Shown: positions 1-49,649 of the stretch, in pieces | Layout: every line of letters starts with the position of its first letter | Numbering within the stretch: position 1 is the stretch's first letter | DNA from: a candidate division WOR-3 bacterium | GTDB lineage: Bacteria; Hydrothermota; Hydrothermia; Hydrothermales; JAJRUZ01 | DNA length: 49,649 bases | Assembly (NCBI GenBank): GCA_039803925.1 | Contig: JBDRZL010000016.1 | Coordinates: 1 to 49,649 of the forward strand | Reading direction: 5' to 3' | The notes under the pieces: generated by a model | Databases searched by the model: none | What the model saw: the letters and a program-made list of their open reading frames with translations, nothing else | Told to the model about the DNA's origin: nothing | Translations under genes and position numbers: made by a program

Positions 1-2
1 CT

Positions 3-284
3 CTTATGGGAGTTGGAGAGGGTTCAAGGTCTTTTGTTAAAAGTTCTGGGCTTAAATTCAGTGGTAATGTATCCAGAAATGGGACAGTTAGATTTATTTC
101 ACCTTACGATGGGAAAATGGTGTTTGAGCTATATGATTTGAATGGAAGGAAGGTTGAAACAAGGAATCTTTTTGTAAATTCTGGAACCAATGAACTCAGA
201 TTTAAGAATTTAAAATCTGGTGTGTATTTCCTGAAATACAGAGGCTCATCTGAGGGAACATTTAAATTTTTTGTTTCTGAATAG
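3..284 (+). CDS. C-terminal end of a secreted protein with a type IX-like sorting tail (5' truncated by the window edge)
   Basis: The frame is open from the window edge to a stop at 282-284, so only the last ~93 residues are visible. The final ~75 residues have the shape of the Por-secretion-tail domain: a short beta-rich stretch, LYDLNGRKV, and near the end LKSGVYFLKYRG followed by a short basic/aromatic finish. The same pattern (hydrophobic-Y-N/D-hydrophobic-x-G-x-K/R, then GxYFL) closes the subtilase, BNR and M28 proteins of this window. In Bacteroidota this domain directs type IX secretion; whether the same machinery exists here cannot be seen. The catalytic or binding part of the protein lies outside the window. 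An internal ATG at 6 is unlikely to be the start because the domain already begins nearby. Confidence 0.7.
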   Translation, partial: LMGVGEGSRSFVKSSGLKFSGNVSRNGTVRFISPYDGKMVFELYDLNGRKVETRNLFVNSGTNELRFKNLKSGVYFLKYRGSSEGTFKFFVSE

Positions 285-316
285 GTAAGGATAGAGTTTA
301 TAATTTTTCAGATTAG

Positions 317-344
317 CCCCCTCCCTTATTTGGGAGGGGGTTTT
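317..344 (+). terminator. Rho-independent terminator
   Basis: A perfect 9-bp stem (CCCCCTCCC at 317-325 and GGGAGGGGG at 332-340) with loop TTATTT is followed by TTTT. It lies 32 nt after the stop of the secreted protein and separates it from the next promoter at 365. It is by far the most GC-rich stretch of the surrounding kilobase. Confidence 0.9.
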
Positions 345-364
345 ATTTTAAAAACTTAATTTCT

Positions 365-370
365 TATAAT
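365..370 (+). promoter_or_regulatory. -10 box of a leaderless promoter
   Basis: TATAAT ends 5 nt before the ATG at 376. No Shine-Dalgarno site lies between them and no clear -35 is visible (TTTATT at the 17-bp spacing). Transcription should start at or next to the start codon. Confidence 0.55.
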
Positions 371-375
371 TAAAT

Positions 376-2004
376 ATGTTTAAATTTATTATTCTTTTAT
401 TTCTTTTAAATCAAACAGATGTTAAAATAATTGAGCTTATAAAAAATAATAGACTAAAAGAAGCCGAGAGAGAGTTAAAAGGATTATTAAAAGAGGGTAA
501 AACAAATGAAAAAACTGATTACCTTTTAATATATGTTTATTATACCCTTAATAACCCTGATTCAGTTATAGTTTATTCAAATAAATTTTTAAATACCTAC
601 TCTGAAAGCAGTTATAAAGTTCAGGTTCTCTATATGCTTGCCAAAAGTTATGAGAAAAGAAATTTTATGCTCAGAGCCTTTGAAACTTATATTGAAATTG
701 TAAAAGCAGGTGATTCTCCTTATTTTAGAGAATCAGAAGGTAAAATACTTAAGCTTGCAGAATCCCTTTCTTTAAGGGAAATTTTAAAAAATCTTAATAA
801 ACTTCAAAATAAAAGAATATATCCTGAAATTCTTTCTATTGCCTTTGAAAAAGCAAGAGAAGAAGGAGATTTAAAAGCACAGGAAGAAATTTTCTATATT
901 TTAAAAGAATATTATCCTGAACATGAAAAAACAAAGGAAATAGAAAAAATATTTACAAGAAAAAAACCTGAAATTCCTTTTATAAGAGAAAAAAAAGGTT
1001 TAATTTTTCTTTATCTCCCACTCTCTGGCCCTGATAGCTCTCTTGGTAAAGATTTTCTGAGGGGGTTTGAAATTTCCTTTAAATATAAGGATAAAAGCAT
1101 TTTTGATACAAAAGGAGACCCATTTCAAACTTTTAAATTACTTGAAAATCATCTTTTATTTTCTTCTGATTTTATGGTTTTGGTTGGTCCTCTTTTAAGT
1201 AAAAATCTTTATGCTGCACTTCCCTATTTCGCTAAGAAAAAAGATAAAGTCTTTATAGTTCCTGCACTTTCTTATATAAGAGCCGGTGAATTCGGTGAGA
1301 ATATTATAACCCTATCAAATTCTATATATCAGGAAATAAGGGCAATTTTAGAAAGATTTATAGTTCCTAATAATTTTCAGAAAATATCAGCATTTATACC
1401 AAGAACTGAAGAAGGTGAAAGTATTCTATCCCTTTTGTATGAATTTTTTAAAGAAAAAAGAGATATTCTTTATATAATGTTTTCACCTGATTCCCCTGAT
1501 TTTCAAAAAAAAATTGATTTAATGATAAAATTCTTTAAGGATACACTCGGACCCGAAATTATTGTCTTTCCATCTGGAACAGATGAGTCCCTGCTTTCCC
1601 TTTCTTCCCAAGTGGTTTTTAAGGGATTGAAATCAAAAATAATATCAACAGGAAAGTTTACAACAGAGGATTTTGCTCTTAAATCAAATAAATATGTAGA
1701 AGACAGGGTGATTTTTGCAAGTTCCGGTATCTGGGATAGGTCAGTTTCTGAAAAGTTTATCTCTGAATTTAAAACAAAATATGGTTTTTATCCTGGAGAA
1801 GCTGCTTATATTGGCTATGATATAGGTAATATTCTAAATTATGCTTTTGAGAAAGATATTAGAGGCGCTTATTCCTTTTTAAATTTTTTAAATAATCTCG
1901 TTTATTATAAAGGTGCTTACAAATTCTACCTTTTCGGAAGATCTTTAGATAATATTAAATTTTATAAGATTAAAAATAAAAATTTTATTCCCTTTGAATA
2001 TTGA
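376..2004 (+). CDS. TPR plus type-1 periplasmic-binding fold protein (LpoA/LivJ-like)
   Basis: 542 residues. Residues 1-13 form a short hydrophobic export signal. Residues ~15-200 are helical repeats typical of TPRs (for example YVYYTLNNPDSVIVYSNKFL and AKSYEKRNFMLRAFETYIEI). From ~212 (GLIFLYLPLSGPDSSLGKDF) to the end it resembles the Leu/Ile/Val-binding or Peripla_BP_6 fold, with FMVLVGPLLSKN as the nucleotide- or amino-acid-binding-like loop. This TPR + LIVBP order is that of LpoA, the outer-membrane activator of penicillin-binding proteins, though no lipobox is obvious. A solute-binding or peptidoglycan-synthesis role is inference. It starts behind a TATAAT box and has no ribosome-binding site. 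Confidence 0.6.
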   Translation: MFKFIILLFLLNQTDVKIIELIKNNRLKEAERELKGLLKEGKTNEKTDYLLIYVYYTLNNPDSVIVYSNKFLNTYSESSYKVQVLYMLAKSYEKRNFMLRAFETYIEIVKAGDSPYFRESEGKILKLAESLSLREILKNLNKLQNKRIYPEILSIAFEKAREEGDLKAQEEIFYILKEYYPEHEKTKEIEKIFTRKKPEIPFIREKKGLIFLYLPLSGPDSSLGKDFLRGFEISFKYKDKSIFDTKGDPFQTFKLLENHLLFSSDFMVLVGPLLSKNLYAALPYFAKKKDKVFIVPALSYIRAGEFGENIITLSNSIYQEIRAILERFIVPNNFQKISAFIPRTEEGESILSLLYEFFKEKRDILYIMFSPDSPDFQKKIDLMIKFFKDTLGPEIIVFPSGTDESLLSLSSQVVFKGLKSKIISTGKFTTEDFALKSNKYVEDRVIFASSGIWDRSVSEKFISEFKTKYGFYPGEAAYIGYDIGNILNYAFEKDIRGAYSFLNFLNNLVYYKGAYKFYLFGRSLDNIKFYKIKNKNFIPFEY

Positions 2005-2030
2005 TAATTAAATCTTTTTTTTACTAAAAT
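2001..2030 (+). promoter_or_regulatory. Promoter of the small membrane protein gene
   Basis: TTGATA (2001-2006), an 18-bp spacer and TAAAAT (2025-2030), ending 6 nt before the ATG at 2037. It overlaps the stop codon of the preceding gene. This is another leaderless-type arrangement. Confidence 0.45.
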
Positions 2031-2036
2031 TAAAAC

Positions 2037-2213
2037 ATGAAAAATACCTTACCTTACAAAAAAGAAAATTATATTTTATTATCAGCAGGTTTAATTTTCT
2101 CCCTTATAGGATTCGTTTTCCTCTGGTTCGGTGATAAAACCATTTCAGTTATCTTTATGGTACTTGGATATTTAGTTTTAATTCCACTTGGACTGCTTTT
2201 GAAATTTAAGTAA
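2037..2213 (+). CDS. Small two-helix membrane protein, DUF3098-like
   Basis: 58 residues. After LPYKKENYILLSAG there are two hydrophobic segments (residues ~12-30 and ~36-56) joined by a short FGDKT turn, and the protein ends in KFK. The KENYILL opening, two helices and total size resemble the DUF3098 family of small Bacteroidota membrane proteins; family membership is from memory. Its stop codon TAA is directly followed by the ATG of dppA, so the two are probably translated together. It could help anchor or regulate an export step, but the sequence does not tell. Confidence 0.6.
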   Translation: MKNTLPYKKENYILLSAGLIFSLIGFVFLWFGDKTISVIFMVLGYLVLIPLGLLLKFK

Positions 2214-3035
2214 ATGAGAGTTTTTATATCAATTGACATTGAGGGAATAGAAGGTATTGTCTCCTTAGACCATACAAGAAGAGAAGGAAAGGATTACGAG
2301 AAAGCAAGAAAATGGATGACAAATCATCTCCTATCTGTTATTAATTCTTTAAAGAAAAATGGAGTTGAAGAAATTATTGTTAATGATTCCCATGGTGAAA
2401 TGATAAATATTTTATTTGATGAAATTCCTGAAAATGTTAGATTAATAACAGGAAATTTAAAGAAACTTTCCATGGTGGAAGGTGTTGAAGGGTGTGATGC
2501 AGGGATTTTTTTAGGCTATCATTCAAGAGCAGGAAGTAGAGGAGTTTTGGACCACACTTATTTTGGAAGAGTTATCTATGAAGTAAGAATAAACGATAAA
2601 CCTGTAGGAGAGTTTACAATTAATGCCTATATAGCTGGGAATTTTGATGTTCCAATAATATTTTTAACAGGAGATGATGAAGTTATAAAGGAAGCAAGAG
2701 CAATTATTCCGGAAATTGAATATGTTATTACAAAAGAAGCAAGAGGTAGATTTTCAGCAATGCATTTTCCCATTCCTAAAATTGAAAAAGAAATAAATTT
2801 GAATATAAAAAAGGCGATCGATAAATATAAAAATAAAGTTATAAAACCTTTGAAAATAATTGGAAAAGTAAAAATAGAAGCAGATTTCCTAAATACTGGT
2901 ATGGCTGATATTGCTGAGATTATGCCTAAAACAAAGAGAGTTTCCCCGAGAACTTTAAGTTATGAAGCTGAAAACATAATTGAAGCCTTTTATGCTTTAA
3001 GAACCTGGATAGGTCTTGCAAGTAATTTAGTTTAA
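2214..3035 (+). CDS. dppA: D-aminopeptidase DppA (M55 family)
   Basis: 273 residues, the normal length. All metal ligands of Bacillus DppA can be placed: D8 and E10 in ISIDIEGIEG, H60 in NDSHG, H103 in GYHSRAG and E133 in VGEFTINA. The family forms a ring-shaped decameric zinc enzyme that releases N-terminal D-amino acids from peptides, often from peptidoglycan fragments. The start is fixed by the preceding small gene, whose stop abuts this ATG. No transport genes accompany it here, unlike the dpp operon of Bacillus. Confidence 0.9.
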   Translation: MRVFISIDIEGIEGIVSLDHTRREGKDYEKARKWMTNHLLSVINSLKKNGVEEIIVNDSHGEMINILFDEIPENVRLITGNLKKLSMVEGVEGCDAGIFLGYHSRAGSRGVLDHTYFGRVIYEVRINDKPVGEFTINAYIAGNFDVPIIFLTGDDEVIKEARAIIPEIEYVITKEARGRFSAMHFPIPKIEKEINLNIKKAIDKYKNKVIKPLKIIGKVKIEADFLNTGMADIAEIMPKTKRVSPRTLSYEAENIIEAFYALRTWIGLASNLV

Positions 3036-3052
3036 AAGAAAATTAAATAAAA

Positions 3053-3352
3053 TTATTTTTCTCCTAAAATTCTTTTTGCAAGTTCCCTTTTTTCTTCTTT
3101 TGTTTCAGCAAGAATAAGAAGGGCAATAAGTCTAAATCCTTCATCCATTCTTCTGAATCCTTCATCCATTCTTCTGAATCCTTCATCCATTTTTCTGAAT
3201 CCTTCATCCATTTTTCTAAATCCTTCATCCATTTTTTCAACTATTACCTTTGTATTTTCTTTCACAATTTTCCCATTTCTCCACGCCATATATGTCACAG
3301 CACCTGCAAGAAGTGTAAATCCTAAACCTATAAAAGTTAAACCAATCTCCAT
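3053..3352 (-). CDS. Membrane-anchored heptad-repeat coiled-coil protein
   Basis: 99 residues. Residues 1-24 are one transmembrane helix (FIGLGFTLLAGAVTYMAW). After a short linker come five near-identical 7-residue units MDEGFRK/R, i.e. an uninterrupted heptad coiled coil, then LIALLILAETKEEKRELAKR. The repeats are also near-identical in DNA (see the repeat entry). Two more small proteins of this window (32367-32747 and 48918-49304) share the plan of one membrane helix plus tandem repeated coiled coil, though with 11-residue units. Function unknown; such proteins recall DUF1640/LA_3696-type coiled-coil proteins. Confidence 0.6.
   Translation of the reverse strand: MEIGLTFIGLGFTLLAGAVTYMAWRNGKIVKENTKVIVEKMDEGFRKMDEGFRKMDEGFRRMDEGFRRMDEGFRLIALLILAETKEEKRELAKRILGEK
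3137..3240 (-). repeat. 21-bp tandem repeat, five copies, inside the coiled-coil gene
   Basis: Units of 21 bp (plus strand TCCTTCATCCATTCTTCTGAA and variants) start at 3137, 3158, 3179, 3200 and 3221. They differ by only a few substitutions, so the array is young or kept homogeneous by slippage. There are no spacers, which excludes a CRISPR array. Confidence 0.9.
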
Positions 3353-3398
3353 ATTAAAATAATAATGTTAAAGTAAATAATAATTCAATATTCATAAT

Positions 3399-4331
3399 TT
3401 ATAGCTTTTTGTCTATTTCCTCCTGCATTTTTTTGACATGTTCCGCTGATTTTTTAAGAGCTTCCATTTCATCTGGTTCAAGTTTCATTTCAATAACTCT
3501 TTCAACACCTTTTTCTCCTAAAACCACAGGAACTCCAACAAAAATGTCTTTTATTCCATATTCTCCTTTTAATAAAACTGATGCTGAAAGAATCCTCTTT
3601 TTGTCCTTAATTATTGATTCCACCATAATTGCTGTTGAAACACCCGGAGCATAATAGGCACTGCCTGTTTTTAAAAGTGAAACTATTTCAGTCCCAGCTT
3701 TTCTTGTCCTATCAACAATTAAATCTATTTTTTCCTTTGGTAAAAGATGGGTTACAGGAATTCCCCCAACTGTTGCATATTTTGGAAGGGGTACCATTAA
3801 ATCTCCATGTGTTCCAAGTGTTATTGCTGAAACATCTTCATAAGCAACACCGAGCTCCATTGCAAGAAAAGCTCTAAATCTTGTTGAATCAAGAACACCA
3901 GCCATCCCAATTACCCTTTCTCTTTCAAAACCAGATAATTTGTAAGCAGCGTATGTCATAGCATCAAGGGGATTTGTAACAATTATCAAAATTGCATGAT
4001 TATTTTTCTTTTTTATTTCCCCTATTACACTTTTTATTATATTAAAATTGGTATCAAGTAATTCTTCTCTTGTCATTCCAGGTTTTCTTGGAACACCTGC
4101 TGTTATAACAATTACTTTTGCCTCCTCAATTCCATCGTAACTATTTTGCCCTTTTATATTTGGTGATATGTATCTTATAGGATTAGCATGGGTCATATCA
4201 AGAGATTTTCCCTGAGGAATTCCTTCAAGAATATCAATTAAAACAACATCGCAGAAATCTTTTCTTGCCAACTCATTAGCACATTCTGCTCCTACAAAGC
4301 CAGCTCCGATTATATAAACTTTTTCTTTCAT
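3399..4331 (-). CDS. mdh: Malate dehydrogenase (LDH-like type)
   Basis: 310 residues. NAD fold with GAGFVG near the N-terminus and D33 as the acidic residue that favours NAD over NADP. Substrate loop GVPRKPGMTR carries R82 and R88; arginine at the first position selects malate/oxaloacetate over lactate. D148, R151 and catalytic H175 (TLGTHGD) are present. It interconverts malate and oxaloacetate in the cytosol. A GGAGG site lies just upstream. Expression is probably from its own promoter in the 3' end of the preceding amidase gene (TATAAT on the minus strand at 4384-4379), followed by the GGTTCAA element. Confidence 0.95.
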   Translation of the reverse strand: MKEKVYIIGAGFVGAECANELARKDFCDVVLIDILEGIPQGKSLDMTHANPIRYISPNIKGQNSYDGIEEAKVIVITAGVPRKPGMTREELLDTNFNIIKSVIGEIKKKNNHAILIIVTNPLDAMTYAAYKLSGFERERVIGMAGVLDSTRFRAFLAMELGVAYEDVSAITLGTHGDLMVPLPKYATVGGIPVTHLLPKEKIDLIVDRTRKAGTEIVSLLKTGSAYYAPGVSTAIMVESIIKDKKRILSASVLLKGEYGIKDIFVGVPVVLGEKGVERVIEMKLEPDEMEALKKSAEHVKKMQEEIDKKL

Positions 4332-4351
4332 TTAATTTTCCCTCCTTATTT

Positions 4352-4873
4352 CTATTTAGGGGATTGAACCCACAATAAATTATAAAATAAATCCTCTGGA
4401 AAATTAAAAAATTTTTTATTTTTGTTTTTTATTATTTTTTCATAAATTTTTCTTCCACATAAAGTATTTTCATTTAAGATAAAATGAAAGGTAAATTTGT
4501 TAATAAGAAAATGATTATCTAAGAAATTCATAAGATTTAAAAGAGATTCAGTCTGCTTAATTTCAATATTTTCTTCTTCAAAATTTCCAATAAGGGCAAT
4601 ACCAAGAGAATGATTGAATCTTTTAGTATGTGCACCCTCTTCCCCTATTTTCCTCCCTTCAAAAATTTTTCCATCAACCCCTATTATAAAATGATAACCT
4701 ATTAATAAAAACCCCCTTTCTCTGTGCATTCTGTCTAAATAGTTTATATCTCCATTATATTCCTTCTGAGATGTTGCTGTATGATGTATAACATAAAAGG
4801 GATGTTTTAATACTTTATTTACTCTCCCTGTGAACCCCTTTTTTAACCACTCCTCCCTTTTTATAATATGCAA
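4352..4873 (-). CDS. N-acetylmuramoyl-L-alanine amidase / PGRP-like (Amidase_2)
   Basis: 173 residues. Zinc ligands expected of Amidase_2 are H30 (VIHHTATS), H130 (FTFHFILNENTLCG) and C139; the conserved tyrosine is Y60 (IGYHFII). GALIGNF-like text (GIALIGNFEE) and the EGGAHT-like stretch GEEGAHTKRFN also fit. It would cut the bond between the lactyl group of MurNAc and L-alanine. No signal peptide is visible, so it may act in the cytosol on recycled muropeptides like AmpD. The usual HxD motif near H130 is altered. Its ATG lies 1 nt after the stop of the preceding membrane-protein gene, implying coupled translation. Confidence 0.75.
   Translation of the reverse strand: MHIIKREEWLKKGFTGRVNKVLKHPFYVIHHTATSQKEYNGDINYLDRMHRERGFLLIGYHFIIGVDGKIFEGRKIGEEGAHTKRFNHSLGIALIGNFEEENIEIKQTESLLNLMNFLDNHFLINKFTFHFILNENTLCGRKIYEKIIKNKNKKFFNFPEDLFYNLLWVQSPK
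4360..4370 (-). promoter_or_regulatory. T-arm-like GGTTCAATCCC element upstream of mdh
   Basis: GGTTCAATCCC reads on the minus strand 28 nt before the mdh ATG, inside the last codons of the amidase gene. GGG/CCC can pair around a 7-nt loop TTCAATC. A TATAAT box (minus, 4384-4379) would start transcription near 4372, placing the element at the extreme 5' end of the mdh mRNA. It is one of five such elements in this window. Confidence 0.5.
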
Positions 4874-4874
4874 T

Positions 4875-5495
4875 TTAAAATCTATAAATTAATTTTATAC
4901 TGGCTTTATCTCCATTGGGTTCAAATTCACCCTTAAGTTCAAATTTATTTTTTTCTTTTAATTTTAAATCTATAAATGTGTAAATAGCAGAAAAAATATG
5001 ATAGGAAATTATAAAACCCTGAAAAAGTTTCATCCTTGATTCAATTTTTCTTTCCCTTTCCCTTCTATGTAAAAATTCATCCCAGGAAGTTGTATCTTTC
5101 CATGCCCATCTGTAAGGAACAGAGTTTTCCCTTGCATACTCTTCCCATATTAAAGGATTATCAGGATATAAAGCTCTTGCTTCTCTTAAAAGATATTCAT
5201 AATAAATATCATAATTATAGTAATTTTCAACAGCATTCCAGTAATTTTCATCATCAGTCCCGGCATAAGCAAAAGCTTTTTTAAAAGCAAATATTTTATA
5301 ATCTTCTCTTATTTCTTTTTTGGTTTTAAAATCATAAAAATAAAAAGATATAAAAGAAATTTCTCCTGTAAAAAGAAGTAGAAACTCTCTGTCATTACCA
5401 TAAATTTTTTCTCCAAGTCCAGGAATTAAGAGGGAGAATATTGCTCCTTTAACTGGATTTACAGAAAAAATTAAAAAAAGAGTAAAATTAAACAT
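4875..5495 (-). CDS. Membrane protein, DUF5683-like
   Basis: 206 residues. The N-terminus ([33 protein letters not shown]) has a hydrophobic segment and the PGLGxxYxG signature seen in DUF5683 proteins. A second hydrophobic segment follows ([17 protein letters not shown]), then an acidic, Tyr-rich soluble stretch (~60-150) and a last helix near 160-175 ([17 protein letters not shown]). The closing [10 protein letters not shown] is beta-strand-like with terminal F, as in outer-membrane proteins. It overlaps the end of gyrA by 8 bp and abuts the amidase gene. Function is unknown; an envelope role is inferred from membrane segments and the amidase neighbour. Confidence 0.5.
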
Positions 5496-7908
5496 CTATT
5501 TCCTCCTCATAAGGAATTCTTGCGCATCCTACAATTTTATCTTCTTCTTTAACCTTTATAAGTTTTACACCCCTTGTGGACCTTGAAATTAATGGTATAT
5601 CTTCAGCTTTCTGCCTCAAAAGCTTTGAAGAACTTGTTAAAAGAACAAGATGATCCTTTGGAGAAAAACTTCTTATCCATATTGCTTTTCCTGTTTTTTC
5701 ATTTACTTTCTGCACAATCATCCCCTTTGTTCCTCTTCCTTTTGCTTGTATCTCTTTTGGACTGAACCTCTTTCCATAACCCTTTTCTGTTACCACAAGA
5801 AGCGAATCATCTCCTATAAGAGTTCCTGCGACACATTCCGCATCCTTTGTGTTTATACCAATCACACCATAACCTGTTCTTCCCATAGGTCTTATTATTT
5901 TTGATTTTATCCGTGTTGCAAGTCCATTTGATTTTAAAAGTATGATATCATCTTCATCTCTAACAAGGATTCCATCAATGGTTTCATCTCCTTCTTTTAA
6001 GCCCTGAGCAATAATTCCCCTTTTACCAGCATTTTTGAAAAGTTCTAAATCTACTTTTTTTATTATCCCCTTTTTCGTGACAAGAAATAAATATAAACCT
6101 TTTTTAAATTCTGAAACAGGAATCATGTCAACAATTTTTTCATTTTCAGATAAATTTAAAATTGTATTAACGGGTTTCCCTTTGCCCCTTAAACCACTTT
6201 CAGGAATTTCATAAGCCTTTAGGGAATAAACCTTACCTTTGTTTGAAACAAATATTACATAATCATGAGAGAAGGCATAAAAGACATCTTCAGGGAAATC
6301 ATCCTCGTCAAGTAAAAGCCCCTTTTGTCCCTGTGTTCCTCTTGTTTGAGTTTTTAAATAAGAGCCCTGAACCCTTTTTATATAACCATTTTTTGAAAGC
6401 AAAATTAATATCTTTTCCTTTTTTATTAATTTTTCAATATCAATCTCTTCTGGTTCTTCTTCTTCAATATCTGTTCTCCTTTTATCTCCATATTTTTCTA
6501 TTATTTCAATTAACTCCTTTTTTATTTCCTCCATTAATAAGCTTTTATTTTCCAGAATGCCCTTTAATCTTTCAATTTCCTTAATTAATTTTTCGTATTC
6601 CTCCTCTATTTTTGACATTTCAAGCCTTGTAAGGGTCTGTAATTTCATATCCAGTATAGCCTGTGCCTGTACTTCAGTTAATTTAAATTCTTTCATTAAT
6701 TTTTCCTTTGCCTCCCTTGGGTCCTTTGATTTCTTAATTAATTCTATTACCCTATCTATATCTTTAAGAGCAATCTTAAGTCCTTCAATAATATGAGCCC
6801 TTTCCTCTGCTTTTTTAAGTAAAAATTGTGTTTTCCTTATTGTAACCTCTTCTCTGTGTTTTAAATAATAATTGAGAAGTTCTCTTAAAGATAAAACTTT
6901 TGGCTCATTATCTGAAAGTGCAAGCATTATTACTCCAAAACGATCCTGAAGCTGGGTATATTTAAATAGCTGATTCAAAACAAATTTTTCAGAGACTCCC
7001 TTTTTAAGTTCTACAACAATTCGGAGTCCTTCTCTATCAGATTCATCTCTTATATCTTGAATACCTTCAATCTTTTTTTCCCTCACAAGTTCTGCTATTC
7101 TTTCAAGTAAACTGGATTTGTTTACAAGATAGGGTATTTCAGTGAAAATGATTTTTTTTCTTCCTTTTTCTTCAATGTAGTATCTTGCTCTAACAGTAAT
7201 TGTTCCTCTTCCTGTTTTAAAATAATCAATTATTCCCTTTCTTCCAAGTATAATTCCTCCTGTTGGAAAATCAGGTCCCTTTATTATTTCAAAAATTTCT
7301 TCATCTTTGCAATCGGGTTTTTCTATTAAATATAAAAGAGCATTAACAGTTTCAGTTAAATTATGTGGTGGTATATTTGTTGACATACCAACAGCAATTC
7401 CTGTTGAACCATTTACTATTAAGTTAGGTAAAAGGGATGGTAAAACAACGGGTTCTTTTAATCTTCCATCAAAATTGGGAACAAAATCTACTACCTCTTT
7501 ATCTATATCCCTTAACATCTCCATTGCTATCTTTGAAAGTCTTGCCTCAGTGTATCTGTAAGCAGCAGGTGGATCCCCGTCTATTGAGCCAAAATTACCC
7601 TGTCCTTCAATTAGAGGGTATCTCAGAGAAAAATCCTGGGCCATTCTTACAAGAGCGTCATATACTGCCATATCACCGTGAGGATGGTATTTACCAAGAA
7701 CATCACCTACCACTGTTGCGCTCTTTTTGAAGGGTCTTGTAGGTAATAAACCTGCTTCATACATTGCATACAAAATTCTTCTATGAACAGGTTTTAATCC
7801 GTCTCTTACATCAGGAAGGGCTCTTCCGACAATAACACTCATTGCATAATCTATATAACTTATGGTCATTTCATCTTCTATTGGAGCACTGATAATTCTT
7901 TCAGACAT
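5488..7908 (-). CDS. gyrA: DNA gyrase subunit A
   Basis: 806 residues. The breakage-reunion half contains [19 protein letters not shown], the quinolone region [12 protein letters not shown] (75-84) and catalytic Y119 in [11 protein letters not shown] coiled coil spans ~360-475, followed by six beta-pinwheel blades with typical phrases ([39 protein letters not shown]). The GyrA box is irregular ([10 protein letters not shown], 521-530). Met80 replaces the usual Ser/Thr of the quinolone-binding position. With GyrB it introduces negative supercoils using ATP. A GGAGG site precedes the ATG, with a promoter further upstream. gyrB is not in the window. Confidence 0.95.
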
Positions 7909-7942
7909 TTTTATTTCCTCCTTTGAAGTTTTTTCATATAAG

Positions 7943-7972
7943 GTTATAAGGCAAGTGAACCTTTATTTTCAA
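7943..7972 (-). promoter_or_regulatory. gyrA promoter
   Basis: On the minus strand TTGAAA (7972-7967), an 18-bp spacer and TATAAC (7948-7943). The predicted start near 7936 gives a leader of about 28 nt that holds the gyrA GGAGG site. A second TTGAAA lies at 7990-7985. Confidence 0.5.
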
Positions 7973-8010
7973 AAACCTTATAATTTTCAAATAAATATAA
8001 TTAAGGGATA

Positions 8011-8976
8011 CTAAAAAATTATTGTTCTTTTGTCCTTTATAATTTCTCCAAGGATATAAAACTTGACTTTTTTATCAATTAAAGTACTTCTAACTCTTTC
8101 AAAATCTTTGTTATCTATTACAGCTATCATTCCAATTCCCATATTGAATACCCTTAACATTTCATCTTTTGGCACATTTCCTTCTTTTTCAATAATATCA
8201 AAAATTAAGGGTTTATCAATTTCCCTTATATCTATTTCAAAACCAAGTCTCTCTGGCAAAATTCTTTTTAGATTACCTTCAATTCCTCCACCTGTAATAT
8301 GGGCAAGTCCCTTTATTAAATTTTTTTCAATTAATGGGTATAGGATATTAAAATAACTTTTATGGGGTTTAAGTAATAGTTCTTTTAGAGTTTTACCCTT
8401 GAATTTTTTTTCTAAATTATATTTTTTTAATAAAATTTTTCTTGCAAGAGAGTATCCATTTGTATGAAGTCCTGTTGAGGGAAATCCAATAAGAATATCA
8501 CCAATTTTAAATTTTTTTGGAAGCAAATTTTCCTTTTTAACAATCCCTATACAGAATCCTACAATATCCCATTCCTCTTTATTATATATGTCAGGCATTT
8601 CAGCTGTTTCACCGCCTAAGAGGGGTATATTACCGTTTTCTTTCAAAGCTTTTAACATTCCCTTTGCAATTTCTCTTACTATTTTCAAATCAAGATTTGA
8701 TGAGGCAATGTAATCAAGAAAGAATAGAGGTTTTGCCCCTTGGCATAAAAGATCATTTACACAATGATTAACAATATCTTCACCTAAAATTTTATAATTA
8801 TTTGCTAATCTTGCCACCTGAGTTTTGGTTCCCACTCCGTCACATGTGGCTGCAAGTAAAAATTCACCAAAGTCGTAAATACCAGAGAATCTTTCTTCCT
8901 GCTTTGTTAATATTTTAAATATCCTTGATACAGTTTCTGCCTTTTGTAAATCTACTCCTGCGTCTTTATATCTCAT
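8011..8976 (-). CDS. purM: Phosphoribosylformylglycinamidine cyclo-ligase (AIR synthetase)
   Basis: 321 residues, slightly short of the ~345 typical. Family motifs are all present in order: MRYKDAGVD, CDGVGTKT, LLGGETAEMPD, GLHTNGYSLAR, HITGGGIEGN and MLRVFNMGIGM. The enzyme closes the imidazole ring of FGAM with ATP to give AIR, step five of purine synthesis. Its ATG overlaps the stop of the phosphatase-fusion gene by 4 bp (ATGA), so the two are translationally coupled. No other pur genes are nearby. Confidence 0.95.
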   Translation of the reverse strand: MRYKDAGVDLQKAETVSRIFKILTKQEERFSGIYDFGEFLLAATCDGVGTKTQVARLANNYKILGEDIVNHCVNDLLCQGAKPLFFLDYIASSNLDLKIVREIAKGMLKALKENGNIPLLGGETAEMPDIYNKEEWDIVGFCIGIVKKENLLPKKFKIGDILIGFPSTGLHTNGYSLARKILLKKYNLEKKFKGKTLKELLLKPHKSYFNILYPLIEKNLIKGLAHITGGGIEGNLKRILPERLGFEIDIREIDKPLIFDIIEKEGNVPKDEMLRVFNMGIGMIAVIDNKDFERVRSTLIDKKVKFYILGEIIKDKRTIIF

Positions 8977-10058
8977 GAATATCTGTATTTAATTTCCTTA
9001 AGAATTTTTTTAATACTTTCTTCTATAATTTTTGAAACCTCTATATAAATTTTAAATTCTTTACCAAAGGGATCAGGTATATCCAAGGGTTCTTCACCTG
9101 GATGAAGTAGTCTCACCTTTTCGTAATATCCCATTTTTTGGATTTCCCTTAAGTGTTTTTTTTCCATAACATAAATGAAGTCAGCCCAATCAAGGTCATC
9201 TTTTTTTAATTTTTTTGTTCTGTAATAAGATAGATTTATATCATAAAATTTTTGAAGAACTTTTAATGTGTTTTCTGATATAGGGAGACCATCATAAGTT
9301 GCAAGCCCTGCTGATTTTACATTTACTAATTCCTTTAGTTCATTATCTAAAAGTGAATAAAGAATTCCCATTGCCATAGGTGACCTGCAGGTATTTCCTG
9401 TACACACAAAGAGAATATTTGTTTTTATATCCTTAGAGATTTTTATTTTTTTTAAAAGAACACTTTCAATCAGACTTATTCCAATCGGTCCTTTTCTTAT
9501 TAGTTTAAATGGATATTTTGAGACATCAAGAATTGTAGATGAGATATTTCCATAAGAATCTTGAGGGTATACATAATCTACATATTTACCAAATTTTTCA
9601 AAGATTTCACTATATTTTGTAATTTCCTTTTCACCTGATATGTTACAAGATGTCTGAACAAGAGGTCCAACTACATTTATAAGTTTTAAAATAAGGGGGT
9701 GAGCCGGCATTCTCAAGGAAACTGTCTTTTTCTCTTTATGAAATAAATAATCAGGTAGATTATTTTTGGCTTTAAAGAGTAAAGTAATTTGCCCTGGCCA
9801 TAAATTATGGAATATCCTTTTTCTTGTTTCTGTTATATTTTTTGCAAATTTTTTTATATCTTTGTTATCGGAGATAAAAAGCCCTAACACTTTTTCCTTT
9901 TCTCTTCTTTTTATTTTATAGATTCGATTTACGCCCTCATAGGACCAGTAAGGAGTAACAAATCCGGAAACTGTATCTGTGGGAACTATTATAACTCCTC
10001 CTTTTTTAAGAATTTCAACAGCTTTTTTGAAACTTTTTTGAGGTATTTTGATTTCCAA
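8973..10058 (-). CDS. Fused threonylcarbamoyl-AMP synthase (TsaC/Sua5-YrdC) and low-molecular-weight phosphatase
   Basis: 361 residues from a TTG start at 10058. The open frame continues to an ATG at 10112, but that would translate the tRNA-Thr gene, so TTG is preferred. The YrdC/Sua5 domain (~10-205) has KGGVIIVPTDTVSG, the basic KIKRREKEKVLGL loop and SCNISG; it makes threonylcarbamoyl-AMP for t6A37 of tRNAs reading ANN codons. The C-terminal half is a low-molecular-weight phosphatase with P-loop VCTGNTCRSP (C219, R225) and general-acid loop DIPDPFG. In Bacillus the separate genes ywlC and ywlE lie close together, so a fusion is plausible. The start is 12 nt after the tRNA 3' end with no ribosome-binding site. 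Confidence 0.85.
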   Translation of the reverse strand: MEIKIPQKSFKKAVEILKKGGVIIVPTDTVSGFVTPYWSYEGVNRIYKIKRREKEKVLGLFISDNKDIKKFAKNITETRKRIFHNLWPGQITLLFKAKNNLPDYLFHKEKKTVSLRMPAHPLILKLINVVGPLVQTSCNISGEKEITKYSEIFEKFGKYVDYVYPQDSYGNISSTILDVSKYPFKLIRKGPIGISLIESVLLKKIKISKDIKTNILFVCTGNTCRSPMAMGILYSLLDNELKELVNVKSAGLATYDGLPISENTLKVLQKFYDINLSYYRTKKLKKDDLDWADFIYVMEKKHLREIQKMGYYEKVRLLHPGEEPLDIPDPFGKEFKIYIEVSKIIEESIKKILKEIKYRYS

Positions 10059-10070
10059 AATAATATGTTT

Positions 10071-10143
<73 letters not shown>

Positions 10144-10152
10144 AGTTTCTTT

Positions 10153-10181
10153 ATTATAATAGAAATATTCCCTCTTTTCAA
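10153..10181 (-). promoter_or_regulatory. tRNA-Thr promoter
   Basis: On the minus strand TTGAAA (10181-10176), exactly 17 bp, TATAAT (10158-10153). The predicted start near 10146 is 3 nt before the mature tRNA 5' end. It probably also drives the synthase-phosphatase fusion and purM. Confidence 0.8.
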
Positions 10182-10196
10182 TAATTTATAGCATAT

Positions 10197-10225
10197 TTGA
10201 ATTTTTATTTTTTTGAGATTATAAT
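10197..10225 (+). promoter_or_regulatory. rpsL / ribosomal operon promoter
   Basis: TTGAAT (10197-10202), exactly 17 bp, TATAAT (10220-10225). The predicted start is near 10232, giving a ~44-nt leader that contains the GGTTCAA element. It is divergent from the tRNA-Thr promoter; the two -35 boxes are 15 bp apart. Confidence 0.75.
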
Positions 10226-10238
10226 TAATACACAAAAT

Positions 10239-10255
10239 AAAGGTTCAAACCCTTT
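10239..10255 (+). promoter_or_regulatory. T-arm-like hairpin in the rpsL leader
   Basis: AAAGG (10239-10243) and CCTTT (10251-10255) pair as a 5-bp stem around loop TTCAAAC, exactly the geometry and loop consensus of a tRNA T-arm. The core GGTTCAAACCC ends 23 nt before the rpsL ATG, about 8 nt into the transcript. No Shine-Dalgarno site lies between the element and the ATG. Confidence 0.55.
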
Positions 10256-10275
10256 TATGGATGATAAAATTTTAA

Positions 10276-10656
10276 ATGCCCACAATTAACCAGCTTGTAA
10301 GACACAAGAGAAAACCTAAAAAGAGAAAATCTAAAAGCCCTGCTCTTGAGGGATGTCCCCAGAAAAGGGGGGTCTGTATTCGTGTTTATACCACAAGCCC
10401 TAAAAAACCTAATTCTGCTTTAAGAAAGGTGGCTAAAGTTAGACTTTCAAATGGAAGAGAGGTAATTGCTTACATACCTGGAGAAGGTCACAACCTGCAG
10501 GAGCATTCTGTAGTTCTTGTTAGAGGAGGTAGAGTTAAAGACTTGCCTGGTGTTAAATATCATATAGTAAGAGGAGTTTATGACTGTGCAGGAGTTGCAA
10601 ACAGAGCAAGTTCAAGAAGTCTTTATGGTGTGAAGAGAAAAAAGAAGGAGGGATAA
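10276..10656 (+). CDS. rpsL: 30S ribosomal protein S12
   Basis: 126 residues, normal size. Contains [11 protein letters not shown], the decoding-centre loop [14 protein letters not shown] (with the streptomycin-related lysine), and [14 protein letters not shown] with the conserved Asp. It sits in the decoding site of the small subunit. It is first in a long plus-strand ribosomal series and is followed by rpsG after 3 nt. The leader lacks a GGAGG site but carries the T-arm-like element. Confidence 0.98.
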
Positions 10657-11127
<471 letters not shown>

Positions 11128-11204
11128 ATATTTGAAATGGAATTTGGGGAGGAATCAGGGGAAGATAATTTTTACTTAAAAATCATTCTAAGAAATTGAT
11201 AACT

Positions 11205-13253
11205 ATGGATTTAACAAAACTAAGAAATATTGGTTTTGCTGCCCATATAGATGCAGGAAAAACAACAACCACTGAACGTATTCTTTTTTATACTCAAAGG
11301 ATACACAGAATGGGAGAAGTGGATGAAGGGACAGCCACCATGGATTATATGATACAGGAAAAAGAAAGGGGTATCACAATACAAGCAGCAGCTACCTTTT
11401 GTGAATGGAAAGATTATTTGATACATATAGTTGATACTCCAGGTCATGTGGATTTCACAGCAGAAGTAGAGAGGTCTTTGAGAATTCTTGATGGTCTTGT
11501 TATAATTTTTTCCGCTGTAGAAGGTGTTGAGCCACAGTCAGAAACAATATGGAGACAGGCGGAAAAGTTTAATGTTCCAAGGATTGCCTTTATAAATAAG
11601 ATGGATAGACAGGGTGCTGATCATTTAAGAGTTTTGGATCAGATAGAGAAAAAATTCAATATAAAACCTCTTTTACTTGAGTGGCCAGTTGGAATTGAAT
11701 CTGATTTTTTAGGTGTGTATCATTTTGTTGATTATAAAAAAATTTTATGGGATAAAGATGAATTAGGGACTCAATTTTCAGTTTTAGAAATAGATGATTT
11801 GCCTGAGGAAGCAAAAAAATTTTATGAAGATATGATAATTATGCTTTCAGAAATTGATGAAAGTATTACGGAAGAGTATTATGAAAAAGGAATTCCAGAA
11901 CCTCTTAAACTTAATAAAGCTATAAGAAAAGGTGTTTTTGAAAAAAGATTTTTACCAGTTTTAATAGGTTCTGCTTTAAAAAACAAAGGTATTCAGCCTC
12001 TAATAGATGCAATATGTTTATATTTGCCTTCCCCTATTGATAGAGGAGAAATTAGAGGAATTGACCCATTAACCCGAAAGGAAATTTTGAGGTACCCTTC
12101 GCCTGAGGATCATTTCAGTGGAGTTGTATTTAAGGTTCAAATTTTTGAGGATATGGGGAAACTATGCTATTTTAGAATTTATTCTGGAAAAATTACCCAA
12201 AATTCAAAAATTTATAATCCAAGAACAAAAGAGCTTACAAGAATTCAAAGATTATACAGACTTCATGCTAATAGAAGAAATGCAATAAAAGAAGCTCTCT
12301 GTGGAGAAATAGTTGGAATAGTTGGGCCAAAGGATGTGAGAACAGGAGATACACTGTGCTCCCCTGAACATCCAGTGTTATACGAAGAGATGCTTTTCCC
12401 TGAACCTGTTGTTTCGCAAGCAATAGAACCTATTTCAGCGAAGGATTTAAAAAAGATTGAGGAAAGATTAAAATGGATGGTGGAGGAAGATCCAACATTT
12501 AGTTTGAAAATAGATGAAGAGTCGGGTCAGATAATAATATCCGGGATGGGTGAGTTACATCTTGAGATTATACTTGATAGATTGAGAAGGGACTATAAAA
12601 TGGAATTCAGGGCATTGAAACCTCAAGTTCATTATAGAGAGAGTATACTAAAAAGGGCTGAAGTTATAAAGGAGGTGAAGAAAAGTATAGGAGGTGAAGA
12701 ACAATATGGAAAAGTTAATCTTGAGGTTTCACCTATAATGGATGCTATGAGGAATGAAATAGTTGTAGATAATAGTATAGATTTTTCTGAGGAATTAAAA
12801 GAAATTGCAATGAATTCAATAAAAGAAGTTCTTGATTTTGGGATTATAGCTGGTTATCCGATGATAAATGTGAAAATGACTTTAAAAAAGGTTTATAATA
12901 TTGAAAAAACAACTCCCCTTGGTTTAAGATTAGCTATACATGAAGCGGGTAAGGAAGTAATTAAAAATGCTGAGCCTATTTTACTTGAGCCTTATTCTTA
13001 CGTAGAAATTACAGTCCCTCAGGAATATTTAGGAAATGTTATTCAGGATTTAATGCAGAGGGAATCTACTATACTGGAAAAGGGAATGCTCCAGAATTCA
13101 GACTGGATAAAAGTTGTGGCTGAAATGCCATTAAAGAATACTTTTGGATATGTTACAACACTTAGATCACATACCAAGGGTAGAGCAGGCTTCTGGATGA
13201 AAGTGAAGGCATTTAGACCTTTAAAACTTGAAAAAAAGGAAATTTTATATTAA
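11205..13253 (+). CDS. fusA: Elongation factor G
   Basis: 682 residues from ATG 11205; the frame also allows TTG at 11196, which only adds three residues, and neither has a clear ribosome-binding site. G-domain motifs: AHIDAGKTT, RGITIQAAAT (switch I), DTPGHVDF, NKMD. The C-terminal domains include PQVHYRESI and the AGYP stretch. It drives GTP-dependent translocation. The IQAAAT wording and the atypical domain IV text (EEQYGKVNLEVSPI instead of RGQYGHV) are diverged from standard EF-G, so a second EF-G elsewhere is possible. Its position between rpsG and tuf supports the main-copy role. Confidence 0.93.
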   Translation: MDLTKLRNIGFAAHIDAGKTTTTERILFYTQRIHRMGEVDEGTATMDYMIQEKERGITIQAAATFCEWKDYLIHIVDTPGHVDFTAEVERSLRILDGLVIIFSAVEGVEPQSETIWRQAEKFNVPRIAFINKMDRQGADHLRVLDQIEKKFNIKPLLLEWPVGIESDFLGVYHFVDYKKILWDKDELGTQFSVLEIDDLPEEAKKFYEDMIIMLSEIDESITEEYYEKGIPEPLKLNKAIRKGVFEKRFLPVLIGSALKNKGIQPLIDAICLYLPSPIDRGEIRGIDPLTRKEILRYPSPEDHFSGVVFKVQIFEDMGKLCYFRIYSGKITQNSKIYNPRTKELTRIQRLYRLHANRRNAIKEALCGEIVGIVGPKDVRTGDTLCSPEHPVLYEEMLFPEPVVSQAIEPISAKDLKKIEERLKWMVEEDPTFSLKIDEESGQIIISGMGELHLEIILDRLRRDYKMEFRALKPQVHYRESILKRAEVIKEVKKSIGGEEQYGKVNLEVSPIMDAMRNEIVVDNSIDFSEELKEIAMNSIKEVLDFGIIAGYPMINVKMTLKKVYNIEKTTPLGLRLAIHEAGKEVIKNAEPILLEPYSYVEITVPQEYLGNVIQDLMQRESTILEKGMLQNSDWIKVVAEMPLKNTFGYVTTLRSHTKGRAGFWMKVKAFRPLKLEKKEILY

Positions 13254-13262
13254 AATATTATT

Positions 13263-13291
13263 TTAAATTTCACTGTGGGGGATGTTATAAT
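13263..13291 (+). promoter_or_regulatory. tuf promoter within an inverted repeat
   Basis: TTAAAT (13263-13268), 17 bp, TATAAT (13286-13291). The -10 box lies in the 14-nt loop of a perfect 8-bp inverted repeat, CTGTGGGG (13273-13280) and CCCCACAG (13295-13302). The right arm straddles the predicted start near 13298. There is no T-tract after the repeat, so an operator is a better reading than a terminator. Confidence 0.5.
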
Positions 13292-13303
13292 ATACCCCAC
13301 AGA

Positions 13304-13318
13304 TGGGTTCAACCCCCA
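13304..13318 (+). promoter_or_regulatory. T-arm-like element in the tuf leader
   Basis: TGGG (13304-13307) and CCCA (13315-13318) can pair around loop TTCAACC. The core GGTTCAACCCC ends 24 nt before the ATG and begins about 8 nt into the predicted transcript. It follows the same pattern as in the rpsL and mdh leaders. Confidence 0.5.
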
Positions 13319-13340
13319 AATTAAAAAATTTTTTTGAAAA

Positions 13341-14555
13341 ATGAGTAAACCCAAGTTTGAAAGAAAAAAGACTCATGTTAATGTAGGAACCATAGGTCAT
13401 ATTGACCATGGTAAAACGACTCTTACTGCTGCTATTACAAAGGTTCTTGCAAAACATGGTCTTGCTCAGGAGCAGGATTATGAGCAGGTGGCAAAAGCTG
13501 ACGCTAAGCTTTTTAGAAGGGATGAGACAAAGATTTTGACAGTTAATCTTGCTCATGTTGAGTATGAATCAGAAAAAAGGCATTATGCGCATATTGATTG
13601 TCCGGGACACCATGATTATATTAAAAATATGATAACAGGTGCTGCTCAGATGGATGGTTCAATTCTTGTAGTTTCAGCAGTTGATTCAGTGATGCCTCAG
13701 ACAAGAGAGCATGTGCTTCTTGCAAGACAGGTAAATGTGCCCTATATAGTTGTTTATGTTAACAAAATTGACGCAGTTGATGATCCAGAGATAGTTGATC
13801 TTGTTGAGGAAGAGGTTAGAGATCTATTGAAAAAGTATGAGTTCCCTGGTGATCGAGTCCCGGTGATTAGAGGGAGCGCTTTAAATGCTTTGAAGTGTGG
13901 GTGTGGAAAGAGAGAGTGTGAGTATTGTGGAAAAATATGGGAGTTACTTGATGCTATGGATAATTATATTCCTGATCCGGTAAGAGAAATTGATAAACCA
14001 TTTTTAATGGCAATTGAGGATGTTTTCTCAATTACAGGAAGAGGAACAGTTGTAACAGGTAGGGTTGAAAGAGGTACTTTAAGACCTGGTGAAGAGATAG
14101 AAATTGTTGGTTTTGGACCCACAAGAAAAACAGTTGCTACTTCAGTTGAAATGTTTAGAAAAGTTCTTGATGAAGCAAGAGCAGGTGATAATGTGGGTGT
14201 TCTTTTAAGAGGTATAGGAAAGGATGAAGTAGAAAGAGGAATGGTTCTTGCAAAGCCTGGTTCAATAACACCCCATACAAAATTCAGAGCACAGGTTTAT
14301 GTTCTTACAAAGGAGGAAGGGGGAAGACATACACCTTTCTTCTCAGGATATAAGCCGCAGTTTTATTTCAGAACAACTGATGTTACTGGAACAATAAAAC
14401 TTCCAGAAGGAAGAGAGATGGTGATGCCTGGTGATCATGTAAACCTTGAAGTTGAACTCATGTATCCTGTTGCTATGGAAAAGGAATTGAGGTTTGCTAT
14501 TAGAGAAGGTGGAAGAACAGTAGGAGCCGGTGTTATTACAGATATTATAGAGTAA
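13341..14555 (+). CDS. tuf: Elongation factor Tu with atypical switch I and a four-cysteine insert
   Basis: 404 residues, clearly EF-Tu: GHIDHGKT (19-26), DCPGH with catalytic H90, NKID (141-144), GSAL (178-181) and a fully standard domain II/III ([29 protein letters not shown]). Two departures stand out. Switch I reads [20 protein letters not shown], not the EERARGITINTAHVEYE form; Thr67 remains but the RGI residues are gone. A Cys cluster C186-x-C188-x4-C193-x2-C196 sits in the loop before [12 protein letters not shown], where other EF-Tu proteins have a short acidic linker. A91 is replaced by His (PGHHDY). It delivers aminoacyl-tRNA to the ribosome. No other tuf is in the window. Confidence 0.95.
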
Positions 14556-14559
14556 TGCT

Positions 14560-14883
14560 ATGCCATTTACAGAAAAAATAAGAATAAAACTTAAGAGTTA
14601 TGACCCGAGATTAATAGAAAAATCTGCTAAGAGAATAGCATTAACCGCAAGAGGAACTGGTGCAGATGTAAGAGGTCCTATACCACTTCCAACTAAAAAA
14701 ACATTAATAAGTGTTATAAGAAGTCCATTTGTTCATAAAACTTCAAGAGAGCAGTTTTTTTATTCTCTTCATAAGAGATTGATAGAGATAGTAAATCCCA
14801 CTCAGGAGACTGTAGAAAAATTATCAAAGCTGGATCTTCCAGCTGGGGTTGATGTTAAAATAGAAGTGAGTGTGGAAAAATGA
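14560..14883 (+). CDS. rpsJ: 30S ribosomal protein S10
   Basis: 107 residues. S10 hallmarks are [30 protein letters not shown] and [12 protein letters not shown]. The start is 4 nt after the tuf stop, opening the S10 cluster directly behind tuf. Its last codon overlaps the rplC start (ATGA). Confidence 0.98.
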
Positions 14884-15527
14884 AAGCCATTCTTGCAAGG
14901 AAAGTTGGTATGACAAGAATATTTTATGAGGAGGAGATTACTCCTACTACTCTTTTGCATGTGGATAATGTATATGTTCTTGGAATAAGAACTGAGGAAA
15001 AAGATGGATATAATTCTGTCAAACTTTGCATTGGGAGAAAGAAGAAGAAAAGAATTAAAAAACCTCTTTTAGGTGAATTTATAAAAGTTTTTGGTGAGAG
15101 AGAAGAATACCCTGCTGAACATATAAAGGAAGTAAGGGGAGAGTTTAATCCCGAAATATTTAAAGTAGGTGCTGAATTAAGCCCTTCTATATTTGAAGTG
15201 GGAGAGACAGTAGATGTTATTGGTTATACAAAAGGTAGAGGATTTTCCGGAGTTGTGAAAAGATGGGGATTTGCGGGAGGTCCTGCTTCCCATGGTTCCA
15301 TGTCCCACAGGAGACCAGGTTCAATAGGACAAACAACTGATCCAGGTAGAGTTTGGAAAGGTAAAAAAATGGCTGGTCACTATGGTAATGAAAGGGAAAC
15401 TATTCATAATTTGAAAGTTATATATCTTGATCTTGAAAATAAGCTTATAGGTGTTAAAGGTTCTGTTCCAGGACCAAGGGGTAGTGTTGTAATTATAAGG
15501 AGTCCAAAAAGGGTAAAAATAAAATGA
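14880..15527 (+). CDS. rplC: 50S ribosomal protein L3
   Basis: 215 residues. Opens [12 protein letters not shown], and carries [23 protein letters not shown] with [27 protein letters not shown], the loop that reaches the peptidyl-transferase centre. Overlaps both neighbours by 4 bp. Confidence 0.98.
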
Positions 15528-16162
15528 AAGCAAAAATTTATGATTTTGAAGGTAAAGAAATTGGTGAAAGAAAATTGCCGGAGAGTATTTTTGGATTAGA
15601 ACCAAATATTCATCTCCTCTGGCTTGTAACTAAGTATTATCTTTCAAGACAGAGAGAAGGAACTGCAAAGACAAAAACAAGGGGAGAGGTAAGTGGTGGT
15701 GGAAGGAAACCTTGGCCACAGAAACATACAGGATGGGCAAGACATGGTTCAATAAGATCACCCATATGGAGAAAGGGAGGTATAGTTTTTGGCCCAAGAC
15801 CAAGAGATTTTTCAATAAGGGTTCCTTATAAAGCAAAGTTAAAGGCTTTATTTATCGCTTTAAGTGATAGAGCTAAGGAAGAGAGGTTAAAAATAATAAG
15901 TGGTTTATCTAATATTGGATTAAAAACAAAAGAAGGTGAAAAAGTTCTTTCCAATCTTTCTCTTAAAAATAAAAAGGTAATTTTACTTTTTGGGGACAAT
16001 GAGAGGGATAAATTTTTAGCATTTAGAAATATTGAAGGTGTATTGTTGAAAAGGGCTATTGATGTAAATGCCTATGAAATTTTAAATTCTCAATATGTGG
16101 TTTTTTCTGAAAATGGTCTAAATGAATTTCTGAAATTAAGAGGGAGGATAGAAGGTGAATAA
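15524..16162 (+). CDS. rplD: 50S ribosomal protein L4
   Basis: 212 residues. The tunnel loop ([23 protein letters not shown]) and [22 protein letters not shown] are diagnostic. L4 lines the exit tunnel and in some bacteria represses its own operon; nothing in the leader shows that here. Overlaps rplC and rplW. Confidence 0.98.
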
Positions 16163-16451
16163 AAGCCCATATGATATTATAATTTCACCTCTTATTACTG
16201 AGAAAGGAACCTTTTTGAGGGAGAAGTCCAATTATTATGTTTTTAAAGTAAGAAAGGATGCGAATAAAAAAGAGATAAAATGGGCTATTGAAAATTTATA
16301 TAAAGTAAAAGTTGAAAAAGTAAGAACACAGATAGTGAAACCAAAGCCTAAAAGGTTAAGAAACAGGTTGTATGGTAGAACATCCTCATGGAAAAAGGCA
16401 TATGTTAAGTTAAAAGAAGGTGAAACTATACCAATTTATGAAGGAGTATAG
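16155..16451 (+). CDS. rplW: 50S ribosomal protein L23
   Basis: 98 residues from a GTG start that overlaps the rplD stop by 8 bp; GGATAGAAG upstream is a weak ribosome-binding site. Motifs: DIIISPLITEKGT, YVFKVRKDANKKEIKWAIE and the basic KPKPKRLRNRLYGRTSSWKKA loop. It sits at the tunnel exit and is the docking site for trigger factor and SRP. Confidence 0.97.
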   Translation: MNKSPYDIIISPLITEKGTFLREKSNYYVFKVRKDANKKEIKWAIENLYKVKVEKVRTQIVKPKPKRLRNRLYGRTSSWKKAYVKLKEGETIPIYEGV

Positions 16452-16460
16452 GAGGAAAAA

Positions 16461-17282
16461 ATGGGAATAAAAAAATATAAACCGGTAACTCCTTCCCGTA
16501 GGTTTATGACAGGATACACTTTTGAGGAAATAACAAAAACAGAACCAGAAAAAAGTCTTCTTGTTCCTCTAAAGAAGACTGCTGGAAGAAATAATATGGG
16601 AAGAATTACTGCAAGGTTCAGAGGTGGGGGACACAAAAGACTTTACAGAATAATTGATTTTAAAAGAGATAAATTTGGAATTCCTGCGAGGGTTTTAAGT
16701 ATAGAATATGATCCAAATAGAACCGCGAGAATTGCTCTTTTGTGTTATAGAGATGGAGAAAAAAGGTATATTCTTGCTCCAGAGGGTCTTAAGGTTGGTG
16801 ATGAAATAGTTTCAGGACCCGGTTCTCTTTTGAAGATAGGAAATACTTTGCCTCTGTCAGAAATTCCTGAAGGTATGGAAATTCATAATATAGAACTTGT
16901 TCCAGGAAGGGGTGGTCAGCTTGTAAGATCAGCAGGAAGTGCGGCTATAATATTAGCAAAGGAAGGAAATTATGCTCATGTTCAATTGCCTTCAGGTGAA
17001 GTAAGGTTAATAAATATAAAGTGTCTTGCAACTATTGGAAGAGTTTCAAATCTTGATAATGAAAATATCCTTATAGGTAAAGCAGGGAGAATGAGATGGA
17101 TGGGAAGAAGACCTCATGTAAGGGGAACAGCAATGAACCCTTGTGATCATCCTCATGGTGGAGGAGAAGGTAGAACAAAGGGTAAGATTCCAAAAACGCC
17201 CTGGGGAAAAATTACAAAAGGTAAGAAAACAAGGAATCCCAGAAAACCTTCAAGTAGATTTATTATTAAAAGGAGAAAGTAA
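16461..17282 (+). CDS. rplB: 50S ribosomal protein L2
   Basis: 273 residues. Contains [20 protein letters not shown], the [14 protein letters not shown] motif and [25 protein letters not shown] near the peptidyl-transferase centre. A GGAGG site precedes the ATG. Confidence 0.98.
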
Positions 17283-17284
17283 TT

Positions 17285-17596
17285 ATGCCGAGGTCAAGTA
17301 AAAAAGGTGTTTATGTTGATCCCAAACTTTTAAAAAAAATAATGGAAATTAAGCAGAAGGGAGATACTACACCAATAAAAACATACTCCCGAAGAAGTAC
17401 AGTTATTCCTGAAATGGTTGGTTTAACAATACAGGTTCATAATGGGAGGAAATTCATTCCTGTTTATATTACTGAATTAATGGTAGGTCATAAGTTGGGT
17501 GAATTTGCCCCAACAAGAACATTTAGAGGTCATAAGGGGCAAAGGGAAAAAGAAGCTGAAAAAGAAGCTGAAAAAGAAGGTGGTAAAAAAGAATGA
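17285..17596 (+). CDS. rpsS: 30S ribosomal protein S19
   Basis: 103 residues. Standard text runs through [21 protein letters not shown] and [18 protein letters not shown]. It then ends in an extra charged tail built on [12 protein letters not shown], longer than the ~92-residue norm. The tail is probably a disordered extension. Confidence 0.97.
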
Positions 17597-17943
17597 AAGG
17601 GATTGCTAAAATAAAATATTTAAGAACTTCATATAAAAAATCAAAGAGGATTTGCGAGCTTGTTAAAGGTAAAACGGCTAAACAGGCTCTTGATATTCTT
17701 TATTTTCTTCCTCAAAAACCTGCAAAATTTTTATATAAAGCAGTTAAATCTGCCTGTAATTCATGGGCTGTGAAAAAAGGGGTGAAGTTTGAGGATGTTG
17801 ATTTAAATAATTTATTGGTTAAGGTATGTAAAGCTGATAAAGGACCTACATGGAGGATTTTAAGACCTGGTTTTAGAGGTTCCCCAGCTATTGCAAGAAG
17901 GCATACTGCCCATTTCACAGTGATTGTAGAGGAGGTAAAATAA
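17593..17943 (+). CDS. rplV: 50S ribosomal protein L22
   Basis: 116 residues. [22 protein letters not shown] opens the fold, and [29 protein letters not shown] is the beta-hairpin that enters the exit tunnel. Overlaps rpsS by 4 bp; its stop overlaps the rpsC ATG by one base. Confidence 0.97.
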
Positions 17944-18599
17944 TGGGTCAAAAAGTTCACCCTTATGGTTTTAGACTTGGTATTTATAAAGATTGGAAAG
18001 CTCACTGGTTTAGTGATAGAAAAAAAGAGTATGTTAAATATCTTGAAGAAGATATAAAGATCAGGCAGTATCTTAGAGAAAGGTATAAGGATGCAAGGGT
18101 TTCAGATATTATAATTGATAGAGCCGGTGAACAGATTACTGTAACAATTCATACCGCATCACCCGGAATGGTGATTGGACAGAAAGGAAAAGAAATTGAA
18201 CTTGTTAAAAAGGAACTTTCGGCTCTTTTAAAGAATGAAAATATTACAATTCATGTGCAGGAAATAAGGGTTCCCGAACTGGATGCACAGCTTGTTGCTG
18301 AGGGAATTGCAAGAAGAATAGAGCAACAGGTATCTCATAGAAGGGCTATGAAAAGGGCTGTTTCACAGGCTTTTAGAATGGGTGCTAAGGGAATTAAAGT
18401 TCAATGCAAGGGTAGAATACAGGGAGCTGAAATAGCAAGAAAGGAAGGTTATATGCAGGGTAGAGTTCCCCTTCAAACAATAAGAGCTGATATTGATTAT
18501 GGATTTGCAACAGCATTCACAAGGTATGGAACCATAGGTGTAAAGGTATGGATTTATAAAGGTGAAATTCTTGAAAAACCAGAACTTGAGGAGGTTTAA
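17943..18599 (+). CDS. rpsC: 30S ribosomal protein S3
   Basis: 218 residues. [13 protein letters not shown] start, KH domain with [12 protein letters not shown], and [21 protein letters not shown] with [13 protein letters not shown]. It forms the mRNA entry site. The C-terminal acidic tail is short. Confidence 0.98.
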
Positions 18600-18601
18600 A
18601 G

Positions 18602-19021
18602 ATGTTACAACCTAAGAGAATGAAGTACAGGAAAATGCACAGGGGGAGAAGAAAGGGAAAGGCTATTGATGGATACTATCTTGCTTTTGGTGAATATGGC
18701 TTGAAAGCACTGGAGTCAGCTTGGATAACTGCAAATCAGATTGAAGCCTGTAGACTTGCTATAGGTAGATTTCTTAAAAAAGGTGGGAAACTTTGGATTA
18801 GAATTTTTCCAGATAAACCAGTTACAAAAAAGCCTGCTGAAACCAGGATGGGTAAAGGAAAAGGTAATGTGGACCATTATGTGGCGCCTGTTAAGAGAGG
18901 AAAAATTTTATTTGAACTGGCAGGTGTTCCTGAGGAATCTGCAAGAAGAGCTTTTGAAATTGCTTCTCATAAATTACCAATAAAAACAAGATTTGTAAGT
19001 TATAAGGAGGGTGGAGTATGA
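18602..19021 (+). CDS. rplP: 50S ribosomal protein L16
   Basis: 139 residues. [50 protein letters not shown] and [13 protein letters not shown] are diagnostic. It binds near the A-site tRNA. A GAGG site lies at the end of rpsC; its stop overlaps the rpmC start. Confidence 0.98.
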
Positions 19022-19215
19022 AAATTTCTGAACTTAGGGAATTGAGCGAGGAAGAACTTTTAAAAACTTTGAAAGATTTAAAAGAAAAATTGTTTGAGTT
19101 AAGGACAAAGAAGGTAATTGGAAGCATTGAAAATCCTATGGAAATAAGAAAAATAAAAAGGGATATTGCAAGAGTTAAAACAATTTTAAAAGAGAAATTT
19201 GGTAAACTATTTTAA
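19018..19215 (+). CDS. rpmC: 50S ribosomal protein L29
   Basis: 65 residues, typical: [31 protein letters not shown] then [20 protein letters not shown]. In nearly all bacteria rpsQ follows; here the reading frame of mreB begins inside its last codons. Confidence 0.96.
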
Positions 19216-20251
19216 ATTTTTTAATATTTTTCTTGGTAATGAATTAGCTGTTGATTTAGGAACAGCAACCACTCTTATTTATTTAAAAGAAAAAGGAATT
19301 ATTCTTGATGAGCCTTCTGTTGTTGCTGTTGAAAAAGAATCAGGTAAGGTTATAGCTGTTGGAAATGAAGCCAAAAAAATGCTTGGAAAAACCCCGGGAG
19401 AAATTGTAGCTGCAAGACCAATGAAAGATGGAGTTATTGCTGATTTTGTTCTTGTTCAGGAGATGCTTCACTATTTTATTACAAAAGTTACAAAAAAATC
19501 CCTTTTTCTGCATCCGAAAGTTTTAATATGTGTTCCCTCCGGTATTACAGAGGTTGAAATGAGGGCAGTGAAAGATTCAGCAATTCAAGCAGGAGCAAGG
19601 GAGGTTTTTCTTGTATCAGAACCGATTGCAGCTGCTGTGGGTATAGGTCTTCCAATTTCAGAACCTGTTGGTAATATGGTAATTGATGTAGGTGGTGGTA
19701 CAACAGAAATTGCGGTTATTGCTTTAAATGGAATTGTTTCAAATGTTTCCATAAGAACTGCCGGTGATGAGCTGGATGAGGCAATTATTGAGTATGTTAA
19801 GAGAAAATATAATGTGCTCATAGGAGAGCAAACAGCAGAGAAGATTAAAATAGAGATAGGAAATTGCATACCTCTTGGAGAGGAAAAAGAAATGGAGGTA
19901 AGAGGAAGAGACCTTGTAAGGGGGGTTCCAAGAACTATAAGGATTAATTCCTCTGAAGTTAGAGAGGCTTTAAAAGAGCCTCTTTCACAGATAGTAGATG
20001 CTACCAAAAAAGCTCTTGATAAAACTCCTCCTGAGCTTTCTTCGGATATTATTGACAGGGGGATTTTTTTAACAGGTGGGGGTGCTTTGCTTAAAAATTT
20101 AGATGCCTTATTACAGGAAGCAACAGGTCTTCCTGTTAGAATTGCGGATGATCCAAGGACTTGTGTGGTAAGGGGGGCTGGTAAAATTCTTGAGAATTTA
20201 TCTTTTTATGAAAAAGTTCTTTTAAAGGAAAGAAAGAAAATTATTGAATAA
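19199..20251 (+). CDS. mreB: Rod-shape actin homologue MreB
   Basis: 350 residues from a TTG at 19199 that overlaps rpmC by 17 bp. No ATG or GTG exists in frame before AVDLGTATT, and the resulting [12 protein letters not shown] start matches the amphipathic membrane-binding N-terminus of MreB. Actin-fold motifs: DLGTATT (phosphate 1), CVPSGITEVE, DVGGGTTEIAVI (phosphate 2) and GIFLTGGGALLKNL. It polymerises along the inner membrane and guides the elongation complex. It opens a block mreB-mreC-mreD-mrdA-rodA in the classical order. Confidence 0.95.
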   Translation: MVNYFKFFNIFLGNELAVDLGTATTLIYLKEKGIILDEPSVVAVEKESGKVIAVGNEAKKMLGKTPGEIVAARPMKDGVIADFVLVQEMLHYFITKVTKKSLFLHPKVLICVPSGITEVEMRAVKDSAIQAGAREVFLVSEPIAAAVGIGLPISEPVGNMVIDVGGGTTEIAVIALNGIVSNVSIRTAGDELDEAIIEYVKRKYNVLIGEQTAEKIKIEIGNCIPLGEEKEMEVRGRDLVRGVPRTIRINSSEVREALKEPLSQIVDATKKALDKTPPELSSDIIDRGIFLTGGGALLKNLDALLQEATGLPVRIADDPRTCVVRGAGKILENLSFYEKVLLKERKKIIE

Positions 20252-20906
20252 AAATTTTTTTGCATTTTTATTAATTCTTCTTTCTCTCCTTTCCTTTAAA
20301 AAAAATTTTAAGGATTTTCTTGATAGAAAAATAGAAAGTTACATTTTTTATCCCTATTTATTTCTTTATAATGAAATACATTCTTTTTTTTATATAAGAA
20401 AAGAAAAAATTGAGGGCTTGAAGTTTTCTTTGAGAAAAAAAGAGAATGTCCCAATATTTGTTAATTTTCCCCTTTATTATGATAACTTTCCATATCCAGA
20501 AAATATTATAATTAAGGGAAAAGGTGAAAAAGGCGATGTTGTTGTTTCAAAGGCAGGGCTTGTTGGAAAAGTAGTAGAAAAAAACGGAGACCTTTTAAAA
20601 GTAATAACAATTTTTAATAAGGAATTTAAATGTTCCTTGATTTCAAAGTATAATATTTTATCTTTATACCAAGGAACTGGCGAATTAAGAGGAATAGTAA
20701 ATTTTTATCCAACCTGGGGAGAATTAAAAAAAGGAGATACTCTTTATACTTCTGGTTTAACTGAAAATTTTCCTAAGAATATTCCTGCTTTTATTGTGGA
20801 TAGTTTTGTTGAAAAAAAAGGTGAAATATTCTATGAAATATATGTTAGGCCTGTATGGAGACCTGAGAAGTATGAATTTTATTATACTATCCCTCCTAAA
20901 CCATGA
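20244..20906 (+). CDS. mreC: Rod-shape protein MreC
   Basis: 220 residues from TTG 20244 (overlaps mreB by 8 bp). One N-terminal membrane helix (FFAFLLILLSLLSF), a short helix, then the periplasmic beta domains with GEKGDVVVSKAGLVGKVVEKNG and GELRGIVNFYPTWGELKKGDTLYTSG, typical of MreC. It is shorter than the ~270-residue average because the coiled coil is reduced. MreC activates PBP2. Confidence 0.9.
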   Translation: MNKNFFAFLLILLSLLSFKKNFKDFLDRKIESYIFYPYLFLYNEIHSFFYIRKEKIEGLKFSLRKKENVPIFVNFPLYYDNFPYPENIIIKGKGEKGDVVVSKAGLVGKVVEKNGDLLKVITIFNKEFKCSLISKYNILSLYQGTGELRGIVNFYPTWGELKKGDTLYTSGLTENFPKNIPAFIVDSFVEKKGEIFYEIYVRPVWRPEKYEFYYTIPPKP

Positions 20907-21307
20907 TTAAATTTTTAATTTTTATTTTTAATTCCTTTTTTTTGTTACCTTTTATAAGAATTTTTTTTCCTGAATTTTTTATTGATTTGCCTTTTATATT
21001 AACTTATTTTCTAATTATTGATGAAATTAAATTAATTAATTTTTTTTATCTTTTTATTTTTGGTATTTTAAATGATTATTTTTCTAAAGTACCCCTTACT
21101 TTTTTAATTCTTTTAATTTATTTTGCTTATGGTTATTTAAGAAACAAGATAAATTTTTCTCTTTTAATTACTAAATTATTAAGAGATTTTTTCTTATTTA
21201 TTCCTTTAATTTTTTTTAAAGGATACACACTTTTTCTTTTTTCCTTTTTAATTTTCTTTATAATACATAATGTGCCATGGAAAAGGATTTTAATGATAAA
21301 ATTTTAA
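20903..21307 (+). CDS. mreD: Rod-shape membrane protein MreD
   Basis: 134 residues, almost all hydrophobic with four to five membrane helices and a central FGILNDYFSKVPLTFLILL, the position of the conserved MreD D-x-F-S-x-x-P-L-G motif. Identification depends partly on its place between mreC and mrdA. Overlaps mreC by 4 bp and mrdA by 31 bp. Confidence 0.82.
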   Translation: MIKFLIFIFNSFFLLPFIRIFFPEFFIDLPFILTYFLIIDEIKLINFFYLFIFGILNDYFSKVPLTFLILLIYFAYGYLRNKINFSLLITKLLRDFFLFIPLIFFKGYTLFLFSFLIFFIIHNVPWKRILMIKF

Positions 21308-22881
21308 AGTTCTTTTTAATTTTTCTTTGTTTTTTATTTATTTATAAACTTTTTGAATATCAGGTATTAAAAGGAGAATTTTTTGAAAACAAAGCAATAG
21401 AGATTAAATCAAAAAAAATAAGGATTCCTTCTAAACGGGGTAAAATACTTGATAGAAATGGTATAGTTTTATCATTCTGGAGAACAGGTTTCAGATTGTT
21501 AAAAGAGGATTCAGTTTATATGGAAGATGTTCAATTTGATGAGATTGCAAAATATCTTGAAGATCCAGATTCTTCAAAATATTTTAGTGTTTATACACAT
21601 CTTTACAGATTCTATCCCTTCAAACACCTTTTTGCACAAACAATCGGGTATACAGGATTGCCACAAAAAATTGATGTTGAAAAGGGAATAGATCCTCTTT
21701 TAAGAGTAGGCAAAAGTGGTCTTGAAAAATTTTATGATGATATATTAAGGGGAAAAGATGGTTTTAAGTTTATTTTAATTGATGCTAAGGGCAGGGTATA
21801 TAATAAGGAAACAAGACCACCTATTGAAGTTATTGATGGTAAAGATATAGAAGTTTCTCTTGATATTGAACTTGGAAAATATATTGACTCTATATTTAAA
21901 CCTTATGTAAAGGGGGCATGTGTTATACTTGATCCTAACACAGGGGAAGTATATGCTTTATATTCAAAACCTTCTTTTGACTTAAATCTTCTTACTGGAA
22001 AAACTGAAAAGGAAGAATTAGAAAAAATTATTAGTGATTCACTTAATCCTCTTTTAAATAGATGTATTCAGGGACTTTATCCTCCTGGAAGTATTTTTAA
22101 AGTTATAACAGCTTTAATTGCCCTTGAAAAGGGATTGATTGATACAAATGAGGTAATAAAATGTAATGGTGAGTATAAATTTGGCAATAGAATTTTTAAA
22201 GACTGGAAGGAGGAAGGCCATGGATTTGTTAATTTTTATAAGGCTATAGAAGTTTCCTGTGATGTTTATTTTTATGAATTGTCGAAAAGGATAGGTTTAA
22301 AGAGATTTTTAGATTATTTTCAGAATTTAAAAATTTTTGAGAAAACCGGAATAGACCTTCCTGAAGAAAAAAGGGGCTTCTTTCCTACTTTTTCTTATTT
22401 TGAAAAAAAATACGGTAAGTATGGTTATGGGGAAGGTAATGCATTAAATCTTGGGATAGGTCAGGGTGAAATTCTTATGACCCCTTTACAGATTGCCTTA
22501 CTTTTTTCAGCAATAGCACTTGATGGCAAAGCTAAAAGACCTCACATTTTAAAGAACATAAATACAGAATATTTTGAATTGCCATTTAAAATAGAAAACA
22601 TAAAAATTTTAAAAAGAGGTATTTTCAGAGTAGTTCAGGGAGAAAAAGGGACAGGTAGGCTTGCAAGTATAAAGGGAATAAATATTGGGGGTAAAACAGG
22701 AACAGCTCAAAATCCGCTTGGTAAAGATCATGCACAGTTTGTAGCTTTTTTCCCTTTAGAAAATCCAAAGTTTGTTATTTATTTAATAGTGGAAAATAGC
22801 GGAATGGGTGGTGAAATAGCTGCTCCAATGGCGGGTAAAATCATAAATTGGATTAATGAGAGGTATCTTAAATCCCTATAA
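21277..22881 (+). CDS. mrdA: Penicillin-binding protein 2 (elongasome transpeptidase)
   Basis: 534 residues. A membrane helix at ~10-25, the dimerisation domain starting IRIPSKRGKILDRNG, and transpeptidase motifs S272-x-x-K275 (GSIFK), S327-C-D329 and K473-TGT (GGKTGTAQ). It crosslinks peptidoglycan during side-wall growth together with RodA. The ATG at 21277 lies inside mreD; no later start is available before the membrane helix. The 31-bp and 26-bp overlaps with its neighbours are large even for this compact block. Confidence 0.95.
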   Translation: MEKDFNDKILKFFLIFLCFLFIYKLFEYQVLKGEFFENKAIEIKSKKIRIPSKRGKILDRNGIVLSFWRTGFRLLKEDSVYMEDVQFDEIAKYLEDPDSSKYFSVYTHLYRFYPFKHLFAQTIGYTGLPQKIDVEKGIDPLLRVGKSGLEKFYDDILRGKDGFKFILIDAKGRVYNKETRPPIEVIDGKDIEVSLDIELGKYIDSIFKPYVKGACVILDPNTGEVYALYSKPSFDLNLLTGKTEKEELEKIISDSLNPLLNRCIQGLYPPGSIFKVITALIALEKGLIDTNEVIKCNGEYKFGNRIFKDWKEEGHGFVNFYKAIEVSCDVYFYELSKRIGLKRFLDYFQNLKIFEKTGIDLPEEKRGFFPTFSYFEKKYGKYGYGEGNALNLGIGQGEILMTPLQIALLFSAIALDGKAKRPHILKNINTEYFELPFKIENIKILKRGIFRVVQGEKGTGRLASIKGINIGGKTGTAQNPLGKDHAQFVAFFPLENPKFVIYLIVENSGMGGEIAAPMAGKIINWINERYLKSL

Positions 22882-24034
22882 TAGAATTTTTATTCCCTAT
22901 CTTTTTATTTCTATTCTTGGAATTTTAAATATTTATTCAGTTTCAAGATCTTTTGGTGATTACCTTTTTTACAGGCACATAACCTATTTTTTTCTTGGGT
23001 TAGGAGTATTTATTTTTTTAAGTAGAGTAAAATTGCCTGAATGGAAGGAATTTTCATATATATTTTTTTCTATAAGTATTTTTCTTCTTTTGTTTGTTTT
23101 ACTAAAGGAAAAGGGAATTAAAAGGTGGCTTTTTATAGGGAATTTTTCTTTTCAGGTTTCTGATGCCTGTAAACCGCTTTTAATCTATTTTCTCTCCATG
23201 GCTTTTTATTTTAACAAAAAAAGAGGATACATTGATTCCTTTAAACTTTTATTTTTGCATATCCTTCCCTTTTTTCTTATTCTTATTGAACCTGATCTCG
23301 GTTCTGCCTTTTTTTACATTTTTCTTTTTGCCTTCTATCTTATCTTTTCTTCTTTTAATATAAAAGTAAAACTTTTTTATATTTTTGCTTTTTTATCCTT
23401 AATTTTTTCCCTTAATTTTTTTGCCTTTTTTATTTTTTCTTCTTTATTAATGCTTTTTATTATAATTTTCTCAAAGTTTCCAATGGGTGATAAAATCTTA
23501 TTAACTTTTTCTATATTAATACCCGGTTTAACAGTCCCTTTTATTTATAATAACCTTTTGAAAGAATACCAGAGGAAAAGGATAATGTATTTTTTAAATC
23601 CTTCAGAGGACCCAAAAGGAGCTGGATGGCAGATTTTACAGGGTAAACTTGCAATAGGCTCAGGTGGAATTTTAGGAAAGGGTTTTTTAAAAGGTTCCCA
23701 TAAATCTCTTGCTTTTTTACCGCAGGCTCATTCTGATTTTGCCTTTGCTTCCTTTGCTGAAGAATTTGGGTTTATAGGCTCATTTCTCTTAATTTTGCTT
23801 TACTTTTCTCTTTTAAGCGGAATTTTAAATATTTTAAAGGAAAAAGAAGGATTTTCCTATTTTTTTATACTTGGAATCTTTGCTTCAATATTTTATTCCT
23901 TTTTGGTAAATATTGGTGGGGTTATTGGGTTTCTTCCTGTAACAGGTATACCACTTCCTTTTTTTTCTTATGGAGGCACAAATTTTGTAATTCACAGTCT
24001 GCTTTTAGGCTTAGTTCTCTCTTTCAGAAAGTAA
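22856..24034 (+). CDS. rodA: Peptidoglycan glycosyltransferase RodA (SEDS family)
   Basis: 392 residues with about ten membrane helices. SEDS signatures: EPDLGSAFFY, GWQILQGKLAIGSGGILGKG, QAHSDFAFASFAEE (its Asp corresponds to the catalytic Asp of Thermus RodA) and GIPLPFFSYGGT near the end. It polymerises lipid II with PBP2 and is the last gene of the plus-strand series. No hairpin terminator is visible in the 45-bp gap to hemE. Confidence 0.93.
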   Translation: MRGILNPYNRIFIPYLFISILGILNIYSVSRSFGDYLFYRHITYFFLGLGVFIFLSRVKLPEWKEFSYIFFSISIFLLLFVLLKEKGIKRWLFIGNFSFQVSDACKPLLIYFLSMAFYFNKKRGYIDSFKLLFLHILPFFLILIEPDLGSAFFYIFLFAFYLIFSSFNIKVKLFYIFAFLSLIFSLNFFAFFIFSSLLMLFIIIFSKFPMGDKILLTFSILIPGLTVPFIYNNLLKEYQRKRIMYFLNPSEDPKGAGWQILQGKLAIGSGGILGKGFLKGSHKSLAFLPQAHSDFAFASFAEEFGFIGSFLLILLYFSLLSGILNILKEKEGFSYFFILGIFASIFYSFLVNIGGVIGFLPVTGIPLPFFSYGGTNFVIHSLLLGLVLSFRK

Positions 24035-24079
24035 TTTAAAAATATCAAGATACTTACTTTTTTTAAAATTAAATTAAAA

Positions 24080-25066
24080 TTAAATTTTCCAAGAGTGGAC
24101 AATTTTAATTATTTCTTTAAGAGTTTCAATATCTGTTTCAGGTAGGATTCCGTGTCCAAGGTTAAATATAAATCCTTGAAAGTTTCTTCTTTCCATTTCA
24201 ATTTTATCAAGTTCTTCTTTTATTTTTTCAAATTTTGAAAATAAAATTGCAGGGTCAAGGTTTCCCTGTATTGAGTGTTTTTTCCCAAAAAATTTAATTG
24301 CAAAGTTAATAGGTACTCTAAAATCAATTCCTATTGTTTCGCATTCCAGTTCTTCAATAATACCTGCGAGGTGAGCACTTGATAATGAAAAGTAAATTCT
24401 TATTTTTCCCCTTAAATTCTTAAAAATATCTTGAATAAAGGGAAAAATATTTTTAATATAAATTTCAGGAGTCACTGCTCCTACCCAGGAATCAAAAATC
24501 ATTAAAGCGTCGCATCCAGCGTCTGATTGTAATTTTAAAAAATCTTCAATTCCTTTTGAGATTTTTTTTATTAAGAAATTCCATTCTTCTTCTTTCCTGT
24601 AAATGAATTTTCTTGTTTCCGGAAAATCCCTTTTATAACTTTTTTCTATGATATACGATAAAAGTGTAAAGGGTGCTGCTGTAAAACCTATTAAAGGAAC
24701 TTCAAGTTCTTTTTTTAAAATTTTTATTTCCTCTTCTATGAATTTTAATTCCCTGTAATCAAAATTTTTTATATTTCCTTTTAATATTTTTGGACCTTCA
24801 TCTTTTTCATATTCAAAATCAATTCCAAATCCCCACAAGATCACAAGTAGGTCAGAAAATAAAATTGCTGCATCAAGATCAAGATATTTAAAAGGTAAAA
24901 GTGTAACTTTTGCTGCAAGTGTTGGATTTTTTATAAGTTCTTTCATACTGTATTTGTTTCTCATTTCAGCATATTCAGGGATATATCTACCAGCCTGTCT
25001 CATAAACCAAACAGGGACTTTTTCAGGTTTTTGTTTTAGACTGGCTAAGATAAAATCTTTTTTCAT
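24080..25066 (-). CDS. hemE: Uroporphyrinogen decarboxylase
   Basis: 328 residues. PVWFMRQAGRYIPEY, FSDLLVILWGFG (catalytic Asp), GFTAAPFTLLSY, GIDFRVPI, QGNLDPAIL and NLGHGILPETD are the family motifs in order. It converts uroporphyrinogen III to coproporphyrinogen III in heme synthesis. The start overlaps the stop of the small membrane protein upstream by 4 bp (ATGA). hemL and a CbiX-like chelatase lie elsewhere in the window, but no other heme gene is here. Confidence 0.95.
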   Translation of the reverse strand: MKKDFILASLKQKPEKVPVWFMRQAGRYIPEYAEMRNKYSMKELIKNPTLAAKVTLLPFKYLDLDAAILFSDLLVILWGFGIDFEYEKDEGPKILKGNIKNFDYRELKFIEEEIKILKKELEVPLIGFTAAPFTLLSYIIEKSYKRDFPETRKFIYRKEEEWNFLIKKISKGIEDFLKLQSDAGCDALMIFDSWVGAVTPEIYIKNIFPFIQDIFKNLRGKIRIYFSLSSAHLAGIIEELECETIGIDFRVPINFAIKFFGKKHSIQGNLDPAILFSKFEKIKEELDKIEMERRNFQGFIFNLGHGILPETDIETLKEIIKIVHSWKI

Positions 25067-25500
25067 CTTAAAAAAATCATTGATAGGTAAATTATAACCA
25101 GTTGCAACAGTAAGTTAATTCTTGCTATAAAAAGAGTAAGTTTATAATATTTAGAAGGCTTCTTTTCAAGTGCTGCTCTTTTAGCAATAAAAAAATCGTG
25201 TATGAATTTTAAAATAATTACAACAAAAAAAATTGAAAGTTTTAATTTCATAATGGTATTTATATAGCCCCATCTTTTCAAAAGAAGATATAAACCGGTT
25301 AAAAAAAGAATAATTACTGAAATCCAGCTTCCTACTCTGAAGGTTTTTCCAAGTGCTCTAAATCCTGGAATAAGTTTTTCATCCTTATATATTTTTCTTA
25401 TTGTGTATCCAAAGGAAAAAAATAATAAATTTCCTCCAACCCAGTACAGGGCTGAAATTATATGAAGGTAAATGAAAAAATATTCAATTATTTCTTTCAT
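25063..25500 (-). CDS. Four-helix membrane protein, HemJ/CopD-like
   Basis: 145 residues, four predicted membrane helices. The first reads YLHIISALYWVGGNLLF, the H-x11-G pattern shared by CopD and HemJ; the third is followed by MKLKLSIFFVVIILKFIHDFF, resembling the conserved K...H region of HemJ (oxygen-independent protoporphyrinogen oxidase). It is co-translated with hemE (4-bp overlap), which favours a role in the heme pathway, but the CopD copper-membrane family cannot be excluded. The ATG is 17 nt from the divergent VTT-domain gene. Confidence 0.5.
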   Translation of the reverse strand: MKEIIEYFFIYLHIISALYWVGGNLLFFSFGYTIRKIYKDEKLIPGFRALGKTFRVGSWISVIILFLTGLYLLLKRWGYINTIMKLKLSIFFVVIILKFIHDFFIAKRAALEKKPSKYYKLTLFIARINLLLQLVIIYLSMIFLR

Positions 25501-25505
25501 TGTTT

Positions 25506-25511
25506 TATAAT
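25506..25511 (+). promoter_or_regulatory. -10 box of a leaderless promoter
   Basis: TATAAT ends 6 nt before the ATG at 25518; -35 is weak (TTCAAT at 17 bp). The 17-bp divergent gap leaves no room for any leader. Confidence 0.55.
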
Positions 25512-25517
25512 TATCTT

Positions 25518-26087
25518 ATGTTAAGAAAATTGCTTTTAATTTTTCTAATTTTTTTCTTTTTGCTTTTTCTATCCTATTTATTAATAATTCTCTATCCTTA
25601 CAGTAAATCCCGAATTCTTGAAATAGTTAAAAAGTTTGGTTTTTTTGCTCCTTTTGTTCTTATTTTTTTTCATTCCTTTCAGGTAATAGTAGCACCTATT
25701 CCAGGGCAGGTTTTTCCCTTTATTATGGGTTTTCTTTATGGAGCCTATTTAGGTTCAATAATGGCTATAACTGGTAATTTAATCGGCTCCTTTACTTCTT
25801 TTTTTCTTGGAAAGTTTGGTGAAAGAAAGCTTGTAAGTACCAATAAGTTAAAGGCTTTAGAAAATTATAGAATAAAGATAGTTTCAAGAAGTATTTTATG
25901 GCTTTCTTTACTTTTTATCCTTCCTATTCCAGGTCTTCCAAAAGACCTTTTATGTTATTTTGCTGGATTTATAGGTGTTAAGGAAAAAGATTTTTTATTA
26001 TCTCTTTTATTTGGAAGAATACCAATTGAAATTCTATGGGTTCTTGCTGGTTCTGGTGTTTATAAATTTTTCATTCCACCGAATTGA
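25518..26087 (+). CDS. VTT-domain membrane protein (TVP38/TMEM64 or DedA type)
   Basis: 189 residues from ATG 25518; a TTG at 25500 would also be open but overlaps the divergent start and precedes the -10 box. Membrane helices at the N-terminus and C-terminus flank the VTT core VIVAPIPGQVFPFIMGFLYGAYLGSIMAITGNLIGSFTSFFLGKFG. Members of this superfamily act in lipid scrambling or undecaprenyl-phosphate recycling; the exact substrate is unknown. Its 3' end overlaps the convergent flavin-fold gene by 17 bp. Confidence 0.8.
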   Translation: MLRKLLLIFLIFFFLLFLSYLLIILYPYSKSRILEIVKKFGFFAPFVLIFFHSFQVIVAPIPGQVFPFIMGFLYGAYLGSIMAITGNLIGSFTSFFLGKFGERKLVSTNKLKALENYRIKIVSRSILWLSLLFILPIPGLPKDLLCYFAGFIGVKEKDFLLSLLFGRIPIEILWVLAGSGVYKFFIPPN

Positions 26088-26571
26088 GAAGAAATGTGAC
26101 ATCTTCCCTTTTCCCCCAACCGAAATGTTTTTCACTTAAAAGAAAAATTTTTTCTATTAAAAACTCAAAAAAGGAAAATTCCCCTCTTTTTTCTATTATA
26201 TCTTTTAAAGGTAATCTTCCCTCTGCAGTTGGGAATCTTTTAATATAAACTTTTAAACCTTTTAAATTTTCTTTTCCTTTTAAAATTTTTACTTTTCCCT
26301 CCATTTGAATTCCCCTTAAGGGTCTTAAAACTTTCGGATAAATAGCAGCGCTTATTTGAGGATTTTTCTCAAGATTTACTGCATGTCTTGTTGATTTCCT
26401 TGAAAGGAAATAAATTTTGTTCTTACCGTCCCAGGCAAAAATAACAGGTGTTGCCCAGGGTTTATCTTCAAAGGATGTTGCAAGAACCATAATTTTTTCT
26501 TCTTTAAGAAGTTCATAAAGAATTTTTTTTATTTCATCTTTTTCTTCTTTTCTTAACACTTTTAGGTCCAT
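26071..26571 (-). CDS. Pyridoxamine-5'-phosphate oxidase-like FMN split-barrel protein
   Basis: 166 residues. LKEEKIMVLATSFEDKPWATPVIFAWDGKNKIYFLSRKSTRHAVNLEKNPQISAAIY is the split-barrel core with the pattern (LAT..., P-V-x-F, S-x-K-S-x-K/R) of PNPOx-like proteins. These bind FMN, F420 or heme and their substrates vary, so a true pyridoxine function is not claimed. Its ATG directly follows the stop codon of the M48 protease gene. Confidence 0.75.
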   Translation of the reverse strand: MDLKVLRKEEKDEIKKILYELLKEEKIMVLATSFEDKPWATPVIFAWDGKNKIYFLSRKSTRHAVNLEKNPQISAAIYPKVLRPLRGIQMEGKVKILKGKENLKGLKVYIKRFPTAEGRLPLKDIIEKRGEFSFFEFLIEKIFLLSEKHFGWGKREDVTFLLNSVE

Positions 26572-27348
26572 TTATTTTTTACCATATTTGTTTTTTATTT
26601 CAGGAATCCATTTTTTGATATTTTTAATTCTTGTATTATGTGAAGGATGAGTTGATAAAAATTCTGGAATTTTACCCTTTGACTCTTTTTCCATTTTTTC
26701 CCAGAAATTTAATGCTTTTTCAGGGTCAAACCCAGCTTTTGTCATAAAAATAAGACCCATATAATCGGATTCTTCTTCCTGTTCTCTTGAAAAAGGTAAG
26801 AGAACACCAACCTGAACACCTACTCCGTATGCTACTTTTGCCATTTCAATAGTCTGACTTCTTTTTTTCTTTAAAGCCATATCAAGAGTAATACCACCCA
26901 GCTCTGCAAGAAGTAATTGGCTCATTCTTTCTCCTCCATGTCTTGCAACAACATGAGCTATTTCGTGACCAAGAACACAGGCAAGTTCATCTTCACTTTC
27001 TATTAATTTTAAAAGTCCTGTATATACACAAACTTTTCCTCCAGGAAGTGCAAAGGCATTAATAACTTTATCATTTTCAATTACTCTAAATTCCCAGTTT
27101 TCCTTTATACCTATTCCACCTTCACTTATAATTTTCATACCCACCTTTTTAACAAGTTCATTATATTCTTGATTTTCAGAGAATTTTTCAGTTTTAGAAA
27201 TTTCTAAAAAACTTTCTCTCCCAAGCTCTCTTTCAGTTTCTAAGGGGAAAAGAATAAGCTGCTTTCTACCAGTATAAGGAACAGTTCTACAGGAGAAAAA
27301 TATAAATACAAAAAAAAGAGAGAAATTTATTTTTTTAAAAATTTTCAT
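26572..27348 (-). CDS. M48-family metalloprotease, probable lipoprotein
   Basis: 258 residues. Signal peptide FSLFFVFIFFSC with a possible lipid-anchored Cys20 (lipobox weak). The zinc motif H128-E-x-x-H132 lies in LGHEIAHVVARHGG, and the third ligand region is EEESDYMGL. INAFALPGGKVCVYTGLL is typical of BepA/LoiP-type M48 proteases that oversee outer-membrane protein assembly. The C-terminal STHPSHNTRIKNIKKW is the usual end. It begins almost directly behind a TATAAT box, so it is probably leaderless. Confidence 0.9.
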   Translation of the reverse strand: MKIFKKINFSLFFVFIFFSCRTVPYTGRKQLILFPLETERELGRESFLEISKTEKFSENQEYNELVKKVGMKIISEGGIGIKENWEFRVIENDKVINAFALPGGKVCVYTGLLKLIESEDELACVLGHEIAHVVARHGGERMSQLLLAELGGITLDMALKKKRSQTIEMAKVAYGVGVQVGVLLPFSREQEEESDYMGLIFMTKAGFDPEKALNFWEKMEKESKGKIPEFLSTHPSHNTRIKNIKKWIPEIKNKYGKK

Positions 27349-27353
27349 ATTTT

Positions 27354-27359
27354 ATTATA
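27354..27359 (-). promoter_or_regulatory. -10 box of the M48 gene, overlapping the 5S terminator
   Basis: TATAAT on the minus strand (27359-27354) ends 5 nt before the ATG at 27348. It sits in the T-rich stretch directly after the 5S 3' end, so termination of 5S and initiation of this gene share the same ~20 bp. Confidence 0.5.
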
Positions 27360-27370
27360 AAATAAAAACC

Positions 27371-27486
<116 letters not shown>

Positions 27487-27493
27487 GGATATA

Positions 27494-27522
27494 ATTATAA
27501 TATATTTTTTTAAAAATTTCAA
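27494..27522 (-). promoter_or_regulatory. 5S rRNA promoter
   Basis: On the minus strand TTGAAA (27522-27517), exactly 17 bp, TATAAT (27499-27494). The predicted start at about 27487 coincides with the mature 5' end of the 5S RNA. Confidence 0.8.
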
Positions 27523-27568
27523 GTTTTTATTAATGTGAGTGAATTTATAAAAGAAATTTGGGAATTAT

Positions 27569-27597
27569 TTACAAAGTTTTATAGTTTTATATATAAT
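27569..27597 (+). promoter_or_regulatory. Aminotransferase gene promoter
   Basis: TTACAA (27569-27574), 17 bp, TATAAT (27592-27597), ending 9 nt before the ATG. A leader of about 3 nt is predicted. Confidence 0.6.
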
Positions 27598-27606
27598 TTT
27601 AATTAA

Positions 27607-28800
27607 ATGAAAAATATTTCTCCTGCCTTTAAAAATATTGTGCTTTCAAAAATAGTGAAGATTAGTGAAATTGTTAGAGAGAAAAAGGAAGAATTTGAAA
27701 AAAGTAAAGGTAAGCCTTTTATTCAGTTTCAAAGAGGGGATATAGGAATACCAACACCGGATTATATTAAAAAAGCTGTTAATGATGCTCTTCAAAAAGG
27801 TCTTACAAATTATCCAAAATCAGGCGGTGAAAATTTCTTTAAAGATGCTGTCATAGAACACTTAAAGGAAATGGGAATAAAAAATATAGGAAGGGAAAAT
27901 ATAATGGCAACTTATGGAGGCCAGGAAGGTCTTCAGCTTGTTTTTTCTCTTTTCAGGGGTTCAAAATGCATTGCCTTTTCACCGTGCTGGAGCTGTATGC
28001 TTGATAATATTTTTCCATATTCAGAAACAAATTATAAACTTCTGCCTTTAAAGGAAAATTTTGAAATAGATTTTGAAAAATTTGAGAAAAGTATTAAAAA
28101 TGCTGAAATATTATATCTTAATAACCCCCATAATCCAACAGGTAAAGTTTTTACTTACGAAGAACTTGAAAAAATAAATTATTTATGTAAAAAAAATGAT
28201 GTTTTAATTGTTTCTGATGAAGCATATAAAGATATACTGTTTGACGGAAATAAATTTTACAGCATGCTTAAATTTGATAATGATAATGTTTTATCTGTTT
28301 TTACTTTCTCAAAAACCTTTTCTGCAACAGGTTTCAGGATAGGTTATACTGTTTCAAGGATTCCCTCAATAATTGAAAAAATGACACTTGGGGACTACAG
28401 TCAAACAGCAGGGGTTGTAACTTTTCTTCAATATGCCTTTAAAGAGGCTCTTTTGAATAAAAAAGAAAGGGAAAAATGGTTAAATAGCTTTTTAAAGGAA
28501 CTTAAAGAAAGAAGAAATGTAGCTTATGAGGAACTCAAAAGTTTCATAGATGATGTTTATAAACCGGGCGGAACTTTTTATTTTTTTATTGATTTAAAAA
28601 AATTAATAAAAAAGAAAATAAAAAGGGATATTGAGGATTACATAGTAAATTCACTTATAGAAGAAGGTGTAGCAGTAACCCCGGGTTCTGCCTTTGGTAA
28701 AGATTTTTCAGGGTATGCGAGAATTTCAATTTCAACCCTCGGAAAGGAGCTTATAAGAGAAGGAATAAGAAGAATTAAAAATTTCTTTTTAAATAATTAA
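27607..28800 (+). CDS. PLP-dependent class I/II aminotransferase
   Basis: 397 residues. Fold-type I motifs: GGQEGLQLVF, NNPHNPTGK (N176), SDEAYKDI (D204, Y207) and the PLP lysine K236 in FSKTFSATGFRIGY. It belongs to the aspartate/aromatic aminotransferase group; the amino-acid substrate cannot be read from sequence alone. The conserved C-terminal Arg that binds the alpha-carboxylate is probably in GYARISIST. It is a single-gene unit with a near-leaderless promoter. Confidence 0.85.
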   Translation: MKNISPAFKNIVLSKIVKISEIVREKKEEFEKSKGKPFIQFQRGDIGIPTPDYIKKAVNDALQKGLTNYPKSGGENFFKDAVIEHLKEMGIKNIGRENIMATYGGQEGLQLVFSLFRGSKCIAFSPCWSCMLDNIFPYSETNYKLLPLKENFEIDFEKFEKSIKNAEILYLNNPHNPTGKVFTYEELEKINYLCKKNDVLIVSDEAYKDILFDGNKFYSMLKFDNDNVLSVFTFSKTFSATGFRIGYTVSRIPSIIEKMTLGDYSQTAGVVTFLQYAFKEALLNKKEREKWLNSFLKELKERRNVAYEELKSFIDDVYKPGGTFYFFIDLKKLIKKKIKRDIEDYIVNSLIEEGVAVTPGSAFGKDFSGYARISISTLGKELIREGIRRIKNFFLNN

Positions 28801-28813
28801 AAAAAATTTAAAT

Positions 28814-28842
28814 TTGAAATTTTTCTAATTTTATATTATAAT
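28814..28842 (+). promoter_or_regulatory. Promoter of the NifU-like gene
   Basis: TTGAAA (28814-28819), exactly 17 bp, TATAAT (28837-28842), ending 7 nt before ATG 28850. This is a complete consensus promoter with no room for a leader. Confidence 0.75.
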
Positions 28843-28849
28843 ATTAATT

Positions 28850-29314
28850 ATGAATATTTCTTTAAATTTAGAATCTTTAAAAAAGAAATTTAATCTTAAG
28901 GCTTTATATTTAATAATGGAAAAAGAAGGAACTCTTTATCTTGGGGTAAGAGGTGGTAGTAAAGATTTTGAAAAATTTATTTATGAAAATTGGGGTGATA
29001 AGGTTAAAATTTTTAAAAAGCCTAAGGAAGAGATAAATTTTGTTATAGGTGAGAAAATTTTAGGTTATATAAAAGGTCACGGAGGGGATATTGGAATAGA
29101 GGATATAGATGAGGAAAAGGGTGTCATTTATGTTGATTTAAAAGATGCCTGTTCTTGTTGTCCCCATTCTGTTTATACTCTCACATCAGGTATAAAAAGG
29201 GTTTTAGTTCAATTTATTCCCTGGGTAAAGGAAGTAAAACCTGTAAATGAAACCAGGGAACCTCAGTTTAATTTTAAACTTGTTGAACTTATAAAACAAG
29301 GAGGTAAAAAATGA
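28850..29314 (+). CDS. NifU C-terminal-domain protein (Fe-S scaffold-like)
   Basis: 154 residues. Residues ~70-130 match the NifU/Nfu domain: ILGYIKGHGGDIGIEDIDEEKGVIYVDLKDACSCCP, where the usual C-x-x-C reads C-S-C-C (an extra Cys). The N-terminal ~65 residues have a different small alpha/beta fold not recognised. Nfu proteins carry [4Fe-4S] clusters to target enzymes. It overlaps the next Cys-containing gene by 4 bp, so the pair is likely one unit. Confidence 0.75.
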   Translation: MNISLNLESLKKKFNLKALYLIMEKEGTLYLGVRGGSKDFEKFIYENWGDKVKIFKKPKEEINFVIGEKILGYIKGHGGDIGIEDIDEEKGVIYVDLKDACSCCPHSVYTLTSGIKRVLVQFIPWVKEVKPVNETREPQFNFKLVELIKQGGKK

Positions 29315-29631
29315 TAAAAAATAAAGATAGTCTTTTGAAGGAAATTGAGGATTTCATTTTAAATGATATAAGACCAAGGATAAAGATGAGCCCTGGAATT
29401 GAGGATGTGATTGTCTGGGTTAAAGATGTTGATAATAAGAAAGGAACTATTCAGATGGGGGTGGCTCTTGGAGATTCAACTGGATGTTCTCCCTTCTGTG
29501 GTTGTGCTGCAAGACAGATAACAGAAATTATTTTTGAAGAACTAAGAAAAAAATTCCCCCAATTAAAAAAAGCAGTGGGAATAGCTGAACTTCCACCTGA
29601 AGATTATTTAAAGAAGTGGGCTGAAGTATAG
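29311..29631 (+). CDS. Small cysteine-motif protein, Fe-S assembly-like
   Basis: 106 residues. The middle has DVDNKKGTIQMGVALGDSTGCSPFCGCAARQITEIIFEELRKKFP, with C-x3-C-x-C placed where Nfu or MIP18/DUF59 proteins carry their cluster cysteines, followed by an amphipathic helix and an acidic end (ELPPEDYLKKWAEV). Co-translated with the NifU-like gene. A role in cluster assembly or transfer is inferred from the context and Cys motif; I do not recognise the exact family. Confidence 0.5.
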   Translation: MIKNKDSLLKEIEDFILNDIRPRIKMSPGIEDVIVWVKDVDNKKGTIQMGVALGDSTGCSPFCGCAARQITEIIFEELRKKFPQLKKAVGIAELPPEDYLKKWAEV

Positions 29632-29771
29632 TGAATTATTTGAGCAATAAAAGATACTTTAAAAAGTGTAGGTTACTTTAACTTTAGAATTTTATTAATA
29701 TAAATTTTAATTGGGAACATTATGGAAAATTTATTCGTATTATAATATTATAAATAAGAGGAGGAAAAACA

Positions 29772-30254
29772 ATAAAAAATATTATAGCCAAGATAATCTC
29801 AAGTTTAATGAAGGGTTTGAATGCTGGGGAAAAAAGGGGATGGCTTGGAGTAAATGCCTATGAACCTGCTGAGGAAATAAAAATTGCCCTTTCAATTGAT
29901 TATGGAGTAATCGTTAAGGATGTTATAGAAGATTCACCTGCTTATAAAGCTGGGATTAAAAAGGGTGATATTAAAATCCTCTTAAAAAGGTTGAAATAGA
30001 GATTATGAGAAAGGGGAAAAATATGAAAATTGAAGTTACTCTTGGTGAGAAAGAAAAGGAGAAATTTGTTATTGAGAAAACACTTAAAAAAATAATTGAA
30101 CCTGGTCATGAGTTTGAAATCAGGGAACCTAAAAAAATACATGAGGAAATTGAGAAAGAAATGAAATACTATATTACTTCAAAAGAAGAAATAGAGAAAT
30201 TATAAGGAGAAATTGAAAAATTAAGGGAATTGAAAAACTGGAGAAAAATAAATA
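29772..30254 (+). pseudogene. Decayed PDZ-domain protein gene
   Basis: A promoter box (TATAAT 29741-29746) and GAGGAGG (29758-29764) precede codon ATA at 29772, at the ideal distance for a start; ATG has apparently become ATA. The frame then reads RGWLGVNAYEPAEE, DYGVIVKDVIEDSPAYKAGIKKGD, a PDZ domain of HtrA type. At ~29970-29978 the frame changes by a gap that removes roughly ten residues; the frame then continues NPLKKVEIEIMRKGKNMKIEV. A further in-frame TAA at 30203-30205 is followed by GEIEKLRELKNW in the same frame. A missing start, a frameshift/deletion and a stop together argue for a pseudogene rather than two small genes (29808-29999 and 30005-30205). Confidence 0.7.
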
Positions 30255-30257
30255 ACT

Positions 30258-30704
30258 TTAACCTATATAATCGTCGTAGATAGTTTCGAGTCTTAATTTA
30301 TGTTTTGCTTCTTCTTTTGCAAGAGAATTAAGTAGTTCTCTTATATCTTCATTTTCAGATTTTTCAGCAAGTTCTGTATATAAAGTAAAGGCAAGTTTTT
30401 CTCTTTTCATTGCAAAAATTAAAACATCCTGAAAATCAAAATCTTCTTTTAATTCTGTACTTATGAGTGTATCTGAAATTTTTAAATCAGGAACTTTCTC
30501 ACTTTTTGGAGTTAAAATGATTTTCCCTTCTTTGAAATCAATAAGTTTCTGTTTATGCTTTAATTCTTCTTCTCTAAGTTCTTCAAAGATTTTTTTTAAG
30601 TGTTTATCTTTTGTTTTTTCCCTTAATTTGTTATAAATATTGTATGCTTCCTCTTCTTTTTTAATTGCAAATTCTATGATTTCATCGATTGAGTTAAATT
30701 TCAT
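30258..30704 (-). CDS. Ferritin-like (rubrerythrin-type) diiron protein
   Basis: 148 residues. Two E-x6-Y / E-x-x-H half sites: KKEEEAYNIY with EELREEELKH, and KREKLAFTLY with LAKEEAKH. This is the internally duplicated four-helix bundle of the rubrerythrin/ferritin family, without a C-terminal rubredoxin domain. It likely reduces peroxide or stores iron. It is the last gene of a minus-strand unit that begins with superoxide reductase. Confidence 0.8.
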   Translation of the reverse strand: MKFNSIDEIIEFAIKKEEEAYNIYNKLREKTKDKHLKKIFEELREEELKHKQKLIDFKEGKIILTPKSEKVPDLKISDTLISTELKEDFDFQDVLIFAMKREKLAFTLYTELAEKSENEDIRELLNSLAKEEAKHKLRLETIYDDYIG

Positions 30705-30719
30705 AGTTTTTATTCCTTT

Positions 30720-31148
30720 TTAATCTTTATCAAAGTTTTCAAGCAAACTTATAAAAGTATCGTGATGTTCTTCTTCATCTTCCAGAATTTCTTTAAAAAT
30801 AAAACTTGTTGTGTAGTCTCCTTCCTCATCTGCTTTTTTAATTATTTTTTTATAAAGATCAATTGCCATCTCTTCATCTTTTTTGTCCTGTTCAAGCATT
30901 TCTTTTAGATTTTTTCCCACATTAATGGGAAGAGGATTTGTTGTAGGCATACCACCGAGATAAAAAAGTCTTTCTGCGATTTTTTCAGCATGTTTCATTT
31001 CATCAATTGCTATTTTTTTAAATTCATCCTTTATTGCAAAATGTTTAGGTCCACTCCATAAAACATGTTGCCACATATACTGAATACAAACCTGCAATTC
31101 AGCTGCTATTGCTTTATTTAAAAGTTCAAGTAATTCTTTGGATGGCAT
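30720..31148 (-). CDS. Bacterioferritin-type ferritin
   Basis: 142 residues. Helix A NKAIAAELQVCIQYMWQH, E-x-x-H at IAIDEMKHAE, helix C DEEMAIDLY and E-D-E-E-E-H-H at the last helix form a complete diiron site. It resembles the bacterioferritin/Dps-like ferritins common in anaerobes next to superoxide reductase. A heme-ligand Met cannot be assigned. A GGAGG site and, 28 nt before the ATG, the GGTTCAAATCC element precede it. Confidence 0.85.
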   Translation of the reverse strand: MPSKELLELLNKAIAAELQVCIQYMWQHVLWSGPKHFAIKDEFKKIAIDEMKHAEKIAERLFYLGGMPTTNPLPINVGKNLKEMLEQDKKDEEMAIDLYKKIIKKADEEGDYTTSFIFKEILEDEEEHHDTFISLLENFDKD

Positions 31149-31176
31149 TTAAATATCCTCCTTTTAAAATTTTACT

Positions 31177-31187
31177 GGATTTGAACC
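31177..31187 (-). promoter_or_regulatory. GGTTCAAATCC element upstream of the bacterioferritin-type gene
   Basis: GGTTCAAATCC reads on the minus strand, 28 nt before the ATG at 31148 and directly after the stop of the preceding gene. Only GG/CC can pair around the TTCAAAT loop here, so the sequence rather than the stem is shared with the other copies. No clear TATAAT precedes it. Confidence 0.4.
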
Positions 31188-31190
31188 TTT

Positions 31191-31685
31191 TTAAGGACCT
31201 AAATGCATTAAAGGATTTTCAATATCGTAATCTTCAAATTTAAGCGCATTTTCTTTTTCTATCTCAAATATCTTGTAATGTCCTAATTCCATTGAGGCAA
31301 TATAGTTGATCATAATAGCTGTTTCAGGTTCTTCTTTAAAATATGTAGCAAGAGAAATATAAAAGTCATAGGCATTTTTCTCAGCCTGCATAGCCATTTC
31401 AAAAATTTCACTTATTTTAATTTTTTCAGACTTAATATTTATTTGGGGTAATGGAACAGGTGATTTTTCTGGAAGTAATAATCTTTTTCCAGGGAATCTA
31501 TTTTTATAAATTGATTCAAAGGTTTCTTTATGCTTCTGTTCTTCCTGGGATAGAAATTTTAATTTATCCTTTAAGAAAGCATTTTTAACCTTTCTACTTA
31601 AGCTTTCGTATAGTTCTCTTGCTTCTATTTCACTTTTTATAGCAATAGAAAGTAGTTCTTCAAGGTTATACTGTGATAAATCCAT
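31191..31685 (-). CDS. Ferritin-like (rubrerythrin-type) diiron protein
   Basis: 164 residues. Duplicated half sites KSEIEARELY / LSQEEQKH and QAEKNAYDFY / ASMELGH. It is the second rubrerythrin-like paralogue of the unit, only loosely similar to that at 30258-30704. It carries a proline-rich linker (LLLPEKSPVPLPQ) between the halves, and lacks a rubredoxin domain. Confidence 0.8.
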   Translation of the reverse strand: MDLSQYNLEELLSIAIKSEIEARELYESLSRKVKNAFLKDKLKFLSQEEQKHKETFESIYKNRFPGKRLLLPEKSPVPLPQINIKSEKIKISEIFEMAMQAEKNAYDFYISLATYFKEEPETAIMINYIASMELGHYKIFEIEKENALKFEDYDIENPLMHLGP

Positions 31686-31700
31686 TTTAACCTCTAAAGT

Positions 31701-32093
31701 TTAAAATTTAATTTCCTTTGAATTTGCCCACAAACCGTGAATATTGCAGTATGAGAAGGCAAAAATTTCACCATTTTTTTCGGTTTTAAAATCAAAAATA
31801 ACAATAGGTTCTGTATAGACAGTACTTGTATCAGGTCCCTGGGTTGAAGAACCGTGAGATAAAAATTCAAACCTCCCAAGGTGATAAGGAAATTTTTCGC
31901 CATTAGGAAGGAAAAAGACATCAATCCATGATATGTGATGTTGGGTGGTATTAGGATGGGATATTTCTTTTCCAACACTCACTTCAATTCTTATTTTTTC
32001 TCCCTTTTTTACTTCACCTATTATTTCTATTACCGGGGAATGCTTTTCTTTTTTCCAGTCTGCACTTTGGAATAATTCTTTAAAGTGGTGCAT
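31701..32093 (-). CDS. sor: Superoxide reductase (neelaredoxin / class II)
   Basis: 130 residues. The catalytic iron site is complete: E16-K17-H18 (EKHSP), H46 (SHPNT), H52 (QHHISW), C116 and H119 (YCNIHGLW). There is no N-terminal desulforedoxin domain. It reduces superoxide to peroxide with electrons from rubredoxin or similar. It leads a minus-strand unit with three ferritin-like proteins, a peroxide and iron sink. A GGAGG site precedes the ATG. Confidence 0.93.
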   Translation of the reverse strand: MHHFKELFQSADWKKEKHSPVIEIIGEVKKGEKIRIEVSVGKEISHPNTTQHHISWIDVFFLPNGEKFPYHLGRFEFLSHGSSTQGPDTSTVYTEPIVIFDFKTEKNGEIFAFSYCNIHGLWANSKEIKF

Positions 32094-32366
32094 ATTTACC
32101 CTCCTTTTTATTTGAATTATTATTATATTTTATGTGGAAAGATTTTTTCAATAAATCTTTATATATAGGTAATTATTTTTTTTATTGGTATATGTTAATG
32201 ATTTAGAATGTAACATTGTTGATTGATATAACAAAGAAAAGGTATTGATAGTTTTAAATTATATTACAGGGTCTCACAGGATTTTTTAAAGAACTTTTCC
32301 TATGAAATTAAAGTCAGAAATAAAGATGGGTATCTTTTCTATGTATTTGCAGAATAGATAGGAGAA
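32094..32366. other. Intergenic region, no intact gene
   Basis: AT-rich. Nearest the superoxide reductase start lies its ribosome-binding site and a TATATT-rich stretch on the minus strand. On the plus strand 32252-32356 holds an open piece ending KVRNKDGYLFYVFAE that has no start codon or upstream continuation; it may be the tail of a lost gene. Nothing else is recognisable. Confidence 0.4.
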
Positions 32367-32747
32367 TTAAACTCTTTTAATAACTTCTGATAGAAGTATT
32401 TCAAGTCTTTTATTTCCTTCGTCAATTATTCTCTGTGTTTCCATTATAAATTTTTCAAGTCTTTTATTTCCTTCATCAATCATCTTCTGAGTTCTTTCAA
32501 GTATTTTTTCTGTATCTTTTTTACTTTCTTCAATCATTTTCTGTGTATCTTTTTTACTTTCCTCAATTATCCTTTCTGTATCTTTTTTACTTTCATCAAT
32601 CATTCTTTGTGTTGCTTCAATCATCTTTTTTGCTCTTTCATCCTCTTTTTGTATAAGTTTGTTTGTAAAGTAAGATAGTATAAGGGGTTGGATTAAAGCA
32701 AGAACTCCTAAAATTATTGCAAGAATATTTATTGTTTCGGCTGTAAT
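32367..32747 (-). CDS. Membrane-anchored coiled-coil protein with 11-residue repeats, non-standard start
   Basis: The frame from 32747 encodes a membrane helix (INILAIILGVLALIQPLILSYF) and then KLIQKEDERAKK followed by tandem repeats: MIDESKKDTER, IIEESKKDTQK, MIEESKKDTEK, MIDEGNKRLEK, IIDEGNKRLEI with two 7-residue inserts. Eleven-residue units make a right-handed coiled coil. The first ATG is at 32624, after the membrane helix; upstream to the stop at 32753-32751 only ATT (32747), not ATG, GTG or TTG, is available. Either ATT is used or the gene has lost its start. Architecture matches the protein at 3053-3352. Function unknown. Confidence 0.5.
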   Translation of the reverse strand: MTAETINILAIILGVLALIQPLILSYFTNKLIQKEDERAKKMIEATQRMIDESKKDTERIIEESKKDTQKMIEESKKDTEKILERTQKMIDEGNKRLEKFIMETQRIIDEGNKRLEILLSEVIKRV

Positions 32748-32791
32748 ATTTTAATTTTAAAATAAAGATTTATATAAAATCATCTTTTCTC

Positions 32792-32823
32792 AAAAATTTT
32801 AAGGATTTGAACCTTATAATTTT
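32792..32823 (-). terminator. AT-rich hairpin terminator of the subtilase gene
   Basis: On the minus strand AAAATTATAAGG and CCTTAAAATTTT pair with 11 of 12 bases around a TTCAAAT loop, followed by more T residues. It begins 26 nt after the subtilase stop. The loop is the same TTCAAAT seen in leader elements, but here it closes a long stem with a T-tract. Confidence 0.6.
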
Positions 32824-32848
32824 CTTATCTTCTATACCTAAAGTTTTT

Positions 32849-35704
32849 TCATCTTATTAAAATTACTTTTTTCTGAAATTTTTGTTTTCCGGTTTGAAGA
32901 CTTAGAAAATAAATTCCCTTTGCAAGTTTTGTATGAATTTTTATTTTTTCACCTTCACTTATTTTTCCCCTTGGTAATGTAAATATCCTTTGTCCCAAGA
33001 CATTATACAGGTTTATTTTCACATCAGAATCTCTCTTTAAAGTGTAATTAATGTGTATTTCATTGTCTTTTATGATATTTGGAGATACACTGAAGAAAGT
33101 TATTTTGTTATTTTTTTCACTTACTTCTTTTATATGAACCATATTCCAGTATCGTGCATAAGCAGTATCAGAGTATTTGCGGAGTTTGGTGACGGAAGTT
33201 GCTCCAAGTATTGCAAAAGCAGTAATAATACTATCCTGGGGATTTATATTAAAAGGTCCTGCTGAAATACAGGTTGACCAGTCATAAGGTCTATCTGAGA
33301 AAAGAACTTTTATTGTTCCGTTCATAAATTGGAACTGGATATTATCAGGTAATCCACCATAAGGATACACATATTGAGCATGATCAATTAATGAATGATT
33401 TATCTTTCCTGAATTTCTTGGTGGGTCAATCACTGCTGAACCCATAACAACATTTCCGTAATACATATAGGCTAAATTCCGAATTGTATCAACTCCTCCC
33501 ACATTCTGCTCATAATTTCCAATATCCCAATCAAGAAAGATTGCAGAATACAGATTATTAACAGTGGTATTTCCTCTATTTTTTATAGTAAATTTATAAA
33601 TAACAAAATCATCAGCACTTGTATCTCCCCATGCAAAAGTTTCCTGTTTAACTAAAATATTTTTAGAAGAGGGATGACCTGAATCATCATAGAGTGCAAT
33701 TGTGTATTCATCAGAAAAAGGACCTGGTTCATATAATCTTACTTTTCCTTCTGGATCTAATGTTATCCAATCTTGATCATCACCTTCTTGATTGTAATAT
33801 CTATCAACAACAAAGGATGTAGAATTTCCAATTGCAAAACTGCCGTAATATAAATGACTTGGAGAAGTTTTTGGATAATGGCAGCCCCTGCCATAAATCA
33901 TTGGTGGATATGAACTCATATAACCAATTGAACCATTCCTTGTTACAGATAAAACTATATTTCCTGTATCATGTGTTACAAAATCAAATCCAGGTATTCC
34001 TATATAAGTTTTAAAGAATTTTGTTGATGAATATTCCTGAGCATTTATTTCAAGAGTAAAAAAAACTTCAGAACCCCATGGAGCATCATAAGAGGCAAAA
34101 ATTTTATAAGGATCACTTGCATTATCTGCACTATCCCCTGGATAAATATCCCCAAAGGATGATATGGAATCAATTATTGATACATATGGGTTTTGTGTTT
34201 TTAAAACCCCATAAGTATTCACCGCTGGTCCGCCACCTAAATTTTTTAGATTGATAGTTATACTTGAATTCTCCCCTGGTTCCCATATTCCGTTCTGGTT
34301 TTGGTCATCTCTTTGGAGAGAAAGTAAATAAATGAATGGTTCATTAGGAGAAGGTGTATTTAAAAGGGCCTTATAGATATTTAAAATACCCCATCCATAA
34401 TCAAAATTTGGGCAAGGCTCTACTGGTCGAGAAGAATTTACAAGGATATTGTATAAATCATTTGGAGTTAGGTTTGGATTTTTTTGAAGTAATATTGCTA
34501 CTGCTCCTGTAACATGCGGGCATGCCATTGATGTGCCACTCCAGGCTTGGTAACCTCCTCCTGGAACAGCTGATCGCACATAGACGCCTGGTGCTGATAT
34601 ATCAGGTTTAATTAAATTCCAATCAGGACGATACCAATACTGGGGATCGTTCCATGGATATGCATCAGGAGCAGGACCACGGGAAGAAAAGTTTGCAATT
34701 ACATCATTTATATCTGTGGCTCCAACTCCAATAACGGTAGGAAAATTTCCAGGTGTGTTAGCAGTTCCATAATTTGGACCACTATTTCCATTGGCAAATA
34801 CAGGGAAAATCCCCATTGATTTCCATGTCAGAATTATTGGCCAGAAATGCAACTCAAGGCGACCACCACCCCAAGAATTACTAACTGCTCTTATATCAAC
34901 TCCACTTTCTTTCCAGTCAACAATCTTTTGCATGCAAGGATCAATCCATTCATAGTAACCTATCCCACCTGAGAACCCTTTTGCTGCTACAAATTTTAAA
35001 TCTGGTGCAACTCCTATATCATCCTGAAATGGACCGAAGCCATCTCCTCCACATATTGTTCCCATCGTATGTGTTCCATGTCCATCATCATCATAAGGAG
35101 AAGATTGTCCATAAACTCCATCAAACCAATAGGGAAAAAGCCATTTATTTTTTAATGCAGGATGGGAGGTATCAACACCTGAATCAATGTGTCCTATTAT
35201 AATTCCCTGACCTGTATAACCTGCCATCCAGCAAGAATCTGCTCTAACGCGCAGAATATTCCATTCAACAGTATTTTTTGCCATTCTTCTTTTTTCTTTT
35301 TCAATTATACCATCAAGTATTATCTTTTCGTTTCCGCATATAAACCATATATCATTTAATTTTTCAAGGGTATAGATCACAGATTTTGTAGCTTTAATAT
35401 GAAAACCATTAAAAACCCAGAATCTTTTCAGAATTTCATATTCATCGGATTTAAAATTATTTTTCAGGAATTCAATAATTTTATTTTGTGAATTTTCAGC
35501 TATACTTTTAAAAATTTTTGCTTTTTCTTTATATGAAAGATTATCAACTTCTTCATAAGGGTATATAGTTGAAAGGTGGACAATGGCAAATACCTTATCC
35601 TTATTACCAGCTTTTTCAAGTTCTTTTTTTAATTCAGATGTTATTTTCCCTTCAAGGGGTAAAGGAGGTAAAATTCCAAAAAAAGAGAGTAGCAAAAAAT
35701 TCAT
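32849..35704 (-). CDS. Secreted subtilisin-like serine protease with type IX-like tail
   Basis: 951 residues. Signal peptide at 1-19, an inhibitor-like prodomain to ~140, then the S8 domain with catalytic D174 (HIDSGVD), H209 (DDDGHGTHTMG) and S392 (SGTSMACPHV); oxyanion Asn307 in ANGNSGP. The middle of the protein (~450-850) is beta-sandwich-like with no motif recognised. The last ~80 residues (YNVLGQRIFTLP, then AKGIYFLSLQTG) form a Por-secretion-like tail. It is probably a surface or extracellular protease. It follows the BNR-repeat gene after 10 nt, in one unit, and has a hairpin terminator. Confidence 0.93.
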   Translation of the reverse strand: MNFLLLSFFGILPPLPLEGKITSELKKELEKAGNKDKVFAIVHLSTIYPYEEVDNLSYKEKAKIFKSIAENSQNKIIEFLKNNFKSDEYEILKRFWVFNGFHIKATKSVIYTLEKLNDIWFICGNEKIILDGIIEKEKRRMAKNTVEWNILRVRADSCWMAGYTGQGIIIGHIDSGVDTSHPALKNKWLFPYWFDGVYGQSSPYDDDGHGTHTMGTICGGDGFGPFQDDIGVAPDLKFVAAKGFSGGIGYYEWIDPCMQKIVDWKESGVDIRAVSNSWGGGRLELHFWPIILTWKSMGIFPVFANGNSGPNYGTANTPGNFPTVIGVGATDINDVIANFSSRGPAPDAYPWNDPQYWYRPDWNLIKPDISAPGVYVRSAVPGGGYQAWSGTSMACPHVTGAVAILLQKNPNLTPNDLYNILVNSSRPVEPCPNFDYGWGILNIYKALLNTPSPNEPFIYLLSLQRDDQNQNGIWEPGENSSITINLKNLGGGPAVNTYGVLKTQNPYVSIIDSISSFGDIYPGDSADNASDPYKIFASYDAPWGSEVFFTLEINAQEYSSTKFFKTYIGIPGFDFVTHDTGNIVLSVTRNGSIGYMSSYPPMIYGRGCHYPKTSPSHLYYGSFAIGNSTSFVVDRYYNQEGDDQDWITLDPEGKVRLYEPGPFSDEYTIALYDDSGHPSSKNILVKQETFAWGDTSADDFVIYKFTIKNRGNTTVNNLYSAIFLDWDIGNYEQNVGGVDTIRNLAYMYYGNVVMGSAVIDPPRNSGKINHSLIDHAQYVYPYGGLPDNIQFQFMNGTIKVLFSDRPYDWSTCISAGPFNINPQDSIITAFAILGATSVTKLRKYSDTAYARYWNMVHIKEVSEKNNKITFFSVSPNIIKDNEIHINYTLKRDSDVKINLYNVLGQRIFTLPRGKISEGEKIKIHTKLAKGIYFLSLQTGKQKFQKKVILIR

Positions 35705-35714
35705 AATTTTTCTC

Positions 35715-38069
35715 CTATTTTAATAAGATAACTTTTTTAACTTCTTTTTTGTTTCCTATGGATGCCTTAATAAAATAAGCACCGGTTTTTAGCTTTTTAC
35801 CAGAATCAGATTCACCATTTAAGATGATGAAGCTTTTATCTTTTAAATTAAACTTTTTGATAACACTTCCCTTTATGTCAAGTATTTCTAAACTTAAAGG
35901 CGAATTAAGAGATTTTAGAATTTCAGGGTTTAATAGTATTTTAATTTCATTTTTAGAGATATTCTGTGAAAGAACAAAAAGGTTAATTTCCTTATGTTTT
36001 TCTTTTTCTGAGATATTAGTGTAGCCAAATCTGTATCTAAAAATACCTCCTTTTGTTGTTACATAAATTATTGAATCCTCACTCCATTCTACTCTGTGAA
36101 TATAAGGATTGGGAGGAACTGGGAATTCTTCCCATGTTAATCCACCATTATATGATATGTAAAGTTGAGCAGGAGAACCACCACCTACCTCAAAATAATC
36201 CAACAAGTATGCTGAGTAGTATAATACCTGAGGGTAATTTACACAAACCAAAATAGTTTCAGGGGAGGATGGTTTGAAACAGATATCAAATATACCAAAA
36301 GAAGGAAAAGAAGCGATAGGGAAGTAAGTTTCTCCTCCATCCATACTTTTAAAGAGCCTATTCCAGTTGTCAGCTGCCAGAATAATATTAGGATTTTGAG
36401 GGTAAACAGCTATTGCTGTGCCTATCATGCCAATAAATTCTCCGCTTCTAAAGATTTTCTGCCAAGTTGTGCCCTGATCTTGACTTTTCTTTGCAAGACA
36501 AGAATCCCTGTCAGGCCCAAATGGTGGACGTTTAGTTGCAAAAATCGTCTGGTCTGGGCTAATTGTGATACCGGACCAGTATGCTGCTGGATACAAAATC
36601 TGATTAAAAGTCAAAGCACCATCAGAACTTTTATACACAAAGTTGTTTGAATTTGTAACGTATATATTAGAGAAAGTATCCATTACAATTTTCCCAACTC
36701 CGGCAGAGCTTCCACTTAAAGTGGATCTATAACTCCATGTTTGTCCTGAATCTACGCTTCTGTAAAATTTGGAAGCTCTGCCAATAATATCTGTAGGATA
36801 TGGATATGATACATAGATTTCATTTAAATTTTTAGGGTTAATAGCAATAGTATTAAACTTTAAATCAGCATTTGAGATTCCATGATTTTTAAGTGTCCAA
36901 TTTTTACCTCTGTCGTTAGATATAAATATACCATTTGCCAAAGAAGTTACATATATTTTATTTTTATTTAAGGGATGTATTGTAATTCCATAGGTATAAG
37001 GGGCTCTAAGACCTTCATTAAGAAGAGTCCATGTCATGCCTCCATCGGTTGATTTATATAAACCTTGAACATTTGAAATGTAATATGTAAGGGGTTGTGA
37101 GGGATCCTGAATAATACGTGAAGCATAAGGAATTTTCATACCAGAGTTTGAAGAAAACCAGCTTTGACCTCCATCAATACTTTTATAAATACCTCCCTTA
37201 TCTGCAGCAATAAACATTAAATCAGGATAATCTTTGTCTATGAGTAATTCAGAAAAATAAGAAACTGGAAGTGAACCCCAAGGCAAGCTACCAACTTGAA
37301 ACCAGTTTTCTCCTTTATTTAAACTTTTTAAAACATAAGTTTCATTTACACTTCTGGCTAAACAATAAATAATATTACTGTCTGAAGGATGGAAAGCAAA
37401 GCCATAACAATCTTGATAGGGACTTTCATAAACCTGATACCAACTTTCTCCATAATCCGTGCTTTTATATATGACACCATACCAATAACCAGAACCTGAT
37501 CTTTCACCACCAGCAAAAATAATATTGGGATAAAAAGGATGAATTGCAAAATCGTGAACATCTACATCTGAAGGTAATGATAGCTGTTGCCAAGTGAAAC
37601 CGCCATCTGTGCTTTTAAATCCAGGACCATCTAAATCTCTATTGCAGATAAAAATTAAGTTATCATTTTGTGGATGAATTCTTATTGGATAGTTAAAAAC
37701 CTCAGTTCCTCCTAACTGAATCCAGGTTTGTCCACCATCCATTGTTTTATATAAACGTGTGTTATAATAAAAATGGAATCCAAGTCCAATAGTCCCAGTA
37801 AAAACATAAATAATGTTTTCATCTTGTCTGCTAACAGCTATATCCCAGATAGGTGCAAATGGACCTGAATGAAAAGAAAAAGTATTACCTCCATCAGTGC
37901 TTTTCCATATTCCACCGTAATAAGTTCCTAAATAAAAAACACCTGTTGATGAGATATCAAAGGCATAGACTATTGCACCATTAGGAGATATGTTTTCCCA
38001 TTCTGCCTTCAGGCTCCCAAAAAAGAAGAGCCCTATTATTACTATAAGGCTTATTTTATTTTTACCCAT
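35715..38069 (-). CDS. Secreted BNR/Asp-box beta-propeller protein with type IX-like tail
   Basis: 784 residues. Signal peptide ends at LKA (residues ~1-22). About thirteen Asp-box hairpins follow, of the type S-x-D-G-G-x-T-W (STDGGNTF, TMDGGQTW, STDGGFTW, SIDGGQSW, STDGGMTW, SMDGGETY and degenerate ones), as in sortilin/Vps10 or glycoside-hydrolase-74 propellers. No sialidase or GH74 catalytic pair is obvious. The C-terminus (LEILDIKGSVIKK, TGAYFIKASIG) is the sorting tail. A GGAGG site precedes the ATG. First gene of a two-gene secreted unit with the subtilase. Confidence 0.85.
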   Translation of the reverse strand: MGKNKISLIVIIGLFFFGSLKAEWENISPNGAIVYAFDISSTGVFYLGTYYGGIWKSTDGGNTFSFHSGPFAPIWDIAVSRQDENIIYVFTGTIGLGFHFYYNTRLYKTMDGGQTWIQLGGTEVFNYPIRIHPQNDNLIFICNRDLDGPGFKSTDGGFTWQQLSLPSDVDVHDFAIHPFYPNIIFAGGERSGSGYWYGVIYKSTDYGESWYQVYESPYQDCYGFAFHPSDSNIIYCLARSVNETYVLKSLNKGENWFQVGSLPWGSLPVSYFSELLIDKDYPDLMFIAADKGGIYKSIDGGQSWFSSNSGMKIPYASRIIQDPSQPLTYYISNVQGLYKSTDGGMTWTLLNEGLRAPYTYGITIHPLNKNKIYVTSLANGIFISNDRGKNWTLKNHGISNADLKFNTIAINPKNLNEIYVSYPYPTDIIGRASKFYRSVDSGQTWSYRSTLSGSSAGVGKIVMDTFSNIYVTNSNNFVYKSSDGALTFNQILYPAAYWSGITISPDQTIFATKRPPFGPDRDSCLAKKSQDQGTTWQKIFRSGEFIGMIGTAIAVYPQNPNIILAADNWNRLFKSMDGGETYFPIASFPSFGIFDICFKPSSPETILVCVNYPQVLYYSAYLLDYFEVGGGSPAQLYISYNGGLTWEEFPVPPNPYIHRVEWSEDSIIYVTTKGGIFRYRFGYTNISEKEKHKEINLFVLSQNISKNEIKILLNPEILKSLNSPLSLEILDIKGSVIKKFNLKDKSFIILNGESDSGKKLKTGAYFIKASIGNKKEVKKVILLK

Positions 38070-38180
38070 AAGATACCTCCTTTTTACACTAAATAATAAA
38101 TTTAAAAATGCCCATAATTTTTATCTTTTAATTTAAAAAAATATTGTGGCACAATTTATTTTATTTAAGAATAATTTTAC

Positions 38181-38210
38181 TTGACTTTTTTTTATTGTTT
38201 ATTTTATAAT
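38181..38210 (+). promoter_or_regulatory. Promoter of the composite regulator gene
   Basis: TTGACT (38181-38186), 18 bp, TATAAT (38205-38210). The ATG is 13 nt downstream, giving a leader of about 7 nt. The divergent gap to the BNR gene is 154 bp, so both directions could share control sites. Confidence 0.65.
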
Positions 38211-38223
38211 TTTTCCACAAAAT

Positions 38224-40470
38224 ATGACAAATAATTTAATTATACCTATAAAAGTAATTGAACATTATCTTAATAATGGTTCATTAAGAAAGACTGCTAA
38301 GAATTTTAATATACATTACAACACCCTTTGGAAATGGGTAAAAATATATAAAAATCAGGGGTTTAAGGAGCAAGGAAAATTTGATGAACGAATTTTTTAT
38401 GGATATAGAAGACCCTGGAACAGGATAAAGAGGGATTTAGAGGAGAAGATTGTTTTATTAAAGGAAAGGGACCCGGCATTAACTTTAAAAAAGGCAAAAG
38501 AAATTTTAGAAAAGGAGAATATAAAAATATCAATAAAGGGTATATGGGGGGTATGGAAAAGATACGGTTATGCAGGTTTTAAAAAGGAGAAAATCAGTAA
38601 TAATTTTGTTGAATATGTTTCCTGGACGAAGGAAGCAGAAGTTAAATTTAGTTTAGCTAGAACTTTTTTTATTAAAAGGGAATTAAAAAAAGCAGGAGAA
38701 ATTTTAAATTCTATTCCGGTTTTACCTAAAAATGAAATTTTAAAAGAAATTCCTGATGAATTCTTAAACTTAAAAAGGAAAATTGAAAAAATACTTTCTC
38801 TTTTTGGAAAGGTACAGGTTGGATCTTATATTAAGAGAATCAAAAAGTTGTATAAAGAATGCTTAAAAAGAAATTTGAATTATTCAGCATTAATTATCGG
38901 GTTAACCGAAGTTGGTGTTTTAGAATGGATTGGAAAGGCAAGTGAGGGTTTGAAAAGGATAAAGGAATTGGAAAGAATATTAAAAAGAAAAAAAGAGTAT
39001 AATTCATATTTACTTTTTAATTTAAAATTTACTCTTCTTATAGAAAAAGGTATACTGAATGCTTATTTAGGAAGGATATATTATGCCCGGAGATATGCAA
39101 ATCTATGTAAGAAAATATTAGAGAGAAAAAAAATTTCTTCTTCTTATCTTATGCTTGATATTGCAACTCTATACACTCATATAGGGGATTATAGAAAAGC
39201 AGAATATTTCTTTATAAAATCTATTGATGGTTTAGATGAAGAAAATAGAAAATGGGTGAATTATAACCTTGCATTAATTCTTTTTTTAAAAGGTGAATAT
39301 AAAAAGGCAAAAGAAATTTCAAAGAATGCCTATTTTGGAGATTGGGCACAAAAAAGTTTCAGAGATTTATTTTATTCTCTTTTTTATATTTTAAAGGGTG
39401 AATTAATAAGGGCTATTTATTTATGCAATAAGGCTATCAAAAATTTTAAAAAAGAAGAACTTGTTTTGGGTATGTTTTATTCATATCTTACAATTTCTGC
39501 TTGTTATTCTGCGCTTGGGGAAATGAAAAAATCTAAAGAGTTATTAAAAAGAATTTTATTTTTCTGTAAAAATAAGGGACTTAAAAAACATCAAAATATT
39601 ATTAATATTTTATTAGGTAAAAATAAAAATATTTTAAAACTAAAAAAGAGTAATTTATTATCTTCTATTTATATTTTGGTTTTGCTTAAAAAGAAAAAAT
39701 TTATTAAAGCATTTTCTTTTGCAAAGAAAAAAGGTATATTAGGCTTTTTTTACCAGTTTATTTTCTTCTTCCCTGAATCCATAGAAAGAATGATTAAAAA
39801 AGGTTTTATTAAATTTTCAAAAAAAATTTTAGATTTACCTGTTTTAAACAAGGAAAATCCTGTATATGAAATAAAATTTCTAGGAAAATTGAAGATTTAT
39901 AGAAGAGAAAAAGGTAAAAATAAAAGATTTTTAAAAATTAATCTATCTAACAGAGAAAGTGCCTTTATTATTCATCTTGCCCTAAGAATAAATGAACCTG
40001 GAAAAAGTATCCCTCTTCAATTTATTTATAATAATTTCTTCAATAGAACAAAAAACCCACAAAAAAATTTTAGGAGGTTACTTAAAAATATTAAGGAAAA
40101 ATTAAAAATTAGAGGGTCTTTGATTGAGATTAATAGAAGAGACAAAACTTTAAAAAATAATGGAGTTTATTTTATAACAGATTATCAGGAGTTTATGCAA
40201 GCACTTACAGCTGCAAATACATTCTTGCAGGCTGGTGAATGGAAATATGCAAAAAGGGAATACTTAACTGCTTTTGATTTATTCAGAGGAAAGCCTTTTG
40301 AAAAAATGTATGATAACCTGTCAGAGGATATGAGAACAAGAATTATTTTAAGGTTTGAATCAGAAATTAAAAATTTTATTAAGGCAGCAAAAATATATGG
40401 AGATACAAAAGCTTTATTGAAAATTCATGGAAAAATTAAAACTTTAATAGATAATTCTCAGGAGGAATAA
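38224..40470 (+). CDS. Composite regulator: transposase-type HTH pair, TPRs, SARP/BTAD-like C-terminus
   Basis: 748 residues. Residues ~7-50 are a helix-turn-helix of transposase type (YLNNGSLRKTAKNFNIHYNTLWKWVKIY). Residues ~75-125 are a second one (DPALTLKKAKEILEKENIKISIKGIWGVWKRYGY), together resembling the paired DNA-binding heads of IS630/Tc1-like transposases. Helical TPR-like repeats fill ~135-500 (for example LDIATLYTHIGDYRKAEYFF). Residues ~548-650 look like an OmpR/SARP winged helix (FLGKLKIYRREKG, then NFRRLLKNIKEKL) and ~650-748 like a BTAD helical domain (ALTAANTFLQAGEWKYAKREYLTAF). No transposase catalytic DDE residues remain. Probably a DNA-binding regulator of neighbouring secreted genes; this is inference. 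Confidence 0.65.
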   Translation: MTNNLIIPIKVIEHYLNNGSLRKTAKNFNIHYNTLWKWVKIYKNQGFKEQGKFDERIFYGYRRPWNRIKRDLEEKIVLLKERDPALTLKKAKEILEKENIKISIKGIWGVWKRYGYAGFKKEKISNNFVEYVSWTKEAEVKFSLARTFFIKRELKKAGEILNSIPVLPKNEILKEIPDEFLNLKRKIEKILSLFGKVQVGSYIKRIKKLYKECLKRNLNYSALIIGLTEVGVLEWIGKASEGLKRIKELERILKRKKEYNSYLLFNLKFTLLIEKGILNAYLGRIYYARRYANLCKKILERKKISSSYLMLDIATLYTHIGDYRKAEYFFIKSIDGLDEENRKWVNYNLALILFLKGEYKKAKEISKNAYFGDWAQKSFRDLFYSLFYILKGELIRAIYLCNKAIKNFKKEELVLGMFYSYLTISACYSALGEMKKSKELLKRILFFCKNKGLKKHQNIINILLGKNKNILKLKKSNLLSSIYILVLLKKKKFIKAFSFAKKKGILGFFYQFIFFFPESIERMIKKGFIKFSKKILDLPVLNKENPVYEIKFLGKLKIYRREKGKNKRFLKINLSNRESAFIIHLALRINEPGKSIPLQFIYNNFFNRTKNPQKNFRRLLKNIKEKLKIRGSLIEINRRDKTLKNNGVYFITDYQEFMQALTAANTFLQAGEWKYAKREYLTAFDLFRGKPFEKMYDNLSEDMRTRIILRFESEIKNFIKAAKIYGDTKALLKIHGKIKTLIDNSQEE

Positions 40471-41149
40471 TTTTTAATAATATGAAAATTGTTAAAATTG
40501 AACCAATAAAAGATACTATTGAAAAAATTGGTAAGAAAAATATTAAAAAGAAATCATAAGGAGAGGCAAGGGCTAAAAATAAAATAAAAAAACTTATAAA
40601 ACCAAAAGCAAAAAAAGATAAAAGTGAACTTGTTCTCTGATCTGTGAATATAAAATAAAAAAGTGCTTCTAAATTTAAAATTGAAATACCTAAAAGAGGT
40701 GAAAATAAAAGAAAATTTATCCAGTATAACTTACCTTCAAAAAAAATCTTTTGGAATCCACTTCCAGATAATTTTAATAAAAAAACATAAAATAAAAAGG
40801 AAAAAAGAAAAACTGAATATAAAACTATAAAACTTGCTATTATTTTACTCAAAAGTATTTTAAAAGGAGAAAAAGAAAATGCTAAAAGAGTTTCAAAATA
40901 TTTCTTAACTTTTTCCTTGTGAATTATTTCATCCATACTCATTCCACCAATAAAAGCAAAAATAAAAAGGGGTATTAAAAGAGAAAAACATTTTGTAAAG
41001 GTATATTCAGGACTTGATGGAGAAATATCAGAAGGTGTTGCAAGACCCTTTGCAGAAAAGAAAATCATATTTAAAATAAATAACCATAGAAAATTTAAAG
41101 GTCTTTTTATATAAAAATAAACAATTTCCCTTTTTATTAAACTTTTCAT
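40436..41149 (-). CDS. ABC-2 type transporter permease
   Basis: 237 residues, six hydrophobic helices. The extracellular-type loop after helix 1 and the EIIHKEKVKKYFETLLAFSFSPFKILLSKI segment, which resembles the coupling helix E-x-x-x-G/K-T-x-E-x-L-L-x-x-P, fit ABC-2 permeases (CcmB/NatB-like). It overlaps the ATPase gene by 4 bp, forming a two-gene exporter. Substrate unknown. Its 3' end overlaps the convergent regulator gene by 35 bp. Confidence 0.75.
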   Translation of the reverse strand: MKSLIKREIVYFYIKRPLNFLWLFILNMIFFSAKGLATPSDISPSSPEYTFTKCFSLLIPLFIFAFIGGMSMDEIIHKEKVKKYFETLLAFSFSPFKILLSKIIASFIVLYSVFLFSFLFYVFLLKLSGSGFQKIFFEGKLYWINFLLFSPLLGISILNLEALFYFIFTDQRTSSLLSFFAFGFISFFILFLALASPYDFFLIFFLPIFSIVSFIGSILTIFILLKIIPPENYLLKF

Positions 41150-41823
41150 TTTATTTTTTCAAAATAAAAATCTGAAAATTTTTTACCTTTTAATTCCTCT
41201 GTTTTAAATTTTCCTAAAAATTTTCCCTCTTTAATTATACCAAAATGTGTGGAATAATATTCTATAAATTCAAAATCATGGGATGTTAAGAAAATTATTC
41301 TGCCTTCCTTTTCTTTTCTCAAAAATTCATAAATTTCCCTCCTCGTTTCAATATCAATAATTTCAAAAGCTTGATCAAAGATTAAGACTTTCGGATTATT
41401 TATAAGTGCTTTTAAAATACATAATTTTCTCTTGTTACCCTTTGATAACTTATAAATTTTTGTATCTTTATACTCATATAAATTAAATTTTTTTAAGAGT
41501 TCCTCTAAATTAACTTTTCTTTTCAAAATCTCTGCATAAAATTTAAGGTATTCAAGAGGCGAGAAAAAATCAAAGGGCATTTCATCCTCAAGAACAAATC
41601 CTATCTCTTCTTTTTTTATTTCTCTTCCATTATAGAAAATACCTGCTTTACCAGAACTCGGTTTTAAAATTTTTAAAAGTATTCTTACTAAAGTTGTTTT
41701 ACCTGAACCATTTGAACCAATCAGAGCAAAAAACTCGTTTTCCTTTATTTCAAAATTTATATTTAAAAGAGCTTTTCTTTTATCATAGAATTTAGTAAGA
41801 TTTATAACCTCAATTTTTAACAT
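41146..41823 (-). CDS. ABC transporter ATP-binding protein with altered Walker B
   Basis: 225 residues. Walker A GSNGSGKT (36-43), Q-loop position GFVLEDE, signature LSKGNKRKL (126-134), Walker B VLIFDQ (146-151) and H-loop TSHD (H182). The catalytic glutamate after the Walker B aspartate is Gln (Q151), and the Q-loop Gln reads Glu, a change seen in some ABC-2 ATPases. The signature LSKGN is also weak. Paired with the permease gene by a 4-bp overlap. ATP hydrolysis may be slow, or catalysis may rest on another residue. Confidence 0.85.
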   Translation of the reverse strand: MLKIEVINLTKFYDKRKALLNINFEIKENEFFALIGSNGSGKTTLVRILLKILKPSSGKAGIFYNGREIKKEEIGFVLEDEMPFDFFSPLEYLKFYAEILKRKVNLEELLKKFNLYEYKDTKIYKLSKGNKRKLCILKALINNPKVLIFDQAFEIIDIETRREIYEFLRKEKEGRIIFLTSHDFEFIEYYSTHFGIIKEGKFLGKFKTEELKGKKFSDFYFEKIK

Positions 41824-41845
41824 AACTATTAAACTTTTTCAAAAC

Positions 41846-43123
41846 TCATATTTCTTTAATTGCATCTTCAAATTTAGAAAGGACTTTATCTATTATTTTT
41901 CTATCATGGTAAATTGAAAGAAATAAGGCTTCAAAGGGAGAAGGAGGAAGGAGTATTCCCCTTTTTAATAAATTTTTAAAGAGTTTTACGAAGTATTCTT
42001 TTTTTGTATTTAAAACATCATTAAGATTTAAAGGCTCCTTTTCAGAAAAGAATATAGAAAAGAAGGTTTTAAACCCTGGAAAAGATGCGGGAATTCCTTT
42101 TCTATCAAAAATATTTTTTAATCCATTAATTAAATATGTAAGATTTTTTTCAATTTCAGGATAAGGGTTATCCCTTTCAAGAATTTCCAAGGTTTTTATA
42201 CCGCAGGACATTGAAACAGGATTTCCAGCAAGGGTTCCTGCCTGATAAACAGGACCTGATGGAGAAATTAAATCCATAATTTCCTTCTTAGCTCCATAAG
42301 CGCCCACCGGAAAACCACCACCAATAACCTTTCCAAGTGTTACAATATCAGGTATTATGTTTTTTAAGGAACTCACACCACCAAAACCAACTCTGAAACC
42401 TGTTATAACTTCATCAAAAATTAAAAGACTACCATATTTTTTTGTAATTTCCCTTAAGGATTCAAGAAATCCTTCTTTTGGTAAAACGACCCCCATATTT
42501 CCTGCAATTGGTTCTACTATAACACAGGCAATTCTTTCTCCTTCCCTTTCAAAAGCTTCTTTAACTAATTCAATATCATTATAGGGAAGAATAATAGTAT
42601 CTTTTATTATATTTTCAGGAACACCAGGAGAGGAGGGGACACCAAAGGTTAGACCCCCTGAACCTGCTTTTACAAGGAAAAAGTCAGAGTGTCCATGATA
42701 ACAACCTTCAAACTTTATGAATTTATCCCTTTTTGTATAAGCCCTTGCAAGTCTTAAAGCTGACATTGTGGCTTCTGTTCCTGAATTAACGAATCTTATT
42801 TTATCAATAAAGGGAAAAGCTCTTTTTATTTTTTCAGCAAGAATAATTTCAAGTTCGGTAAGCATTCCAAAGGAAAACCCATTATTTAATACTTTTTTAA
42901 CTTCTCTTTTTACTTCAGGGTGAGAATGTCCAAGAATTAGTGGCCCCCATGATAAGACAAAATCAATATATTTATTTCCATCAACATCATAAATATAAGC
43001 ACCTTTCCCTTTTTCAACTACAAGGGGTTCTGCATCAACTGCTTTAAACGCTCTTACAGGGGATGATACACCCCCGGGCATAAGTTTTATTGCTTTTTCA
43101 TAAATTTCTTTTGATTTTTTCAT
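41846..43123 (-). CDS. hemL: Glutamate-1-semialdehyde 2,1-aminomutase
   Basis: 425 residues. LMPGGVSSPVRAF, NSGTEATMSALRLARAYT, CYHGHSDFFLVKAGSG, EPIAGNMGVVLP, FDEVITGFR and PLP lysine K265 in LGKVIGGGFPVGAYG are the family motifs. It makes 5-aminolevulinate in the C5 pathway of tetrapyrrole synthesis. Divergent from the CbiX-like chelatase gene over 74 bp. No ribosome-binding site is visible; the leader is a poly-A run. Confidence 0.95.
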   Translation of the reverse strand: MKKSKEIYEKAIKLMPGGVSSPVRAFKAVDAEPLVVEKGKGAYIYDVDGNKYIDFVLSWGPLILGHSHPEVKREVKKVLNNGFSFGMLTELEIILAEKIKRAFPFIDKIRFVNSGTEATMSALRLARAYTKRDKFIKFEGCYHGHSDFFLVKAGSGGLTFGVPSSPGVPENIIKDTIILPYNDIELVKEAFEREGERIACVIVEPIAGNMGVVLPKEGFLESLREITKKYGSLLIFDEVITGFRVGFGGVSSLKNIIPDIVTLGKVIGGGFPVGAYGAKKEIMDLISPSGPVYQAGTLAGNPVSMSCGIKTLEILERDNPYPEIEKNLTYLINGLKNIFDRKGIPASFPGFKTFFSIFFSEKEPLNLNDVLNTKKEYFVKLFKNLLKRGILLPPSPFEALFLSIYHDRKIIDKVLSKFEDAIKEI

Positions 43124-43162
43124 TTTTTTTTTCTTTTTAAATTCATTTAATTTTAAAATATT

Positions 43163-43191
43163 TTGGTTTTAAATTTAAATTCTTTTATAAT
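43163..43191 (+). promoter_or_regulatory. Promoter of the CbiX-like gene
   Basis: TTGGTT (43163-43168), 17 bp, TATAAT (43186-43191), ending 6 nt before ATG 43198. The predicted start is the A of the ATG. Confidence 0.6.
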
Positions 43192-43197
43192 ATAAAA

Positions 43198-43701
43198 ATG
43201 AAATACATTATTTTTGTTGGGCATGGTTCTGTTCCATATGATTTTCCTCAGGAAAAGTTGAAAAAGTATTTTTTCTTAAGATCTAAAAAAATGAAAGGTG
43301 AATTAAATAAGGAAGAAAAAAAAGAATTTTTAAATCTTGAAAGAGAACTTCATTATTTTGAAAGGAATGCAGAAAATGACCCTCATTATTTTTTTCATAA
43401 AAAATTAAAAGATGAGATTGAGAAAGAGTTGAATATAAAGTGTTATTTTGCCTTTAATGAATTCTGTGCTCCAAATCTTGAAGAAGTTATAGAAGAAATA
43501 GTTAAAAATGAAAATAATTCAGAAATTTTTATTGTTCCAACAATGTTTACAGGTGGACACCATACAGATGAAGAAATAAAAGAAGAGATAGAAAAAATAA
43601 AAGAAAAATTTAAGAATTTAAGGATAAAATATCTTTATCCTTTTAATTTTGAATACATTAAAGAACTTTTTGAGAAACATATAAAGGAGGTTTTAAAATG
43701 A
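43198..43701 (+). CDS. CbiX/SirB-like sirohydrochlorin chelatase
   Basis: 167 residues. The chelatase fold opens IIFVGHGS with metal-binding H9, and the second half has PTMFTGGHHTDEEI (H121/H122), the conserved GxH pair region. It would insert Fe2+ or Co2+ into sirohydrochlorin (siroheme or cobalamin route). Residues ~14-65 form a charged insert (KKYFFLRSKKMKGELNKEEKKEF) not usual for the small form. Divergent from hemL, consistent with a tetrapyrrole role. Leaderless-type start. Confidence 0.7.
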   Translation: MKYIIFVGHGSVPYDFPQEKLKKYFFLRSKKMKGELNKEEKKEFLNLERELHYFERNAENDPHYFFHKKLKDEIEKELNIKCYFAFNEFCAPNLEEVIEEIVKNENNSEIFIVPTMFTGGHHTDEEIKEEIEKIKEKFKNLRIKYLYPFNFEYIKELFEKHIKEVLK

Positions 43702-44750
43702 ACTTTTTATTTTTTTTATTAATCTCCCAAACATATAATCCTGATATAGCACAGATTATAGAGAAAGTTCAGGTAGATTCTGTTTATAAGAATATTTTAA
43801 GACTTCAGAACTTCTGGACAAGACATTATAAAAGCGATTCCATGTATAAATCAAGACTTTGGATAAAGGAAAGATTTCAAAATTACGGTTATAATTTAAG
43901 AGAGCATATATTCTTTTATGGAAACAGGGAACAGGCCAATATAATAGCAAAAAAAGTGGGTTTTATTGATACCTTAAAACCCATAGTAATTTGTGCCCAT
44001 TATGATTCAAGGGGTCAAAGCTGGAGTAATCCGCCTTACGGTCCTGCACCAGGGGCGGATGATAATGCTTCAGGTGTTTCCCTTTTAATTGAAATAGCAA
44101 GGGTAATCAAAGATATTGATTTTGATTACACGATAAAATTTATTGCTTTTGCTGCTGAAGAACCTGGACTTATAGGCTCCACTCAGCTTGCAAATTACTA
44201 CAGGCAGAATAATAAAAAAATTAAATATCTTTTAAATGCAGATATGATAGGAGGAGATATAGACTTTGTTAATAATACGGTAGTGATTGAATACGATATG
44301 GGAAACCAGGTTGATACAAATAATAGTAAATCTTTCGCCTTTGCTGAAACCCTTAAAACAATTTATAACCTTTATATTCCATCACTTAACACTATTTATG
44401 ATAACATATGGGGTTCTGATTATATACCTTTTGAAGCATATGGATACACAACTCTTGGTGTTTTTGAGAAAAATTTCAATTCAGGTTACCACACTACAAG
44501 GGATGTTGTAGATTCCTTAGATATTAATTATGCTACAAATATAATAAAAGGGGTTTTGGCTTTTATTTTACATACCGCAAAGTTCCATACTGTGATTATT
44601 AGAGAAAAAGAAGTTGTAATAAAAAGTTCAACTTTTAGAGAAGGTATTTATGATATTACGGGAAGGAAGGTAGATTTTAAAAATTTTAAATCTGGAATTT
44701 ACATTTTAAAGAAAAATGAAACCCCAAGAAAAATTTTAAGATTGAAATAA
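43698..44750 (+). CDS. Secreted M28-family zinc aminopeptidase
   Basis: 350 residues. Short signal peptide (NFLFFLLIS). Zinc and catalytic residues: H101 (CAHYDSRG), D121 (GADDNASG), E154/E155 (FAAEEPGL), D182 (NADMIGG) and H265 (SGYHTTRD), the full M28 set. The last ~45 residues (STFREGIYDITGRKV, FKSGIYILKKN) are a short version of the sorting tail of the other secreted proteins. It probably trims peptides outside the cell or in the periplasm. Overlaps the CbiX-like gene by 4 bp, an unexpected functional pairing. Confidence 0.9.
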   Translation: MNFLFFLLISQTYNPDIAQIIEKVQVDSVYKNILRLQNFWTRHYKSDSMYKSRLWIKERFQNYGYNLREHIFFYGNREQANIIAKKVGFIDTLKPIVICAHYDSRGQSWSNPPYGPAPGADDNASGVSLLIEIARVIKDIDFDYTIKFIAFAAEEPGLIGSTQLANYYRQNNKKIKYLLNADMIGGDIDFVNNTVVIEYDMGNQVDTNNSKSFAFAETLKTIYNLYIPSLNTIYDNIWGSDYIPFEAYGYTTLGVFEKNFNSGYHTTRDVVDSLDINYATNIIKGVLAFILHTAKFHTVIIREKEVVIKSSTFREGIYDITGRKVDFKNFKSGIYILKKNETPRKILRLK

Positions 44751-44833
44751 GATTTGAAAAATAAATTCTTTCAAGTTATTATATAATTAAACTTTTTAAA
44801 ACTTTACTAAATTTTGAATATATTTTATTTTAA

Positions 44834-44840
44834 AAGGAGG
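44834..44840 (+). promoter_or_regulatory. Ribosome-binding site that fixes the korA start
   Basis: AAGGAGG lies 6 nt before TTG 44847. A TTG at 44814 in the same frame would add 11 residues but has no such site and produces an unlikely basic-hydrophobic extension. The TTG at 44847 is therefore the start. Confidence 0.8.
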
Positions 44841-44846
44841 ATAAAA

Positions 44847-46607
44847 TTGAAAGAAGATGTACAAGTAAGAATAGCCGGCATAGCCGGTGATGGAAGTTTT
44901 ATTACTGGTGAAGTTCTTGCTTCGCTTTTAAAAAAAATTGGGTATTATGTTGTTACGGTTAAGGATTTTCCATCAAATATAAGAGGTCTTCCCTCAAACT
45001 ATACTGTAAGGGGAAGTTCTAAACCTGTATACGGTAGGAATAACTATGATGACTTTTTGATTGCTTTTGATATACCCAGTATAAAGACTCATCTTAGAGA
45101 TTTAAAGGAAGGTTCTGTTTGTATTTACGATTCAAGGGATGGAAAAGAGCTTTCTGATGATTTGAAAAAGGAAGGTGTTTTTTATGTTCCTCTTCCTTTG
45201 AGGGAGATTGCAAGAAAGGAACTTGGTCTTGAGCTAATAAAAAATATGGTTGCTTCTGGGGTTCTTTCTGAAATTTTTGGAGTGGATGAAGAAATTACTG
45301 ATAGGGTTATTCTTGAGAATTTCAAGCGGAAAGGGGAAAAAGTTGTTGAGCTTAATAAAAAGGCAGTTTTAAAGGGTAGAGAACTTGTAAGGGAAAATCA
45401 TGGAAGATTTCCTGAATTTAAATTGAGGAAATATAATGACCCAGGAAGAGTTTTAGCAATGGGGAACGATTTTGTTTCAATGGGAGCTATTGCGGGTGGT
45501 TGTAGATTTCTTGCTGCTTATCCTATTACTCCTTCTTCAGAAATACTTGAGTTTTTGTCAAAAGAAATGAAAAAATTTGGGGGTGCTGCTATACAGGCAG
45601 AGGATGAAATTTCTTCTATAAATATGGCAATTGGTGCTTCAATAGCAGGTCTAAGGGCGATGGTTGCTTCCTCTGGTCCAGGGGTTGCTTTAAAAACTGA
45701 GGGATTATCCTATGCAGGAATGACCGAGACTCCCCTTGTTATTTATTATGCTATGAGAGTGGGTCCTTCAACCGGTCTTCCGACTAAGACAAGTCAGGAA
45801 GATTTGCTTTATATTATTTTTGCTGGTCATGGAGAATTTCCAAGACTTATCTTAATGCCAGCAACACCTGATGAACTCTTTTATTTAACAGCAGAGGCTT
45901 TTAATTTTGCTGAGGAATTCCAGATACCTGTTATTATTTTAACAGATCAGTTTCTCGCACAGAATAAATTTACTATTGATAAAGAAAAAATAGATCCTAA
46001 AAAAGTAGAAATAAGGAGAGGTAAATTAGTTTTAAATGGAAATGATATTCCAAGGAATAATGGTTTTCTTCTAAGGTATAAAATTGAAGAGGATGGTATT
46101 TCTCCAAGAATTATACCCGGTATAAAAGAAGGTGTTTTTGGAACAACAGGTTATGAGCATGATGAAGCAGGTTATGGAACAGAGGATGAGGATAATAGAG
46201 TGAGTATGGTAAAAAAGCGGATGAGTAAAATAAAGCATTTAATAAAAAGGGTTCCTCCTCCTGTATTATATGAAAAAAAGAATGCTAAGATCGGAATTAT
46301 TTCAGCAGGTTCTACTTTTGGTCCTATTATGGAAACTATGGAGAGATTGGAAAAGGATGGAATTTCTGTTTCCTTTTTAAGAATTGTTACCTTATGGCCA
46401 TTTCCTGAGGATGAAGTAAGAAAGTTTGTTGAAGATAAGGAAAAAATTTTTATAGTGGAGCAGAATTATAAAGGGCAGTTAAGATTTCTTGTGGAGAATG
46501 CTATTATTGATATCCATAAGAATAAAATAAGGGGAATTACAAAGTTTTCAGGAAGACCTTTTAAACCTCTTGATATAGAGGAAAAAATAAGGGAGGAATT
46601 AAAATGA
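44847..46607 (+). CDS. korA: 2-oxoacid:ferredoxin oxidoreductase, fused gamma-alpha subunit
   Basis: 586 residues from TTG 44847. Residues 1-~195 are the gamma domain (VRIAGIAGDGSFITGEVLA, RGLPSNYTVRGSS). From ~205 it is the alpha domain: MGNDFVSMGAIAGGCRFLAAYPITPSSEI, EDEISSINMAIGASIAGLRAMVASSGPG and GLPTKTSQEDL. With the beta subunit it decarboxylates a 2-oxoacid, probably 2-oxoglutarate, and reduces ferredoxin with CoA. The gamma-alpha fusion is typical of the two-subunit KorAB type. The choice between 2-oxoglutarate and other oxoacids is not settled by sequence alone. Confidence 0.88.
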   Translation: MKEDVQVRIAGIAGDGSFITGEVLASLLKKIGYYVVTVKDFPSNIRGLPSNYTVRGSSKPVYGRNNYDDFLIAFDIPSIKTHLRDLKEGSVCIYDSRDGKELSDDLKKEGVFYVPLPLREIARKELGLELIKNMVASGVLSEIFGVDEEITDRVILENFKRKGEKVVELNKKAVLKGRELVRENHGRFPEFKLRKYNDPGRVLAMGNDFVSMGAIAGGCRFLAAYPITPSSEILEFLSKEMKKFGGAAIQAEDEISSINMAIGASIAGLRAMVASSGPGVALKTEGLSYAGMTETPLVIYYAMRVGPSTGLPTKTSQEDLLYIIFAGHGEFPRLILMPATPDELFYLTAEAFNFAEEFQIPVIILTDQFLAQNKFTIDKEKIDPKKVEIRRGKLVLNGNDIPRNNGFLLRYKIEEDGISPRIIPGIKEGVFGTTGYEHDEAGYGTEDEDNRVSMVKKRMSKIKHLIKRVPPPVLYEKKNAKIGIISAGSTFGPIMETMERLEKDGISVSFLRIVTLWPFPEDEVRKFVEDKEKIFIVEQNYKGQLRFLVENAIIDIHKNKIRGITKFSGRPFKPLDIEEKIREELK

Positions 46608-47488
46608 GTGAAATATTAAGTGAGGTCAAAGTTAGAACTCCAAAAGATTACGAAGGTTATAAAAAACCTACCTGGTGTCCTGGTTGTGGAGATTTTTCAA
46701 TTCTTTCTTCCTTGAAAAAAGTTGCTGCTGAAATTGGATTAGATCCTGTAAAAACTGTTGTTGTTTCAGGTATTGGCTGTTCTGGTAAATCCTATGCTTT
46801 TTTCTATGCAAACGGTGTTCATACACTTCATGGTAGGGTTTTACCTGTTGCTACAGGAATTAAACTCGGCAACCCTGAACTTTTTGTTATAGGTCTTTCA
46901 GGTGATGGTGATGCACTTGCAATAGGTGGAAATCATTTTATTCACACTGCAAGAAGGAACGTTAATATAAAACTTATAATAATGAATAATCAAATTTATG
47001 GTCTTACAAAAGGTCAGTTTTCTCCCACATCAAATCATGGTTTTGTAACAGTTTCAAGTCCATATGGTTCTGTTGAATTTCCTGTTGACCCTGTAATTTT
47101 GGCTCTTGCTTCAGGTGCAAGTTTTGTTGCAAGGGCATTTTCAGGTGAGCCTAATTCTTTAACAGAGATAATTAAAGAGGCTTTTTTACACAAAGGTTTT
47201 TCTGTTATTGATGTTCTTTCTCCATGTGTAACCTATAACAAGGTAAATACCTATGATTGGTTCAGGGAGAATATAGAGTTTCTGCCAAATGGTCATGATA
47301 AGGAAAATCTTACAGAGGCTTTTACCTATGCTACTTCTTTCAAAGGGAAAATACCCATTGGAATTTTTTATAAAAAGGAAAGACCCACTTATGAGGAATT
47401 GATTCTTGATAGCTCTAATCCATGCAGGGAAGACCTTTATTGTGGAAGAGAAAGAGTTTATGAACTGATTGAAACTTTTTCAAAGTAA
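46604..47488 (+). CDS. korB: 2-oxoacid:ferredoxin oxidoreductase, beta subunit
   Basis: 294 residues. CPGCGDFSIL with the first cluster cysteines, GIGCSGKSYAF, the ThDP motif GLSGDGDALAIGGNHFIHTARRNVNI...NNQIYGLTKGQ and SPCVTYNK (another cluster Cys). Binds thiamine diphosphate and a [4Fe-4S] cluster. Overlaps korA by 4 bp. Confidence 0.93.
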   Translation: MSEILSEVKVRTPKDYEGYKKPTWCPGCGDFSILSSLKKVAAEIGLDPVKTVVVSGIGCSGKSYAFFYANGVHTLHGRVLPVATGIKLGNPELFVIGLSGDGDALAIGGNHFIHTARRNVNIKLIIMNNQIYGLTKGQFSPTSNHGFVTVSSPYGSVEFPVDPVILALASGASFVARAFSGEPNSLTEIIKEAFLHKGFSVIDVLSPCVTYNKVNTYDWFRENIEFLPNGHDKENLTEAFTYATSFKGKIPIGIFYKKERPTYEELILDSSNPCREDLYCGRERVYELIETFSK

Positions 47489-47550
47489 AAATTAATAATT
47501 TATTTATTTTTTCAGAATATAAGGAAATAGAGGAAGTAATAGAAAAAAGG

Positions 47551-48132
47551 TTGAAGGAATTCAGAGAAATATGGAAAGAAAAAGATCATATTAAAATTTT
47601 TAAGGAATTTATATTCTGTCTTTTAACTCCTCAGTCAAAAGCAAAATTTTGCTGGGAGGCTGTTTTAAACTTGGAAAGGAAAAATCTTCTTTTTAATGGT
47701 GATTATAATGATATTTTTAATGAACTGAGTAAGGTAAGGTTTAGAAAAAGTAAGGCAAAATACATTTTAGAAAACAGAAAAAAATTTTTTAAAAATGGTA
47801 ATTTTGAAATTGTTAGTATCCTTGAGAATATGAAAGAACCAGAAAAAGTAAGGGAATATCTTATTAAAAATGTTAAAGGGTATGGTTTGAAAGAGGCTAC
47901 TCATTTTTTAAGGAATATAGGATTTTCCTTTGAACTTGCTATTCTTGATAGACACATTTTGAAAAATTTAAGAAAAGAAGGTGTGATTGATGAAATTCCT
48001 GATAATTTAAAAAAGAGTAAATATTTAGAAATAGAGAAAAAATTTAAAGAATTTTCTTATAGAACAGGTATTCCTTTACAGAATCTTGATCTTTTCTTCT
48101 GGTGGAGAGAAACAGGGGAAGTTTTTAAATGA
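47551..48132 (+). CDS. ogg: 8-oxoguanine DNA glycosylase/lyase, archaeal Ogg2-like
   Basis: 193 residues from TTG 47551; the frame is open back to korB, and homologues usually start somewhat earlier, so a non-standard start (e.g. ATT 47491) or an extra ~15 residues is possible. Helix-hairpin-helix GPD region: NVKGYGLKEATHFLRNIGF with catalytic K114 and LAILDRHIL with D133. The WW-rich end and the Gln-Ser after LLTPQ are typical of the Ogg2 type found in archaea and some thermophiles. It removes oxidised guanine from DNA. Its stop overlaps the next gene by 4 bp. Confidence 0.8.
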   Translation: MKEFREIWKEKDHIKIFKEFIFCLLTPQSKAKFCWEAVLNLERKNLLFNGDYNDIFNELSKVRFRKSKAKYILENRKKFFKNGNFEIVSILENMKEPEKVREYLIKNVKGYGLKEATHFLRNIGFSFELAILDRHILKNLRKEGVIDEIPDNLKKSKYLEIEKKFKEFSYRTGIPLQNLDLFFWWRETGEVFK

Positions 48133-48746
48133 ATTTGATAGAGGAATTAAAAAAAGGTTTTAAATTTAAAGATTTTTATATATTTGCTGATAGGATTTCC
48201 TCAGGTAGATTTCCTGAAGAGTATAATATTGAGGTTTTTTTAAGAAAAGATAAAAAAGATTTTTTTATTTTAAATTTGAAATATTTTGAAGGAAGAAAAC
48301 CCTTTTATAGGAAATGGATTGAAATTTTTAATATAAGTGAAAATTTCTTTAACTCAGAGATTGAAGATTTTTTTCTTGAATTTATTTCAAAGGATATAAA
48401 AGGTGGTGAAAAAATTTATATAGAGTATATAAGGGACAAAGAGACCTATGATTTTTTATTTAAAGGAAATCCAGTTTATCTTTCAAGAATTGGTTTTAAA
48501 CTTTTAAAGCTTTCCTTTACATGGATGAAGGATTTTTATTTTCCGGAGGGATTTTGGGAAGGTTCTCCAAAAATTCTTGCTGAAAAAGCTCTTAATGATA
48601 AAAGAAAAATAGAACATTTAGTGGAAATTAAAAAAGAAATTGAAAAATTCTACATTAAAAATAAGAATTCAAAAGACAAGTTAATTCTGGAAGGTATAAG
48701 AAGAAGTGAGGAATTTTTTAAAAATTTAATAATGATAGAGAGGTAA
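48129..48746 (+). CDS. Uncharacterised protein, DUF1122-like
   Basis: 205 residues, soluble and charged. The stretch SRIGFKLLKLSFTWMKDFYFPEGFWEGSPKILAEKAL resembles the core of DUF1122 (archaeal and Thermotogales proteins with K-D-W/F-Y-F-P-E-G-x-x-E-G); this match is from memory. The IEYIRDKETYDFL region precedes it. Overlaps ogg by 4 bp. Function unknown; a nucleotide or nucleic-acid role would only follow from the ogg neighbour. Confidence 0.5.
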   Translation: MNLIEELKKGFKFKDFYIFADRISSGRFPEEYNIEVFLRKDKKDFFILNLKYFEGRKPFYRKWIEIFNISENFFNSEIEDFFLEFISKDIKGGEKIYIEYIRDKETYDFLFKGNPVYLSRIGFKLLKLSFTWMKDFYFPEGFWEGSPKILAEKALNDKRKIEHLVEIKKEIEKFYIKNKNSKDKLILEGIRRSEEFFKNLIMIER

Positions 48747-48881
48747 AATGCAAAAGATTTTATGAGAAAATGCCTATGTTGAAAGATTTAAAGAGTAAAT
48801 GTAGGAACATTTTGAAGTAGGCACCCCTAAAAATCTTATTGAGCAAAAAATTCAATATTGTTTATGTTATTCTACATATAT

Positions 48882-48910
48882 TTGAATTTTTTGTATCTTT
48901 TCTTTATAAT
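48882..48910 (+). promoter_or_regulatory. Promoter of the C-terminal-anchored coiled-coil protein
   Basis: TTGAAT (48882-48887), exactly 17 bp, TATAAT (48905-48910), ending 7 nt before ATG 48918. A leaderless mRNA is predicted. Confidence 0.75.
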
Positions 48911-48917
48911 TTAAAAT

Positions 48918-49304
48918 ATGAAAATAATAACTGTTCCAAAGGTATTAAGGGAGAAACTTGGGGAAGATGGAGTTGATGCATTGATTGAACTTTTAAATGC
49001 TTCTAATGAAAAACTGAAAATTGATCTAATTGAGTTACAAGCTGAAAAATATGAAAGGAGATTAACTGAAGAGATTAATAAATTAAGAGCCGAAGATATT
49101 GCAAGACTTGATAAAAGAATTACTGAGGAAACTGCAAGACTTGATAAAAGAATTACTGAGGAGATTTCAAAGTTAAGGGTAGAATTTAATGAAAAAATTT
49201 CAAAAACTTATGCGAACATAATAAAATGGATGTTTATATTCTGGGTAGGACAGATAGGTGTTATGACTATAATATTTTTTACCTTTTTAAAATTCATTAG
49301 ATAA
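48918..49304 (+). CDS. Coiled-coil protein with C-terminal membrane anchor
   Basis: 128 residues. ITVPKVLREKLGEDGVDALIELLN opens as in a widespread family of small coiled-coil proteins (LA_3696/DUF1640-like, from memory). Residues ~30-100 are coiled coil with two identical-length 11-residue units ARLDKRITEET / ARLDKRITEEI, and residues ~104-126 a membrane helix (WMFIFWVGQIGVMTIIFF). The repeat is almost identical in DNA (33-bp units at 49101 and 49134). Function unknown. Confidence 0.7.
   Translation: MKIITVPKVLREKLGEDGVDALIELLNASNEKLKIDLIELQAEKYERRLTEEINKLRAEDIARLDKRITEETARLDKRITEEISKLRVEFNEKISKTYANIIKWMFIFWVGQIGVMTIIFFTFLKFIR
49101..49166 (+). repeat. 33-bp tandem repeat, two copies
   Basis: Units 49101-49133 and 49134-49166 (start GCAAGACTTGATAAAAGAAT) differ by a few bases at their 3' end and encode the 11-residue units of the coiled coil. 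Confidence 0.85.
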
Positions 49305-49443
49305 TTTAAGATTGAACAAAGGAAAAGAAGCTCTGCGAAGAAAATTGAAAAAGTTGGATAAAACAAAAAGTGTAGTGGTAATTTTTATGCAGTAGTAAGC
49401 AAATTAACACTAAATGATTTTCCTTACCTGAAAAAATATTCAA
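49305..49443. other. Intergenic region, nothing recognised
   Basis: AT-rich, with no open frame longer than ~20 codons on either strand that has a plausible start, and no hairpin with T-tract. Possible remnant of the 3' part of a former gene. Confidence 0.3.
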
Positions 49444-49472
49444 TTAACTTGAAAAAAAATTTATGTTATAAT
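49444..49472 (+). promoter_or_regulatory. Promoter of the last (truncated) gene
   Basis: TTAACT (49444-49449), 17 bp, TATAAT (49467-49472); a second TATAAT sits at 49476-49481. The predicted start near 49479 leaves a leader of ~48 nt. Confidence 0.5.
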
Positions 49473-49482
49473 AAATATAATG

Positions 49483-49499
49483 AAAGGTTCAAATCTTTT
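49483..49499 (+). promoter_or_regulatory. T-arm-like hairpin in the leader of the last gene
   Basis: AAAGG (49483-49487) and CTTTT (49495-49499) form five pairs including one G-T around loop TTCAAAT. The core GGTTCAAATCT ends 30 nt before ATG 49527, and AAGGTG lies between them as ribosome-binding site. Confidence 0.5.
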
Positions 49500-49526
49500 A
49501 AGGTTCTCGGTAAAAAAGGTGCTAAA

Positions 49527-49649
49527 ATGAAAAAAATGGTAGCAATGCTCTTAGCGATAACAGGGTTTTATGCTCTTGAAGGTAATCAATCTGGTATTCC
49601 GGAAAAAATGGTGAAAAGCTGGACGAATGATTATATAGGATTTGAAAAA
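49527..49649 (+). CDS. Start of a secreted protein (3' truncated by the window edge)
   Basis: 41 codons visible. KKMVAMLLAITGFYALEG is a signal peptide, cleaved probably after FYA or ALEG. The mature part so far (NQSGIPEKMVKSWTNDYIGFEK) shows no motif. The rest is outside the window. Confidence 0.6.
   Translation, partial: MKKMVAMLLAITGFYALEGNQSGIPEKMVKSWTNDYIGFEK

Follow-up and report, generated by a model that had tools for sequence, protein, structure and literature searches.

The operator of thrS is a structured leader that imitates tRNA, and in the intergenic-region viral IRESs, which are large pseudoknotted RNAs, a tRNA-elbow-like RNA at the L1 stalk holds the ribosome near the start. 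T-box leaders bind tRNA itself (reviewed in PMC7583486), and both TruB and TrmA act on T-arm hairpins (PMC4810234, PMC10484741). Here we describe a small hairpin of the T-arm kind in the mRNA leaders of candidate division WOR-3 bacteria, starting from a 49,649-nt stretch (the window) that is contig 16 of the genome G000 (1.84 Mb, 29 contigs). G000 to G003 belong to the same WOR-3 family, and G004 represents a sister family. Gene positions come from an 850-kb sample of G000, in which 771 genes were predicted by a simple script, with no published gene caller; leader statistics were computed on three genomes (G000, G002, and G003). To our knowledge, no described initiation signal or leader RNA class matches a minimal T-arm that is spaced from the start codon on a tenth of the genes of a bacterium.

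Occurrence and family distribution

The pattern GGTTCAANYCY occurs seven times in the window against 0.55 expected, a count that none of 100 dinucleotide shuffles attained (Table 1). The five leader elements of the preliminary description were all recovered with the loop sequences and start distances it had listed, as were the TATAAT box 5' of four of them and the lack of a Shine-Dalgarno site in the rpsL and tuf leaders. All five sequences thus exist, but the last-gene site is a doubtful member of the group because its CT end is absent from the 1430 other leaders of the three genomes. Downstream of the sixth, leader-like site lies a membrane-protein frame without a usual start, and the locus is possibly a leader peptide, a frameshift, or a decayed gene. 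The window also carries a 5S rRNA gene (27370-27486, minus strand) with no 16S or 23S gene adjoining; the 16S gene was found on contig 7. At the gathering score, Rfam 15 matched only 5S rRNA and tRNA in the window, and ARAGORN and Rfam found the tRNA-Thr gene there with no tRNA match in the leaders. A literature search, thin in its coverage of subscription journals, returned no T-arm leader element and no paper on a Shine-Dalgarno motif in WOR-3.

Table 1. T-loop hairpins and related sites in the window (distance, from the last C or the end of the core to the start codon; SD, Shine-Dalgarno site)
Feature	Position	Strand	Core	Distance to start	SD	Remarks
rpsL leader T-loop hairpin	10239..10255	+	GGTTCAAACCC (10242-10252)	23 nt (ATG 10276)	absent	
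tuf leader T-loop hairpin	13305..13317	+	GGTTCAACCCC (13306-13316)	24 nt (ATG 13341)	absent	
mdh leader T-loop hairpin	4359..4371	-	GGTTCAATCCC (4370-4360)	28 nt (ATG)	present	
Ferritin/bacterioferritin leader T-loop hairpin	31177..31187	-		28 nt (ATG)	present	2 bp only; gene product is Pfam Ferritin
Sixth, leader-like site	32803..32813	-	GGTTCAAATCC	25 nt (ATG opening just 8 codons)		A-T third pair; status uncertain
Last-gene site	49486..49496	+	GGTTCAAATCT	30 nt (last ATG)		G-U outer pair; CT end; doubtful
GGTTCAANYCY match within tuf CDS	13656					chance
tRNA-Thr T-arm	10082..10092	-	GGTTCGAGTCC	23 nt (TTG 10058)		tRNA gene 10143-10071

Across the G000 genome, GGTTCAANYCY has 169 matches, of which tRNA genes make up a minority, and the reversed control pattern has 3. 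In the 850-kb sample, GGTTCAA tops the 7-mer enrichment between -60 and -12: 64 leaders have it where 2.9 would be expected, and the reverse strand gives 9. With tRNAs masked, 73 of the 92 GGTTCNANYCC sites precede a predicted start by no more than 80 nt on the sense strand, and most begin at -30 to -40 relative to the start codon. The enrichment near starts, whose absence had been named beforehand as speaking against a selected element at a narrow start distance, is therefore present in this sample, and that claim holds. The relaxed motif GGTYNNANNCC at -48 to -25 is found in 10.6% of genes in G000, 7.4% in G002, and 10.2% in G003 but in only 0.3% in the sister-family genome G004. In the same zone, sense copies outnumber antisense copies by 81 to 8 in G000 and by 33 to 2 in G003.

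Only 4 of the 147 genomes of the phylum stand clearly above the tRNA baseline, each with 138 to 222 GGTTCWANYCC sites, and all four belong to the family of the window; a wider spread in the phylum was accordingly rejected. With the broader pattern GGTTCNANYCC, G003 has 285 sites versus 6 for the control. Three distant WOR-3 genomes (G046, G116, and G124) have slightly raised pattern counts of 60, 60, and 98 against control counts of 5, 8, and 14, which may reflect tRNA number, genome size, or an independent case.

Conservation at rpsL, tuf, and mdh of relatives, which had also been predicted, was found within the family: the three elements are kept in all family leaders read (tuf of G002 was not among them) and in none outside. 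The rpsL element is kept in G001, G002, and G003 and absent from G004 and beyond, the tuf element is kept in G001 and G003, and the mdh element is kept in G001 and G002, with the form GGGTCCGAATCCC in G003. A relative found via fusA (L100, Dive96_bin10.253), by which the group is assigned to candidate division WOR-3, has rpsL and tuf leaders that match those of G003. It carries an extra gene between rpsL and rpsG (L100:2623-3500), and its rpsG has an element of its own, while the rpsG of the window, immediately downstream of rpsL, lacks one. The gain of an element thus seems to accompany the gain of a leader. Orthologous leaders retain the element while their flanks drift, and the flanks of different sites are unrelated.

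The resemblance of the element to tRNA T-arms could in principle point to scattered tRNA debris, short repeats, or chance. This explanation is refuted by the reversed-pattern control, the absence from sister-family leaders, and the retention in orthologues; the unrelated flanks also speak against it, and we regard its probability as negligible.

The genes that carry the element include those for EF-Tu, ribosomal proteins S12, S15, S20, and S21, RRF, DnaK, GAPDH, MetK, GlnA, malate and isocitrate dehydrogenases, HU, a cold-shock protein, ACP, AhpC, ferritin, FtsZ, Rho, sigma-70, DnaA, DnaN, and Flp pilin, among others. Usually abundant proteins, as labeled post hoc by the author, account for 18 of 70 element genes versus 2 of 30 random leadered controls (P=0.03). 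Codon adaptation of predicted genes showed no difference with and without the element, a measure that is perhaps blunt at 30% G+C. At L088:14671-15278, small Flp-pilin-like genes stand in tandem with one element apiece.

Hairpin and loop pattern

The element takes the form of a 3-bp stem and a 7-nt T-loop. Base pairing was assessed by pair counts on fixed-register sites. Since the GG/CC pairs are invariant, they are uninformative on covariation, and the third pair carries the signal. It is formed in 58 of the 73 G000 sites, as G-C, A-T, T-A, or G-T, against 40.9 ± 2.8 after shuffling (0 of 5000 shuffles), and in 25 of the 27 G003 sites against 15.9 ± 1.7. The smaller G002 sample gave 13 of 23 (P=0.08), with P=0.02 for pair 4. 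Compensatory changes of the third pair separate orthologues of rpsL (A-T in G000, T-A in G002), of C1|110 (T-A versus C-G), and of C1|148 (G-C versus T-A). In G000 and G003, pairs 4 and outward are at chance, with no acceptor-like stem. Of the stems of 5, 4, 3, 2, and 5 pairs first assigned to the five leaders, only 3 bp are thus supported, and no sign of selection is seen on a fourth or fifth pair in single leaders.

Single-substitution counts over the 1430 leaders revealed zero tolerance at G52, G53, U54, A58, C61, and C62, whereas loop positions 55 (C), 56 (A and T), 57 (any base), 59 (any base), and 60 tolerate change; most of the variant elements retain a strong third pair. Position 57 prefers A over T, T over G, and G over C, giving the consensus GG-TTCNANN-CC. 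The TTCRANY loop first proposed was accordingly right in its T-loop pattern and too narrow at position 57, which is not restricted to purines. A closing G53-C61 pair and fixed U54 and A58, with positions 55, 56, 57, 59, and 60 variable, are what is expected of a T-loop, from which we infer that the element folds as a real one. The median hairpin energy is -2.8 kcal/mol at 37°C and close to 0 at 60°C; since many of the hairpins have little stability of their own, a binding partner probably stabilizes them.

Such a partner might be a protein that acts in trans by binding RNA or modifying T-loops (TruB, TrmFO, an m5U methylase, or another repressor or activator), lands on the element, and controls a regulon or mRNA stability. 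The element consensus GUUCNANNC equals the human mRNA consensus of the TruB homologue TRUB1 (PMC5713356), TruB is encoded in all four family genomes, and TrmFO is clear in G001 to G003. However, several leaders whose stems are intact have C in place of U55, the target base of TruB (seven with GGTCCNANNCC). Family and non-family genomes alike have a single TruB copy, and no family-specific extra copy or peculiarity was seen for TruB, TrmFO, the m5U methylase, or a Trbp111-type protein. The targets span all of metabolism, and a protein site leaves the placement of tRNA genes described below unexplained. We consider this reading unlikely.

Spacing from start codons and placement of tRNA genes

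The distance from the last C of the element to the AUG is mostly 19 to 24 nt in leaders with no Shine-Dalgarno core (67 leaders, three genomes) and 20 to 35 nt in those with one (46 leaders, three genomes); the longer spacing with a Shine-Dalgarno core has P=6e-5 in G000. Where an exact TATAAT is present (17 sites), the distance to this box is loose (interquartile range, 18 to 27 nt) and that to the AUG tight (21 to 25 nt). The element begins inside the same-strand upstream gene at 12 of 73 sites. Together with the tighter AUG spacing, this ties the element to the start codon and not to the start of transcription, and the earlier suggestion of an element at the mRNA 5' end was abandoned. The same observations weigh on a DNA-level element, either a promoter-downstream site or a transcription factor operator. 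TATAAT is enriched 5' of element sites and the motif is partly palindromic, as such an element might be, but nearly all copies have one orientation, their spacing is set by the AUG more than by TATAAT, 12 of the 73 begin in an upstream gene, and no DNA-level reason is apparent for Shine-Dalgarno-dependent spacing or for tRNA T-arms in the same position. A role in DNA is thus highly improbable.

Shine-Dalgarno sites are commoner with the element than in comparable genes (22/59 versus 54/282; P=0.0035). The two co-occur above expectation, and the element therefore does not simply replace the Shine-Dalgarno site, contrary to one of the roles initially proposed for it. In leaders of G000, G002, and G003 without a Shine-Dalgarno site, an A at -3, fixed relative to the AUG, is present in 73% of those with the element; it resembles the A-rich starts of groups that make little use of Shine-Dalgarno sites.

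Genuine tRNAs also stand ahead of open reading frames. Among 38 family tRNA genes not trailed by another tRNA, 19 have an ATG open reading frame 8 to 20 nt past the tRNA end, compared with 4 of 26 in other WOR-3 (P=0.007), and the same placement without a Shine-Dalgarno site is seen for 16 of 38 versus 1 of 26 (P=0.0005), in a set whose loci were non-randomly drawn and include a few sister-genome orthologues, so that not all are independent. In the family tRNA-ORF pairs, the CC of the tRNA's own T-arm lies 21 to 28 nt from the AUG (median, 24), slightly farther than in the mini-hairpins (median, about 21; P=0.0008). The tRNA-Thr of the window is a case in point. Its T-arm CC precedes by 23 nt a TTG that probably starts a Sua5/YrdC-LMWPc gene, the choice of start being inferred, and a real T-arm therefore occupies the mini-hairpin position. 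A protein gene follows a tRNA within 9 to 17 nt, mostly with no Shine-Dalgarno site and with the T-arm 21 to 28 nt ahead of its start, at this locus and at L004, L005, L063, L067, L076, L080, L093, L095, L098, L197, L211, and L270. Of all the observations, the tRNA placement hints most strongly that the decisive feature is a T-arm at a defined distance from the start codon.

The tRNA-ORF pairs also bear on a maturation of mRNA 5' ends, in which RNase Z or a relative would bind the T-arm and cut about 11 nt 3' of it, as in pre-tRNA, leaving leaders of about 10 to 15 nt; tRNA-mRNA cotranscripts would be the natural form of this substrate and mini-hairpins a reduced one. Processing of tRNA 3' ends must free the genes behind tRNAs, giving leaders of 9 to 17 nt, and hairpin genes would end up with similar ones. 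Shine-Dalgarno cores, moreover, begin almost always at least 11 nt past the CC, just beyond the would-be cut. Against this, the usual RNase Z substrate consists of the T-stem plus the acceptor stem, and pairs 4 and 5 are unselected here. The would-be cut site shows no sequence signal; indeed, the leaders of the three genomes hold no nucleotide signal at any fixed distance 3' of the hairpin. Cutting alone would also leave the fixed AUG distance unexplained, and we give this pathway a rather small chance of being right.

A putative translation-start mark and its relation to known systems

Taking as direct observations the RNA-strand motif, the hairpin, the fixed and free loop positions, the start spacing, the family restriction, the conservation in orthologues, and the placement of tRNA T-arms, we propose that in this one family of uncultured vent bacteria a T-arm some 20 to 25 nt before the start serves as a general mark for translation initiation. 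We put the probability of this sequence-based reading at just under one half (about 0.48). The mark would consist of a 3-bp stem and 7-nt T-loop, GG-UUCNANY-CC, about 20 to 25 nt 5' of the start codon. With the AUG in the P site, the folded T-loop would sit just beyond the point where the mRNA leaves the 30S subunit, and there a fixed candidate receptor (ribosomal RNA, a ribosomal protein, or an initiation-associated protein) would hold it. The T-loop so held would presumably raise initiation on mostly housekeeping mRNAs, both the effect and its sign being conjectural. A Shine-Dalgarno site, where present, would cooperate with the hairpin and move its spacing by a few nucleotides, and genes 3' of tRNAs would use the T-arm of the cotranscribed tRNA likewise. 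The tight spacing could alternatively come from a bound protein that needs to avoid the 30S subunit. In the 16S rRNA of the family, which yielded no candidate receptor, the 3' end is of the normal anti-Shine-Dalgarno type (CACCTCCTTT), no insertion is evident, and a TTTGAACC complement is missing, so the element fails Shine-Dalgarno-type complementarity. A broader version of the proposal, in which T-arms recruit ribosomes both as mini-hairpins on roughly 10% of genes and as intact tRNAs acting as mRNA leaders, in effect a minimal, IRES-like role for the tRNA elbow, is more tentative, and we lean against it.

If the translation-start reading is true, bacteria would possess a start signal made from a tRNA fragment and distinct from Shine-Dalgarno, leaderless, and A/U-rich starts. 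Such a signal would help to explain initiation on mRNAs without Shine-Dalgarno sites in this lineage, link tRNA genes with mRNA leaders, and allow a direct test of T-loop docking on the initiating ribosome. Under the rival readings too, the element represents a large, family-specific class of mRNA hairpins without an Rfam match.

Among known RNAs, the element is closest to the tRNA T-arm (RF00005; T-loop, PMC4810234), with which it shares a 7-nt UUCNANY loop closed by G-C, an unvarying U54 and A58 (which pair in reverse-Hoogsteen fashion in T-loops), and free positions between these two. Unlike the tRNA T-arm, it has a 3-bp stem and no acceptor or D-arm, it stands in mRNA leaders, and its position 57 may be U and its position 55 C. 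It shares its primary consensus and short-hairpin form with the mRNA sites pseudouridylated by TRUB1/TruB, but those sites lie in human mRNAs, whereas the element is fixed before start codons and its U55 is mostly present without being required. Like the Shine-Dalgarno sequence, it is start-spaced, genome-wide, and on the mRNA strand; it differs in being a hairpin and not a complement of the anti-Shine-Dalgarno sequence, in lying farther upstream, in its confinement to one family, and in often occurring alongside a Shine-Dalgarno site. A likeness to the intergenic-region IRES would follow only if the translation-start reading is right. With the thrS operator and the T-box, the element has in common a tRNA-related structure in a bacterial leader; those are large and serve single genes or amino acid regulons, whereas the element, a minimal hairpin, is found at some 10% of genes.

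Follow-up and report, generated by a model that had tools for sequence, protein, structure and literature searches.

In AfsR of Streptomyces coelicolor, the SARP domain lies at the N-terminus, and a dimer of this domain contacts region 4 of the sigma factor at the afs box, which spans -40 to -19 (PMC10936776). The fold of this domain, an OmpR-type winged helix followed by a BTAD domain, is common to the AfsR/SARP family, EmbR and residues 547-741 of a regulator encoded by a candidate division WOR-3 bacterium, in a stretch of 49,649 nucleotides that was analysed as a whole (the window). Like AfsR/SARP proteins, this regulator has a TPR part in the same polypeptide and is associated with a box just upstream of the -10 element of a promoter with a poor -35. 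However, its SARP part is C-terminal rather than N-terminal, it has no detected NOD/ATPase domain, it carries an extra transposase-type HTH pair, and it comes from another phylum, where its gene has secreted-protein genes beside it instead of antibiotic genes. The N-terminal two-HTH head is shared with IS481-family transposases, but TPR and SARP domains stand in place of their integrase/DDE core. The TPR solenoid aligns to the RRNPP peptide receptors Rap, NprR, PlcR and AimR and to domain III of MalT (Z 12-14), with the same general arrangement, which for repeat folds is perhaps all that such a match reflects; unlike these proteins, the regulator has two predicted DNA-binding ends. PlcR, NprR and AimR likewise combine HTH and TPR. 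The regulator is accordingly treated here as a SARP variant: it has the fold, with another domain order and an additional head.

Published work on how genes are regulated in the WOR-3 phylum proved scarce. Among the papers listed by a search of open-licence PMC articles, none deals with this architecture or with such a pairing with secreted-protein genes, and by keyword 'regulator', 'secretion' and 'T9SS' are absent from the main texts of two recent WOR-3 papers (PMC12285271; PMC12542636).

The regulator gene, its domains and its neighbours

The gene, its domains and the adjoining operon are placed in the window as follows.

38224-40470, forward strand: regulator gene, 748 aa, HTH-HTH-TPR-winged helix-BTAD (ORF with ATG start; Pfam, AlphaFold2, fold match)
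38239-38358, forward strand: first HTH, IS481/HTH_28 type, residues 6-45 (Pfam, AlphaFold2)
38431-38562, forward strand: second HTH, residues 70-113 (AlphaFold2; domain matches include Tc3 1u78, Z 6.7, and TnsB)
38629-39813, forward strand: TPR solenoid, residues 136-530 (TPR_12 above cut-off; AlphaFold2 helices)
39862-40158, forward strand: OmpR/SARP-type winged helix, residues 547-645 (AlphaFold2, fold match)
40057-40104, forward strand: recognition helix of the C-terminal winged helix, residues 612-627 (AlphaFold2)
40168-40446, forward strand: BTAD-like helical domain, residues 649-741 (weak Pfam BTAD, AlphaFold2, fold match)
35715-38069, reverse strand: divergent gene and proposed target, for a secreted beta-propeller protein of BNR/sortilin type that has a sorting tail (ribosome-side GGAGG at 38076-38080)
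32849-35704, reverse strand: second gene of the proposed target operon, a subtilase (Peptidase_S8) with Por_Secre_tail (Pfam)

The host genome, of which the window is contig C16, comprises 1.84 Mb in 29 contigs and is 96% complete. It has one family copy, as does G003, a second genome of the genus, and a protein search found none in G002. Since the G003 counterpart is 90% identical and relatives across the phylum show roughly 28-47% identity, the ORF is a genuine, conserved gene rather than a frame open by chance. The BNR partner is distributed like the regulator, being 92% identical in G003 and absent from G002. The two genes diverge across 154 bp, as the sequence-only reading had stated, and 10 bp separate the BNR gene from the subtilase gene. 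Por_Secre_tail scores 33.9 bits in the subtilase, over the 27-bit cut-off, and 17.5 bits in the BNR protein, under it; the genome has 38 matches to this domain in total and encodes the T9SS translocon protein SprA (298.6 bits against a cut-off of 200). Adjoining the exoprotein operon, an oxygen-defence island at 30258-32093 encodes two rubrerythrin-like proteins, a ferritin-like protein and desulfoferrodoxin.

The AlphaFold2 model of the regulator, built from a 29-sequence alignment, has a mean pLDDT of 86.7 and a pTM of 0.82. It contains both the tandem HTH pair at the N-terminus (helices 6-18/21-27/32-45 and 70-82/88-97/104-113) and the C-terminal winged helix, on whose presence the sequence-only reading depended. 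The C-terminal assignment of that reading, winged helix plus BTAD-like domain, is borne out by the fold: residues 547-645 run strand-strand-helix-helix-helix-hairpin, and residues 547-741 match AfsR (8k60_I) with Z 16.2 at 3.0 A over 189 aligned residues, and EmbR (2ff4) with Z 15.2. By sequence profile the same region is faint, Pfam BTAD being weak and under its cut-off in the window protein (E 0.028) and found at E<=0.01 in 10 of 27 family members, and Trans_reg_C matching 6 of the 27; a PDB sequence search with the family profile gave TPR but no SARP structure among the 60 matches listed. At the other end, HTH_28 just exceeds its Pfam cut-off (25.6 against 25). HTH_32, which covers both HTH units, falls short of its cut-off in the window protein (17.9 against 33.7) and reaches E<=0.01 in 21 of 27 members. 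Modelled alone, the head is less certain (pLDDT 73.9), and its fold matches, which include Pax, Tc3, TnsB and Mos1, all fall under Z 8, the line below which caution is due; when the N-terminal part was searched by fold, nothing reached E<=0.001 in Foldseek or Z>=8 in VIA.

The head had been likened to those of IS630/Tc1 transposases. Its transposase type stands, as the N-terminal HTH pair is of the IS481-transposase type, whereas the proposed kinship does not: the window protein scores 31.5 bits with the IS481 profile against 22.5 with IS630, both under the family cut-offs. When 60 WOR-3 genomes were searched with the head alignment, the matches outside the family included ORFs of 320-450 aa, and all five that were scanned matched IS481 (109-166 bits against a cut-off of 224), three of them with an rve core at E<=0.001. 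Compared directly with two WOR-3 IS481-like transposases, the window head is 28-29% identical over 109 columns. By these comparisons the head is nearest to IS481 transposases rather than IS630/Tc1. The idea that TPR-like helices replace the catalytic core also holds, since Pfam gives no match to the DDE integrase core (rve) in the regulator at E<=10, and residues 136-741 are TPR and SARP.

Promoter elements and their spacing

The intergenic region contains the following elements.

38181-38186, forward strand: regulator -35, TTGACT
38205-38210, forward strand: regulator -10, TATAAT, then TTTCC at 38212-38216
38143-38155, no strand: perfect palindrome ATTGTG-G-CACAAT, centre 38149, at the family's conserved palindrome position
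38104-38111, reverse strand: box GCATTTTT at the SARP position in the BNR promoter; the consensus of the family, from which this box has diverged, is ACACAATT
38093-38098, reverse strand: -10 of the BNR/subtilase operon, TATTAT (EM search)

On the regulator side, a promoter of the form TTGAC(A)-16/18-TATAAT is nearly universal, and TTGAC occurs in 62 of the 69 copies, out of 76, whose promoter scored above threshold. TTTCC was part of that score, so its own count is biased; it was rejected as a specific site because TATAATNTTTCC is common genome-wide. From the -10 to the ATG the median is 10 nt, and a Shine-Dalgarno-like word precedes the ATG in none of 67 copies, the window copy included, against 35 of 61 partner genes. 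The regulator mRNAs appear to be near-leaderless.

An EM search on the strand of the exoprotein genes, covering 57 intergenic stretches with one near-duplicate left out, yielded the motif ACACAATT-N5-TATAAT with a log-likelihood of 221 against 71-84 for eight shuffled sets, the real data having run with more starts and iterations than the shuffles. No -35 consensus accompanies it: the best score is mostly 2-4 of 6, near that of an offset control. An unrestricted scan placed the box 66-72 bp from the regulator -35 in 54 of 69 copies, where shuffling predicts 2.1 and the complement control gave 9 of 69. The window box, 69 bp from the regulator -35, was overlooked by this consensus scan and found by EM. 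If the -10 is taken as -12 to -7, the family box lies at about -25 to -18, at the place of the afs box (-40 to -19); the two 11-bp direct repeats of AfsR sites are not evident in the box region when judged by eye.

A second element, AAnnCC-N11-GGnnTT, emerged from column statistics with its centre 38 bp from the box. With the box scan limited to 60-95 bp, as for the spacing and identity statistics below, none of the other centres among the 120 compared shows as much palindromic agreement as this one. Under leave-one-out scoring the best palindrome lies <=1 bp from the expected place in 44 of 61 copies, where chance predicts about 3.2, and in the window its centre is exactly 38 bp from the start of the box. 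The palindrome is about 31 bp from the regulator -35. In the 46 copies within 3 bp, the standard deviation is 0.74 bp for the box-palindrome distance and 0.84 bp for the distance from palindrome to -35. Among copies with <40% protein identity, the box (0.57), the -10 (0.79) and the palindrome half-sites (0.44) are conserved, whereas the DNA between the elements is no more alike than chance (0.27 and 0.28 against 0.28 shuffled); therefore the spacing is kept and the spacer sequence is not. A palindrome scan anchored on the regulator -10 had merely re-found the promoter.

We propose, with a probability of about 70%, that the window regulator is a locally acting transcription activator of the divergent BNR and subtilase operon, and that each family copy is dedicated to its own exoprotein gene. 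The C-terminal SARP-type winged helix would bind the box just upstream of the -10 of the secreted gene, and since the exoprotein promoter lacks a -35, RNA polymerase would be brought in by the SARP domain, in the manner of AfsR. The transposase-derived HTH pair may anchor a dimer on the palindrome 38 bp upstream, and the TPR solenoid may act as arm and sensor, placing or releasing the SARP tail on a signal. Bridging of the two sites by the regulator is consistent with the fixed 38-bp spacing. The head, as part of that complex, may in addition modulate the strong promoter of the regulator gene itself, some 31 bp distant. Many genomes hold several family copies, and each such module would serve a different secreted cargo.

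The same elements could belong to a repressor that binds palindrome and box and keeps the exoprotein gene, and the regulator gene as well, off until the TPR part meets its signal. The palindrome does sit between two divergent promoters, and the near-consensus, presumably strong promoter of the regulator would need autorepression. Nevertheless, the lack of a -35 consensus at the secreted promoters is what activator-dependent promoters would be expected to show, and in the characterised case, AfsR, the SARP fold is an activator fold (PMC10936776). Repression is therefore regarded as unlikely.

Covariation of box and regulator

Covariation was analysed in 57 copies by ranking protein columns that share residues when boxes are alike, with overall identity removed. 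For the 8-bp box, places 1, 2 and 4 among 678 columns go to 614, 618 and 622, which share one face of the recognition helix at the C-terminus (p 0.002 for this helix; family-wise P 0.02), and the first HTH shows nothing (p 0.70). The recognition helix of the second HTH also correlates with the box (p 0.002), and with the neighbouring spacer DNA as well (p 0.03 and 0.002), indicating that shared ancestry has not been fully removed; the winged-helix recognition helix correlates with the box only and not with spacer DNA. In Mantel tests after control, box similarity is related to the winged helix with r 0.23 (p 0.005) and to the second HTH with r 0.22 (p 0.01), values that are not decisive alone. 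The window follows the trend, its recognition helix having diverged alongside its box (NFRRLLKNI, not NLSHLLVRI), and all four copies with (G/N)SL(S/A)H-type helices have a ACATATTT box; against the trend, one locus with an ordinary RNLAH helix (L034) also has the ACATATTT box. These comparisons support reading of the box by the SARP-type tail. The suggestion of the sequence-only reading that the BNR/subtilase pair is a likely target also gains, as a conserved promoter-proximal box covaries with the winged-helix recognition helix.

In the same 57 copies no helix tracks the palindrome. Its arms show no significant covariation copy by copy, 156 of 500 permutations reaching the observed value. 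As a separate observation, columns 112, 104 and 106 of the second HTH recognition helix rank 1, 4 and 9 for the DNA that immediately precedes the regulator -35 (-66 to -51 relative to the box), where the head possibly makes a contact.

Were the intergenic elements to belong to other factors, such as a special sigma factor or a global regulator, the regulator would be a hitch-hiking neighbour. The box does lie near the -10, where a sigma factor would act. This reading is nonetheless hardly credible, as variation in the box goes with that in the recognition helix of the adjoining regulator, and exact matches to box plus -10 are nearly confined to family copies. Across 18 genomes, ACACAATTNNNNNTATAAT is matched exactly 11 times, in nine cases at a family copy and on the opposite strand. 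G076, whose genome is a single contig, has three matches, all at family copies, one of which is broken. The two matches elsewhere are at G000:C7:57377, in the host genome inside a 512-aa ORF, and at its G003 counterpart (L128).

Exoprotein partners, distribution and turnover

The proposal to look for paralogues beside secreted-protein genes gave a strongly positive result. An upstream ORF of at least 110 aa is present at 68 family copies and divergent in 67, the single exception being the 3' piece of a broken copy. Por_Secre_tail is found at E<=0.01 in 45 of the 67 divergent neighbours, FlgD_ig in 28 and CHU_C in 14; BNR and other propellers, subtilase (5) and peptidase C25 (2) also occur. By these tail matches, and by the SprA homologue of the host genome, the divergent partners fit the definition of T9SS cargo, a C-terminal sorting domain in a genome with T9SS. 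A tail model matched 51 of the 58 neighbours whose stop is visible and 6 of 127 ORFs lying over three genes away, a comparison that is not independent because the model was trained on 52 of the same neighbours. Hydrophobic N-termini are present in 51 of 58 neighbours against 35 of 114 ORFs of the comparison set. At four loci (L076, L082, L107 and L122) the neighbours are not obvious exoproteins. Over the sequences compared, divergent pairing recurs family-wide, with the promoter elements at fixed spacing.

Among regulator pairs with at least 55% identity, the partners are homologous, tails removed, in only 15 of 42, some partners being incomplete at contig ends; the cargo thus appears to be exchanged while the switch of the module stays. 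A wider reading, offered tentatively and with more doubt than confidence, would make these modules phylum-wide standard expression cassettes for surface proteins, in which the chimeric regulator, with a captured IS481 head, a TPR arm and a SARP tail, and the constant-geometry switch are fixed and the cargo is exchanged, the TPR part acts as a ruler that clamps palindrome and box 38 bp apart, and the cell chooses which exoproteins to display.

As far as searched, the family appears confined to the WOR-3 phylum. A match at E<=1e-5 is found in 29 of 147 phylum genomes, among which G021 has a TPR-only match and G078 and G019 a fragment only. In a deeper search, 14 of 15 chosen genomes had more than one match, unrelated TPR proteins being counted too. 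Sixty stretches were fetched around mostly full-length copies and, with the window, gave 72 family ORFs, 70 of them over 100 bits. The relatives come from records named WOR-3 or Ca. Stahlbacteria, with three loci in one bin labelled Cloacimonadota. The L034 copy (JAGLYY010000080.1), with the same promoter elements, is in a MAG labelled Spirochaetales, which may reflect mis-binning or transfer.

The transposase-type head, the multiple copies, the broken copies and remnants, the copies at contig ends and the differing partner genes of close paralogues would all suit a mobile or selfish descendant of an IS481 transposon, with exoprotein genes as cargo. This origin is nevertheless very improbable, as the protein lacks the DDE core, the promoter architecture is conserved, the partner gene is the same in the three closest regulator pairs (84-90% identical), and phage, plasmid and viral collections gave no match.

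Dedicated activation of the divergent exoprotein gene remains the preferred reading. From sequence alone, the analysis yields a regulator family, its probable targets, a box with the amino acids that probably read it and a fixed promoter geometry, and the divergent pairing with sites at fixed distances makes exoprotein control directly testable. If the proposal is true, SARP-type activation extends beyond antibiotic control, a transposase head has been recruited onto a SARP regulator, and a ready system exists for testing how a two-ended DNA-binding protein measures DNA.

Several minor observations concern the history of the family. Head-only or BTAD-only remnants occur at G076:C1:583649-584032, where the box is retained, and at G068:C4:116299, G079:C108:43949 and G074:C61:37692; such scattered short remnants suggest module turnover. 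In alignment columns 660-700, L017 and L026 have a common insertion and similar C-termini, yet their N-terminal halves are very unlike, which suggests recombination between paralogues. Family-bearing genomes are also rich in TPR proteins of 1000-1600 aa (for example, L094 329-3643 and the +2 gene of L099), some of which start with a GGDEF-like stretch, judged by eye. The SARP/BTAD part of the family profile matches at least those at G089:C10:29850 and G065:C6:20505, and proteins of this kind could be the source of the SARP tail.
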